Shown here: in pieces, positions 1-64,000 of the stretch
Numbering within the stretch: the first letter of the stretch is position 1
Layout: the number at the start of each line of letters is the position of its first letter
Source of the DNA: Pomphorhynchus laevis
Lineage: Eukaryota; Acanthocephala; Palaeacanthocephala; Echinorhynchida; Pomphorhynchidae
NCBI GenBank assembly: GCA_012934845.2
Contig: WNNJ02003863.1
Span: 62,001 to 126,000 of the forward strand
DNA length: 64,000 nucleotides
Reading direction: 5' to 3'
Translations under genes and position numbers: made by a program
The notes under the pieces: model-generated
What the model was told of the DNA's origin: nothing
The model's database searches: none
Seen by the model: the letters and a program-made list of their open reading frames with translations, nothing else

Positions 1-1475
1 CTAATGAATCGAAATTGTCAGCTACGTTATGCAGACGGTTTTTCAAACTACTCATTCGTACGGAAGCAATCTCTAACAAAATTGATTTTTGAATATAATA
101 AAGAGCTTCTTCTTCATAACCGATGTCATACATTGACGCGAGTGTTAATGAGTTTTCGTACTCCAGACTCGATGTAATGGTAGGGTCCATAATTCCAAGT
201 CTTCCGAGTTTTAAAGGAGATGTAAGTAATACATCTCTTTTAAATTGGAAGGTATTACTTAAAAGTAATACCTTCCAATTCTGGTTTAGACTTCAATCTG
301 CGATGATGGGAGGGAAAACATCTTTATGTGCGTATCCAAAGTCTGTAAACCATCCTTCATGACACTCACTAGTTCGTAAAAAAATTCACTCCAGTTGGAC
401 CCAGTTTATCAGGCCACATTATTCAATGTGCGGATCGATGTTGGCAATCACTGCTAATTTTTGTACAAGTAATTTTTTGTATAAGCAGGTCAATTTGCCT
501 GTTTTCAGCTGCATAGAGTATTCTTCAAACTGTGCAGTAAAATTAAAGCACCTAATATCATTGTTCCGTTGATAGATGTTTTGATGTCTGGTGAGGAGAG
601 ATTATAAATAGGGATCGGGGAATGGGACACAAGTACACTTTTTTCTGGATTCACATGATAGCCGAATTTCAGCCCCTCGTGAATTAATAGTTTCCATACA
701 GTTTTTAGTTCATCCACCTTTCCAATGAACTTCGCGTCATTGGCATATCATTTTTGAAAAATATTTGGGACCGAACGACTGATCAATGATATTAGAGGAA
801 GAGATTGTGAAGCCTGACATTGCAAAGGGATCTCCTTGCGTAAATCCCTCCATTGAATAGACGCTACTACCATCTCCAATAACCAATTGCGCATGAGTAC
901 TATATATATTTTTAGGACACGTGATAACGAGATACATCAGTACTCCATGTTGTGCAGTGTTACATTTCGATTTAGGGAATTGAACGCGTCAGATGCGTCT
1001 ATTGCTAGCACACACATATTACGTCCTGATTTATATCTTGTACGTAGTGAGTGAATGGCGTGATCAATTCCTCCTTTCTGTCCCGCAGCTAGCTGGGAAA
1101 TCAAGGCAACATGTTGAATGTCCTCCCTCACGATCCCTATTATTGCCTTGCTAATTATTCGTCTTGCGGTGTCACCAATTCCAATCGGCCATTAGTTTTC
1201 TTTTGCAGGGCGATTATTCGACAAGTTGTAAAAGCTTCTAGCTGAATAGGTTCCACTGACTCAGTAGCTGGTCTTATGGCAAAAGACACAATGGAATGGG
1301 CTAAGTTTATCTAGTCATATCCAAATTGTGTTAACATGTGCCTCCAACTGAGAGCGTCTAGGCCCGACGGACCTCTGAAAAGTTCGCTTATGTTTCCGGA
1401 TTCCCAAAGTTTAAGTCTGCGTTCTAAGCTTTTTCTTACTATTGCAATTCTAGAAGTTTGTAATCTCTGCAATAT
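1..1475 (-). pseudogene. Family R non-LTR retrotransposon, RT domain (broken)
   Basis: Minus-strand frames read in order through an RT related to a family common in cnidarian and other metazoan genomes. The landmarks are GPSGLDALSWRHML near 1350, TTCRIIALQKK near 1215, a Gly-Gln-Lys-x-Gly motif with AIHSLRTRY near 1040-1090, LAIDASDAFNSLNRNVTLHN (RT motif A) near 960-1010, EGFTQGDPFAMSG near 830-860, and a C-terminal stretch with FGYHVNPEKS near 640-660. Stops and frameshifts separate the blocks. The product would be the TPRT reverse transcriptase. The copy runs off the left edge, so its endonuclease part is not seen. The 213-280 segment carries two fold-back palindromes not expected in the gene. 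Confidence 0.75.
213..280. repeat. Two adjacent fold-back palindromes inside family R copy
   Basis: GAGATGTA at 217-224 pairs with 230-237 across a 5-nt loop. Immediately after it, 243-260 (AATTGGAAGGTATTACTT) is perfectly inverted at 263-280 across a 2-nt loop. Both interrupt the decayed RT reading frame. Confidence 0.9.
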
Positions 1476-1799
1476 ACAGTATATTAAAAAATATTTTTTT
1501 AAATAATAACATATTTTTTAAAATAATAATAAGGGCAAGTGGGCCGGTCCGGAATTCGTATACATAACAAATCATTGACTTTGATGAATTAGAAATGTTT
1601 CACTTGTTCATAGGGCCATTTGAGGGAATCAGATTTGTAAATTATTTTTAAATAATATTTTTGGATAAAAAATTTTTGTTATAGATTATTTTATTTTTTT
1701 GAAGAGAAGTGATGTGTTCAAGTTGATTACAATTTCATTTCAGATTTTAGTCCACCAAGATTATACAATTTAACTTACAATAATCACAAATATATACAA

Positions 1800-3690
1800 C
1801 TGGTTGCAATTTTAACTACTTGCACCCATGCCGAGAGGAAACCAGGGTCGATCCCGAAATGCTGCAACTTCAACTCGACTGCAGCCAAATGTAAAGGATG
1901 CACCTACGCAAGAAATGGAACACTATGTCTTAACTGCTCCGCGAAAAATTGTACACGGAGATTTCCGTCTCATTCTAACACTTCTGAACATAGTAATTGA
2001 GACCAACGGTCTGACATCAATCCTAGTTCAGAGAAGAATGACGAAGCACAAACGTTTGACTTCCAAATTTGCATTCCAGACTCAAATCTTAATGGATCAT
2101 TAATTGGGTCTTTACATTCACCATCTGTCGAGGATATATATTTGAGCGTCATTCAGTGGAAATCCAATCTTATGTTTTTACCAAGTTGCGCAGCAAGTCA
2201 CTCATTCGTGACAATCCTAGCGTCGTTCTACCGAGAGGTCGCTAATGGCAACGCAGGTGAAGCTAATGAGCTCAAAATGGCAACTGTCCCTTTGATGGAC
2301 TATAAAAGCTATTATTAATGAACATATGACATAGTTTTTATTGTTTTCTCTATTGTATCGCATTGTTTTTAAACATTTTGTAAAAATGTTTAAAAATTTA
2401 GGAAATTTGTTAAGCTAAAAATTTCCAAAGGCCCTCGTTAAGGCATTTTCCATATATAACGTCTCGTGTTGGACACAAATTCATGTCCTTCAGAAAATTA
2501 AGTCGAGAAAAATATCGATCATCCGCAAAACTTTCGAGCGTAGGTTAAACTTCTGGCAGCGGAACAGACTAGGTGACTTATTTGACGAAGCCCTATTCTT
2601 GCAGATTGAGCTAAAGCAACACGAGACAAGGCACGAAAACAGAGATTGGAAGAAAGGCTATATCAGATTAATGTTGGAGTGCTCGATGCCTTTAATGCTT
2701 GTCGGCTAGTTGCAGTTCAAAATAAGCAGGGTGGGATTCGCCCTTTTTTCGGATGTGACAACTGTTATGGATCACGTTTCTATCTGTGGGGCGCTTTCTC
2801 TTCGAAGAGAGAATTATCGCTTAACACCAAATGAGTTTAGGGATGCGATATATTCACGATATGGTTGGACACCAAAGGATTTGAATATTAAAACTTGTAT
2901 TTGTGGATCGCCGATTGATATAAGTCATTCTCTGTCTTATAAGCGCGGTGGTCACCAGATAATTCGCCACGACTCGATCAAAGACATAATCGCCAGCGCA
3001 CTATCAGAAATTTGTTTCGGTGTTGCAATATAACCTTGTCTAGCAACGGTGAATGATGTTACGAACTTCAAACATGTTACCACGACACGTGATCCTGGTG
3101 TTCGATTAAACGTTGTGTGTGCTGGGTTCCATGGTAACCGATTCTAGCGAACATTCTTCGACGTCAACATGTCCTCTATTCAAGCTCAATCGTATGCAAA
3201 CAAGCCTGCATCTTCATCGCCCCAATATAATGAGCAACGGAAGGAAGCGAAGTATGGACTAAGGATATAGTTGATTGAAGGTGCTAGATTTGAATCGTTG
3301 GTGTTCTCGACATTAGGGGGCATTGGTCGTCGCTCACAGTTTACCCTAAAAATATTCGCTTCAAGTATTGCTCGGAAAAGTCAAATAAGCTATCCTGACA
3401 CTTTAATGCGCTTAAAACGCATTGGATTCACTATCGTACGTTCTTCGTCTACATGCCTACGAGCTCCTCGATCCACACCAAATTGCTCGATGACATTTCA
3501 CACAGGGGACAATCCTTCCGGTGAGTATTGAGCAACCCAACTGCTCGGATCTAACTTAATTGTCGAGAGAGCGAGATATAAAATAATAATTCATAATAAT
3601 TCCATTAAGGCGAAACCCATTTTGTATTTCATTTTCGACCCATTTGCGGGTAACCATTACGGTGTAATTATTATAAAATAAAAAATAAAA
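1800..3690 (+). pseudogene. Family R retrotransposon, N-terminus and C-terminus joined by loss of the RT
   Basis: The plus strand carries both ends of family R. From about 1826 a Cys-rich finger is readable (KCKGCTYARNGTLCLNC, then NCTR), followed at 2130-2290 by WKSNLMFLPSC and ELKMATVPLMD, typical of the region just before the RT in this family. The RT is missing. From about 2540 the C-terminal part resumes: RYGWTPKDL, then CICGSPIDISHSLSYKRGG, then RHDSIKD near 2965, then FDVN near 3160, and CLRAPRS near 3460. The last segment is the CCHC plus PD-(D/E)XK-like endonuclease region (restriction-like, as in R2-type elements). Several stops are present. The 3' UTR around 3640-3655 has the CCCATTTGCGGG motif shared by the other copies. 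Confidence 0.72.
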
Positions 3691-3699
3691 ATTTTCGAA

Positions 3700-4743
3700 A
3701 GAAATTTATTATTACGAAAAAAAAGAAAAAATGTTAACTTTATACAATTAATAATAATGATTTTCTTAAATACACTTATACAATTGTTATTCCCTTAGCG
3801 AATATACTCCGGTAAATTTGGCACGGCACGATCTTGTACAACTTTACGCTACTAAAGCTGTTCTGGCAATTAAAAATCCAAAATCTACGCGGATGTCGGT
3901 TATGCACACAGTATATGAGCAATTGTTTTTTTGAGGCTCAATTTGTGCAATTCTTTTGAAAATTATAAGCGCGTCGTCATCCAATGCTCCATTACATGAT
4001 CCAACGAAAGCGTAAAAGTTTACGTCTTTAAACTTTAAAACTCGTTCCCCGTACTTTCCTAGTTTTCTTTTCGCATGGTAACTTAGATTTGATTGTGGAT
4101 CACTTGAAGAATATGATGAAACTAAGTGATTGTAAATGCAAATGTCAAAGAGAGACCGCTTAATCATACCACCAAATAAGCCATTGCATTATACGTCTAA
4201 TCTAGCATTCATGTATAGCGTCGTAGTCGATTTTTCGAATACAGTGTTACTTGGTAAGCTGCGAAGTACAGGTTCTATCGCAACAAATGTTGTAACTAGG
4301 TAAAGCGTTTTAGCCAACAAGTTTCTTACGGTATTATGTCTTACTGTAGGAATACCACCAACTTGGCAGGAAAGACAATGACATAAATCGAACGTAGCAC
4401 CACAAGTACAATTTACTGGTTAATTCGGCGGAGGCCATCCGTATCTCATGGCTAAGGCATCCTGAAAATGACGCAATCTAAGGTGTCGTTTAAACAAATC
4501 TGACGGTTTTGCCGAGAGCCATGTTGAAGCACTAGGAATTGATACGTGTTTCAACGCTGAAACATATCGATTATCTGAATTTTTTAGTGACAATAATTTT
4601 ATATTATTCCTATCATTATTTTCCTCACGAATTAAGGCTGCAGTGTTAGCCTGTAAAGATTTTAAGTTTTTGTTGGTAAAACAACTGTTTATCTGAAATA
4701 GCAGATTGCACATTCTTTGTGAATTGTAAAATTTGTTTTGAGG
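3700..4743 (-). pseudogene. Family R retrotransposon, 5'-truncated copy C
   Basis: The minus strand reads the C-terminal endonuclease half: HLRLRHFQDALAMRYGWPPP near 4440-4500, CTCGATFDLCHCLSC near 4370-4410, VRHNTVRN near 4340, CNGLFGG near 4170-4190, and FDICIYNHLVSSY near 4110-4150. These are the CCHC knuckle and the RHN/FDV motifs of the restriction-like endonuclease. At least two stops break it. The copy begins abruptly at the shared junction motif near 4745 and is tail-to-tail with the plus-strand copy on its left. Confidence 0.75.
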
Positions 4744-5848
4744 GTTGTCTGTAATAATATTAGTATTTTTTTATTTTATTAAAACGCAAAATGAGATAGT
4801 ATAAAGTTCAAACGATATCCGAAAGTGGGCCCGTACATTATTATTCATTATTTTCTTATCACTGGTTTCAAATAGACTGCGCTCGATTCGGACACAGAGT
4901 GGAGGAGCGTGGCATTATAATGCTCATTGACAAACCTCGCATAAGTAAAGATCCAATTTCCCGGCGTAACTGAACGATTTAGCATGCGTACGTGTTTGAG
5001 TTTTCACATCCAGTTTTGCGCGATTGTCCGTAAACATCGATTTGTGTCTGTACTAATGCCGGATGAAATCAACAACACGAACGGCAAATATGTCGAATGC
5101 TCTATTTCTCTTACACGCTAATTATATTTGGCATATTTACGATGTACATGGAAGCCGGACACAGAATCAATGGGTTTAGTGCTTTTTGAGGGCGCGTGTA
5201 CGTTGAAAATACATATATCTATGAAAGTGCGCTCTGTATCGCCTCCATATAAGCCATTGCACGCTATGCCAAGATGAGCATTTCTATCTTATGTCGTACT
5301 CTGTACTTAAAAACTTGTTCCAGGACGTAAAAACTGCAACGCATGCTGAAATTGTACATATGATGATACTCTCATGATAGTCTTAGCACGAAAATCCCGG
5401 ACGCAATTATGTCTAAGTGACGGAAGATACCCAAATTTACATGACAAGGTATGATATAACGATTTTGATTGACCACAAGAGCAACATTTGGGAGCGTCGC
5501 TAGTTAATTGTTCGTATCGGTTAGCAATATCATCTCTGAATACTGCTATTTAATACTAATCTGTTCAAGATTGAAGGATAAGCGGTAAGTCAGGAAGACG
5601 CGCCACTTACAGAGGCATGATCTAGCGCATTTTGAACACATCAAATTTGAGGCATACTTGCTTTCTGTCCTCACTGAGTCGTTCGGCATTTGCTTGAGAA
5701 ACAGTCGAGCGACACTTGTGTTGAAGTTCAAGCAAGTCCTTATGATTACGATAGTTTACAAATCCACAGTAAAATCTGGATGAATTCTCGTAGTTCGTGA
5801 ACACCGAGCGACAATGGTTGAAAATCCCCAGACCACCCATACTCACTG
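4744..5848 (-). pseudogene. Family R retrotransposon, 5'-truncated copy D
   Basis: The minus strand starts with MGGLGIFNHCRSVF (5800-5846), the region just after the RT palm. It continues into a broken endonuclease part: HTLSCKFGYLPSLRHNC at about 5400-5450, CNGLYGGD near 5250, FIDICIFN near 5210, and YAKYN near 5125. Most of it is outside long open frames, so it was recovered from short frame blocks. A stop lies within the RLE region. The 3' UTR of about 120 nt, with a CGAAAGTGGGCCC motif on the plus strand, precedes the next copy. Confidence 0.7.
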
Positions 5849-6690
5849 GTAAATAATATTAGTATTGTTTTAACTATAAACCTGATTTATTTCAAAAATT
5901 ACATACAACGAATCCCGCAAATGGGCTCATTTAAAACAAATTAAAATAAATATTAATTTGATGTAATCACCGTCTCCGTATTGAAATGTTATAAGAATGG
6001 CGCAGGATCTTTGATCTTGATGCTCTTAAGCAAGCCGATACCATTCTAGCAGAAGATATGCCGATTGATGTGCGCAAAGCGCTTATCTCATCACTATAGT
6101 CTGTTCCTTTTCTATCTGCTATTTTTCTAGCAAAGTTTTTCAGCAAAGCAGACGCTGCCGGTCCAATAGCGCCATTGGTCGAAACTACGAATGGAGAAAA
6201 GGATGCATTTTCAATATCAATAATTCGTTCTTCGTATTTTGCTCGCTTTCTGCTTTCGTGATATTCAAATGCAGCGGATGGTGACTTAATGGTATAGGAT
6301 GGTGCAAGATTATTGAAGATACAAACGTCGATGAACGATTGATCCATCCTAGTTCCGAAAAGTCCGTTGCACACAATATATGCTCGAGCTTCAGGTTTGC
6401 GAGTTGTCGTACTGGTCAAAAAGTTGTAGCATTCGGGTACTGCTGACAGGCACGGTTCCAAGGCAACACAGCTACATGCAGTGGACAAATATCTAGATAG
6501 TGTATCTCGTATCTCGTTATGTCTAATTATTGTCAGGGCACCCCTACGACACGATAACGCATGACAGCAAGACATCTCTGATCCACAGATGCATATATAT
6601 ATTCGATATGTCGTTTGGAGTCCATCCATACCGTGCTGCGTCAGCATCTTGAAATTCATGATGTGACAGGTAGAATGATTTAAACGATAG
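5849..6690 (-). pseudogene. Family R retrotransposon, 5'-truncated copy E (best-preserved endonuclease half)
   Basis: Two overlapping minus-strand frames (6544-6777 and 5967-6659) give an almost continuous C-terminal half: LSHHEFQDADAARYGWTP, then CICGSEMSCCHALSCRRG, then RHNEIRDTLSRYL, ARAYIVCNGLFGTRM, FIDVCIFNNLAPSY, RKRAKYEERI and CLRASRS. These are a CCHC-type knuckle followed by a PD-(D/E)XK-like nuclease with RHN and FxDV motifs. The role is nicking of the target to prime reverse transcription. About 117 nt of 3' UTR separate it from copy D. The longest open part is 230 codons, so this is the most recent copy of the cluster. Confidence 0.78.
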
Positions 6691-7153
6691 TGATAATATT
6701 AGTAATTTTTTAATAATTTTCATTTCTTGAGAGAAGATAACAGAATCAGGGTTTTCGCAAATGGGCCCAAAATACAAATGCTTGAATAAAAGTCATTAAA
6801 ACCCTCGGATCTACCGCCTGAGACATCCGTTCATTAGTTCAGTTTCCAAAGCACCACGAATTTGCTCGCACAAGTCTGATTCCAATACATTTTCTGAACT
6901 GCGCAACGCACTCAGAATATGCCTGGTTGTTGCTCCTAGAAGCTATCTTCGCCGCCCTTTTAATTACTTTGTTTACATCAGCTCCGAGCCATCCTAATGC
7001 TGACATAATGACCGGCAGAAATATTGCTCGTTCAATCTTTGTTACTCGTTCCGAGTACTTTAGTACCTTCTGTTATGTAAAATTTGACAACAGGAAAAAT
7101 GCGATATTTAACAAAACATTATCCCGGGCTTCTATTGTAGTGAATTCTAATTA
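6691..7153 (-). pseudogene. Family R retrotransposon, post-RT fragment
   Basis: From 7065 down to 6830 the minus strand reads KIERAIFLPVIMSALGWLG, then KRAAKIASRSNNQAYSEC, the segment just after the RT palm. It then ends in a ~140-nt 3' UTR carrying the CGCAAATGGGCCC motif and the shared 3' junction near 6690. The endonuclease part is missing, so an internal deletion has joined the palm-proximal segment to the 3' UTR. A near-identical 90-bp stretch recurs at 9783-9873. Confidence 0.6.
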
Positions 7154-7239
7154 TAATAGTAATAATAGTATTTTTTATTATAATAATTTTTTTTTATAAT
7201 GCAGAGATTTATTTCTCATATCACCTTTCGACTGGGCAA

Positions 7240-8945
7240 AATTAAAAATACAATAAATTAAGTGAATAGTAACGAATAAATATCAAAATCCCGGCGTTTT
7301 GATTTTTTGAGTATACTTGCTTTAGATGAATTCGAAAATCTGAAATCGGACCATGCATGCAAAGGTGCGAAAAATTACACATGATCTCCCTGGGCCCTCT
7401 TTGTGGACTTGTTTCAATGACTATGAAGATAATACAGGATAGGCGAAAACATGCAAAAGAGCTGAACACTCTTTTGAGCAAAATCGACAGCGTCAATGAT
7501 CCTAGCTAGTGAGGAAAGAGAGTATAATCTTGCAGAATTTGGCGTGGCAACCGTTTAAAGATAAACGCCAAACCAGAGGACGCTTTTGATATCTTGGAAT
7601 TCTCCAAGCAGACTGAGCAGGCGTTAAGAAGATATCAGGATCCAGACAAATTATCTTGCTATCGAAGAGACGTCGGCTTGCCAAATATGATGCGTTTTCA
7701 TTAAGGCTTAATGATGAAAGGGGTACCAAATTATGATGCGTTTTCATCGGTACCGAGAGGGGTACCGATCTACTAAGCACCGCAACATCTGTAGATGAAC
7801 ACTTCGAAGATCCTCCTACTATCCGTTTAAGGTAGTGCCAAAATCACTTGTCAATAGTCTGATAATCTATCATGATCAAATTCGACCAATAGTATCGAAG
7901 CTCGTAACTTAGAATAGGAATCAACATAATATCAAAATACTTGATCGCGCCCTTAAAGGACATTAGACCAAGCTTCGATGCCGTATAAGCTGACCTTGTC
8001 ACTGCTGCTGATTGGATCAATAAGTGGTTTCTGAAAGACCACCGAGAAGAGAGCAAAAAGACTAGATATCGATACGAATTAACGAATTCTAAAGACGTTT
8101 CATTTAGAAATAACACATCATTACGACAACAAGGACCACCTCAGTGAAATTTTATAATATTTGTTTTGGATGTGTTGATCACGAGTTTATTTGTCTGACA
8201 AAACAAAGCGAGAGCTGTAATGGCAGATTGAGCAGAGTTCCTATGCAATGTTACCAAAGGAAGAACGTCAGCATACAAAATTGACACTACATTAGGAACG
8301 GCCAAGCGAACATGTCCTGGGAGGCCCATCAAGTAGGAAAATAACAGAAGGCTGAGTAGATCACCTTGCTGTACTCCACGGCTAGCAGTTAGAGGATATG
8401 AGTAATTAATTCCGTCGTAAATACGCATCAAACTAGGACGCAATATTCTCTCGAGAAATAGAAAATCTCCATGAACATTTACTCTCTCATGAAGCTTGGT
8501 TAATAGCAAAGGTCTATTAATTGAATGAAATGCTTTCGCAAAATCAACAAAAACACGGTACAAAGATTATTGCTTATTGAAAGTATCGAGAACATGTGAC
8601 CGAAGAAATGAAAAAGCGCTTATAGTGGAATGATTCCTACGGAATTTATGTTGCTCCGGATGAAGAAGACAACTACGAAATCTCGACAAACGTAACGCCA
8701 TCAAATTTGATATAACTTTATAGGAATGATTAAGGAGAGATATCCCCCTATTAGAATCTCGACGCGAATGATATCCCGAACCTTTGAACAACATTTTGAT
8801 GATACTGTCACGCTACTCATCGGGGATAAAACATTATATTATTCTAAATTTCTAGGAGGTCATACACAACAAATGCAGTCTCAATGGCGTCCATTAAACC
8901 ATTTTATAGAGGAAAGGGCAAAAATAATGGATGGATAAACCGTTA
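7240..8945 (-). pseudogene. I/Jockey-like LINE, RT and C-terminal region (broken)
   Basis: Three minus-strand frames read an RT in order: RGISLLNHSYKVISNLMA at 8690-8745, VDFAKAFHSINRPLLLTKL at 8500-8555 (motif A), ASRGVQQGDLLSLLLF at 8340-8390 (motif B), SILYADVLPLV near 8250-8290 (the YADD box has lost its second Asp), INTSKTNIIKFH near 8141-8175, and YRYLVFLLSSRWSFRNHLL near 8010-8065. Frameshifts at about 8565 and 8130 separate the frames. It is an autonomous-LINE remnant that can no longer polymerise. The clade is uncertain. The 5' end is truncated where the tandem repeat at 8929 begins. Confidence 0.75.
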
Positions 8946-9560
8946 TTTGAGTGAATATACTGTGAGGCGAAGTTCGGGTCTAAATAAATTTACATCATTT
9001 TGGAAACCTTTTGGACGACAGTAAAGATTTATTTTGAGTTAAAACATTTCATCAAAACGATTTTTTTCATTTTCACGGTGAAAACCTAAATTGAACAAGT
9101 CCTCCCTAATTGAACATTATATTTTTCTTCATTCGGGAGCCGAATTAAGCTAAAATTTTGATGGTAGGTATATTCGACTTTGATGATTTAAATAATATAA
9201 AAAATCAGTGTCTATAATTGAAACATTTAAAAATGGCGTTCAAGGATGGATGGACCTTTATTTGAGCGAATATGCTTGGAAGCGAAATTCGCGCCTTAAT
9301 AGTTAAATCGTTTTGGAAACCTTCTGGACGACAGTAAAGAGTTATTTTAAGTTAAAAATTTTATCAAAATAAATTATTTTTGTCATTGCTATGGTAAAAA
9401 CCTAAATTGAACAAGTTATCCCTAATTGAACATTATATTTTTTCATCTGGGAGTTTAATTGATCAAAAATTTTGATAGCAAGTATATTCGATTTCGATGA
9501 TTCGAATAATATGAAAAATCAATGTGTTCATAATTGAAAAATTTAAGGAAAAAAGTTTTT
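8929..9560. repeat. Two tandem copies of a ~316-bp non-coding unit
   Basis: The unit beginning GGATGGAT...TTATTTGAG at about 8929 recurs at about 9246. Shared landmarks are TTTTGGAAACCTT, GGACGACAGTAAAG, CCTAAATTGAACAAG and ATTGAACATTATA, in the same order and spacing. No coding capacity is seen. It may be a satellite fragment or the tail of an unrecognised element. Confidence 0.85.
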
Positions 9561-9782
9561 ATCTCAAAAAATAATTTTTATCATAAGATTTTTTCACTAA
9601 CTTTTACATTATACACTTTTTACATGTTATGAACAATTGTCTATTAATGAGGTATTTTACGTGTCAGGTCGTGATATGCACTAAACATTTTTATTTTTAA
9701 TTTTAATTTTTTTTCTAAAAAATTAAATATCTCGAAATTTGAATATCCTAGGCAAAAATCCGAATAACACGTACGTATATTA

Positions 9783-9873
9783 CTAATACCTTCTGTTATG
9801 TAAAATATGAGAACAGGAAAAAGGCGATATTTAACAAAACATTATCCCGGGCTTCTATTGTAGTGAATTCTAA
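9783..9873 (-). repeat. Second copy of the 90-bp family R segment found at 7061-7150
   Basis: The two stretches agree at nearly every base from TACCTTCTGTTATGTAAAAT to GTAGTGAATTCTAAT. They are in the same orientation 2.7 kb apart and flank the LINE and the tandem repeat between them. Confidence 0.85.
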
Positions 9874-10047
9874 TACTCAAATTAGTGCCATACATACCTA
9901 TCCACTTTCTAGGTTCTCTTCCAAATGTTCCTACTCTTGTGTGGTATTGTACCGTAATAATCATATCTGATTTACTCCTATATATTAAATAATATTCGAA
10001 TCGGGTGCGAACCAGAAAAACCAGAGAAAATTGAATAAGTCTATTTA

Positions 10048-10092
10048 TTTTCTAAAGCTTTCGGCATGATCGCCTTCATGCCGAAAGCATGA
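10048..10092 (-). ncRNA. Hairpin resembling a PLE-type minimal hammerhead (weak)
   Basis: GCTTTCGGCATGA at 10057-10069 is inverted at 10076-10088. On the minus strand the order is TGAAG, a GGC/GCC hairpin, then CGAAAG and CTTT, which is like the minimal hammerheads of Penelope-like elements, but the CTGANGA box is not intact. It may be only a palindrome. Confidence 0.3.
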
Positions 10093-10140
10093 AGTTAGTT
10101 AATTCATTAAGTAACTACAAATTTAAAAATACAAATTTAA

Positions 10141-10250
10141 ATAAGTAAGAAAAAAGTACAAATTTAAATAGTGTGTAAGAAAAAAGTACAAATTTAAATA
10201 GTGTGTAAGAAAAAAGTACAAATTTAAATAGTGTGTAAGAAAAAATAAGG
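10141..10250. repeat. 30-bp minisatellite, about 3.5 units
   Basis: The unit GTGTGTAAGAAAAAAGTACA plus AATTTAAATA starts at 10171 and 10201, with a variant at 10141 and a partial one at 10231. It directly adjoins the 3' UTR of the minus-strand family J copy, so it may be the tail of that element. Confidence 0.92.
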
Positions 10251-10256
10251 ATTTAC

Positions 10257-11400
10257 TTAAACAACTATATAACCGATAATAACTAAAAACAGCTAAGAAA
10301 CAAAACAGTCAAGAAATCTACAAAATTTTGCCCAGTTTTCCAAAAAATTTCTATGGTGTCAGTTCCAGAGGCGGGGGGTTTCAAATTTTTCTTAATGGCA
10401 GGGGCGTCATGAAAGACGACTACTTTTATTTCGAGAAGTTTAAAATAAGATTGAACATGGTTAACTGGTCTTTTAATCTTAGAAATAAACGGCTAATATC
10501 CGCGACTACATCTTTGCACCTGCGTCCAGAGAAGAGGGATGTGGTATCATCAGCGTATACCCCTAAATGTTGATCACGTTTAAATATCTTATATAAGTTG
10601 ATAGAGGCAGCAAGATATAAGATTGGAGAAAGTAGTGAGCCTTGGGGCACACCCGTAATAGGGTAAAACTGAATTGCATCAAGGTCGTCTTAATAGTAGA
10701 ACCGCTTAGTGTACAGCAATATCTCCACCCTGTTAACAATTCTCGCAGGCCACACGAGTGACCTGAAAGAAGCGATAACGAAGGGAATGAAAATGCGGTC
10801 AAATGCTGCATAAAAATCAAGGAAAACAACCAAATCAAGTTGATGATTGTTATCCCGACAAAACTGATGCACTTCACCAATTGCTGAATGGACTAGCGCT
10901 TTTCGATAAACCCATGAAAACTTGGTTGGATTAAATTACGTCATATTAAATGACCGCGAATTCTACGCGTAAGCGCTTTTTCGTAGATGGAGATGAGGAA
11001 GTTCTGAATCGAAATAGGCCGCAGGTCTTTAGGACATGAGACCCGATTCCGTTTTGGTAAAAAATTCTACTACAAATAATGATGCAGGCCACATCAAAAG
11101 GTGAGGCTAAAAGCAATGTGACGGCCACTTCTCTTTTTGATTGACTGTCAAAAGCTGACAGACCCGAGAGGATAGTGGAGCGACGGATTTGAAGATGTCC
11201 GGAAGTGGAGCCCAAGAGTTAAGGATATCTGTAATAGATAAGTCCCTGCTTCTGAAATCACCCCTAGTCAGGATTGGTTGGGGAGATAGAGTGGTTCCAT
11301 AGTTATGTAGGGGTAGTTTTCTTCCAAAACTCTGTCAAGATCCTCCAACTGTGAAGGACCAACCTGGCGTGGTCAAGACATTGTCCCTTATTCAAAGTTT
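10257..11400 (-). pseudogene. Family J LINE, RT region (broken, 3' part)
   Basis: The minus strand reads a LINE RT with many frame breaks: SGHLQIRRSTILSGLSAFDS near 11140-11205, HQLDLVVFLDFYAAFDRIFI (motif A) at 10795-10860, MPQGSLLSPILYLAASINL (motif B) at 10595-10650, GVYADDTTSLFSG (YADD) at 10530-10570, and NLILNFSK. After that the frame jumps to the 3' UTR, whose sequence near 10270-10330 is the inverse of 12580-12645. The family J element encodes a zinc-knuckle ORF1 and an APE endonuclease/RT, seen in its other copies. This one is 5'-truncated and lacks the C-terminal part. Confidence 0.78.
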
Positions 11401-11404
11401 ATAA

Positions 11405-12650
11405 AAGACGACACATCGGTTCACCGGTTCTTAGACCAGCTTGCTTTGCTGTAGCCTCTGCCAATTCTTGTAAGATAAGAATGACCGATCGCGATATTAT
11501 GACTTTGATGGATACAAGCATACAGACCTTTAATGATGATTTTCAATCCATTGTTGTCAACTTACTAAAAGAACATGTGAAATCGCGTTCCCCTCTTACT
11601 GTTTTCTTGAAAGCCAAGAGGCCACAGGGGTCCAACCTTACTTTTTTCTGACATTGTCAGAAGTTGCTGACGAAACTTGATTTTGCGAAATCATTCATGA
11701 AGGCTATTTTAATAGTTATTATTAACAATAGTGATATTAAATATTCAGGAACGATCAGGCGTAATTGAAAGTCAACAAAATTATTACATTCCGGCTGTAA
11801 GACCGCCTTTAGCTCCGAAGAAACTCGCAGACAATGCCGGTGGGCAAGTGTCTTTTCTTGTTGGGGATGGGAGTGAGAAAGGCAGCCTTCTCTCTCCTGG
11901 CTCTTGCTAAGGGTAGGCATCCCACTCCAGCTGAATTAACACAATGCAAAGTAAACAAGAACCTTTTTCACTGAATATCTTTTAATGGAATTCGAGAGGT
12001 GCTTCTGCTCTTAGTCTTCTATCTAATAGAGATGCAGATGTCATAGTCCTTCAGAAAACGCAGTATATCCGTCTCCCCCTGGGCATTACTCGATTTACAT
12101 CTAAGCACATTTATACTAACTTTACTTAGTACGTAACTTCACCTCACTCCTCTTCATCTCAAGGTCTTCTAACCCTGGTTAAAAGCTCCTTAAGATCTTC
12201 CCTCCTTTTAAACTATTCTTGTCCAGCACTTTCTTGTTTAGCTATATCACTATGTAAAAAATAGTAAACGCATCAGCATAGTCAATATCTATACCTGGCC
12301 AGGAGAAATTCACAAGAACCGTGACCTCCTGGATCGTATATTGGGTAGTGGTTATGACATGATACTTGGTGACTTCAACGACAGAACTGCTTGTTGGATT
12401 AATGTAGCAATCCGCAGGAACATGAACTGTTTGATCGGCTGGAGGGCTCAGATTCCGCTGGAACTGAGGCCTTAGAAATTTGTTGGAAGACTGGGTAAAA
12501 TTTTGTAGATTTCTTGACTGTTTTGTTTGATCGGCTGGAGGGCTCAGATTCCGCTGGAACTGAGGCCTTAGAAATTTGTTGGAAGACTGGGTAAAATTTT
12601 GTAGATTTCTTGACTGTTTGTTTCTTAGCTGTTTTTCTTAGATAAATGGT
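11405..12650 (+). pseudogene. Family J LINE, ORF1 end and APE endonuclease joined to the 3' end
   Basis: From about 11985 the plus strand reads WNSRGASALSLLSNRDADVI then VLQKT, the start of an APE-type endonuclease (W-N-x-R-G and the [LV]-Q-E/K-T box). Further on come YTWPG near 12290 and MILGDFNDRTACW near 12360-12400, the G-D-F-N box. At about 12431 the sequence jumps to the 3' end of the element, so the RT is deleted. The copy lies head-to-head with the minus-strand copy at 10257-11400. Confidence 0.7.
12431..12622. repeat. 96-bp tandem duplication of the family J 3' end
   Basis: The block beginning TTGATCGGCTGGAGGGCTCA at 12431 is repeated from 12527, essentially base for base, ending near 12622. 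It covers the last codons and start of the 3' UTR. Confidence 0.95.
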
Positions 12651-12955
12651 TTTACATTTCTGATCTTAGATCAATGACTGAGAAAAATTTATATCAACTA
12701 ACATCGGATACTATAACTTGATGATTTGGCAATGGGTAAGCATCTAATATTGTAAAATGAATAATTGTTTGGGAATAGTCGATTACTAGCCTTTTTCGAT
12801 GATTTTCGGTGGGTGATCAGAACTTGAACCCATCAAGGTGAAAAAACATGTTCGATGATATCGTCTAATCATTTTATCAATATCTTCCTTAAAGAATATA
12901 CGGTCAGCATTTGAAAAACTATGTGTTCAAGTCGCAATTAATTTGCAATCGGAAT
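12650..12955. other. No recognised feature
   Basis: This spacer between two family J copies shows no coding frame, repeat or known motif. Confidence 0.5.
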
Positions 12956-12959
12956 TTAG

Positions 12960-14275
12960 ATGCTTGAATGGCCGTACGAATTCCGTATCAATGGCTTGTA
13001 TAGAGGATATAGCAATGCCTGTTTTCAGTACCAGTCTTGTCAAGATAACAGTCATCAGCTTGCTTTAGCAGTCGTTCTTGACGTTTTGCTGCATTCGACC
13101 GCACTTGAAGTATGGTGCATTCGACCGCATCTTCTGGGTCAGGATAAGGCAAGCATTGCTTCCCTTAATCCAGCCCAGTCTTCCTTTTGGAATATATTCA
13201 AGAAGGAGAAGTTTGTCTGTTGGAAGGATAGAGCATTGGGCTGGATCGGAAAAATAGGTCTTGATAAAGTGTTGGAGGAGTCACTATTCCTACATAATTA
13301 TGGATCCACTCAATCACCTCAACCAATCCCGCTTTGGGAAATGTTTAGGAGTAGAGATATATCTGTCACAGATATTCTTAACTCCTGGGAATACTCTTCC
13401 GGGCACCTCCAAATCCGTCGCTCTACAGACTTCTCGTATCTGTCAGCTTTTGACAGCCGAACAAAGAAGAGAAGTAGCCGTTACAATTCTATAAGCCGCC
13501 CCATCCGATGTGGCCGGCGTCAACATTGGTAGACAAATATTTTTACAAAAGAACAATCCGATCTCATGTCATAAATACCTGCGGCTCATTTTGATTCAAA
13601 ATTATCTCGTTTCGATCTACGAAAAAGCGTTTGCGCGTAGAATCCGCGATCATCTGAATATTCGAAATTTAAGCCCACCAAGTTTCCATGGGTTCGTCAA
13701 AGGTCGCTCAGTTCATTCAGCAGTAGGTGATTGCATCAGTTCTGTCAGGAAAATAGTCATCAACTAGCTGCGGCTGTTTTCCTGGACTTTTCTGCTGCAT
13801 TTGACCGCATCTCCATTCCTTTTGTGATTTCTTCTCTCAGGTCCCTCTGGTTGGACTTGGGTAAAGTCCATTTACCCAAGTCCAATCTTATTCTAAACTC
13901 CGCTAAATCGCAGGTGGCCGTCTTTCATGGCGCCCCTGCCGAAAACTGACCGGGATAGACTTAAACGTATCCTGAAGAGAGCTAGGTGGCCCTGAAACGT
14001 GCCCAGCATCTTTCATTAAATGGGAAAACCCAGGTGCGCCTCTGGGGCACTTGGGCTATATCGGGATTAGTCTTTTCTAGAGGACGTCCCCAGAGCAATG
14101 GCTAAGGCTTCTAAAGCTGCTAATCTCTCGATTACCCAGCATAGTCCGCATCGGTTGTACTCTTCGGGGGGGGGTGAAAGACCCTGTGTGGTTCAGTCGC
14201 AGAGCGGCGTGTTGGATTGGCTGTGGGGCTCAGATCCCTCCGGACCTTAGGCTGTGATTATTATGGTGACGGAAT
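12960..14275 (+). pseudogene. Family J LINE, linker, RT and 3' end with internal deletion
   Basis: The first 140 bp contain scrambled motif A sequence (a duplicated RT piece: SHQLALAVVLDVLL). From 13140 the EN-RT linker is readable (FWNIFKKEKFVCWKDRALGW), then HLQIRRS, SFHGFVKGRSVHSAV at 13680-13725, HQLAAAVFLDFSAAFDRISI (motif A), and directly afterwards SNLILNSAKSQVAVFHGAPA. Motif B and YADD are absent: a deletion has joined the two parts, and a perfect palindrome (13851-13885) sits at that join. The 3' end near 14155-14255 (GGGGTGAAAG...GTTGGATTGGCTG) matches the other copies. Confidence 0.8.
13851..13885. repeat. Perfect 15-bp fold-back palindrome at a deletion junction
   Basis: TTGGACTTGGGTAAA (13851-13865) is exactly inverted at 13871-13885 across GTCCA. 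The right arm runs into native LINE sequence after the deleted RT core; the left arm is its inverted copy. Confidence 0.95.
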
Positions 14276-14396
14276 GAAGAAGATGATAAACTTTTTATGT
14301 TTTCTATTATATTTTTGTTTTTGTCTTTTCTTACCTATTTATCTAACCTATTTATCCTGTATTAAATTTTTGTAAGAAAATCGTTATTATTACTTC

Positions 14397-14434
14397 CAGT
14401 GTGATATTCGTATCACACTGATTGTATCACACTG
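14397..14434. repeat. Hairpin with an extra direct copy of one arm
   Basis: CAGTGTGATA (14397-14406) is inverted at 14411-14420 across TTCG, and TATCACACTG recurs directly at 14425-14434. It lies just before the decayed hammerhead sequences. Confidence 0.9.
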
Positions 14435-14454
14435 AGTCATTGTTAGTTTACCCA

Positions 14455-14530
14455 GCTGTCTACCAGTCCTCTCTGCATCCAGCAGTGGATGTATCTGGGA
14501 CTGATGATTCTAAACAATGACGAAACGGTA
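14455..14530 (+). ncRNA. Decayed hammerhead ribozyme, relative of the 53 kb one
   Basis: The order is GCTGT (stem III), C at 14460 (expected cleavage site), TACCAG paired with CTGGGA (stem I, one mismatch), an intact CTGATGA box (14501-14507), a decayed stem II ending TGAC, then GAAACGGT (14522-14529), whose ACGGT pairs with GCTGT through two G-T wobbles. The stem I loop shares CTGCATCCAGCAGTGG with the 53 kb ribozyme, so the two are homologous. Stem II no longer pairs, so activity is unlikely. Confidence 0.6.
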
Positions 14531-14637
14531 CAGAATTATGCTGCGTTGTTTTCTGTATTTTTTAGCTTACCATTCTTGACGTCATAAATTCCAGTAATGA
14601 TGTCGTGAGGTGGTCATTTAGTGTGACCGTATGCTCT

Positions 14638-14683
14638 CGTCTGTGGAAAGTATTCTTTACTGATAAATCATAATAACGAAACG
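14638..14683 (+). ncRNA. Second decayed hammerhead core
   Basis: CGT and C (14638-14641), a short stem I, CTGATAA (14660-14666) and GAAACG (14678-14683) repeat the hammerhead order about 160 bp after the previous core. The following GAAATTCA...GGAAT resembles the repeat that follows the 53 kb ribozyme. The CTGATGA box is mutated (G to A). Confidence 0.4.
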
Positions 14684-14699
14684 AAATTCATTGGAATTT

Positions 14700-15587
14700 C
14701 TCTGTTCTTCTTGACATCTACCACAATGATAAATGACAAGTTCGTCAAAAATATGTAATAATAATTAATTATTTTGTCAATAGTAATATATTGATTGCGC
14801 ACTTAATTAAAAACAATTGAATTAAAAACAACTATTTAAACAACATATATCATCGTGACCATCTAATATTAGTTACCACTTCTACAAACCATTCTTTTGT
14901 TCACAAATCTGCGAATAATGCCATAATAATCTCGCTGCTTGCTGGTTAAAGAACATAGGCCGATACTTGATAACACAACAGTTCCTATGGACCTTTTGGG
15001 ATTGTATGTTTAATTATATATTAATTTATTCATTTAAGTCCAAGTTATAATACTAATTCTTCTGTACAATAAAAATCGCTTTAGCATTTTATAAAATAGC
15101 ATCGTTATCAAATTTTAATAGCGTAAAATTTCAGTCTACAATTTAACAAGAGTTTGGCAGTTAACAATTTGACATGAAATCACGACAAAGCATAATTTAT
15201 TTGACCTTAGTAATATTTTAATCGAGTAAATTATTAATTAATACAAATTTTATTTCAATAATATATTATATATATTATTATATTTGTCGTTTATAATAAT
15301 TTAACTTGCTATAAATACTTTAATTAATGAACACAACTGCTCAAGCATGTATTTTTAGATATTACGAGGATTTTCCGAGAAACTTTGTCACGGGTAGATC
15401 CTTGTCATGTTTAAAATCGAAAGTAGAGAGCATTTTTTGTTGTTATAAGCACTGATCATTTTACCTCTCCTTTCCAAGAAACTGCTATATATATTTATAT
15501 ACACATGATTCGGAATGTGATTATGAAGAATGAAACTGCCTCCTGAAATCATCAATTCTCTAAGCGGATTTATACTATACAATTATA
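14700..15587. other. AT-rich spacer, no recognised feature
   Basis: Only short AT runs and TA-rich palindromes (around 15255-15285) are visible. The frame at 15388-15582 has no homology signal. Confidence 0.5.
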
Positions 15588-15617
15588 TTAATTGTTCCTG
15601 TTAACAGGAACAATTAA
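15588..15617. repeat. Perfect 30-bp palindrome at the 5' edge of a CR1-like fragment
   Basis: TTAATTGTTCCTGTT is exactly inverted with no spacer (15588-15602 against 15603-15617). CR1-like coding sequence starts immediately after it. Confidence 0.95.
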
Positions 15618-16155
15618 CATGTTCGTTCCTGTTATTCTATTTTTCGTGACATTCGTAGCATTCAATAAACCATCAATTTTTTCATTTCCAACACTAATGT
15701 CCTCCTTCCTGCTACCTCGTCTTGACTATTGCATCTCACTTTTCTCAAACTCTCCTCCATCTTGTGTTACTGCCCTTCTGTATCACTTTGTTCACACTGC
15801 AACACACATACTTCTTCGACGACGCGTTATATTTCCATCCCAAATGAACTTATCAACCTTCATTGGCTCAATGTACATAATCGAGTTTATATTACACTGC
15901 CGTTCTCTTTTTCGTTTACTTTATCATCCCCCTGGGTATCTTCACCTAAAATTGCAAGGTGTTGAAAATTCGTCCTCTAGAGCACTTCGCTCAAACAATT
16001 AGTTCCTGTTACACATTTCTAGTCATCGGACGAACTTTAGCCTGCGTTCCTGTCTTATTTATATGCCTCTCAGTTGGATATCGTTTCCCCTTAAACTTCG
16101 TTGCTAGCTTAACCTCACTACTTTTAAATCCATGTCTCACACCTTTCTACTGAGT
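15618..16155 (+). pseudogene. CR1/L2-like LINE, C-terminal fragment
   Basis: The plus strand reads SSFLLPRLDYCISLFSNSPP, the post-RT segment of CR1/L2 elements (consensus S-x-L-D-Y-C-N-x-L), followed by LLYHFVHTATHILLRRRV, LHWLNVHNRVYIT in a second frame (consensus LHWLPV-x2-RI), and LTSLLLNP. Frames shift around 15800 and 15960. This is the last ~150 codons only, a 5'-truncated insertion. It is related to, but not the same copy as, the element at 40255-44110. Confidence 0.7.
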
Positions 16156-16403
16156 AATTGAGCTCTGCAGCTCAAGTAGCAACGATATCCGAATTTTTCA
16201 TCGTTCCAACGTCGGCTACGTTGTGTAGACTTCAGACACATCATTTCTTTTATTTTTTGTTTATTCCAGTCGACTTGTAAGCGACCTGTATGCATGATCC
16301 AAATAAAAATTAGAATCAATTTGTACTATTTTGTATTAATTTGTACTATTTATATTCGTGTGTACTATTTCACATACTGAAGAGTTTCTAGCTGTACTGG
16401 ATG

Positions 16404-16600
16404 GTTAGCCTAATCGGTAAGGCGTAGACCCACCAATCGAAAGATAATAGGCTCGAATCTAAAAGTGTAAATAGTGTTCAAAAGAAGAGTACAGCTGTAC
16501 ACGCTTTCTGATGAGACCGGATGTACCATTGCACTGCAGTAGCGGACGAAACAATACCAATATGTCAGGCTAAAATCTGGAATGTTGTGAGTCAAGGTGT
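16404..16600 (+). mobile_element. tRNA-derived SINE-like unit carrying a hammerhead core
   Basis: TAGCCTAATCGG (16406-16417) fits the pol III A box and GGCTCGAATCT (16450-16460) the B box. GCC/GGC around TAATCGGTAA forms a D-arm-like stem. The rest does not fold as a full tRNA, so this is a tRNA-derived SINE head and not a tRNA gene. About 50 bp after the B box comes the hammerhead core annotated separately. The downstream limit is arbitrary, because no tail or second copy was seen in the window. Confidence 0.55.
16508..16566 (+). ncRNA. Hammerhead ribozyme core (type I order) within a SINE-like unit
   Basis: CTGATGA (16508-16514) is followed by a stem II with GACCG/CGGAC ends (one A-A mismatch; a TGCACTGCA sub-hairpin in the loop), then GAAA (16548-16551). 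Stem III is ACA-A-TA closed by CCAA and TATGT (one bulged A), and the cleavage triplet is GTC ending at 16566. All core boxes are in hammerhead order. Stem I pairs poorly (one A-T and two G-T pairs), so activity is doubtful. Confidence 0.5.
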
Positions 16601-19025
16601 ATCGAGTTGGTAGTAATGAAGGAATGATACCGTAGCTGGTTTCTGCTCCGAAATTACCTTGTGCGATCTAGCAAAATTAGTAAATGAAATACGCTTTGGA
16701 AATAATTGTTTAACGAGGTAATATAGTAGATACGCAAAAATGCTAATTCAGAAATATTTGCATCATAAAAGTTTGAAAATATTGACAACAAAAGAGTGTT
16801 AATGAAAATAAAAGGCGACATAGATAACAATTAGATCATGTAATTGGTAAAAAAACTCAATTGATATCTCAATTTATGAAGGCATGTGAAAATAAAATCA
16901 CATAAAAGCAGGATAATTAATTGTCTATAAAATAAATCAATAGCTTTGGGTAATTACCAAACAGTCACAATTGGTCAGCATTTTACATAGAATTTGCTGT
17001 TTCAGGTTTGCTACTTTTGAATTTTAATTTCATCATTAGGTTTAATGTAAAATATACTCAAAAATAGTAAACAAATTGCAAGATAAAATACCAAGACAGT
17101 ACACCGGCCGACTCGAGGAATTGGTCGGTATATTGTCCCCTTTCTTTTGATTTTTTCGCGAACATTTTTTACTGTTTAAAGTGATTTTGCATACTTTTGT
17201 TTCAATTGCTGTTCTAAATTTAGACACTTATATCGTATAGATAAAAGCATTAATAACTTACAATTTAACTACTAATAATAACTCATAATCACTTACTAAC
17301 TCATAATAACTTACAAACTAAAAATTATTAGTTACAAATTATCGTAATCCTTCTACTTTGGTTTGAAGTTCCCATTTTTGTATGTTTGATTTTTTTTCTT
17401 GATTTGTATCTTTCATGCAATGTATTCCTACAGAAACAAAACTGAACAAAACAATAACTATACTAGTTTCAAACATGTTTACTAGCTATTATTTATTAAC
17501 TATTTTTATAATCAAAGTATCTAGGCAGTTAAGTGTTTTTACCTTTGAAATGTCATTTCTTAATTATAGGCACGTAAATTATGTAAAAGTAAAATACTTG
17601 TTTCTTCATAATAAATTAAAATTAAAAATCAGCAACAGTAAATGTAATAAATAGGCAACAACATGCCAATGGCTTTGCACTTTACCAATTAACGGATTAG
17701 AGGATTGTTGTTACCAAATAGCTGAAATCGTGCTTAATTGTTGTTTTTCTTATTCTTATTGCGGAAAGGATTGAACTTTCTTCGAATGCAATAATACTAG
17801 AACCAATTTGAACGAACATAAAACAGGGGAACCAACTGAAGAAAGTTCACTCACATAAGTAAAAATATATATGTGTAAAATGAAGTGAGTAAATCACTGT
17901 TTTCTATAGAAAATACACTCTAAATTCGAGATGAAAAACGAACATATCTCTACCAAAAAGTAGTGGATTATTAAATTACCTGAACCAAAATATGTAAAAA
18001 TAAAATACACAAGAGGCAAAGGTAAACTATAGGAAAAATAGAAAGACAGAAATGGAATTATATCGTCATCATCGCAAGAAAACGAAATCGGTGCAGCAGC
18101 AAGGTATCTATTTTTTAACGTGATCTTAAAAAGGAGATTGTAAAGAGAAAAGAACATAAAACAGTTAACGGTGACGACCAATTTAAACATCAACAATCAT
18201 CGTTATCAGGAAGAATCCACAACCATCACCACAATTACAACGAGTCTTTGCTACACTGTTTCTAAATATAAATTAAATTCTATAAGTAAAAAACGTAGTT
18301 TTCACATACCAGTGTTGTATGAATGATCGCCTATCACTAATAAGGCTAATTATTAATGAGATCAGAATAGGATTTGAATTTAGACAAACGATCAACAACC
18401 TGTTGAATGCGCCTTCTTTTTACACAATAATAGATAATTAGAGATAGCATTTTTAACTTTTGACAAAATTAACAATGCATGCAATAATCGTCTTACTCTA
18501 CTTCGCCGCATGTCTTCGTACCTTGACGTATCGTACAAACTCACACAGATCTATAAATAAAATCATATCGAGTAGATGCAAATGTAAGTAATTTTTATTA
18601 GTTGGATCATGTTTACTTTTAATACAACGTACTAATTCAGTCTCGAGTAATTTTATCTTTCAAGAAGCAAATGAAAAGTCATAATTATTACACACTAAAT
18701 TAAATGATTAATTATTAACAATCTAAATTAATTAGATTTCATTAATTGTGATTAATGAAATCACAATATACAAATATAATTTTTTAAGATTGTTTCCCGA
18801 ATTATATTGTCTACTACATGCATATAATAATACGTATAATTTGTGTGCACGAATATATTGTCACACAATAGTATACGTCCTCCTGTTTTAAAATGAAAAT
18901 AAAAGGTCTCTGAAAGGCATGATGTGTCAAGGTTTGCTCTCCGTTTCTCTACACAGCACAACAGCTAACTAGGAACACATTATGCAAATACAACTTTTTG
19001 TTTGTAATAGAAATGATTTTGGTCC
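16600..19025. other. AT-rich DNA, no recognised gene
   Basis: Open frames here (for example 17894-18196, minus) show no homology signal and are low in complexity. Around 18810-18870 a stretch (ATAATAATACGTATAATTTG) is a diverged single copy of the tandem repeat at 19326-19975. The rest holds nothing I can name. Confidence 0.5.
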
Positions 19026-19026
19026 A

Positions 19027-19064
19027 TTATATTTAGCTGAAAAACAAAAACCAGCTAAATATAA
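19027..19064. repeat. 13-bp inverted repeat
   Basis: TTATATTTAGCTG (19027-19039) is inverted at 19052-19064. Confidence 0.9.
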
Positions 19065-19149
19065 AAAGTAATAAATTTACTTTAACTAGTTGATAATATG
19101 ACTTATTGTTGATAAAAAATTGTTGGAGGTAAATCAAAGACAATAAGAT

Positions 19150-19252
19150 TTTTTTTGGTATTTCGCTAACTTCTGTTAGCATCTACAAAAATTACCTTAG
19201 TAATTAGTAATTTTTTGAAGATGCTAACAGAAGTTAGCGAAATATCAAAAAC
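19150..19252. repeat. Inverted repeat whose two arms each hold a PLE-type minimal hammerhead core
   Basis: On the plus strand TTGAAGAT, GCTAAC-AGAA-GTTAGC and CGAAATATC run from 19215 to 19246. This is the minimal hammerhead order (GANGA box, perfect 6-bp stem II, GAAA, and palindromic AT-AT stem III with cleavage after ATC) known from Penelope-like elements. The same sequence is present inverted at 19158-19190. The first base of the plus CTGANGA box is T instead of C, so this copy is probably inactive as it stands. Confidence 0.65.
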
Positions 19253-19325
19253 ATTTCTTATTTTATTTGATTTAGCTCCTATAATTATTTAAATTTATTT
19301 ACTTTTCCGTTGATTCTTCTCAAAA

Positions 19326-19975
19326 ATAAAAAAGGGAGAAATCTAATATTTAGTTATTAAATTACTATATATCATTGACAAATATTATCAATATCATTAT
19401 CATATATTAAATGCATATAATAATACGTATAATTTGTATGAAGGAATATTTATACATTCCTTCATATATACATTCCTTCTTATATATATAGTCATACACA
19501 ATAATATACGTAATTGAATATGTGATACATATCGCATATAAAAATGATTTCTCACTAAAAAATAAGTGAGAAATCTAAATTATTTAGTTATTAAATTACT
19601 ATATATCATTGACAAATATTATCATTATCATTATCATATATTAAATGCATATATATACATTCCTTCTTATATATATTGTCATACACGATAATATACGTAA
19701 TTGAATATGTGATACATATCACATATAAAAATGATTTCTCACTAAAAAATAAGTGGTAAATCTAAATTATTTAGATATTAAATTACTATATATCTTTGAC
19801 AAATATTATCAATATCATTATCATATATTGAATGCTTATAATAATACGTATAATTTGTATGAAGGAATGTTTATACATTCCTTCATATATATACATTCCT
19901 TCTTATATATACATATATATTGTCATACACAATAATATACGTAATTGAATATGTGATACATATCACATATTTAAT
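19326..19975. repeat. Three tandem copies of a ~190-230 bp AT-rich satellite unit
   Basis: Units starting near 19334, 19565 and 19753 share GAGAAATCTAA (or GGTAAATCTAA), TATATCATTGACAAATATTATC, ACATTCCTTC palindromes and TACGTAATTGAATATGTGATAC in the same order. Unit length varies by loss of the inner GAAGGAAT hairpin segment. Confidence 0.9.
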
Positions 19976-20049
19976 TACGCTACTTCACATTCCATTGTCT
20001 TGACAATAATACAATTTTACTGCTAGACTTAAGGCAGTATGTGAATCAG

Positions 20050-20850
20050 GCTACCCCAGACGTTACAATTCTCAATGACAGACCAAAGCTCACTTTCAGA
20101 TAATCAGAGACGTTTCTCGGCAAGTCTTAGTACTTGATCCTTCAACAAGTAAAGGGTCAACTGAGAGGGTTATTTCCTCTGGATCGAAAAGTTTGAAACA
20201 CCACTAAGTTTAAAGCACTACTAAGAAGACATTTTTAGGCATCCACAGAACGTACCTTAGCCAAATCAACTTCCTATCGTCCATATGAAGAAGCAGCCGC
20301 TTTAATCCGAGATTCTCGCGAATTGTCGATATCCTAACCTATTTATAAGACTCAAACCGGACATACTACTAATAAGCCTCATTTTAGCATCTATATACAG
20401 AGCTCACGACCGTATGATAAGATAGTAACGAAGACTGAATGATAAATCGAAAAGTTTACGCTTTACAACGACATATGTAATAGCAACGCATTATTGTCTA
20501 AGCTGAATAGGTCCGTGTTTCAATTTCATTTAAGCTTCTACCATCACTTAAGAACAATATCCTAAGTACCTGAACTAGTTTACTTGTCTTGAATCTGTAT
20601 TAATAGTGCCCATTAGCAGAAAAAACACGCATATTTTAATTGTCTCGAAGGCGCTAAATATTACGCCTGCTGCTTAATATTCCATCGTGAATTAATCCAA
20701 TAGGTATTGTAAGAATTCAAAACGATAAGCTAACAAGACAACATTAGCAAAAAGCAGAGATGCTATTTTAATAGAAGCTAACTAAATGCTGACATTCGAC
20801 CGTGATGCTCATCTCGATATTCTGTCATGCGAACTAGGAACATAAGTTGA
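20050..20850 (-). pseudogene. Old LINE C-terminal fragment
   Basis: Short minus-strand frames give FRYLG near 20565, SDGRSLNEIETRTYSA near 20500, and RISTIRENLGLKRLLLHMD then RKLIWLRYVLWMP near 20240-20330. These fit the 3' end of RTE or ingi-like elements (F-x-Y-L-G-x-x-L-S, then W-L-G-H-V-L-R-M-P). The fragment is heavily degraded and its clade is not assignable. Confidence 0.5.
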
Positions 20851-22575
20851 TACAAATGATAATTTTGTTAAATCCCAATATCTACATTATATTACAATGC
20901 TTTTATATTTATTTTTGATACCAAGGTTTAACGCAAGTTTATAACAAATTATCCAAGTGACCTTTAAGTAGAACTTCTACGCTATAATAAATTTGTTGTA
21001 AATATTTAAAAGAATTAAAAGATGTCATGGCGATTAGTAATTATATCTTCTATTTAAATAATTAGGCTCATATTATTGTTTACTTTAAGTTATTGATTTG
21101 GTTTTTATTTTCGCTTTATATTATCGGTTATTGTGGCTATAATTATATACTCGGTCGCAGAGATATATCTGAAAAATATATTTTTTTATGTGAAAAATCT
21201 ATATTTTGTAATAACATTAGTGTAATTAGATCGTTTAGCCAAAGCAATATATATTTTTTACTGTGAATGTTAAATACAGCCTTCGGAATATTTACAGTAT
21301 TTTTTATAACACTACATTTTATGAATATATTGATATTTAATACATTCTTTGTTATAATAAATATTACATGTCATCATAAGTCACTGCTATGTTATTAGGT
21401 CTAGGGCCCTGTTCAAATTAAATAATTAAGATTATAACTTTAACTTATGATATAGTAAAATTTTATTTCAGTGATTTTATTAAATTTTAGAATGAATTTG
21501 ATTTTACTTTATATATTTTCGATTAAATAATATAAATTGTGTGAATTAAACAAGTAAATATCTGTTAATACTAATAATCAAAATTTTGCTAATATAAAAT
21601 GGTTAATCGATATTTATCACAAGACAACATTTGCAAAATATTCGCTATTCATTTGTATAAATAGGAGCAATATACGTGCTTTTTTATTTATTTCATAGCC
21701 TCATTAAACACTACGATTTATTATTAGCAAATTGCAAAATTATTGAAGTTGCTGATTGTTTTATAAAGAATCTGTTTGACAAAAATTACTTATTTCTTGA
21801 GAATTAGTATTTTGAATTATAACTTATTTGATATTTAATACTGCTAAAATACTTTTTTATTTTGATAATTCTTGAATAAACAATTAATTTATATAATAGA
21901 TAAGAGTAGATTCCGACATTTGTATTTTATAAAATTGACAGTTTTATTTAAAAGGCAAATTTGATAATATTATAGCATGTTTAAGAGAATAATTTAATTC
22001 ATTTTTAAGCAAACAATTCTCTAAAGTTCAATGCATTTCATAGTAAAGATTTTACACTTAAAATATTTTAACTGTCAGTCAAATTGAAATTGCATTCGTA
22101 GCTTATAACAAATTTTACAGTGGGGGCGTAGCGTTCACTCAAAGTGAAAACATTCTAAATTCGGATGACATGCTACTTTTGATCACGTTAGAACACCATT
22201 ATCAGTGATTGATGATCATTCACTGTGTTTCAGTGTTTTGGTTCTCTTCCAGAGATAATCACGCCTATATTGAATGTTATAAATCGATTATCCACTCGTT
22301 TTAATTATTGATTGAATATAGAAGATAGTTCAATCTATTCTTTTCAACGTATATTGTATTTTAAAACTAATTTTATATAAACTTGAAATTCCCGCACAAT
22401 GTGTCAAGGTGATTTAACTTCGTACCATATTCGATTCGCGCACTTATATTGATAATCAACGCTTCTGTTCTTCTAAGTCACTCTACATCAAATTATACAT
22501 TGATAGATTCAAACTTAAGTCGAATGGATCGACTGCTATATGTACTCGTGTCGTTTTAGTGTTTGCCACGATGGC
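20850..22575. other. AT-rich DNA, no recognised feature
   Basis: No coding frame, tandem repeat or RNA fold was recognised. It lies downstream of the host gene. Confidence 0.5.
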
Positions 22576-22584
22576 CGCTAATTT

Positions 22585-22775
22585 GATCGCGAAATCACTC
22601 TATAACATATTTTCTTACTCAATTAGCTACAGTATGCTACCTTTAGAATAGAAAACATCTATTATTCGACCTATTCATAAATCTGGTGATAGTTCTGTGT
22701 TTGCCAATTACCGTCCTATTTCACTTACAACATCATGCTTACAATGACCGAAATACAGTTTGCACAAGTATAATT
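22585..22775 (+). pseudogene. Short LINE RT fragment
   Basis: The plus strand reads KTSIIRPIHKSGDSSVFANY then RPISLTTSC, the first conserved RT block of LINEs (V-x-P-I-x-K-x-G...N-Y-R-P-I-S-L). It continues for about 50 codons with stops. It is too short to classify. Confidence 0.6.
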
Positions 22776-22779
22776 GTTG

Positions 22780-23600
22780 AACCTGTATGAACAGTTATAT
22801 GAGGAGCAGTCTTATAATACAGTACCATCCGAGAAAAATAGTACTGAAATAATAAAGCATAGCATTGAATAATTTACTGACGATGATTCACCTCCTTAAG
22901 AGCCGATTGACATCCAACATTCGAGATTTTTCTTGTGTGGCTAAACGATAGGATTAAAATGTAGAACGGTGTTTGAAGTTTGGATCAATGCTTTGACAGG
23001 CATATCGATGAAATTATATCATAATTAAAGCATTATACCCGAAATCGATATAAAAGTATTTGCATTAAAAAAATATTTACATTATTAAAGTATTATTGGA
23101 ATATTTATATTTAAACACGCACACCATAAACTGCTATCCGATTCTAGTACAGATTGTACGCTTACTGTAAATTAAAATGTTATAGAGAATGTTAGTGTCG
23201 TGATATTTACAATTAAACAATGTTTGCAATCCTAATATGGATACACCCATTGGCTAGATCCAGTTTAAACTTATTTGATCGCAATATACGTTTGAAATTT
23301 TGATGACACTGAACATTGTTTTAATCTATCTATAAGCCAATAGCAGTACGTTATATTTCAGTATTAGTGGACTTCATCAGCTACTGCTTCAACATCTACG
23401 TTTCACCTTTATGTTTTTTTTATATTGGCGACTATTACTCGACTCGTCTGCTTTATTGAAATTATATTAAATGAAAGATTGATTTTCTTATTACATTTTG
23501 AAAATTTAAGTGTAATCATTTCTGATTTCAAATTAAATCAGTGTTGATAGGGAAGGTTTTATCTTTAGTATGAAAAATTCCCATATTTATAAGTGATTAC
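22780..23600. other. No recognised feature
   Basis: AT-rich sequence without support for a gene or repeat. Confidence 0.5.
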
Positions 23601-23606
23601 TATTAT

Positions 23607-23660
23607 CAAACTAGTTATCACTAGTTTGCTTTTTGATGACGCGTGTAGTGTCATCAAAAA
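23607..23660. repeat. Two adjacent fold-back palindromes
   Basis: CAAACTAGT (23607-23615) is inverted at 23620-23628 across TATC. TTTTTGATGAC (23630-23640) is inverted at 23650-23660 across a 9-nt loop. Confidence 0.9.
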
Positions 23661-23870
23661 TTTCAATTATAACAATGACTCACCAATTTACTTTATTCGT
23701 CAACTTGACGTGTTTCAGTTGTTACTTAAAAGGAGAGTATATGTTTAAACATATTTCAAGCTTAATAATTCAAATAACTTGAGATTAATATGACCATATT
23801 GTGGCTCTACAATCCACTATTATATTTTACAGTAGACCAATTAATAATCTAATAAGATTATTTATTAATC

Positions 23871-23876
23871 GATGTA
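23871..23876 (-). promoter_or_regulatory. Candidate poly(A) signal of the GON-1-like gene
   Basis: TTTATT on the plus strand reads AATAAA on the minus strand, about 107 nt downstream of the stop codon of the terminal exon. Position and sequence fit a cleavage and polyadenylation signal. In such AT-rich DNA the hexamer also occurs by chance. Confidence 0.4.
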
Positions 23877-23982
23877 AAGGCGTATTACATAGTGTAAGAA
23901 TAAACTAAGTATGGAATTCTACAAAAATTGTGTTATACTTACTCGACTCTTTCAAATCAAGCAGCTTTGTTTCTGCATTGAT

Positions 23983-24075
23983 TCAAACGATTTTCAAAAT
24001 GATACCAGTCGAAGAACTTGGTCCACATATTTGGCACTGGTCTTCCTGACAATATGCGAATAAAGTTTGCAAATT
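23983..24075 (-). CDS. ADAMTS9/GON-1-like gene, terminal exon 10 (GON domain end and stop)
   Basis: This 93-nt exon follows an ATTTAG acceptor and contains 30 codons and a TGA stop. It encodes FAYCQEDQCQICGPSSSTG and then GIILKIV. GON domains end with the pattern [AG]-x-C-x2-x-C-x2-C-x-P-S-S-x-T-G and a short beta strand, and this exon matches. The stop lies where the family ends, so this is the natural C-terminus and not a truncation. Confidence 0.88.
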   Translation of the reverse strand, partial: NLQTLFAYCQEDQCQICGPSSSTGIILKIV

Positions 24076-24642
24076 CTAAATACATAAAAAGAAGGAATAA
24101 ATGACATTGTAGAATTCGTCGTCTTTAATCATTGAAGACATGGTAAAGTAAAAAAATGCATTTTCCGTTTATAAAACATAATTTTCTATTTTAGTTCAAA
24201 TACTCAAAATTTCCGAAACATGATAGTATTATCAACGTTTCTAAAAATCTGCTACTGCAGAGATATGAAAAGAAAAAAAAACACAAAATAGACAAAATAT
24301 AAAAACAATAATCAAAAACACTTACAGTAAGAAAGATAAAAGGTATGTAAAAATATGAAAAAGCGTTAAAAGAAATTAAAACTGTATATTCTCAATATAT
24401 GCTCCTTAGTTCAACTTGTACAAAAGTTAATTGTGATTAAATATGATTGGAAAATTTCTCTCTGTTATTACTAGTTTAATATTTGCTAGTGCTTTCTAAA
24501 GATATTACTTTGGCAATAATAAGATAACATCAAGCATGTGCTAGATGAGTTGGTATATCTAATTGTTTAGTTAGTATTGGAAAGATTATATATGTGATAC
24601 AATTAAAAATAAAAATAACAAACAATTATAAAGAAAAGACAA

Positions 24643-26060
24643 AATGTTTATAAAGATATGTATACAGAACTTACTAAATTAAAGGATAACTATATAATAA
24701 CAACTATTGATAAAGCTAGTAATAACTTTGTCTTCATATGAAAAAAGCTTTAATATTACATACTGATGAAATAAGTTAATTATAATGATTTAAATGTAAA
24801 TCCAACATATGAACGTAGTGAGTTGAGTTTTGAAACAATTATTACATGTCACTGTTCTGTAATGGATAAAAAGGGTATAAAGGTTGAATTAGATAATAAA
24901 ACTATACCTATATTATATTGGAATCCAAAATTACATAAAAATCCAATAAAACCTAGGTTCATATGTAGTGCGTTTAAATGTACATTAAAACCACTTTCTG
25001 TCTATATGAATAAAATACTTAAAGTAATTAAAGCACATTTTAAAAAATATTGCAAGGTAATCGAAATTAATACTGGTATTAAACACTATTTCAGTATTAA
25101 TTCTACAAAAGAATTTTTAGAACAGACAAAAGGAATAAATTTTCAAAATATAAATACATACGATTTTAGTACGCTTTATACAAATCTAGATTTAGCAGAT
25201 ATTAAAGATGCATTAGAAAAATTAATTAATCTTATATTCGGAAAAAGATATACATATATATGTTATAATAACTATAACGCCTATCTAACAAAAATTAAAC
25301 CATCAAATAAATATAAATATATGGATAAAATTGAATTAATAGAATCCTTAAATATTTTGATAAATCAAAATTATTTAAAAGTAGGGACATCTATATTTAG
25401 ACAAGTAAAAGGTTTTCCAATAGGGGGTAATAGTAGCCCAATTATAGATTACTTATTTTTAAGCTTTATAGAATATGAATTTGTTCATGGCTGTGTAGAA
25501 AATAAGTCTAAATTATACAAAGAAATGAAATATCTATTTCGATATATGTGTATTTAACTCTAATCATTTTTATGCAATAAGTGAACAAATTTATCCAGGT
25601 AGCCTTATTCTTAAACTAATATTGATAATAAAAAATTTACATATCTAGATATGAACATTAAATTAACATCAATTTAAACTATTATTAACTTATATTATAA
25701 ATATGTCATATTTAAATTTACAAGAGACATTATAATTTACAAGAAACATATTTTTGCATGAGCATTCCATACATATCATATAATATTAAATATAGAACAT
25801 TAAATAATAAAATTTTATGGATTACCATAATATGTAATGATATTGGCTTTCCTCAAAATCATTTAAATAATCTAATAGATACATATTTTAAACTAGGTTA
25901 CTATAAAAATAAAATCAAACATAAAATAGTTAAATATACAAATCAACACAATATTATTAAAAATAAATTTAAACTCTAAAGCGGAAAATTTTTATGTATA
26001 ATAAATAAAATATTTTGTATTAGAATAAGTTACTTTATAATCAAAATTTATCAGAAGAAA
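24643..26060 (+). pseudogene. Penelope-like element (PLE), RT
   Basis: The plus strand starts with LKDNYIITTIDKASNNFVF near 24670 and, from about 24800, reads an RT of the Penelope type: ILYWNPKLHKNPIKPRFICS, then YDFSTLYTNLDLADIKDAL (motif A with Asp) near 25155-25215, and KGFPIGGNSSPI (motif B) near 25410-25445. The FRY-x-x-x-x motif at 25535-25557 lacks the catalytic YIDD residues present in the 62 kb copy because of a small deletion and frameshift. The tail of the RT resumes at 25758-25979 in another frame. PLEs are telomerase-related retroelements; this copy is dead. It lies antisense in the last intron of the host gene. Confidence 0.85.
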
Positions 26061-26345
26061 TACGTCATTAGCATGTATTTAGCCCCGCTGCTATATTAGG
26101 TTAATGAATTGAGCCCAAAACCTGATAACATAAGAAGCACTTCCTTCTGTTGACCTCTGTTCCTTACTCAAATACATATATTATTTAAAAGTCAATTCAA
26201 AAAATTATTTTTTTTTAATTTTAAATTTATATAAATATTTATTGTATAAAATCTTATAATTATTTATTACTTATCTTTATTTTTAATTTATATAATAGTA
26301 TAAAATGCGTAAACTTAGTTAGCTGATCTGATTTCTTCATAATGT
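26040..26345 (+). repeat. PLE 3' tail module (attached to the 24.6 kb PLE)
   Basis: It carries the shared order AAATACGTCATTAGCATG, GCCCCGCTGCTAT, AAAACCTGATAACATA, GACCTCTG and, at its end, CTTAGTTAGCTGATCTGATT. The same module follows the RT in the 51 kb and 61 kb copies and occurs alone elsewhere. Confidence 0.8.
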
Positions 26346-27370
26346 ACTTATGTTGATATTTTTCCTAATGATTATTGTCCTGTATTCTGTGCGCTACTTT
26401 GTTATGCTGATAATTAGGTTTTCTAAATTATATAATGTATAATCTAAATTAAATAAAATATTAGAATTAAAATATTTATTATTTGCGAATTATTTATATA
26501 TAGTATAATATACGTAGACTCAGTTAACTGATTTGAATTATTTTAGATACGACGGAAAGTCGGTTAAATTCCTTATTGTGTGACAACATTTCGTAACACT
26601 ATTCAATCTGCTTATCATGCCTTTATACTTTTAAATTAATTTATTATTTACGAATGGTAAACCTACATAAATTAGTCAGGAGCTTTTAAATGAGTTACCT
26701 TACCCATCTTGTATACATAGTTTCGTATATTATAACTTACAAAATCATCTTTGTTTTTAACAATGCACTGTTGACTCGTGCATGCACTTTTCGTTATATG
26801 TGATAATGTAATTCTTCGTTTTGTATTAACGAACCAGAGCATGGTCGCATATAGACTTTTTCGTGATTACATGCAAAGTTTTGAAACATATAGAACTGTA
26901 TCGAAATTTTTGAGTTTAGAAACATAAATGTCAGTTTATTTTGTGATGTGAATTCACAAGTGCAGAAAACTCTATGCATAAAAGTAATAAAATTTATAAT
27001 CAAAAATAATTGTTGAACGAAACATTTTGTATTTACGTAATTATCAAGTTTATGTCTACATTATAACAAAATGGAATATTTAATTCAAATACCAAAAATA
27101 TGTAGCAAACTCTCCGAGAACATAATGTTCATCGCGCCTACAGATTTATGCAATTTCTAATTGCATAGTAATAACCTTACATTTTAACAATATACATCAT
27201 ATACAACTTGTATATATGCAAGGGCTAAGGCTTAGCTGATAAATTTTATTCGATATTTTTAAGGGACGGTTAATTTCTATAACTAGCAGTTGCTAAAATA
27301 TTATAACTATCTTTTCGTATATTTCCCTATCGCAATCATTGGAGTGTGAATGAAATAGCATAGATTGACT

Positions 27371-27429
27371 ATGATGGACATGCCATTTAGACACTACATA
27401 CAGTAGTGTCTAAATGGCATGTCCATCAT
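27371..27429. repeat. 27-bp perfect fold-back palindrome at a transposon end
   Basis: 27371-27397 is exactly inverted at 27403-27429 across ATACA. The right arm is the terminal sequence of the element starting near 27400, so the left arm is an inverted copy of that terminus. Confidence 0.95.
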
Positions 27430-27569
27430 TTTCTATTTAGCATTTTTGGTGAATTATCTAACTTTCCAATATACCTGCATTAAATGATACTAATATGTTA
27501 TTATGCTAGCAAAATCCATTTCAGTCATTCAGAAATATGTTATATAATACTTAACACTTGTTTTGTTTA

Positions 27570-28858
27570 CAGCAAAATAGGATTTCAAACCGCGGGCACA
27601 ACTTTTGGCCCAATTTGTACGAATATTCTTGCTAATCCTTTATACTTTAAATACAATAAAACAGTATAAGTAAACATTATAAGTAAACATTATTATTGCC
27701 CAAACTAATATTTAGTTAGCTTTGATTTTTTAACTGCAGAAAGTCTCCATGGCACGGATCTTCTTAGATTGTGGCACATAGCATTATCAACTAGACCAAT
27801 TCACTTTTTAAAAAATCATAAAGTGCATGACGAATTTTGAGGCATGTAGTCATTTTTCTACTTTTCAATATCTGCCAGACATGCTCAATCGAATTGAAGT
27901 CTGAATATTGTGCTGGTCAATCTAGAATTTAAATATTTGCTGACTGATAAAGTCCCGAGTGAGTTTTGCTGCGTTGAAATCGTTATCATGCATTGACCAT
28001 GACAAATTGTTGCTGGACAAGACACTTAACATTGTATATCGCATGATCTTAATATATTGGTAGTTTTTATTATATACCTTGAGTGAAACAAGAACTTCCT
28101 ACTCCCATTGTACTGATAAAAGCCATACTATTATACAAACTCCACAACATGTCTTTAATGTTTGGCAGATTGTTGGTCTAAACGCTCGTCTGAATGTCAT
28201 CGAACCTACTGAAGACCGTCTGGTAAATGTAAATTAAATATGCATTTATCTAATTATAGCGCTCGGTTCCAGTGATCTCCTTAGTTTAACCAATATGATC
28301 TTTGGCGAAATTTAACCGCTTTCTGTGATTAGCTGAACTACTGTACGATATTTTTTGTATCCCTATGTTTATGCAATTTTTACTCACAAAGTCTTTGTCT
28401 AACTGTCCTTGTCTAAATTGATGGTGTCATATCATTTCTACATTGTTGTAGAACTTTTTGTCGATAAGAATGAACTTTTGCAAGAATATTTTTTCGAATG
28501 ACTGTCGAATATCGTATTTGCTTGCGTGAATGCCCATTTTGTTACAAATTTATGATTCGATTATGTATCTGAAAATTAATTAATGCCCTTATAACTGTAC
28601 GATTATTCATATTTATACGATCTGCGATATATTTTGCACTAATTCCACTTTCTTTTAGAGTAATATAACATATCTATGTTTAATCGTAGTTTGTTTGCAA
28701 CGTACCGTTAATTATTGTATCTGGAAGATAGCTTGCATATTAAATAGAGAACTAAAAGGAATGCTTTAATCTCATCGAATAAGGGAATTACTACATACAA
28801 AAATATTTGTACAAAGTTGCTAAAAGCCATGCCAGCGGTTTAAAATCCTATTTTGTTG
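27570..28858 (-). pseudogene. Tc1/mariner transposon with decayed transposase
   Basis: The ends are ~60-bp inverted repeats starting CAGCAAAATAGGATTT (27570) and its counterpart ending at 28858. The left flank has TA; the right flank reads TC. The minus strand reads, with many breaks, ESGISAKYIADRINMNNRTV near 28590-28650 (helix-turn-helix), HDNDFNAAKLTRDFISQQI near 27930-27990 (the D-N-D/A-x-x-H region) and PAQYSDFNSIEHVWQILK near 27860-27915 (the P-D-L-N-P-I-E-x-x-W box with the third catalytic acidic residue). A length of about 1.29 kb is normal for Tc1 elements. The transposase is non-functional. Confidence 0.82.
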
Positions 28859-28944
28859 TCAAAATAGGATTTTTACATGATATTTTGCTACAAGATTTTT
28901 ACAACGAGATTGATGTAAAAATAGAATTTTTGCTGTGAAAATAG

Positions 28945-29205
28945 GATATGATGACCTCTAATCCTTATTTCGATACATCGTCTATTATTTATTAGTCAAT
29001 TGATAAAAATTGACTTTTATTTTAAATTTCAATTTTAAATTTTAACTTGATATACGTTATATGAAATCTTATATAAAATTATTAAATTTTGTATAATTAT
29101 TTATTATTATTTTATAATTTATTATTTAATTATTCTATTTTTGTTTATCATTATCTTTAATTTATAAATAATTTAGTATATATAGACTCAGTTCCTGATC
29201 TGATT
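28945..29205 (+). repeat. Solo PLE 3' tail module (partial)
   Basis: GATGACCTCTAATCCTTATT, GATACATCGTCTATTATTTA and, at the end, ATAGACTCAGTTCCTGATCTG match the end of the PLE tails. No RT precedes it. Confidence 0.75.
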
Positions 29206-29597
29206 TGTTGTAAACAAGACGAGTGTAAAGTATTTTTTGACATATTTATTAATGTATGAAATTAATTTTGCTAGCATGACAACATGTTAGTATTATTTAA
29301 TATCCAAAATGCAGTATTGTGTAATCCAATATCTGAAATGCAATTGTGTAAAATATCTAAAATGCAAAATTTTATATATTGCATTTTATGGAAAGTAAGG
29401 AAAATCAGCAAAAATGCTAAATAGAAAAGGACGGATATAACATTTGACTACTACTACTGTATATACTTTGTTTTTTTTGTTAAATTTTGGTTACCTTTCA
29501 AAGTAAAACACAAACTAATTTAAAAATTATAATAATCAAAACTCCCACTAAGAATATAAGAAGGAATTGTTTTTAAAATACAAAATCAGAAGATTAC

Positions 29598-29708
29598 CTT
29601 CAAGCTACGAAACGTTGCAATTTGTTTAGTGGATCCTTTGTAAGCCTTCCATATTGTTTCTGTATCGAGTGTAAATGATGTTCCAGTTAAATTAACTGAA
29701 AAACGACC
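29598..29708 (-). CDS. ADAMTS9/GON-1-like gene, exon 9 (GON domain)
   Basis: This 111-nt exon (37 codons, phase 0/0) follows an ATATAG acceptor and ends TTGAAG|GTAATC. It encodes GRFSVNLTGTSFTLDTETIW. The G-[RD]-F-S-[IV]-[ND]-L-x-G-T signature is the most recognisable part of the GON domain. A possible N-glycosylation site (NLT) overlaps it. Confidence 0.93.
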
Positions 29709-29773
29709 CTATAATAGGAACAGGTTTAAAGATTTATCGTTGAAATTATATTAGAATGCGAATTGTATTGTAC

Positions 29774-29865
29774 CTTACGACATGATGATTTTGAAGAGCA
29801 AGCGCCCGCCTGTCCAAATGGAATTTGAACACCGTATCTTGTTTCAGCGTATCGATAATCATCAG
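29774..29865 (-). CDS. ADAMTS9/GON-1-like gene, exon 8 (GON domain)
   Basis: This 92-nt exon follows a GTTTAG acceptor and ends CGTAAG|GTACAA. It encodes DDYRYAETRYGVQIPFGQAG followed by ACSS and SSCRK. The motif V-P/I-P-[FY]-x-x-A-G-x-C is diagnostic for the GON domain. The intron to the next exon is only 65 bp, the shortest in the gene. Confidence 0.92.
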
Positions 29866-30350
29866 CTAAACATCACATATAATTATTTTACATTTAAATA
29901 ATTATAGTAATATTATACATTACATTATATTAAATTAAATTTTACGTTTAAATAAGTGTAGACATTTCTGTGATAACAACACACACGTTATATATAATTT
30001 TATAAGCAAGAATGTGCGACAAGTTTATTGACGTTTCGCCTTAAATAGCTTTATCAATTTTATAATTTTATCACTTACTTTTTTCAACAATCATTTAGTT
30101 TTTTTTTCAGAATCGCCAAGCAATATGGGACGCGGTATGATTCAGGAAACGTATATGTATATTAATGATCTATTTTAATTAATATATATATTATTGCATG
30201 GATGTATATGATACAATAATTGCACTTAGATATTTAAAAAATGGTCTATTGAATAGAGGATACACATATAAACAAACATATCAACACATACTTAAAGTAC
30301 GGACACAATATCATGCAATATTTCTACAAATTAGATAAAATTTGATAAAA

Positions 30351-30414
30351 TTGGATTCTTTCAATACCCGAATCAGTTCCTATCGGAACTGATTCGGGTA
30401 TTGAAATAATCCAA
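30351..30414. repeat. 22-bp perfect fold-back palindrome (30 bp with two mismatches)
   Basis: 30359-30380 is exactly inverted at 30385-30406 across TATC. Pairing continues through TTGGAT/ATCCAA at 30351-30356 and 30409-30414. Confidence 0.95.
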
Positions 30415-31479
30415 TTCTAATGTAGATAACTTGAATATCGTTTATAAAGTTAGCTTTGAATTGTCAAATTACCTGACATAGTAAATTGAATTGTTCCATA
30501 GACGTAAGAAAAAATGGTTGCAAGCTTGTAAGAGACCAATATACAAAACATTTGAAAGAATTTGCACAAGTAAAAATTGTATTAGTACCCTTACGAATAG
30601 AAAGTCCATTTAATTTGCCACGCAGGATCCAGGCGATATAAAAAAATATTGTGCCTTATATATTATTTTAATATGTACTAGATGCATGCCAAGTAGATGT
30701 GGAAGGATCAGTATAGTAATACACGTAAAACGTGTTTCACAAGTATAATTTGAGATTCAATATTATAAATAATTATGTAAAATTTTATAATATTAATTAT
30801 GCGTATTCATGTTGAAGATTTAAATATACATAATAATATAGCGTTCATAAATGCATAAAATATGAATATAAATGCAAATTATTTATTCAGTCCGATTTTA
30901 TACGAGTATCTTTAAGCAGCGAATACTGATGAAATGGGATGAGAACGCTAGTCTGCAATAGTTTCGTCACATATTTAGTAGTATATTTATGATATTAATA
31001 GAACAAATATCAAATTCTCGTAAAAATCTGCTTTTCACGTAAACCTGATCTTCATTGCTCTATTCAATTTAAATTAAAAAAGACAAAATATAAAAGTGAA
31101 AATATAAAACTGTTACTAAAAATAAATAATATATCAATTTGCAATGAAAAATGCCTTTTATATAAATAAAAATATTAACTGTAAAATACAATTGGGGTGA
31201 AATATGAATTATTTATATAAATAAAGCATAACATATTAATTGTAATAACTAAAACTTTGAATGATTCATTCCTTTCTTGGTTGTCATTATGATAAATTAA
31301 GCTACTTTAGATTAGGTTTTACAAATTTAATTATCAATTTGGTATAACCATTTAATTGCAATTTCGAAAATATTTTTGCAAATTTCAACGCACGGTTTGA
31401 TATACTTTACTGTTTAATTGTAACAATCTTACAGAACATTCTATAAATTATTTAGATAATAGTTTAAAATCTTTTACCG

Positions 31480-31532
31480 TCTTCAGAAAATTCCAATTTT
31501 CTGAAGATGCTAGTAGTTACTAGCGAAATATC
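31480..31532 (+). ncRNA. PLE-type minimal hammerhead core fused to a fold-back
   Basis: CTGAAGA (31501-31507), a perfect 7-bp stem II GCTAGTA/TACTAGC with a 2-nt loop, GAAA (31525-31528) and TATC follow hammerhead order with an intact CTGANGA box. Stem III is the palindromic AT-AT pair, so only a dimer could be stable. Just upstream 31480-31492 inverts 31495-31507 across CC, so stem I and half the box are mirrored. Confidence 0.6.
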
Positions 31533-32641
31533 AAAGTGAGTTTTGCCGTTCAACTATACCTGATTGTTTTCCTGGATATTTAAAAATTTAAATACAGATC
31601 AGGATGAATATATTTCTAATCAAAAATAATAACTTAACTAATGGAACTTATGCTGTTCCTTTAATCGAGTTATTAATAAAGACAATAATATCGATATATA
31701 GTATAATATTGGTAATGTTAAAAATAAAATTTGCATATCTTAATTAGATCATTTATTATTTGCCCTTTTATAAATTCACAAACTATTTCTAAATTTATTA
31801 TTCCGTATTGAACATTTTAGCGATAATTGTATTTTTTAAATGTCCTTGAATCGAGAATGACTCAAATGCATTTTAGACCTTCAACATTGCTCTTTACTAT
31901 TTGAATTAGCAAATCAAATTCTTATAAATATTCAATCAAGATGATTTCAAGAATATAAATATTTTATCATCCCTACACATAGAGATATTAAATGCCAACT
32001 CAACTTTCGTTGACTATTTTATGATCAATGCAAGTTGAATACAAATTTATTATTTCGTATTAAACATGTTACGATGATTTTTAAAAATGTTTGAAATTTC
32101 CTTAAACCGACAATGATTAAAATTCATTTTAGACCTTCAACATTTCTCTTACCTTATAAATAAATAGCAAATCAAGCTCTTATAAACATTCGTTTAAAAT
32201 GATTTCGAGAATATAACTATTTTATCATCCTTACTCATAGAGATATTAAATGTTCACTCAAGTTTAATGAAATATTTTTTGGAGCAATGAAAGTTTTATG
32301 TTGTCCAGGGTAAAACGAATAAAGCCTATTTTGTTTGGGGGAAATTATAGCATTTTTATATTCATTTGTATAGCATTTTTATTAATTTAAACTAGTAATT
32401 ATACAACTGTTGAAATAAACGATTCTTTTTCTTAATTTATAATGAACCTTGTATAAAATTCTATTTCGTTAGAAAGCATTAAACATAATATATGTCAATC
32501 AAAGAGTATTTTAATTAAAATTACAAAGTGTGCACAACTTTATAGCTGCAAACGCTGGTACTGATATCAAAGCCAAAGAACTGAATCAGAGAATATAATG
32601 GTATATAGCAGAAAATACATTGTCAAGCATTTCTTACTTAC

Positions 32642-32763
32642 TGATGACAGTTAAGTTTTCCAGATTTAAAGCTACTTTGTTAAATCCGGTGAATCCACTA
32701 TGATTCAAGTCACATTCACGCAGAATAGATGTTCTTATGATGTTTGGATGGTTGATATAGTAT
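32642..32763 (-). CDS. ADAMTS9/GON-1-like gene, exon 7 (GON domain)
   Basis: This 122-nt exon follows a TTATAG acceptor and ends ATCA|GTAAGTAAG. The first base completes the Arg codon split from exon 6, and the last base opens a Thr codon. It encodes RECDLNHSGFTGFNKVALNL, corresponding to the C-x-C/C-x6-[AG]-[FY]-x2-F-x-K-x-x-[LI]-[DN]-L segment of GON domains. Confidence 0.9.
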
Positions 32764-32970
32764 CTATAAGTATAACAATGTCTAACAGAAAGTACAATAA
32801 CTTATCTTTTTATCAGTGATATATATCACTATATATAATTATATATAATTTAATTCAATTAGATAAAAAAATATTAAAGCGTCTTAAAATGACCCCGGAT
32901 TGCAGTTCGTGTTATACAGACCCTGTATATAGTAGTGCACATGTGTGCTGAGTATATATATACATATATA

Positions 32971-33736
32971 CGAAGTCTGCTCTGCTTGTAATCGAACTCT
33001 ATTTTTTGGCAAAAATTTTGATTATACAACTGAAGCTTGTAAGCTCCCGGAGAACAGTGTGAATCATTCAGCTCTTAAATTATAAAAATGTATCCTCAAA
33101 GGATCCTGTTAGAAAACAACCAACGACAGCAATAAAATTTCCTGCCGATTAAATTAGGATGATCCGGAAAGCACGTGCTTTGCTCAAAGAGGCTATGCCA
33201 ATGCTACCACGTCAGCGAATTCCCAAAGATGCCTTTTCAATATACCACAAGGCAGCCGAAATGACTGATGGTAGTTCACCCTACTGATGAGTGCTGCCGG
33301 CTACCATCAGATCGTCTAGGAGTGATAACAAAGTCTGCTCTGCTTGTAATCGAAGACCGGTTTTTGGCAAAAATTTTGGTTATACAACTGAAGCTTGTAA
33401 GCTCCCGGAGAACAGTGTGAATCATTCAGCTCTTAAATTATAAAAATGTATCCTCAAAGGATCCTGTTAGAAAACAACCAACGACAGCAATAAAATTTCC
33501 TGCCGATTAAATTAGGATGATCCGGAAAGCACGTGGTTTGCTTAAAGAGGCTATGCCAATGCTACCACGTCAGCGAATTCTCGGAGATGCCTTTTCAATA
33601 TATCACAAGGCAGCCGAAACGACTGATGGTAGTTCACCCTACTGATGAGTGCTGCCGGCTACCATCAGATCGTCTAGGAGTGATAACGAAGTCTGCTCTG
33701 CTTGTAATCGAACTCCGGTTTTTGGCAAAATTCTTG

Positions 33737-33740
<4 letters not shown>
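32971..33740. repeat. 358-bp tandem duplication (two full units, one partial)
   Basis: The unit starting CGAAGTCTGCTCTGCTTGTA begins at 32971, 33329 and 33687, an exact 358-bp period, with few differences. Each unit has a 10-bp hairpin CTGATGGTAG/CTACCATCAG and a plus-strand frame block reading MLPRQRILGDAFSIYHKAAE and VCSACNRTPVFGK. The protein is not recognised. The third unit breaks off at the TA microsatellite. Confidence 0.95.

Positions 33741-33801
<61 letters not shown>
33738..33801. repeat. (TA)n microsatellite
   Basis: About 60 bp of uninterrupted TA dinucleotides. It interrupts the third 358-bp unit. Confidence 0.97.
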
Positions 33802-33803
<2 letters not shown>

Positions 33804-33879
33804 AAGCTTTTGGGCCACTACCCTACTCTAATGTTGCAGTTTCACAAAACTTTATTAAAACTCTTGCATTACTTACAAT

Positions 33880-34470
33880 ATATAGTCGTGTCAGATGTTC
33901 GTTGTTTAATTGTTAATCTGACATCATTTGACCTATCCAATTTAATTATTGCTTTTTCTCTAGCTCGTGACGGGTATGTTAGCCTCGATCATCGATATTT
34001 TCATTATGTGATTGGTATTCTTTATACAATGTCTGGCAGCTCAGTCGTTTTCTGCGCTTTTATGTACAATATCGCATCTACGCGTTAGAGCGCGGACGTT
34101 CATTTGTCCGCATGTCTGTCCAATGTACATTTTTGAGCATTCTACGCATTTGCACATGTAAATTACACCTTTACTTTTGCAATCATTAATCCTCTTTACC
34201 CTATATTTTGGCTCAGTTATCGAGCTATCAAACATTTATGTGCTTTCTATTTCAGCACAGCATTTGTATCTTCTATCACCACATGATTTGTTGATGCCGC
34301 TGTTATCTTTCTGTGATTTACTGGCTAGAAGATGTTTTATTGTACGGCGATTGTAAAAAGCGATATCCGGCATCTTAATTAAGGATCGGCAATCAGTGTC
34401 TATACCTTTAACCGCTTGCATAATATCATGATCCAACCTCGATCCGGTTCTATAGCGCACCACTTTCTAA
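33880..34470 (-). pseudogene. Penelope-like element, GIY-YIG endonuclease end
   Basis: Two adjacent minus-strand frames read a Cys-rich segment (NKSCGDRRYKCC near 34270-34310) and then KGVIYMCKCVECSKMYIGQT (34110-34180), followed by MNVRALTRR. The G-V-I-Y-x(10)-Y-I-G-Q-T pattern is the GIY-YIG nuclease of PLEs, with the preceding Cys cluster characteristic of the group. It would nick target DNA. A stop at about 34236 separates the two parts and the RT is absent. Its sequence differs from the nuclease at 62.98 kb, so a second PLE family is present. Confidence 0.82.
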
Positions 34471-35178
34471 TTCTTAATAGTTTCGCATTGTTTAATAGTG
34501 TAATGCAATTGATGTAGTTTTTACTATAAGTTATAATTTGAAGAGTTATTGAACCAAAATAGTTAATCAAATTTTTTAAATGTGTTTACAAACAAATTTT
34601 AATGTAATATTGTGTGCTATATTATATTTTAAAATAAATTTTGCTAATTTTTAATTTACAGAGTATACGACAAATTGTTTGCGTTTTGTTCTCAGCTAAA
34701 TGTGCTGAAGCATCAGGCAGCATTCTATATATCTTCATCTGACAGACCAAGATATAGAACCGAATCTGCAACATTCAAAGTCGTTATGTATGCCTAGTCA
34801 TCCTATGTGTGACGACAAACTTTAACAACGGCAGAAGCGTTTCGCTTTAGCGGTGCTCATCATTACCTTGATTACAATAATCATCCATAGACATGATCAT
34901 CCATAGTTATCAAGGATGGTTCGCACAGCAATTTGATCGTGTAAAGAGCATAAGTATAAATAGTTTATTACATATTTCACAACCATAATAAAATACAATA
35001 AAAAATACGCAATTTGTGATTTAGTAGTTTATAAGTTGAAATATTTCATCATTGCAATCATAAATCATAATATAACATTTGACATTAAAGCTCAATTTAA
35101 TGTGAGCTAAACTAAAGCTAAATGACATTAAAGCTCAATCCAGTTTAATATTAAGTAACGATAAAACCTGTTATTTAC

Positions 35179-35273
35179 CTAGACGGAAATACTTCGGCGT
35201 AATTTGAATTAGGGCCAGCAGGTAGGTTAATATATTCTTTAGGCTGTGTAGAAGTCATGTCACTGCAGTATAT
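35179..35273 (-). CDS. ADAMTS9/GON-1-like gene, exon 6 (GON domain)
   Basis: This 95-nt exon follows an ATTTAG acceptor and ends TCTAG|GTAAAT. It has 31 full codons plus two bases. It encodes IYCSDMTSTQPKEYINLPAG and then NSNYAEVF. The family consensus here is a Tyr-Cys-x2-Met, followed by P-x-E-Y-x-x-L and a N-[FY]-[AS]-E-V-[FY] motif, all of which are present. The intron upstream is the largest in the window (about 9.8 kb) and holds the whole RTE and CR1/L2-like elements. Confidence 0.9.
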
Positions 35274-35451
35274 CTAAATTGAAAGAACGTCTTATCAGAT
35301 AAGATAAATGAGCCTAAGTATTTTATACTATATATAAATAAAAAGTAAAGATAAATAATACATAATTATATAATAGTTTATACAATTTATATTTATATCA
35401 AGTAAAAAATAAAATTGTTACAGTTTAAAACTGTAATAGTTTTCTTTGTTC

Positions 35452-35480
35452 CTGATGATGATAGCAGTTGCCATTGAAAT
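35452..35480 (+). ncRNA. PLE-type minimal hammerhead core (stem II one mismatch)
   Basis: CTGATGA (35452-35458), GATAGCA/TGCCATT stem with a 2-nt loop, GAAA (35476-35479) and TATT follow hammerhead order. Stem II has one A-C mismatch and one G-T pair. It lies just outside a PLE tail in the opposite orientation. Confidence 0.5.
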
Positions 35481-35529
35481 ATTGAAAAGATCCTTTGAAC
35501 TTTGATTTTTATTTTGTTCTTGTAAATTA

Positions 35530-35725
35530 AAATTGAAATTTAAAATTAGAGTCATTTGTTGTGAATTGACTAATAAATAACAGACGTTGTATCGGAATAA
35601 GAATTAGAGATAATCAGGAGGAACTGCTATGCTATCAGGTTTCGGGCGCTATTCCTCGACCCAGCATCGCAGTGTCTAAATACGCGCTAATGACGTATTT
35701 CCTCTGATAATACGTATTCTCTCTA
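35530..35725 (-). repeat. Solo PLE 3' tail module
   Basis: The minus strand has AAATACGTCATTAGCGCG, CACTGCGATGCTGGG, GCCCGAAACCTGATAGC and CTGATTATCTCTAATTC in the shared order. No RT adjoins it on the expected side. Confidence 0.8.
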
Positions 35726-35939
35726 ATAATATTTGTTATGTATAATTCTCCATTATAAGAAAAAGAAACAATTCATCAAACATGCTTGAAAATTAGCAGA
35801 AAAATAATAATGTCGTATAGTTATATTTATATTTATTCAGTATTTATCAAATCCTAATTTACACAGAATTGATTAAAATAACATTAAATAATACTAATAA
35901 CATCAGAATAAATTAAATTAACATAAATTACTACTATTA

Positions 35940-36660
35940 TTAATTCATATCGTAACGATGACATATCTAAATTTTACAAGAAACATATTTTGTCATGAGC
36001 ATTCATGCATACCATATAATATTAAATATAATACATTAAATAATGAAATTTTAAGAATTTCAAAAATATGTAACGATAATATGTAACTATAATATATGAT
36101 ATAATATAATATTATATGATAATATATAATAATATAATAATATTATATTATAATATTAATATGATATATATTATATAACACAATATATAATATTATATAA
36201 TATGTAACTTTCTTCAAAATTATTTAAATAATTTTTTAAACTAGAGTGCTGCAAAAAATATCAAACAGAAAATCGTAAAATATAAAAATAATCAAAATAT
36301 TTTTAAAAATAAATTTAAAATCATTATTTATTTTTTTGGGTGGATAGTAAATAATATACTCTTATTACTTTTACCAAAAATATTAGGATATTACCCTGTG
36401 TAATAAAATTGTATAAAAGGAAATACGTCATTAGCATGTATTTGCCCTCACTGCTATGTTAAGTCGAGGAATCAGGCCCGAAACCTGATAGCATAGCCGT
36501 TACTCCTGATGACTTCTAATCCTTATTATACATCGTCTGTTATTTATTAGTCAATTCATAACAATTCGGTTTTATAGTGGGTTTTAAGATCTTTCATTTT
36601 TGAATTTATTTATAGAATAAAATATGTAGCTTAAGTTAATTAGTCTGATTTATTACAATA
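35940..36660 (+). pseudogene. PLE, RT 3' end with tail, interrupted by TA-rich DNA
   Basis: CATATCTAAATTTTACAAGA, CATGAGCATTCATGCATACC and AATACATTAAATAATGAAAT correspond to the last ~100 codons of the PLE RT (compare 25690-25980). About 120 bp of TA-rich palindromic sequence is inserted near 36080-36200. The tail module follows at 36420-36660, including GCCCGAAACCTGATAGCATA. Confidence 0.75.
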
Positions 36661-36779
36661 TGCTCCAAGTAAAATGTCTAATACAAAATAAAAACATGTG
36701 ATTTTAGCAATAAAAATTCGAATAACTTGTTATTAAAATATACATAATATATATAATTAAAATCTATAACAATCTATAA

Positions 36780-36797
36780 GGAAAGTTTTTTTTTAAT
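36780..36797. repeat. Target-site duplication, left copy
   Basis: GGAAAG followed by nine T and AAT matches 40236-40251, apart from two T fewer there. Confidence 0.85.
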
Positions 36798-37219
36798 ACG
36801 CGGGCATTTAGAATCATCGATTCTAATGCGGGCGTAGCTTGCGCCACGCGTCGCGTCCCCGGGTTGCGGATAGGGGAGTGTCCTGTAGATATACAGGGTA
36901 GCTGCGATTTAAGCAAGCTTTGGCTTGACGAATAAGCAGTCGCGGACAGCTAGCAGTAGCGTTATCGCGATGGCGACGTATAGTGTGGCAGCCTTACGTC
37001 TATAAAATCCATCCATCCATTGGGGGCTTAACGCTATGATATGGCGAGTCGATCCCGCCATTAAATAAGGATCTGCCACTTGTTACCGGACAAGTTACAC
37101 TATTGGATTAGTACCGGTTAGGCCCACCGCTTATAACTGTGGTTGACGATAGGCTCTGCGACAAGCCAGTCACAAAAACAAATAAGTCGTTATCAAAGAA
37201 AAATGGAACAAACCTAAAA

Positions 37220-39763
37220 ATGCAAACACGAAACATAGATAAGGCGTCCACTAAATTCGACGCGGTAAGACGAGGCCCGGTTTTACTGATAAATACGCGA
37301 GGGTTCCCGACGCATGGACGACGCCGGGATTTAAGTAATCCAGTCCAGTGTTATAAAAACACAAATAAAGCTCACGAAAAGATGCGCGTAGCATCTCTAA
37401 ACATCGGCACACTTACTAGTAGGACCGAAGAACTAGCGATGATGCTGCGAAGAAGGAAAATCGACGTATGTACATTACAAGAGACGAAATGGAGTGGTGC
37501 AAAAGCCTATGACTTGGAGCGCGAACGCGGCAATAACGGTTACAAACTTTTTTACAACGGTAACACTCGAACACGAAATGAGGTTGGTATAGCAATCTCC
37601 GAGCAATTCCGTGATGCTGTAAAGGAGGTGAATCGTTACGACGACCGGCTAATGAAGATATCCATCGTTACCATGGAGCGAACAATTCACATTTTCTCTG
37701 CTTATGCACCACAGACAGGACAAAGCGAATCAGCGAAAGATACATTTTGGGAGATGCTGGACAGCAACACTCGCAAAATTCCCGCTGAAGATTATCTAAT
37801 AATCGCAGGAGATCTCAACGGTCATGTTGGCCAACGGGCCGAAGGAAATCAGTGCCATGGTGGAAATGGATACGGTCAAAGAAACAAAGATGGCGAGCGC
37901 ATTGTCGACTTCTCAGACTCCCACGACCTCATCATCACCAATACATGGTTCATAAAGCGGCCCACACAGCTTCCAACATACTACAGTGGAGTAAACAAAT
38001 CGCAGATTGACTTCATTCTTGTACGGCGCAAACAAATGTCCACTGTACATGACGTAAAGGTCATACCTTATGAGACAACAGCAGCACAGCATAGTCCCGT
38101 AATCGCAGTTTTGAATATTAAACCACCCAAACAACATCAGGAAAAGCGTACCGGCCCATCACGCATCAAGTGGTGGCGATTCCACGAGAAGGAGTCTGAA
38201 ATGATACATCGCATACAATTGCCTGACGTAACAGACGTCGAGAACACAAGGAACAGAGTCAAAGATATTATCCACATCGCCGCCAAAAAGACAATTGGAT
38301 CCACCAAGCCCGGAAGACGCTACATCAATTTTGATACTTGGCTTTGGACAGATGAGGTGAAAATGAGGGTGCGTGAAAAGAAGCGACAATATCACGTATT
38401 CCTCGATGATAAGACCCATGTAAATTGGCAGAAGTATCACGAAGCCAAGCGTAAAGCGAAGAAAGCCGTGGCGTCCGCACGAGCCATCCATTATGAGGAA
38501 GTGTACAAGAAGCTGGATACTCGAGACGGCGAACGCGACCTTTTCCGACTTCTCAAGCTCCGCCACAAACAAACTCAGGACATCGAAAAGTTCCACTGCG
38601 TTAATGATAAAAACGGCGAACAAATCGTAGGTCGACCAGAAGTTTTAGAAAGATGGCGTGAGTATTTTGAGGAAGTACGTACTGAAGAGTTCACTCACCC
38701 CCCAATCTCACTAGCCCAAACAGTACTCGGTCCATTACTCCCAATTAGCACGGAGGAAGTTGATGAAGCGTTAAAGAGGACAAAGAAGGGAAAAACAGCA
38801 GGCCCAGATGGCATCTCAGCCGAGCTATGGAAATCCAAGTGCTGGAACCCAGCACCTTGGTTAGCGAAAATCTTTAACAAAATCATCGAAGAACACACAA
38901 CACCGACTGATTGGCAATATAGCACCACGGTACCAATTTGGAAAAAGAAAGGAAATCCAGCTGAATGTTCAAACTACCGCCCTATCAGATTGCTATCTCA
39001 TACTATGAAGGTATTCGAGCGAATTCTTGACCAGCGTATACGCAAAATCGCAAATTGTACAATCAATCAGGCTGATTTCGTCAAGGGATGTGGCACCACC
39101 GACGCCATACATGCCGCGCGGCTGCTGATCGAAAAATATCGGGAAAAAGACACACCTCTTCACATAGCATTCCTCGACTTAGAGAAAGCTTTCGATCGCG
39201 TTCCACATGAGCTTATCTGGCATGCGCTACGCCAACATCAAATCCCAGAGCATCTGGTTGAGTGGGTCAAGCTGCTCTACATCGGCCCAAGAAGCAGAGT
39301 ACGATGCACAGCTGGAGTATCAAAACCATTTCGTATTTCCGTCGGCGTCCACCAAGGAAGCGTGCTTTCGCCACTTCTGTTTATTCTGGTCATGGATACC
39401 TTAACGAGCGACATTCAGCGTCAAGCACCTTATACCCTACTATATGCGGACGACGTCTTTCTAGCTTCCGTCAATAAGACCGACCTCACGCAGTTAGTCA
39501 AGCTTTGGAATGACAGATTAGCACAACATGGCCTGCGGCTAAACACTAGGAAGACTGAGTACTTGACGACCAATACAAACGATACGGGCACGATCAATAT
39601 CAACGGAACAGACCTTCCACGGACCGAAAATTTCAAATATCTAGGATCGGTGCTCTCAGCTGATGGCGAATTGAACAACGAAATAACTGCCAGAATCAAT
39701 GCTACATGGATGAAGTGGCGTGCTACAACTGGCATAATGTGCGATCCGCAAAATGAAGGATAA
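37220..39763 (+). CDS. RTE ORF2: AP-endonuclease and reverse transcriptase
   Basis: The first in-frame ATG is 37220; the open frame itself extends upstream to at least 37139, where it would need a GTG. The endonuclease spans about 37380-38120: ASLNIGTL, TLQETKW, SAYAPQTGQ, IAGDLNGHVG, SQIDFILV and QHSPV carry the catalytic Asn, Glu, Tyr, Asp-x-Asn, Asp and His. The RT follows: KTAGPDGIS, NYRPIRLLSHTMKVFERIL, AFLDLEKAFDRVPHELIW (motif A), VHQGSVLSPLLF, and LLYADDVFLAS (YADD) at about 39435-39470, all intact. It nicks DNA and copies the element RNA by target-primed reverse transcription. The frame ends after a one-base insertion near 39745, so the last ~130 residues are in the next frame. Confidence 0.93.
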   Translation: MQTRNIDKASTKFDAVRRGPVLLINTRGFPTHGRRRDLSNPVQCYKNTNKAHEKMRVASLNIGTLTSRTEELAMMLRRRKIDVCTLQETKWSGAKAYDLERERGNNGYKLFYNGNTRTRNEVGIAISEQFRDAVKEVNRYDDRLMKISIVTMERTIHIFSAYAPQTGQSESAKDTFWEMLDSNTRKIPAEDYLIIAGDLNGHVGQRAEGNQCHGGNGYGQRNKDGERIVDFSDSHDLIITNTWFIKRPTQLPTYYSGVNKSQIDFILVRRKQMSTVHDVKVIPYETTAAQHSPVIAVLNIKPPKQHQEKRTGPSRIKWWRFHEKESEMIHRIQLPDVTDVENTRNRVKDIIHIAAKKTIGSTKPGRRYINFDTWLWTDEVKMRVREKKRQYHVFLDDKTHVNWQKYHEAKRKAKKAVASARAIHYEEVYKKLDTRDGERDLFRLLKLRHKQTQDIEKFHCVNDKNGEQIVGRPEVLERWREYFEEVRTEEFTHPPISLAQTVLGPLLPISTEEVDEALKRTKKGKTAGPDGISAELWKSKCWNPAPWLAKIFNKIIEEHTTPTDWQYSTTVPIWKKKGNPAECSNYRPIRLLSHTMKVFERILDQRIRKIANCTINQADFVKGCGTTDAIHAARLLIEKYREKDTPLHIAFLDLEKAFDRVPHELIWHALRQHQIPEHLVEWVKLLYIGPRSRVRCTAGVSKPFRISVGVHQGSVLSPLLFILVMDTLTSDIQRQAPYTLLYADDVFLASVNKTDLTQLVKLWNDRLAQHGLRLNTRKTEYLTTNTNDTGTININGTDLPRTENFKYLGSVLSADGELNNEITARINATWMKWRATTGIMCDPQNEG

Positions 39764-40166
39764 CATAAAGTCAAAGATATATCGAAGCGTTATTCGTCCC
39801 ATTGCTCTTTATGGAGCAGAATGCTGGCCTATCACAAAGATAGCGGAACGTCGTCTCGCTGTCATGGAGACGAAGATGCTTCGATGGACAAGCGGTTTTA
39901 GTCTCCTAAATCGGGTTCGCAATGATGATATTTACCGACGATACGGTGTGATGCCTATCCGTGAGAAAATGCTAGAAGCCCGTCTCCGCTGGTTTGGCCA
40001 CACTCTACGGGCACATGACGGTTCCATCGCAAAGGCAGGCTTGAAAATAGACTTTAAAGGCAAACGCCCCAAAGGACGACCAAGACAACGATGGTCTGAC
40101 ACGCTGCACAAGGATCTAAGAGATGCTGGACTACACCCTGATCTGGCTTCGGATCGTTGCAAATGA
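39753..40166 (+). pseudogene. RTE ORF2 C-terminus, in a shifted frame
   Basis: This 137-codon frame continues the RTE protein: IRPIALYGAECWPITK, then RRLAVMETKMLRW, RRYGVMPIREKMLEARLRWF, GHTLRA and GRPRQRWSDTL, the conserved RTE tail (L-Y-G-x-E-x-W and W-x-G-H-x-x-R). It overlaps the main frame by 11 bases. An extra C in GATCCGC near 39745 explains the shift. Apart from this the element looks intact. Confidence 0.9.
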
Positions 40167-40235
40167 AGGATGCGTTCCATGAGAGCCATCCCGCCAACAC
40201 ACGGGATAAAGGCTAAAGAAAAAGAAGAAGAAGAA

Positions 40236-40251
40236 GGAAAGTTTTTTTAAT
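40236..40251. repeat. Target-site duplication, right copy
   Basis: GGAAAGTTTTTTTAAT follows the AAG-rich tail of the RTE element and matches 36780-36797. Confidence 0.85.
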
Positions 40252-40254
40252 GTG

Positions 40255-43200
40255 GCAAATGCACACAGACTGTGTGCTTACAAGCCCACAAAAGCGAAAC
40301 ATTGAAAAAAAATACTCGTTTAGTAGCATTGATTGTAGTTGCTTTTTGAAAAATTGGAATGAGGATGAAGATCGCAGATGATCAGGTAGGGAATTCTAAA
40401 GGAGATGAGACAATATGTAGGGATCAACGGCCGAAGTTAGTTCAGTGAAGAGGTACGTGTAGCAGAAGAGAAGCACAGGAACGTAGGTGAGTAGAAAGAT
40501 AGCGAGATTAACTTAGAGTTGGTACATAGAGATAAGAAGAATTACAATGGAAAAGGCGATAAGTTAGACAAAGCAGACGAAAACGAATGCGATGTTTAAT
40601 ACTTAGCCATCCAAGTTTTGATATATAGAAGGAGATATGATCGAATTTACAAAGTCGAAAAAGAATGAGCACAGCAGTGTTAATAAGGCACTGAAGAGAT
40701 TTAAGGTATGACTTTGAAGAGAAGACGAGAAGGATTAAACAGTAATTAATACGTGGGAAAAGAAGGGAGAAGATAAGAGATATACATGAACTAAAATCTA
40801 GAGAATTTCTGATGAAACGAATATCACGGAGAAGAATATTTGAAGACCTAGTTTTATAAGGTATGACGAGATCGATATGCAGGTTATTATCGAAAGGAAA
40901 TACAGAAACAGTGGATGGTAAAATCCATAACACTTTAGATTTGGTAGGTTTGATAGACATGCGCAAAGAAATTAGATGTTCTGATTGAGCATGAAGACAA
41001 TTAGACGCGGATGAAAAGTTGGCTTAGGGAATGAGGATACGAGTGAGAATCAAGAAGTATATCATCAGCGTACTGCAATACTATGAAGCAGAATTTATTA
41101 GTTATAAAAGACAAATCTTCAAGAAGAAGCGTAAATAGAATAGAATCAAGTACTGAACCTTGAGGTACACCACAAGAGAGAAGATAGTGGAGAACACATT
41201 GAATTAGAATGGACGGAAAATGATCGATCGGAGAGATACGAAGAGAACCAAGCCAAGGTGGACGAAGAGAAGCCATAATGATAGCGATGACGAAAAAGAA
41301 GGATTTTGTGATCGACAATGTCGAATGCAGATGAAAGATCGAGCGATATTACCACACTACAAAGTCCTTTGTCACGAGCGAAGAGCATATCATAAAATAC
41401 TTTATGACATGCTAGTTCGGTGGAATGATTGGAGCGGAAAGCAGATTGAAAAGAAGGGTAAAGCTGCGATGAAGAGAGATACTTGTTTAACTGATCTAAG
41501 ACAAGGTGTTCAAGAATTTTAGATAAGGTTGGTAGAATTGATATTGGGCGATAAGATGAAGGAAGAGAGGGGTCAAGAGAGGGCTTTTTAAGTAGGGGAC
41601 GAACAATGGACGTTTTCCAAAGAACAGGAAATATTCTATTCACTATTGACGAGTTAAAGATGCTGGTAAGGAAAGGTGTGAAGTCTGTTGACAACAATTT
41701 GAGAATTCGAGTAGGGATGGGATAGATCGGCAGGAGAGGACTTACAAGTTAACGAAATAAGAAGGCAAGATACCTCATCTTCAGATACCGCAAGTAGATA
41801 AAAGAGCTTAGGGATACGAACAGACGATATACAATAAGTTTGTGGAAGGACGATGATCGAATCGATTAAAGAAACAGTTTTTGAAATTAGCTAATCGGAG
41901 AATTGAGAAGGATCAAGAGTGGAGGTGACAGAGGAACGAGAAAGTAGAGAATTAAGAGTTTTCCATTTAGTTCGAGAGTCATTAGCGGAAGCCAGTTTGC
42001 TTCGCCAAAAACTATGTGCCTTAGAACGCAGAAGTTGCCTACGCGAACGACGAAGAGCAAACAATTGGTTACGATAAAAGTATGAATCAAGTTCTGAAGA
42101 TAGTCTGAGATAACGATGATAAGTTCTGAAAGAACGACGCAGGAGGCGTTTTTAAGTCACACACTCAGAGTCGAACCATGTTGCAAGATTTTGCCGTGAT
42201 TAAACAAAAGTTTTAAAAGGAAGAATTTCATCAAGGATAGAGCAAAATACATTGTCAAAGAGGGTACATAAGTAATTAGGGGATTGGTAGATAGAAGAAG
42301 GATACATTAACGGAGAGCGGTTAATATGAGAGCGAAGAAGGGAAAAGTCGAGGAATTTCCAAGAACGACACGAGATAATTTTCGAAGGAACATTGATTTT
42401 TAACAAAGGGAGATAACATGTAACAAGGAAGTGGTTGGATAGAGCAGGATCAGATATGCACAATGAAGAAGACAAGGCAAGACGCGTGGGTAAGGCAACA
42501 ATATAGAGAGTACCGCCAAGAATATGGGTAGCAGAAGAATAATGAGGAGACATGATTTGAAAATCATGATCGTTAAATGTAGAAATCGTCTTTAGGGTAT
42601 TGGAATCACGAGGACGGTCTAAGCGAACATTTATATCACCTAGTACAACGCAAGGTAAACCGGAGAGGAAGATGAAAGAAAGTAAGTTTGACAGTTCACA
42701 GAAAAAAAGAGTCAGACGGATGACATGATCCAGGCCGATAGAATAAGTAGATATTGAGAAACAACGAGCCGGCTTTTACACGGAACCCAAGTAGTTCGAA
42801 AGTGAGAGGAACAAATGGAAACGGTAATGATTGCAATCAAGACCAATGGTGGGATAAAGCTATAATACCACCGTGGTTAATTGATCGATTTGAACTAATA
42901 GGTTGTTGACGAGCCTTATCGACCACAGAGATATTTAAAGAACGGAGACGTTTAAGGGAGTAATCATTCTGATAAACGTTCCAACATTTGGTTAAACACA
43001 AAACATCTAAAGATTTATGAAGGAAAAGATCATATACTGAATTAACCTTGTTACTAAGAGAGTGGATATTTAAAACGGCTAATTTCCAGGAAGACTTGGG
43101 AAGCAGCGGAGTCGAATCAATTAGAGGATACACTGGATGATTTACTTGAAGTTTTGCTGGAGGATTTACTGAAGGCTTTACTTGAGAATTTTCTTGGTGA

Positions 43201-44110
43201 TTTTGAAGGATTTACAGGATAGTCTACTGAAGGATATAATGGAGTATTAACTAGAGGATTAACTGGATAATTTATTTGAGTATTTATTTGATAATTAACA
43301 GGAATATATTCTCAAAGATTTAAATCATCTTCAATCGTTAGTCATAGATTGGCTGGATTAGAAATATCGTTGGTTCCTGTAGACGAAACTTCGACGAGTA
43401 CTGGTAAGCTATCATTAACTGCGTGGGCTTCTCTACTTGATGAAATCACTATCTTATGCCCTCTAATAAAATATCGCTTACTTAGGTCTGACTTTTTCGT
43501 TCGAATAATTCTTTCCGTAATCTCTTAAGTTCCTCTTGTTCAAGTTTCGACAAATCAGGGCACAAGTACACCTTATGAAATAGAGATGAATTCTTAAGCT
43601 TAAACGAAGATTGTAAAGATGATTTCACATGGCTGACGCTAGTTTTTACCTTAACCCACAGAGGGGAGTTAGTATGAAGTACATGGAGTCGATGAAAGTC
43701 TAGTTTATGTCCGACCAAAGGACAACCAATTTCCTCAAAGAGATTTAATATAACTTGTTGCTCGCTTTCAGAAACAGGTAAATTACGAACTATCAGATTT
43801 GAAGCCCTAGCGCTTTCCCTATCAAGAGAGTTTGCTAATTTAGGATAAGATTTATCTACCTCTGGTGTGCGTTAAAAAGAACAAACAGCATTAGATACCT
43901 GCTTATTGATGCAACGGTCTAGGTAGCAGTTGATAGACTCATTTACTATTCTATGTATAAGCTTTTTGTCTGTCCAGCAACTATTTGAATCATTTTATAT
44001 TAACTGGCTTTTAAGTTTGGTTATTTCAATTAGGGTTTCGTTGATTGATTTAGCTTCACAAAATCCACAGAGGTAATCTTGAGCCAGAAAATCTCTAGAA
44101 AGCCTTCTCG
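40255..44110 (-). pseudogene. CR1/L2-like LINE, nearly full length but frame-broken
   Basis: The minus strand reads in order: an ORF1 from about 44105 (DYLCGFCEAKSINETLIEIT, SNLIVRNLPVSESEQQVILN, then KVYLCPDLSKLEQEELKRLR ending 43482), an Asn/Pro-rich linker, the endonuclease start (WKLAVLNIHSLSNKVNSVYD, LDVLCLTKCW near 43000-43090; the usual T-E-T-W is altered), and the RT (KTSIVRPLLKKPSLDP, YRPISILPTLSKILE, VISLDLSSAFDIVDHKILL, CGVPQGSVLDSILF, LQYADDILLDSHSYP). The C-terminus reads LLFPRINYCLILL and LGWLSIKHRIRFRLL. About eight frameshifts or stops break it. The motifs place it in the CR1/L2 group. It is antisense-free, in the same orientation as the host gene, inside intron 5. Confidence 0.85.
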
Positions 44111-44139
44111 AAAGAATTACAGTTGAATACACGTTATAC

Positions 44140-44330
44140 ATCATATAATATACATAATAATATATGTATAATATACGTTTAATATACCTTTAATTTATAT
44201 ATTAAATGTATAATATATACATGTATAATAAACGTTATACATTATATAATGTATTATATAATGTATTATACATTATATTCGAATAAGGATCGATGTATTG
44301 AATAAGTAATAATTCAATCTATATAATTAC
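44140..44330. repeat. TA-rich palindromic repeat, copy 1
   Basis: Runs of ATAATGTATTATA lead into ATTCGAATAAGGATCGATGT and ATTGAATAAG, and the same order recurs at 47085-47190. It borders the 5' end of the CR1/L2-like element. Confidence 0.8.
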
Positions 44331-45117
44331 AAATTCAATAGACATGTCTATTGAATCAGACTGATAATAAATTCTTGTTTTAATATAAAATTCAAATATA
44401 CTAAACTGTTAATACTGGATATAACGAATTTATTATTTAAAATCAGCACTACTCTTTAACATTGCATACGTTAAACTGTGAAATTATTTGATTGAAAAAA
44501 ATTTAAAGTAGCATCCTATGAAATTGAAAAACCAAGGAAACATTAAATGCTTGAATGATATTCATAGGCAGAAATAAATTGTATCAACATTTTCCTTTCT
44601 CTGTGTGGTATTGTTTTAAATCTTCAAGCATTAGTTAACAATATTAACAATTATAATTTAACGCTCATTTAGAATTTACATATTAGCACTTGAAATCTAC
44701 TTTAAGAAAACGGTTGTGTCACTAATAGTTTGTATACACGAGTAAAGAATTATTTCTTTAAATGTCTTTAAAAATACGATAAGTATTTATCGATTTACTT
44801 TGATTGTTTATTTGTCTAAATTTTCAAATTCTTAAGAATATATATATATATCAAGACTCAGTTAAATTTGGAAATTTTAAAAAGTGAAGATTTTAATTTT
44901 TTTAATCATTTACTTCATTTATCAATTTAATTCATTTAACACACATTATCTTCATTATATGGATAATGTAAATAAAAATACCTGCAAATTTGAGGATTTA
45001 TGGTTAATCGCAAATATTATATATCTTTGTTAAGTTGTAACAAACTATTCGTTCGTTTATCTCTTTTCTTACTTATGCTATGCACAATGAACTAATTTAA
45101 TATTCTCTAAAGCATAC
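44331..45117. other. Intron DNA, no recognised feature
   Basis: AT-rich, with no frame, repeat or structure that I can support. Confidence 0.5.
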
Positions 45118-45209
45118 CTTAGCATTTTTACCATCAATTCTAAAAGTGTATACACCATCAATTTTACAATTTCGCTTTCTGGATAACTCAAAACAATTTT
45201 TCATTGTAG
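45118..45209 (-). CDS. ADAMTS9/GON-1-like gene, exon 5 (start of GON domain)
   Basis: This 92-nt exon follows a CTTTAG acceptor and contributes two bases to a split codon plus 30 codons. It ends AAG|GTATGC. It encodes NCFELSRKRNCKIDGVYTF, which matches the beginning of GON domains (a Cys-containing stretch, then D-G-x-Y-x-F/L). The join to exon 4 reads CSLS-P-TMKNC with phase 1 preserved. Confidence 0.86.
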
Positions 45210-45379
45210 CTAAAGGTAAAATAAAAATTATATAGACAAGTGCATTCGTAACTTTTAATTGAAAAACAAAAACTATAACACTTTTTTATTGAATGCAATG
45301 GAAGTCAACAATTTTGGGTTCTGATATTTTGCTTGTAGTAGAGCTAGCAATATATCAATAATTTATAATTTTGTTGACT

Positions 45380-46150
45380 AATCCAGCTCCAAATTTAAAA
45401 TTAATATTAATTATATTTTCAGCATGCTCACTAATTACCCTCAATGTATACTGTTGAATATTTTCTTAAATCCACAACAAACGTACTTTCTGGATAAGTT
45501 CAATGCCAAACCGTTTCGAGAATCACTTAGAAAAAGTTATAAATTGATCCGTAATTCCATGACAATAATAGAATCCGCATTGATATCCAGCAGTTCTCCT
45601 ATGATTATTAATCAGCTTTATCTCAATTCTACGTATCCTTCCGAATAACTTCCTGATAATCGTAATCTTAAATTATTTACAGAATATATCCAAATTACTG
45701 AGAATGCTAAAAAGGTGTTATCTAGGGAGACGAAAGATTCCATACGAAATACATGCACTACTTGTTTCGAGTCACAGTATTATAAAAATGCTTCGTCAGA
45801 CGACGTTTTGAATCAAATTTTCCATTTATTCTCGGCCCATGCAAATTCAGTTTAATTGCAATCAATAGAAATGCTTCTTACAGGTTAGTATATCAGACGC
45901 TCACAACAAACAGTTCGGAATCATCTAGAGTTTTCGAGTATGTCCGTCAACATAATATTGGCATCGAATCTCACAAACTATATGATAATGTACGATTGAA
46001 CGCTCTTCCGCTATCATCATATGAGTGCTCAGATCATAGTAAACTTTATCACTTGGATTGTAATACTAACCCAGTCACTATCGACATTACTTATATTTGG
46101 TAACTTAGGAATGAACGAGGGTCTAACACTTATCTAGGGTTTGAAGAGTA
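45380..46150 (+). pseudogene. Decayed protein-coding fragment of unknown origin
   Basis: Plus-strand frames join into a plausible but broken protein: QTYFLDKFNAKPFRESLRKS and INQLYLNSTYPSE (45470-45645), FTEYIQITENAKKVLSRETK and CTTCFESQYYKNASSDDVLN (45680-45815), then after a shift near 45840 SLIAINRNASYRLVYQTLTT, VFEYVRQHNIGIESHKLYDN and SYECSDHSKLYHLDC (45850-46065). The composition looks like real coding sequence. I do not recognise the family; it could be part of a transposon or a processed host pseudogene. Confidence 0.45.
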
Positions 46151-46890
46151 GTGAACGGATGTGATACATGTATTATACAAAGGAAATAGTTTTGATAATC
46201 TCTAATGAAGAAACACCATGTGTCTACAAATTAATACTTTAAAACTGCAAGATGCCCTTTCCGTCGTTGCGAAAATGCTGCCGTAAATATTTCAACTGAC
46301 TACAACAACTTCTCTGAGCATTGGTGACTTGATCATTGATTTAGATAAAATTTCTTGTTTATTGTCAAACATGTGTTCTTATTTCATGTATTAAACGTTG
46401 TTTGTTCAAACATATGTAGTGCCTTCTTACACTCTGATAATTAAATATTTGGCCGTCTTTATATAACAAGTAGGTAAAATAAGCATTTATCTACCTCCGA
46501 TTTCTTAAATCAATCCCACCATTGGTATTATCGAATTTGCATATTTGATAATACCAAATATTTTACTAATATTTACCTATAAGTAAATTTGCTTTTTGAA
46601 ACCACTGTTGCCAAAACCTCTATACACGAAACATAACTAACAATACGAACTGCTCAAGTGCAACAACAGTGCGGTAAATAGTATGTGAGTGAGTCAACAC
46701 CTGGTACCCAATGGTATTATATTCGATAAAACTAATACATGCAATAATTATAGGGTATATGCAGGTGTGAATATAACATTGGATTTTAACAATCCAGTGT
46801 ATGCTTGAAGAATACAAACAGTAGAAAGCTAGCGAATAAAATAATTGTAAAATAAAAATACTCGTGTCTATAATTTTATTTTCACTAAAC
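46150..46890. other. Intron DNA; one palindrome
   Basis: Apart from the 11-bp inverted repeat TTGGTATTATC at 46522-46532 and 46547-46557, nothing is recognised. Confidence 0.6.
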
Positions 46891-47084
46891 ATGAAACAAA
46901 TTAATATTTATATAACTATAAAATTTATAATCAAAATTTAAAATAAAAATCAATTTATTTAAACTGACTAAATAAAGATACAATAAATAAAATAAATATA
47001 TATAAATAAATATATAAATATATAAATATAATTTATAAATAAAGATACATTTTATGTATTGTAATGTATGGTAGAGTGTAATGT

Positions 47085-47190
47085 ACATTACGTTATACAT
47101 TATATAATACATTATATAATGTATAATATAATGTATTATACATTCTATTCGAATAAGGATCGATGTATTGAATAAGCAATAATTCAAAAG
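47085..47190. repeat. TA-rich palindromic repeat, copy 2
   Basis: It shares ATTATATAATACATTATATA-type palindromes and ATTCGAATAAGGATCGATGT with 44230-44325. Confidence 0.8.
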
Positions 47191-47356
47191 CTCGCCTTAG
47201 CAAGATCTAGTGCTAGACTACATTGCTCATGTCGTAAAAATAAGTCCACAGGGTTATTTCATCAGTGGACTTAAAACAAAATGTTATCATAAAAACAATA
47301 TGTTATTGTGATTATTATACAAACAGCTCGATTAATAAACTAGCAGCAGTACTTAC

Positions 47357-47495
47357 GTGAAAGAGAACAACGTTGAACACTTTTGGGTCTTTTAGACTGT
47401 TTCTGTTCACACAGACTGTCGCTAACTTTTTTGCCTTCCTCGTTAACGCAATACACAATTCGATATTTTTTGCCAACATTGCATCTCGGTTGACA
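47357..47495 (-). CDS. ADAMTS9/GON-1-like gene, exon 4 (last TSP1 repeat)
   Basis: This 139-nt exon follows a TATAG acceptor, starts in phase 0 and ends after one base of a codon at a strong GTAAGT donor. It encodes CQPRCNVGKKYRIVYC, then CVNEEGKKVSD, and QRCSLS. This is a classical thrombospondin type-1 repeat body (C-x3-C-x-VG-x3-R-x-V-x-C). Its leading Trp residues come from exon 3. It is the last repeat before the GON domain, as in ADAMTS9 and ADAMTS20. Confidence 0.88.
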
Positions 47496-47904
47496 CTATA
47501 TTAAAACACATTTAAGTGTATAGTTCACATACAGTGTCGATTGTATGTGCAATAAAAATCGAAATTAAGCAATTTGAACACTTCATCAATAATGTGAAAC
47601 TTGATATTTTTCAAATTATTAAGGGATTACTTTATAATTAATGCACATAATCGATATCATTTTGGTAGATGTTAACGCAAACAACAAATCAGTCAATTCT
47701 TTGATTTTTATCGTTATGCATAAATTATAATATACAAATAGGAGTATAAAGCAAAAATGTTCACTGTTGAATACAATTCTATATTACACTGTTGTCGGCT
47801 TCTTTCACTATGAAATTTTGTAGACTAAACGTGTAAGGCAAACATGGCATACGCAATACTTTTAATTACATTTGCCAAATCTTTAAATTAGTATTGAAAG
47901 TTTG

Positions 47905-50060
47905 ACCGAATTTAATTCCTACCTCTCATCGCAAGCTACCACGTGACCTCCTGGATAAGAGTTTGGGTAAAGACCATGACATGTTACTTGGTGACTTTAA
48001 TGACAGAACTGGTCGTTGGATCAATGCAGCACTTCGCAGAGCCAGAAACGACTGTCTTATTCACAAACCACCGTCCTCCAATTTCATTGCTCAACAACTA
48101 GTTCTCTCCTCGACTTATTACTGCTTAATGAATGTGGTTGTTGAAACACATCTGTATGGAGCAGTCGCGACAACATCAGACCACCTCTCATTACCTAATT
48201 TGTTGGTGGATAGAGGAAGATAAACTGCTTAGAAGGAGGTTTCACTTTGATCCCATCAGAGTGGCTTTTTTCAGGCAACTATCCAACTCTTCCCCAGGAA
48301 TGGCAATAAGAGTTTGACCGAATTTAATTCCTACCTATCATCGCAACCTACCGCGTTACTTTCGACTACTTATAAAGGTCGTATTTACAATCACACTCCA
48401 ACAAAACTCAAGGTCCTGGCTAAAATGCTTCACCTTCCGAATCTCTCTGTTTCCGCCAGACAGGCCCTCTTGAATGAATACTGAAGCTCTAGAAATAGGT
48501 TCCAGCTGAGCAGGGATAGGGCGGGTATTGCTCACCTTAACCCTTCTCAGTCTTCGTTCTAGAAAATATTTAAGAAAGAGAAGTTTGTCCATTAGAAGGA
48601 TAGAGCTTTAGGCTGGATTTGTTGTATAGACTTGGATAATGTTTTGAAGGAGTCACTATTATTACATAATTATGGAGTTAATCACCCCAACCAATACCGC
48701 GTTGGTGTGACTTCAAGAGCAGGGACTTATCTGTTACAGATATCCATGTAAGCGTGCGCTGACACGCATCTGCCACGTTAAAATAAATCCTTTTTTAACT
48801 CCTGGGAACCACTTCCGGGCACCTATCTTCTCGGGTGTGTCAGCATTTGAAATCCCATCAAAGAAGAGAAGTGGCCATCACAATGATTTTAGCCTCACCA
48901 TCCGATGTAGCCGGAATCAATATTAGTCGTAGAATTTTTTTATCTAAGCGTAGTCCGGTTTCATGTCCTAAAGATCTACGGCCCGTTTCGATTCAAAACA
49001 CCCTCATCTCAATCTAAAAAAGCGCTTGAGCGTAAAATCTGTGACCATTTAAGTAGGCGTAATTTGATCCTACCGAGTTTTCATGGGTTTGTCAAAGGGC
49101 GCTCGGTCCATTCAGCAGTAGGCGAAGTGCATCACTTCTGTCGGGATAAAAGCCATCAACTCGCTGTGGCTGTTTTTCTTGACTTTTCACCTGCATTTGA
49201 CCACATTTCCATTCCCTTTGTTATCTCCTCTCTGAGGTTCCTCGGGTTGCCTGCTTGAATTGTTAACAGGGTTGAGATATTACTGTATACCAATCGATTC
49301 TACTATGAAGACGGCCCTGATGCACGTCAGTTCTATCCTATTACAGGTGTGCCTCAAGGCTCCTCACTTTCTCCAATCTTGTATCTTGCTGCCTCCATTG
49401 ACTTTACAAAAAATTTAAACGCGATCAACATCTTGTGGTATACGCTGATGATACCACAACCCTGTTTTCTGGATGCAGGTCCAAAGATGTAGTCTTGGAC
49501 ATCAGCCGCTTCTGTATAGGATTAAAATATCAGTTGCTCTCATCCAATCTTGTTTTAAACTCCGAAAAATCTCAGGTGGTCGTCTTTCATGGCGCACTTG
49601 CCACTAAAAGGAAACTTAAGAGACTAGCACTCTCTGCAATCTCCTCCATTTTGCAGCCTAAGCCCCTTCCTATCTTCATGAGTCGAGTGAAATATCTGGG
49701 GTTCACTGTTACGGTGAATTAGTAGGAAAAAGCTGACCTGGATAGACTCAAACGTATCCTGAAGAATGCTAGGTGGCCCCTGAAACTGGCACAGCATATG
49801 TCATTGAATGGGAAAACCCAACTGCGCCTTTGGGGTACTTAGACTATCTCGGAATTAGTCTTCGTTTCAAGGGGACGTCCCCAGACCAAAGACTGAGGTT
49901 TCTTAAGCTCCTCATCTCGCGATTACCGAGCGTAGTCCGCCTCGATTGGATTCTTCGGGGGGGGGGAGAGGGTCAATGACCCCGAGTGGTTCAGTCGAAA
50001 GCGGCGTGTTGGATTAGCTGAAGGGTTCGGATCTCATTGAACCTCAGGCCGTAAAGACAA
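47905..50060 (+). pseudogene. Family J LINE, endonuclease end, RT and 3' end
   Basis: The plus strand reads MLLGDFNDRTGRW near 47975 (the G-D-F-N endonuclease box) and TTSDHLSLPNLLV near 48170 (the S-D-H box). Then come the linker, IKEEKWPSQ-type sequence near 48860, SFHGFVKGRSVHSAVGEV at 49075-49125, HQLAVAVFLDFSPAFDHISI (motif A), VPQGSSLSPILYLAASI (motif B), MVYADDTTTLFSG (YADD intact) at 49435-49470, and NLVLNSEKSQVVVFHGA. The end near 49955-50045 matches the other copies. Several frame breaks exist, and a ~55-bp foreign piece interrupts the linker near 48741-48796. It lies antisense in host intron 3. Confidence 0.83.
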
Positions 50061-50064
50061 ATGA

Positions 50065-51070
50065 AGACATTAAGAACAGACATTTTGTCTTTCTTTTCTG
50101 TCTTTCTGATGTTTTTAAACGTTTTAGTAGTTCTAGCAGTTTTAATTTGCAATTATATTTTGTTAAGCTGTGAAGCTTTATTAACGTCTTCAAAGTTCAT
50201 ACTATTTGCAAATTTTCTCTTATAACTAACAGTTGAGACTATCTGTTTTTGATAATAGATGTACAAACAACGATATAGTGGGGAATAATGCTGATATGTT
50301 TTAATAAACGATCCACATATTTCATTATATAATTTATTTGATATTTACTAAATAGCCTTTTAATTGGGTTACAATAAATTATTTTGTGGCAATCAAACGT
50401 GTTGAATGGAGTATTTGAACGGTGATTTATCTCAAGAATGGTCAGATTATTATTACTAATTTAAAATCAAAATGGGCAACAAATTCGTTTTCTGCGAATC
50501 TCAGATTTCCAAAAGGAAGTATAGCAAAAAATAGCTTGTAATTTTATGACATCAAGTGTAACTATGCATTTGCAGTCATCTATTAATGGATAAGTCGTTA
50601 TTGCAAATGCAGTTTCAGTTAGTTATTATTTAAATTTAGAATTAAGATGCTGAATTGTCTTGCTTTAATTAAATATATTAATATAAAATCTGGGCAGATT
50701 AAGTGTAACGGTGCTGACTAAACATTTATCATCAAATTAAAAACATATATGAACCCAAACAGCAGCATTAGTCTTTAAGCTTTTATTTATAGTCATTCAG
50801 CTTATTCTACCTTTTCAACATTTTATCTTTTGTTCTATATATTAAAATAAATAATCTTACTGGTTTACAACATCATAAATAGCTTAATTAATATCATTTC
50901 AAATATTTTTATATTTACTGATTGTTATTATATAAAAAATTAAAACTGATAAAGATTTGCCAAATGCAATTAACGAATAACAGCAAAGTAAAGTTTATAT
51001 CCGTGTGCCTAATCAAGAAGTAATCCTTAATTATTTTTTTGTAAAGTAAACAAATAAAAATCAATTAATC
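50065..51070. other. Intron DNA, no recognised feature
   Basis: AT-rich, with no coding or repeat support. Confidence 0.5.
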
Positions 51071-51103
51071 TCACTTAAGCATATCTCGTAACTCTTTTAT
51101 TAC

Positions 51104-51277
51104 CTGTGACCAATTTTTATTATACCATCGAAAAGATTTCAGTGGAACTGTAGGTTTTCCATACTTCACATTTATGATTACTGAATGATTCGATTCATGA
51201 TCATTTGTTGGTCGGAATGTTACTATTTTCGTCGGTAAAATACTCTTTATATCACCTTTGTTTTGCTTACTTTTTGC
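51104..51277 (-). CDS. ADAMTS9/GON-1-like gene, exon 3 (inter-repeat linker and TSP1 start)
   Basis: This 174-nt exon (58 codons, phase 0/0) follows a TAAAG acceptor and ends TCACAG|GTAATA. It is Lys/Asn-rich and hydrophilic for about 48 residues, then closes with FRWYNKNWSQ, the same W-x4-W-S-x start of a thrombospondin repeat as in exon 1. Its position between two repeat exons and its matching phases support it. The linker portion has no recognised motif. The reading frame stays open past the donor for seven more codons before the ORF stops, so an unspliced form would truncate the protein before the GON domain. Confidence 0.78.
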
Positions 51278-51335
51278 CTTTATTTGTAAAAAATAGAAAA
51301 CAAATAGCAATATTTTATATTGTCATTATATAAAC

Positions 51336-52711
51336 TATTAAATCAGCTAACTGAGTCTACGTATTTAATATAATTATAAAATAAACAAAACATATTAATG
51401 CTAAATCAAAATTTAATAATTAAATAATAAAATTAATAATTGCTTTTAGATTTTCTATAATTTAAATTTTCTATAATTTAAATCAAGTTAAAAAAAATGA
51501 AATTTAAAATAAACGTCATTTTTATGAATTGAGTAATAAATAACAGACGTTGTATCAGAATAATAATTAGAGGTCATCAGGAGGAACTGCTATGCTATCA
51601 GGTTTCGGCCCCTAACTCCTCTACCCAACATAGCAGCGGGGCCAAATACATGCTAATGATGTATTTCCTCTGAAATAACTATCTAGTATCTTATTCTAAT
51701 ACAAAGTATATTATTTATTATCCATCCATAAAAATTTGCCACTTAAGAGTTTAAATTTATTCTTTATATTATTGTGTTGATTTATATATTTTACTATTTT
51801 CTGCTTGATGTTATTTTTATAGTAACCTAGTTTAAAATATGTATCTATTAAATTATTTAAATTATTTTGAAAAAAGCCAATATCATTACATATTGTTGCA
51901 ATTCTTAAAATTTAATTATTTAATGTATTATATTTTATATTATATGGTATGCATGAATGCTCATGCAAAAATATGTTTCTTGTAAATTTAAATATGTCAT
52001 CTTTACGATATAAATTAATAGTAGTTTTAGTTAATGTTAATTTAATGTTCATATCTAGATATACACCTTCTTTATCATTAATATTGGTTTTGTTAAGAAT
52101 AAGGCTTTCTGGATAAATGTGCTCACTAATTGAATAAAAATCATTAGAATTAAATACATATATCATCAATGTATCGAAACATATATTTCATATATTTATA
52201 TTGTTTAGATTTAGTTTTTACACAGTTATGAACAAATTCATATCCTATAAAGCTTAAAAACAAGTCAGCTATAATTGGTCTACTATTACCTCCCATTGGA
52301 ATACCTTTTATTTGTCCAAATATAGATTTCCCTACCTTTAAACAATTTTGATTTATCAAAATATTTAAGGATTCTATTAATTCAATTTTATTCATATATT
52401 TATATTTATTTGATGGTTTAATTTTTGTTAGATAGGCGTTATAATTATTATAACATATATATGTATATCTTTTTCCGAATATAAGATTAATTAATTTTAC
52501 TAACGCTTCTTTAATATCTACTAAATCTAGATTTGTATAAAGAGTACTAAAATCGTATGTATTTATATTTTGAAAATTTATTCCTTTTGTCTGTTCTAAA
52601 AATTCTTTTGTAGAATAAATACTGAAATAGTGTTTTATACCAGTATTAATTTCGATTACCTTGCAATAATTTTTAGTGTGCTTTAATTACTTTAAGTATT
52701 GTATTCATATA
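51336..52711 (-). pseudogene. PLE, truncated RT with 3' tail; near-twin of the 61 kb copy
   Basis: The minus strand reads YDFSTLYTNLDLVDIKEAL, KGIPMGGNSRPIIADLFLSF and YMFRYIDDI, then after a 2-bp deletion near 52155 FYSISEHIYPESLILNKTNI and the rest of the RT. The tail module follows at 51336-51700. Sequence is nearly identical to 61216-62613 over ~1.38 kb. It ends at 52711, where the two copies diverge. The product was a Penelope-type RT; the frame is now broken. Confidence 0.85.
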
Positions 52712-52789
52712 GTATAAGAATAAAATATTCATTTAAGTATGTATCAATATAAATAATATATTTATATTATTTTCAATTAGTACTATAGC

Positions 52790-53130
52790 TTCACCTGGAA
52801 TGGTCTCACTCTTATTCATGATAAAAGTTAGCCGATATTAAAGAGACCTGCGCTGGCATTTGCCAGTGCTGTTGCTAATGATCCTTTTTATTGAAGCAGT
52901 AGTGCTGGTTTAGCACTCTGTGAGGTTACTAGAAAATTTTCTAGTACATCATTCACATTGATTCATTCATTGATTGCCGTCTGCCAGTCCTCCTCTGCAT
53001 CCAGTAGTGGGAGGAATCTGGCACTGATGAGTCATTGTGATGACGAAACGGCATTTGTCATTCTTTCGCGTCTGGCTTACGTGTTTTACAAGAAATTCAC
53101 GCGGAATAGTCTCACTCTCCTTTATTAATG
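52790..53130 (+). mobile_element. Retrozyme-like unit: hammerhead bracketed by direct repeats, ~306-bp period
   Basis: TTCACCTGGAATGGTCTCAC (52790) and TTCACGCGGAATAGTCTCAC (53096) are imperfect direct repeats extending ~31-35 bp and lying 306 bp apart. Between them are three hairpins (CTGGCA-TT-TGCCAG at ~52852, AGTGCTGGTTTAGCACT at ~52902, and a perfect 18-bp palindrome at 52928-52945) and then the hammerhead. No coding frame exists. This is the layout expected of small non-coding hammerhead retroelements, or of one unit of a hammerhead satellite plus the start of a second. Confidence 0.6.
52976..53052 (+). ncRNA. Complete hammerhead ribozyme (stem III open)
   Basis: GCCGT (52976-52980) pairs with ACGGC (53048-53052) as stem III. 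The base after it, C 52981, is the expected cleavage site of a GTC triplet. TGCCAG (52982-52987) pairs with CTGGCA (53018-53023), and TCCTCC (52988-52993) with GGAGGA (53010-53015), as stem I. CTGATGA occupies 53024-53030; stem II GTCA/TGAC (53031-53034, 53041-53044) closes a TTGTGA loop; GAAA is at 53045-53048. Every invariant core base is present and all three stems pair without mismatch, apart from two bases bulged in stem I. Self-cleavage is therefore likely from established hammerhead rules, but untested. Confidence 0.88.
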
Positions 53131-53134
53131 TAGT

Positions 53135-54090
53135 ATTCATTAAAAATTTAATAAATAATACAAATTGTTATTTAGTAATAACTTAAAAGATACATATAAA
53201 ACATTTTTTACTTTAATATACGATTACATTAATTTTATTGCATTCTTGATGGACAAGATTAAAATTATATTTTGCGATCCCCGAAAGAATTCACATGTTA
53301 ATATAAATTTTAAGAAACATAACATATAAACTTCATGCACTGAAGTGTAATGTTTCAAATGGGAGCTTATACTCGTTATAATGCTTATAAGAAAATTATA
53401 ACAATCAAACATATTATATACTAATTCAGCTTATTGAATAATTAAGTAATTTATAACCAATATAATATAAAGAACAAGTAGATGTTAGCAATAATTAGCG
53501 ATAATATTATTGATCTAGTTCTTCATTTTTGAAGGAAATGGCGCAATACACCGAGGTTCGATTTCTACTGAAAAGCAATTCCAGATAATGCCCATCTAGT
53601 TAAAGCTATCGCTTAAATATATTCTAAATTAGCAGTTTGCTTCGTACGAATAAAAATGCAACAGAAGAAATGATTTCTCATTCTTACTTAATAAGCCTAA
53701 ATAACAAATTTTATTTTGAAACGATAAAAGCGAAAGTGTCCGAATTAATATAGGACGACTTAAATAATATTTATAGATAGAAAAACGAAATTCAATATCA
53801 AAGATTCTCTCTAATCATTTTTTAAAGAAAAAAATTTCCCAGAAAAAATAAACTTTCTGTTATATAATAAAACAGAAAAATACGACCAGAAACAAACACT
53901 ATAATAAAACAATAATAAATTTAATGATTTATAATATCGCGATGATCTTATTTACTCTAATCAATGTAAACATTTATTAAACCATCAATAATTATTTGTA
54001 AAGTTAGGGTTATTGACATCATTGTTTGTATTATCGGAATTGTTATTTCTAGTATCAGGTAATTTTAACCAGAAAACACTTACTGAGAAA
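53135..54090. other. Intron DNA, no recognised feature
   Basis: AT-rich, with no frame or repeat that I can support. Confidence 0.5.
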
Positions 54091-54094
54091 AGGC

Positions 54095-54440
54095 TACTAT
54101 ATCCCAAAAGATAGAGTAATTTTGCACAACAGAGGGATCGAACCCACTGCTGAGCTGGACTGAAGAATGAAAGCCGAAATCTAATAACATAGCGATTTCT
54201 CTTGATAACCACAACTCTTTATTCTAAAAGGTATATTATCTATAAATCAGTTCATACAAAATTATTTTAAAATAAAATAAAGTTTTTTTAATGGCATAGA
54301 ACATTAAAAATCATAAAAAATGATTTTGAATTTCATGATTAGGATAGTTAAAGAAAATTCTTTTTAAAGATTAAGATTTTTCCGTTTTTAAATTTATATA
54401 TATGTAGTCTCATTCAAGTGAACTGATTCATTTGATCTGT
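54095..54440 (+). repeat. Solo PLE 3' tail module (old)
   Basis: GGACTGAAGAATGAAAGCC, GAAATCTAATAACATAGCGA, TTGATAACCACAACTCTTTA and, at its end, GTAGTCTCATTCAAGTGAAC align with the shared tail. At the place where other copies read TCGAGGA, this one has CTGAAGA. Confidence 0.65.
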
Positions 54441-54596
54441 ATATTCAATATTTACGTCCGTAAATCAGAGTTATATCATTGCTTTTACAATATATTCAGT
54501 ATATTATTGTGATAATAATGCGATCTTTTATCAAAACAAATGGGACAGATGTGTATCAGAACATAATTCGATCTTTTAGAAAGACAATGTACTTAC

Positions 54597-54764
54597 AACA
54601 TGTTTTGACTTAGTCAACCGATTGAAGCAATCCCCATTACAGGGTGTTACAAGTACTGGCTTTTTGTTGATATCACATAACTGTGACGGAAATGTATAAT
54701 TGTTCAATAACGATCCACATCTCATATGTCTGTACATATTTCCTTGTCCACAAATAGACGTGCA
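54597..54764 (-). CDS. ADAMTS9/GON-1-like gene, exon 2 (TSP1 repeat)
   Basis: This 168-nt exon (56 codons, phase 0/0) lies between a TTTTAG acceptor and a GTT|GTAAGT donor. It encodes CTSICGQGNMYRHMRC and then PCNGDC, the Cys-x3-Cys-Gly-x-Gly and terminal Cys pattern of a thrombospondin type-1 repeat. Spliced to the W-x4-W of the preceding exon it gives a full repeat. Such repeats bind matrix glycosaminoglycans and are usually O-fucosylated at the C-S/T-x2-C motif. Here that motif reads C-T-S-I-C, with one residue more than the usual spacing. Confidence 0.85.
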
Positions 54765-55219
54765 CTAAAATAAGTTCGAGCTTAATAATGTAGCTGTAAT
54801 AAATTAGTAACAATTAAAATTTTCAAGATAATATAACACAATCTAAAGGAAATAGGATTACAGATTATTTTGAATAATATGATAGTCTGAGATGATTTAT
54901 TAAGATTACTCCCGGTTTTTAGCGATGGACCGACAAAAAATAAAATATATTCAAGTATGTTCACATGTAGTTCTGACAAAATGTATTCGTTCTGATCATA
55001 TGGAAATAAATAAAGTTCTGATTTACCGTTTGTGGAAAGATATGCTAATACACATATTTGAACATGATATCTATGGATCGACGTACGCATAACTAAGCAC
55101 TACAGAGCAAAGTGGTGTTTGATTTGTAATTATTGCTAAGTGAGAAGAATTACAATAAATGGAAACACGAATTACATACTTAATTAATTACAAACTTAAA
55201 ACCAATTACAAACTTATTA

Positions 55220-55292
55220 AAATGACATTATTTTTAATTTCTATAAATAGTATAAAATGCATAGACTCAGTTAGCTGATCTGATTTATGAGC
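55220..55292 (+). repeat. End fragment of a PLE tail
   Basis: ATAAAATGCATAGACTCAGT followed by TAGCTGATCTGATTTATG equals the last ~40 bp of the PLE tails. Confidence 0.75.
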
Positions 55293-55294
55293 TA

Positions 55295-56295
55295 GAACTT
55301 GCAAACATCTAATTGTCGAAAGTTCTGCGGCTTTAGATCTTTCAAAAACACTGCGAGCCATTAGTTAAAACTGTGCTGAGCATTACCCAAAAATACTCTA
55401 GAGTCAATTTAAAGGAGAGCTACGAAGCTCTCCTGATGATAATCTAAGTGCAGTATATACCATATAACACTGGCTATCTAGATGTTATGTCCATATCAAT
55501 CATGATGTTATACGCCTTAACGCTTAAGTTAAGTTACGACATGTTACGCCTAAATATTTATATTTAAGAAAAGCTGTATTTCGTCATGCCGGTAGAACAA
55601 TAAGTATTTGCGTGATAAAGAGCCACCTTAACGAAACTTAATTGCCATAATTAAATTGAATTTAATCAAAATAAATTTAATTTAATTATTCATTTAATTA
55701 CTATTATCTAATTATTATAATTTTTGAAGATAAATTTATTTATTCATATAACCTCTCTGAAAGGAATTGAGAAATAAAAAATAAAAATATAATTTATAGC
55801 AATTATGTATTCTTTATTTTTACATTAGCAAGTATATTTGCTTTGATTGTAAAATATGACTCGATAATGAATAACTCTCTCTATACAATTTTTATTGAAA
55901 TCAGATCATTTTTACTAAAAATTGAATAATTTGTACTCCTTAATATGGCAGCAGTAACTGTTAAAACAATGTGAAAACATTATATGTTTTTACCAAAAGG
56001 ATGAATATAACTTATCAATTCTTTTAAATAAATATAAAGTAAGAATACTGTAAATGCTTATCAAATTTACAAGAAGAATGTAAAGATTGTTGTAATAAGA
56101 TTGTCTATTTTATGTATCTTAAAATTGTTTTAACACATTGTCTTCAATCAGGCTTTTTAATATGTGAAAATTCATACAAATAATTCTTACTTATTAATCA
56201 AACCTAGTAATGGAGTATAAACTCTATCATTAACTGAAACAGAAAACAAAGGATCCTCAAAACGCATTTAACATGCACTCGACATTTATGTATTA
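55295..56295. other. Intron DNA; one hairpin
   Basis: AGGAGAGCT (55413-55421) is inverted at 55426-55434. Nothing else is recognised. Confidence 0.55.
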
Positions 56296-56299
56296 GAAG

Positions 56300-59200
56300 A
56301 TGCTGTTTTTTATGAGAATCAAAATCGTTACTACACTTGTTCATGCGAACACAAAAAATGTGCAGTAAAGTTAGTTTCGGAGGATCAAACGATTTCAATT
56401 TTTCAAGCAAAAATTCAAACAAAATCGACAATCTAGCAGGTAAAAAGATGATTTATTCTGCCAATCCCGATAATCAGGTTAGTGTTGTTGTTTCTGATAA
56501 TTTGCAGGTGCGGGGGTACTCCCCTAATCCCTAAACTCAAAAATTTGATTGTTATAACACTGACACAGCCTGTGGAAAGGCATAATCTATTCAAAGTTTT
56601 CCCAGACCGTTTGCTCACAAATATACCAATATAATACTGTTCAATTCTGTTAAGTTATATGAGTCAGAGATAAAGATCTCTTTTTCCACTGCCGATATAT
56701 TAAAGAAATACATGACTTTCTTTGAATCAAGTCTAAAACAAATGGGTGACATACATTCCAAACCCATTCTTGCTTCAAGTAAAATTACTAACCTTATCTT
56801 ACAGTTAGAAGAGAAAGATATAGATGCTTTGAAGTCAGTCTTTAAAGTTACCAATTTTAGATCAGTCACAGGGAAACGTGGATTTCCCCTTCCAATCGGA
56901 TTTTGTTCTGCCCCAATTGAGCAAGCAGAAATTTTAACTAAATCGAATTTCAACCCCATTTCTGGGGTATAACTTGCGCTTCTCTATCCTGAATTCAGAA
57001 GACCCAGCATACCCGCATTGCAACCAGTGCCATAAATGGGGGCACTCGGCCTCTAACTGTTCTCGCACCAAAACTTGTGGCGCCTGTGGTCTTGCCTCTT
57101 GCCATAGCCTGGTATCTAAAGTAAAAGCGTGGCTCCCCCTCTTATGTTCTAATTGTGGTAAGAGCCGTCCGGCATGGTCGCATAAATGCACGCGTTTCAA
57201 ATAAAATAAAAACCATTCGCCAGACAGGTGCAAGCTAAGAAAGTGGAATCATATTCCGACACTGCCTCAAGAATGTCCGACAGTGACACGCCTTCGTATC
57301 ACCAATATTAAGATACAATCCGACATCAAGAGGGTAGAGGATATGGTAGCCGACCTGGCTGCGGTCTTTTATACTCGTCTTGAAATACCGAAAAAACTTG
57401 CAGTTCCAGAATCGAAAAAGAGGAGGATACGCTGCTTGGAGGAGATTTTACTTTGATCCTATCAGAGTGGCTTTCTTTCAGGCAGCTATCCAACGCTTCT
57501 TCAGAATTGGTAATGAGAGTCTAACCGAATTTAATTCCTACCTCTCTTCGCAAGCTTCCGTGAAACTTTTGACTATCTACAAATGTCGTATTTACAGTTC
57601 CACTCAGACAAAATTCAAGACCATAGCGTATATGCTCCGTCTTACCAACCTCTCTGCTTATGCCAGACAAGTTCTCTCGAAAAGAATATTGGAGCACTAG
57701 ATATAGGTTCCAACCGGGTAAGTATAGGACAAGCATTGCTTCCCTTAATTCATCCCAGTCTTTTTTTTTGGAAGATATTCAAGAAGGAGAAGTTTGCCTG
57801 TTGGAAGGATAGAGAAGTCACTATTCCTACATAATTATGGATCCACTCAATCACCTCAACCAATCCCGCCTTGAGGAGTTTTTAGGTTTTAGGAGTAGAG
57901 ATATATCTGTCACAAATATTCTTAACTCCTGGACGCCTCTTCCGGGCACCTCCAAATCCGTCGCTCCACTCTTTTCTCGGGTCCGTCAGCTTTTGACAGC
58001 CGAACAAAGAAGAGAAGTAGCCGTCACAATGCTATTAGCCCCAATCCGATGTGGCCGGCATCAACATAAGTAGACGAATATTTTTACCAAAAAACAATCC
58101 GGTCTCATGCCCTAAATATCTGCGGACCAAATCGATTAAAAATTCCCTCGTATCGATCTATAAAAAAGCGCTTGCGCGTAGAATCCGCGATCATTTAAGT
58201 AGGCGAAATTTAATCCCACCAAGTTTCCATGGGTTCGTCAAAGGTCGCTCGGTCTATTTAGCTGTAGGTGAAGTGCATCAGTTCTGTCAGAAAATAGTCA
58301 TCAACTCCCTGTGGCTGTTTTCCTGGACTTTTCTTCTGCATTTGACCACATCTCCATTCCTTTTATTACCTCTTCTCTCAGGTCCCTCGGGTTGCCTGCG
58401 ATAATTGTTAACAGGGTAGAGATACTGTTGTACACTAAGCGATGTTTTTATAAGGACGACCCTGATGCGCGTCAGTTCTACCCTATTACGGGTGTGCCTC
58501 AAGGATCCCCTCTTTCTCCTATCTTGTTTCTTGCTGCCTCCATTGAACTCTTTAAAATATTTAAACGCGAACAAAATCTTGTGGTATACGCTAATGATAC
58601 CACAGCTCTGTTCTCTTGACGCAGGTGCAAAGACGAAGTCTCGGAATCAGCCGATATTTTTTAAGATTAAAAGACCAGTTAACCCGGTCCAATATTATTT
58701 TAAACTTTGCCAAATCGCAGATGGTTGTATTCCATGGCGCCCCTGCAACAAAGCAAAAACTTAAGAGATTAGCACTCTCTGCACTCTCCTCCATATTGAC
58801 TAATCATCCACTAGCTATCTTCACGAGTCTAGTAAATACCTGGGGTTCACCGTTACGGTGAACTAATAGGCGAAAGCGGACCTGAATAGACTTAAACGTA
58901 TCCTGAAGAGAACTAGGTGGGCCCTATAACGGGCCCAGCATATGTCATTAAAAGGGAAAACACATGTGCGCCTCTGGGGCACTTGGGCTATCTCGGGATT
59001 AGTCTTCTTTTCTAGATGACGTCCCCCTGAGCAAAGGCTAAGGTTTCTCAAGCTCTTCGTATCTCGTTTACCCAGCATAGTCCGCCTCGATTGGACTCTT
59101 CCGGGGTGAAAGGCCCCGGGTGGTTCAGTCGTAGTGCGGCGTGCTGGATTGGCTGGGGTGCTCAGATCCCACCGGACCTGAGGCCACTATTTAGAGGACT
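56300..59200 (+). pseudogene. Family J LINE, ORF1 and RT (endonuclease deleted)
   Basis: ORF1 spans about 56330-57204 in two frames. It ends with a zinc-knuckle array: CNQCHKWGHSASNC (C-x2-C-x4-H-x4-C), then CGACGLASCHSLV and CSNCGKSRPAWSHKC. The endonuclease is missing; at about 57430 the EN-RT linker begins (FFQAAIQRFFRIGNESLTEF, YLSSQASVKLLTIYKCRI). The RT continues with SFHGFVKGRSVYLAVGEV, LWLFSWTFLLHLTTSPF (motif A, shifted frame), GVPQGSPLSPILFLAASIEL (motif B) and LVVYANDTTALFS, where YADD reads YAND. The 3' end lies at 59100-59190. ORF1 would coat element RNA. This copy is non-functional. It lies antisense in host intron 1. Confidence 0.85.
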
Positions 59201-59419
59201 AAACAGAACGAAATACGAAGAATATCTGACACATCTTCTTTTTCTTTTTTTCTTTTTAATAGCACTTATATTTCCATGTACTAATTTTGTTTACGAAAAT
59301 CTTTATTATTATTGTTTAAAAATTACTTGACAAACTGCATTTCAAGTCAAGTGGATATAAAGTCAATAGAAAAGGATACCAACTAAATTATTTAAAAAGA
59401 AAGCAAGAAATGCACCTAC

Positions 59420-59635
59420 ATTTGACCACTGGCTTGCTATCCATCGAAAATTGTTGAATTCAGATAACTTCTCAATAAGTTTGGACGTCCGTTGTCTTTT
59501 ACAATAGGCACTGCATGATATTTGAGAGTAGTCAGTTTTCGTTAATGATACACATTCCTGATTAAAGGTATATGTATTAGATGGTTTTGAGCACACATAA
59601 TTTATAAGAGTTCTCTGGTTGCAAATTGTTTCGCA
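59420..59635 (-). CDS. ADAMTS9/GON-1-like gene, exon 1 in window (TSP1 repeat end and next TSP1 start)
   Basis: This 216-nt exon (72 codons, phase 0 on both sides) follows a TTTTAG acceptor and ends at an AAT|GTAGG donor. It opens with CETIC, continues with Cys residues spaced as in a thrombospondin type-1 repeat (for example SCSAYC), and ends with RWIASQWSN. That is the W-x4-W-S-x motif that begins the next repeat, whose first Cys is the first codon of the following exon. The same exon layout recurs in the next two exons, which supports the model. The exon supplying the first Trp residues of this repeat was not found between 59636 and 64000 and is probably beyond the window. Confidence 0.82.
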
Positions 59636-59739
59636 CTAAAACATAAGCATGCATCAGTTAAATTCTATTTTAATTGAATGATCACAATCCTTATAAATTA
59701 TCTTCAAAATATTATTAAAATATTAAATTTAAAATATAT

Positions 59740-60190
59740 ACATCAAACAAATAGAATTAAAAATAAATTTAAACTCATATTGGAATTTTTTTATAGATAA
59801 TAAATAATATACTTTTTATTAAAATAACATACAATAAATAGTAAAATTCCATAAGAATAAATATGCTATTAGCATGTATTTGGCCCCACTGCCAAGTTAG
59901 GTTGATGATAGGGGCAGAAACCTGATAACATAGAAGCTCCGCCTGATGACCTCTATTCCTTATAAGAATACATCGTGTACCATTTATTAGCCAATTCATA
60001 AAAATTGACTTTTATTTTAAATTTTAATTTAAAATTTTAACTTTATTTAAATTATATAAAATCTTATACAAAAATTATTTATTATTTATAATTATTTATT
60101 AATTATTAATTATTTGTAGTTATTTATATTTTTTGTTAATTTATAAATATTTTAAAATACGTAGACTCTGTTATTTGATCTGATTCATGC
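59740..60190 (+). repeat. PLE RT end and 3' tail module
   Basis: A few codons of the RT end (AAAAATAAATTTAAACTC) precede the tail: TTAGCATGTATTTGGCCCCA, GGGGCAGAAACCTGATAAC, CTGATGACCTCTATTCC and, at the end, TACGTAGACTCTGTTATTTG. Confidence 0.8.
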
Positions 60191-60900
60191 ATTCTTAATA
60201 ATCACGTCTTAATTGTTAACAGCCGTTTGTTTCTATTATAAGCAATATATTATATTCAATACATACAGCAAGTTGTTGTTTTTCATGAAGTTAATCTTTA
60301 CCGAAGCAAACATTAGAAACTATCCTATCTACAAAATATACATATAGAAAATATTCACCTTTAAAAGTCGTTAATTTCTAATTTTCTTCAAATATTAAAA
60401 TAATTATCATACACAATACACATAACTCTGATTGCTTTATTTAGTACTTTTAAATAAGTAAAGCTATCATAAGGATGGTTGATTCGCATAAATTATAAAG
60501 CATTGTAAAAAGATAATATTTAAGTACAATTTTGAAATTAAATTGATTTAAATTAATAATTATATTATATTAAATAAATTAGATAATTAATAAAATTATT
60601 TGGTTAGTTCATTGTAAAGAGGCTCTTAAATCAAATACTATGCCTAAAGATTGTACTATCATCACCAAATACATGAATTTGAGTTCGGTTTACTGACTAT
60701 GCAAGTATTGTCAATATATAAATCGGAACAGCATTTTTGGTAAACAAGAATGTTCCTTTTTGTCATGACTCCTATATCTAAATAATAAAACTAATAAACT
60801 TACCCATACAGATTTTAAGTGTAAAATTATCATTAGGTATACGCTTTAAGGATATAACATACATTTAACAATTAATTGAAACTTTCAAGAACGTAATGTC
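60190..60900. other. No recognised feature
   Basis: AT-rich. No exon of the host gene was found here. Confidence 0.5.
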
Positions 60901-60914
60901 TGTTTCGATTTTTG

Positions 60915-61175
60915 TAATAACAATATTTATTATCCTTAACGCGTAACCAGAATTGAACAAGGCTTGATTAATATGGCTGAAATCAGCAATATCAAACAAG
61001 CCATGGTCAATTCTGGTTACCCATTAAGGATAATAAATATTGTTATTGGAAATTGTTTAAAGCGGCACATTGGTATAAAGTGAAACATTTGATATGGCTG
61101 ATTTCAGCCATATAAAACAATTCATGCTCAATTCTGGTTACCCATTAAGGATAATAGATATTGCTATTAGTAATT
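60915..61175. repeat. Fold-back element with a third direct copy
   Basis: AATAACAATATTTATTATCC...AACCAGAATTGA (60920-60958) is inverted at 61008-61048 with few changes. A third, direct copy of the right arm (TCAATTCTGGTTACCCATTA) starts near 61129. The inner part includes GATATGGCTGA-TT-TCAGCCATAT, a 10-bp hairpin at 61092-61113. It may be a MITE-like or palindromic satellite unit. Confidence 0.75.
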
Positions 61176-61215
61176 GTATAAAACGCTAGACAAATAAAGC
61201 CATCTGGTGAAACCA

Positions 61216-61608
61216 CTATTAATACAATTACACTATTAAATCAGCTAACTGAGTCTACGTATTTAATATAATTATAAAATAAACAAAACATATTTATGCT
61301 AAATCAAAATTTAATAATTAAATAATAAAATTAATAATTGCTTTTAGATTTTCTATAATTTAAATTTTCTATAATTTAAATCAAGTTAAAATAAATGAAA
61401 TTTAAAATAAACGTCATTTTTATGAATTGACTAATAAATAACAGACGTTGTATCAGAATAATAATTAGAGGTCATCAGGAGGAACTGCTATGCTATCAGG
61501 TTTCGGCCCCTAACTCCTCTACCCAACATAGCAGCGGGGCCAAATACATGCTAATGATGTATTTCCTCTGAAATAACTATCTAGTATCTTATTCTAATAC
61601 AAAGTATA
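61216..61608 (-). repeat. PLE 3' tail module attached to the 61-62 kb PLE
   Basis: On the minus strand it reads AAATACATCATTAGCATG, GGCCCCGCTGCTATGTTGGG, GGGGCCGAAACCTGATAGCA, TAGCAG and CTGATGACCTC, ending TACGTAGACTCAGTTAGCTG. GGCCCC/GGGGCC and CTGCTATG/CATAGCAG are both perfectly complementary and interleaved. Confidence 0.85.
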
Positions 61609-62680
61609 TTATTTATTATCCATCCATAAAAATTTGCCACTTAAGAGTTTAAATTTATTCTTTATATTATTGTGTTGATTTATATATTTTACTATTTTCT
61701 GCTTGATGTTATTTTTATAGTAACCTAGTTTAAAATATGTATCTATTAAATTATGTAAATTATTTTGAAAAAAGCCAATATCATTACATATTGTTGCAAT
61801 TCTTAAAATTTCATTATTTAATGTATTATATTTTATATTATATGGTATGCATGAATGCTCATGCAAAAATATGTTTCTTGTAAATTTAAATATGTCATCT
61901 TTACGATATAAATTAATAGTAGTTTTAGTTAATGTTAATTTAATGTTCATATCTAGATATACACCTTCTTTATCATTAATATTGGTTTTGTTAAGAATAA
62001 GGCTTTCTGGATAAATGTGCTCACTAATTGAATAAAAATCATTAGAATTAAATACACATATATCATCAATGTATCGAAACATATATTTCATATATTTATA
62101 TTGTTTAGATTTAGTTTTTACACAGTTATGAACAAATTCATATCCTATAAAGCTTAAAAACAAGTCAGCTATAATTGGGCTACTATTACCACCCATTGGA
62201 ACACCTTTTACTTGTCTAAATATAGATGTCCCTACTTTTAAATAATTTTGATTTATCAAAATATTTAAGGATTCTATTAATTCAATTTTATCCATATATT
62301 TATATTTATTTGATGGTTTAATTTTTGTTAGATAGGCGTTATAATTATTATAACATATATATGTATATCTTTTTCCGAATATAAGATCAATTAATTTTAC
62401 TAACGCTTCTTTAATATCTACTAAATCTAGATTTGTATAAAGCGTACTAAAATCGTATGTATTTATATTTTGAAAATTTATTCCTTTTGTCTGTTCTAAA
62501 AATTCTTTTGTAGAATTAATACTGAAATAGTGTTTTATACCAGTATTAATTTCGATTACCTTGCAATATTTTTAAAGTGTGCTTTAATTACTTTAAGTAT
62601 TTTATTCATATAGACAGAAAGTGGTTTTAATGTACATTTAAACACACTACATATGAACCTAGGTTTGATTTCTTACTTAA
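61609..62680 (-). pseudogene. PLE RT, most intact copy (catalytic YIDD kept)
   Basis: An open minus-strand frame runs from about 62566 to 61609 (about 319 codons), with no break; the first ATG in it is 62295. It contains YDFSTLYTNLDLVDIKEAL (motif A), KGVPMGGNSSPIIADLFLSF (motif B), FRYIDDICVF (YIDD) and the thumb region through KFLWMDNK and stop. A one-base deletion in an A run near 62572 puts the N-terminal part (KPRFICS, KCTLKPLSVYMNKILKVIKA) in another frame. No GIY-YIG domain follows on this strand. The RT core could still be functional as a fold, but the element is not. Confidence 0.85.
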
Positions 62681-62684
62681 TGAC

Positions 62685-62764
62685 GTGCATGCTACTTATC
62701 CATCATTATAAATATCCAGAAACCATTGTTTATTGTTGTATAAATTTGTATTTGAAGTAGCTAA
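62685..62764 (-). repeat. 80-bp direct repeat, copy 1 (PLE N-terminal sequence)
   Basis: It is repeated at 63921-64000. On the minus strand it reads LATSNTNLYNNKQWFLDIYN, which fits the N-terminal part of a PLE. Confidence 0.85.
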
Positions 62765-62799
62765 GGTTTTATTTCTTTCTGTAAAGAAATAATTAAGTT

Positions 62800-63320
62800 T
62801 AGTATATATTAAAAAATATATATTACCATTATGACTCCTGCCAACTTTAATGATAATATCAATATACTTAATAGCCTAGTCTCACAACACATGAAACGTA
62901 AGTAACCGAAAAGTTTTATCAACATCCAAAGAAATTTTCGACAACACCATCTAGATTCCTCCTTCTTTACTAAGACAAAATACTCTAGCAGAAGAAACGC
63001 ACAAAGTTGTGTATCAATTCCGATATAATAGAGATTGATGTAATACATCTTACATAGGATACACAACGAGTAACTTAATTGATCTTGTCAAACAACATAA
63101 ATACAAATCAAGTGCTATCCACAAACACCTAAAATACGAGCATGACGAAGATAAAATTCAAAATAATCCATGCGACTTTAAAATTATTAATTAATGCAAT
63201 GTAAGCACAAACTTAAAATTGGCTAAAGAACTTCTAATAAAACTGTTCTGCTCCGAAATAAACATCAAATATAATGAAATGGGCAACAGTTTGAAGCTCT
63301 GCAATTAAAAAACAAGAGCT
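62800..63320 (+). pseudogene. PLE GIY-YIG endonuclease, inverted relative to the adjacent RT
   Basis: The plus strand reads VVYQFRYNRD, then CNTSYIGYTTSNLIDLVKQH (63030-63090), SSAIHKHLKYEHDEDK, NPCDFKIIN and LKLAKELLIK. The Y-x-F...C-x3-Y-I-G-Y-T-x3-L...H...SI-x2-H pattern is the GIY-YIG nuclease of Penelope-like elements. Two stops are present. It lies head-to-head with the minus-strand RT and differs from the nuclease at 34.1 kb. Confidence 0.78.
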
Positions 63321-63324
63321 ACTA

Positions 63325-63915
63325 ATCCATTTAATTCCATGTAAACATCTAAAATCTATAACTTTACATTGAATGAATTTCTCAATTTATTTCACTTTTA
63401 GATTTAAAACTTTTCCTGGTGATGGCTACTAAAAGATTCGTGTTTTCATTCTTGGTGGGTGTAACTCACGAATAATTTATGGTAAATTTACACAATCACA
63501 ACAACGTCTATTCAAAAACATTATAAATAAAGTTCATCAAGATCCTTACAATTAATTGAAACAAGAACAATTCAAATTTTACAAAATAATTAAGCATAAA
63601 AGCATATTAAAATAATCTTAGCATTGATTAGATTTGGTTTCTTAAGTTATTTTACATTGCTGCATAAAATCCTAGTGCGATAGCACATGTAAAATAATAT
63701 ATACAAGGCAATATTGGAAATATTGGAAACTAAAAATGACATGGAAGTATCATGAAATAACAAAATTAAAACCTTGCATATCAACACTAAAATACATGGT
63801 GCAGATGATTTTGTAAATCGGCATATTTAAAATCCCAATCGCTTTGATTGATATACATTATTTTTCAAAATAAGAAATATTTTTACATGTAATTATTTCT
63901 AAAATTTCTTAGTTA
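63325..63915. other. No recognised feature
   Basis: AT-rich, possibly remnants of the PLE downstream part; nothing that I can support. Confidence 0.45.
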
Positions 63916-63920
63916 ATAAA

Positions 63921-64000
63921 GTGCATGCTACTTATCCATCATTATAAATATCCAGAAACCATTGTTTATTGTTGTATAAATTTGTATTTGAAGTAGCTAA
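63921..64000 (-). repeat. 80-bp direct repeat, copy 2, cut by the window end
   Basis: Identical in appearance to 62685-62764 to the last base of the window, so it is the edge of another PLE copy. Confidence 0.85.

Follow-up and report, generated by a model that had tools for sequence, protein, structure and literature searches.

A predicted type III hammerhead ribozyme in a high-copy, retrozyme-like repeat of Pomphorhynchus laevis, probably mobilised by Penelope-like elements

The hammerhead motif and its setting

The window, by which we mean the whole stretch of 64,000 nucleotides analysed, contains on its plus strand a predicted type III hammerhead ribozyme. It is part of a repeat copy that lies between two stretches of an ADAMTS-like gene encoded on the minus strand. 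The hammerhead was assigned from the sequence, its RNAfold structure and a descriptor with shuffle control. The features are the following.

14449-14533, plus strand: partly decayed hammerhead of subfamily B (alignment A2; 68.6 bits with our covariance model R1, which was trained on it)
47343-47495, minus strand: TSP1_ADAMTS stretch of the host gene (PF19030, E 1.3e-06, 29.0 bits)
52790-53128, plus strand: repeat copy of 1.12 units (consensus 115 through 304/1 to 147) with one complete hammerhead
52975-53053, plus strand: predicted type III hammerhead ribozyme
52975-52980 with 53048-53053, plus strand: hammerhead stem III, 6 bp
52981/52982, plus strand: predicted cleavage site, after C52981 by the hammerhead rule; T52982 is consensus position 1
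52982-52987 with 53018-53023, plus strand: hammerhead stem I, 6 bp, then an internal loop and an outer hairpin
53024-53030, plus strand: hammerhead core CTGATGA
53031-53044, plus strand: hammerhead stem II, 5 bp
53045-53048, plus strand: hammerhead core GAAA
53081-53097, plus strand: equivalent of the first 3'-end cluster (consensus 100-116; 27 of 85 3' ends), mapped by consensus numbering
53123-53128, plus strand: equivalent of the second 3'-end cluster (consensus 142-153; 35 of 85 3' ends); the window copy ends here, at consensus 147
54579-54764, minus strand: TSP1_ADAMTS stretch of the host gene (PF19030, E 3.6e-06, 27.6 bits; cut-off 23.8)

The site contains the core CUGANGA ... GAAA, an NUH cleavage triplet and three stems. 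Stem III is open and stems I and II are closed by loops, which defines type III, in the fold of the site and in that of a near-identical copy (L003). For positions 52976-53052, RNAfold returned the hammerhead three-way junction at -33.3 kcal/mol (z -4.05), and none of 200 shuffled sequences was as good. The hammerhead rule places cleavage after the triplet, here after C52981, as the first-pass annotation had predicted; what it reported on the topology (type III), the integrity of the core and the GTC triplet was likewise borne out by sequence, fold and descriptor. Its three stems are indeed paired, but their lengths had to be revised, since stem III has 6 bp instead of 5, stem II has 5 bp instead of 4, and the 6 bp of stem I are followed by the internal loop and the outer hairpin.

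A type III descriptor (CTGANGA ... GAAA, with at least 5 bp in stems III and I and at least 4 bp in stem II), composed after the motif had been seen, matched the window once, as compared to none of 1,891 dinucleotide-shuffled windows searched on both strands. The hammerhead at 52975-53053 is more than a chance occurrence. A covariance-model match had been named beforehand as a test, and this expectation was not borne out: no Rfam family matched across the whole window at its gathering score, and a relaxed scan with the type III model RF00008 gave 20.5 bits (gathering score 48.5, E 0.045), in an alignment that puts the 5' strands of stems III and I in the wrong place. Considering that a strict sequence pattern counts at least 846 copies in the genome and its reversed version none, we read this shortfall as that of a model made for a short stem I. 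The core and the order of stem III are as in RF00008 (Hammerhead_3), whereas the native stem I exceeds that of the model. R1 gave 114.7 bits for the window site and 68.6 bits for the relative at 14.5 kb, both of which are in its training alignment. Neither the descriptor nor R1 detected a minus-strand hammerhead in the window.

The ribozyme had been described as lying in an intron of an ADAMTS9-like gene. It does lie between the two TSP1_ADAMTS stretches, but while these are encoded by the minus strand, the ribozyme is encoded by the plus strand; it is therefore antisense to the gene, whose pre-mRNA does not carry it. A further candidate stretch at 59366-59635 had no Pfam match.

Across 28 distinct copies, 89.9% of 606 cells pair, and partner sliding reduces pairing to at most 59.7%. 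Two-sided changes were observed in 11 cells belonging to 4 pairs; this cell count and the covariation score were reached by 0 of 500 shuffles, whereas the number of pairs with a two-sided change was not unusual (reached by 109 of 500) and the pair types were reached by 198 of 500. The clearest covariation occurs in stem I, in rows of subfamily B, where G-C is replaced by A-U in 4 copies and A-U by G-C in 5 copies. As the copies are related to each other, this covariation is modest evidence. The decayed relative noted at 14.5 kb is real and is a member of this second subfamily, whose loop pattern was counted in 21 copies in the same assembly; in alignment A2 its stems I and II are partly decayed. 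The same alignment shows the stem I hairpin CUGC-AUCCA-GYAG in most rows of both subfamilies. The conserved stem I structure proposed at first sight is thus present, but the loop-loop contact under selection that had been suggested for it is not supported by a simple search for pairing between loops I and II, which gave nothing beyond short pairings in subfamily A and no pairing in B.

Copies, arrays and insertion ends of the repeat

The ribozyme is part of a multicopy mobile repeat, which the first-pass annotation had missed, and not a lone intronic ribozyme. In the assembly from which the window derives (249,390,268 bases, 3,242 contigs), a strict pattern spanning stem II and the 3' strand of stem III has 441 forward and 405 reverse matches, corresponding to at least 846 copies, and the reversed-pattern control has 0. 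A DNA search for the repeat, in which the best 40 of 2,068 candidates were scored, listed 43 matches. The repeat unit is about 304 bp long with 42% GC, and it contains no reverse transcriptase or GIY-YIG endonuclease frame. The spacing between cleavage sites is 299-311 nt in 24 of 27 intervals, with exactly 304 nt as the commonest value (6 of 27), and the remaining intervals are of 108, 292, and 326 nt. Folded as a circle, the consensus is predicted to be 67% paired (z -5.7, 100 shuffles); in the linear consensus fold, stem I is formed, but some of the core and stem II is engaged in pairing with other regions of the unit.

The repeats are often arranged head to tail. Arrays of at least one unit were observed in 37 of 48 loci, and the longest spans 10.96 units (L034). 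For an array to exceed one unit, the template must have been circular or multimeric. The identity between neighbouring units is 0.997-1.0 in L042, which fits a circle template, and 0.94-0.99 in L034 and L048; the mixed unit identity within arrays indicates that they have sources besides rolling around one circle. For the window copy, blastn of the tiled consensus aligned to L036:791-1129 at 93.5% identity. With its single hammerhead, this copy could cut a plus-strand transcript once but would not free a whole unit by two cuts. At L053:1250-1310, two opposite cores (1259 and 1274) are found in a short near-palindrome in which little other unit sequence remains.

Insertion ends were counted in 48 loci (L002-L006, L008-L034, L036 and L042-L056), after the exclusion of overlaps or duplicates (L001, L007 and L035) and of five subfamily B loci (L037-L041). 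Since these loci were chosen for a well-matched hammerhead, short or old copies are under-represented, which alone should not produce a pile-up at one position. Pieces below 85% identity were dropped before counting; one of them (L006:291-661, 72%) also starts at position 1. The 3' ends fall largely into two internal bands separated by approximately 37 nt, which together account for 62 of 85 ends (27 at consensus 100-116 and 35 at 142-153), and six further 3' ends are located at consensus 133. A divergent minus/plus junction with the element 3' ends outermost was present in 25 of the 48 loci; the only plus/minus neighbour pair (L015) involves a 26-nt piece at a contig end.

The 5' ends, by comparison, coincide with the predicted cleavage site. 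Position 1 was the 5' end in 8 of 84 cases, against 0.3 expected (binomial P 5e-10 for that position), and the eight insertions concerned (L003, L006, L013, L016, L022, L031, L055 and L056) all have different flanks. Positions 1-4 comprise 15 of 84 5' ends, and any other single position has at most 4. Such an excess would be expected from run-off at the ends of RNA templates that the ribozyme had already cleaved.

Flank repeats of 10-13 nt were detected in 13 of 34 insertions, as compared to 3 of 332 mismatched flank pairs, and several of these long repeats are AT runs. The clearer ones (for example in L005, L014 and L031) overlap both element ends by a few bases, which suggests microhomology. 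At the window copy, no flank repeat stands out (5 nt at best), and a fixed poly(A)-like tail was not seen at the insertion ends, where A/T-rich ends are common.

Retroelements of the genome and the copying of the repeat

Fragments resembling the reverse transcriptase of Penelope-like elements (PLEs) are present in the window at 24775-25979 (plus strand), 51912-52686 (minus strand) and 61609-62571 (minus strand), one of them about 100 bp from the ribozyme repeat. The family related to the last of these has at least 125 close copies near 98% identity (the best 125 of 24,936 candidates) and open frames of up to 908 aa; the window fragment itself scored 27.2 bits with RVT_1, below the cut-off of 29.6, and Pfam detected no domain in an 819-aa piece of L068. 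In L077, just upstream of the L068 part, a GIY-YIG-like stretch was recognised by eye on the N-terminal side, and we take these two loci to resemble the permuted Naiad/Chlamys clade. A second PLE group, found with the GIY-YIG-like sequence at 34044-34232, has open frames of 853-940 aa (853, 889 and 892 aa among others) and minimal hammerhead-like motifs at junctions in L080, L081 and L083. The window segment 34044-34235 (minus strand) resembles the C-terminal GIY-YIG endonuclease of this group.

R1 had no match in the 20 PLE-frame loci L057-L076, and the sequence shared between the repeat and one PLE was limited to 13 nt at a single PLE junction (E 0.83). At L017:1444-2489, the 3' region of a PLE runs straight into a type III array of the same orientation, which may reflect a template jump or a neighbouring insertion. 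The window also harbours an 883-aa open frame (37112-39763, plus strand) that by eye has the look of a LINE endonuclease and reverse transcriptase. The sequence (TTAGG)5 had 0 exact matches in the assembly, from which the TTAGG repeat is either absent or in which it was not assembled.

We consider it likely that the hammerhead serves as the processing signal of a short retrozyme-like element, non-autonomous and apparently without coding capacity, that is most likely copied by PLEs with priming at two sites and on two strands. In such a cycle, transcription of arrays would yield multimeric RNA, which the hammerhead would cleave, leaving the 5' end that is seen as a footprint in genomic insertions, and some units may be closed into circles. 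A reverse transcriptase, most likely that of a PLE, would open an AT-rich target by a staggered cut, and copying would start at either of two internal RNA sites about 37 nt apart, from both target strands. The two cDNAs would then join at their 5' sides, giving the end structure observed, namely arms that diverge, units arranged head to tail, and flank repeats overlapping with the ends of the element. The window copy would be one such insertion, antisense in an intron of the ADAMTS-like gene. The more specific reading, a type III retrozyme that parasitises PLEs in an animal, with self-cleaved and perhaps circular RNA copied by the PLE enzyme from both target strands and with the cut site recorded to the nucleotide, is one towards which we lean slightly.

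PLEs have already been proposed as mobilisers of animal retrozymes (PMC7229834). Frangieh et al. 2024 (PMC11167929) describe experiments in which a purified PLE protein cut both strands of AT-rich DNA and extended them, with synthesis beginning at two neighbouring internal positions on the RNA that bound a "tail" of 30-40 bp. PLEs, as presented in that article, share with the repeat the tandem arrangement of copies, targets rich in AT, initiation at two internal sites and the extension of both strands; in the repeat, the two bands of 3' ends (62 of 85) are about 37 nt apart and divergent arms occur in 25 of 48 loci. It is this match of two internal start sites and both-strand extension with PLE behaviour in vitro, together with the abundance of long PLE-like frames in this genome, that favours PLEs as the mobilisers. 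There are also differences from the published PLE (PMC11167929). PLEs encode a reverse transcriptase and an endonuclease and carry minimal type I hammerheads, whereas the repeat encodes neither enzyme. The start sites of the published PLE are non-homologous to the cut DNA, whereas the flank repeats here overlap the element ends; and hammerhead cleavage was unnecessary in vitro, with no reads at the cut site in the data reported there, whereas 5' ends at the cut site are found here. The insertion ends make the proposal of PLE mobilisers testable through three features, namely initiation at two internal sites, priming from both sides, and 5' ends located at the ribozyme cut.

Several of the same features could have been generated by a LINE-type enzyme through target-primed reverse transcription with twin priming. 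Twin priming yields inverted arms, flank repeats of 10-13 nt suit LINEs, and an 883-aa LINE-like open frame, recognised by eye, is present in the window. However, the insertions are bounded on both sides by 3' sites of the element itself, which fall at two positions about 37 nt apart as in the PLE assay, and the insertions have no visible poly(A)-like fixed tail, although A/T-rich ends are common; we therefore regard a LINE-type rather than a PLE-type mobiliser as unlikely. Somewhat less probable still is a spread as a satellite at the DNA level, by unequal exchange or rolling-circle DNA, with the hammerhead as a bystander. Head-to-tail arrays of up to 10.96 units (L034) and a mixed unit identity that fits later exchange agree with it, and L019, where the same insertion is present twice, indicates that DNA-level duplication occurs; but the copies are scattered over many contigs, their arms diverge, they are bordered by flank repeats, and their 3' ends fall at two sites while their 5' ends vary; moreover, a DNA process offers no reason for 5' ends at a ribozyme cut site. 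A pure satellite is disfavoured by these insertion ends.

A regulatory ribozyme kept in an intron to control the ADAMTS-like gene, as with the conserved intronic hammerheads of amniotes, could be read from the intact core and from the position between two exon-like stretches, but is very improbable with the exons on the opposite strand and the site being one of at least 846 genomic copies. Equally improbable is a chance hammerhead-like sequence without a catalytic past, with which the empty Rfam scan at gathering score would agree, but against which stand the 0 of 1,891 shuffled windows, a structure maintained over 28 copies and insertion 5' ends that mark the cut site. The PLE-copied, retrozyme-like element thus remains our preferred reading.

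Relation to known hammerheads and to a type I repeat in the same genome

The rodent CLEC2 ribozyme is a type III hammerhead. The initial statement that most animal hammerheads are of type I agrees with PMC7229834, PMC7761336 and PMC3088659, yet type III hammerheads have already been published for animals (PMC7936874). The comparisons that follow relate to parts of the cited articles. Metazoan non-LTR retrozymes carry type I hammerheads (Cervera and de la Pena 2020, PMC7229834), and animal retrozymes are also described with type I hammerheads in PMC7761336 and PMC6155905. With the metazoan non-LTR retrozymes of PMC7229834, the repeat has in common head-to-tail units of a few hundred bp, a low GC content and the presence of PLEs in the same genome. 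The tandem units of about 150-450 bp with less than 50% GC that characterise these elements have their counterpart in the 24 of 27 intervals of 299-311 nt and the GC content of 0.42, their strongly self-paired unit RNA in the 67% of paired positions (z -5.7), and their flank duplications of more than 4 bp in the repeats of 10-13 nt (13 of 34 versus 3 of 332). The type I hammerhead is the exception, with stem III being open here. Furthermore, the divergent two-armed insertions and the 5' ends at the cut site are features of the present repeat that were not seen in the sections of PMC7229834 considered.

Type III hammerheads were reported by de la Pena et al. 2021 (PMC7936874) in HDV-like RNAs of toad and termite and in termite and fly genomes. 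The extended type III hammerheads of the HDV-like agents resemble the present one in their long helix I, internal loop and extra hairpin and in their occurrence in animals, although the first part of stem I comprises 6 bp here and 5 bp there (PMC7936874). No pairing between a loop I GCCR and a loop II YGGC, as in the HDV-like hammerheads, was seen here, and the hammerheads that HDV-like agents carry on both RNA polarities have no parallel in the window, where the minus strand had no match. The termite genomic type III hammerheads are reported as isolated motifs (PMC7936874), whereas the present one belongs to a high-copy repeat. Elements with type III hammerheads in insects are mentioned in PMC7761336, partly as work in preparation.

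The plant LTR retrozymes (Cervera et al. 2016, PMC4918200) are likewise non-autonomous, with type III hammerheads and strongly self-paired RNA, and the linear consensus fold, in which part of the core and stem II is paired elsewhere, resembles their "blocked" conformation. They differ in having LTRs of 300-400 bp, circles of 600-1000 nt and 4-bp target duplications (PMC4918200), as compared to a unit of about 304 nt and longer flank repeats here. In the literature searched, which includes few subscription journals, a type III repeat family with such an anatomy was not seen in animals. Retrozymes and animal type III hammerheads being already known, what is new on our best reading of the articles consulted is a type III hammerhead in a high-copy, retrozyme-like animal repeat.

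Perreault et al. 2011 (PMC3088659) observed that by far most of the hammerheads in repeats of eukaryotes belong to type I, and considered that this architecture may be needed for repeats to propagate. The finding of at least 846 copies of a type III repeat in an animal genome argues against such a requirement, and the same genome offers an internal comparison in the form of a type I hammerhead repeat that is spaced at about 350 bp and has 321 strict copies, with 0 in the reversed-pattern control. Among the places listed, opposite-strand neighbours within 1.2 kb were divergent in 6 of 6 pairs of the type I repeat and in 10 of 10 pairs of the type III repeat; both repeats thus seem to share an insertion route. 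Judged by sequence, the best reading is that of a retrozyme-like element, probably mobilised by PLEs, in which the hammerhead is of type III and not of type I, and which exists beside type I repeats. If the repeat is a type III retrozyme that parasitises PLEs, the type I architecture is not required for repeats to propagate in animals, and the two types of repeat have a genome and a machinery in common.

The type I repeat scored 30.6 bits with RF02275 in L055 (L055:1620-2301) and 28.7 bits in L082 (L082:298-362), the gathering score being 52. The L082 copy is located upstream of a PLE-like frame. Plant-type miRNA families of Rfam (MIR4387 and mir-4716) matched below their gathering score at L055:1070-1222, on the inverted arms of a repeat insertion; these matches probably arise from palindromes that resemble hairpins.
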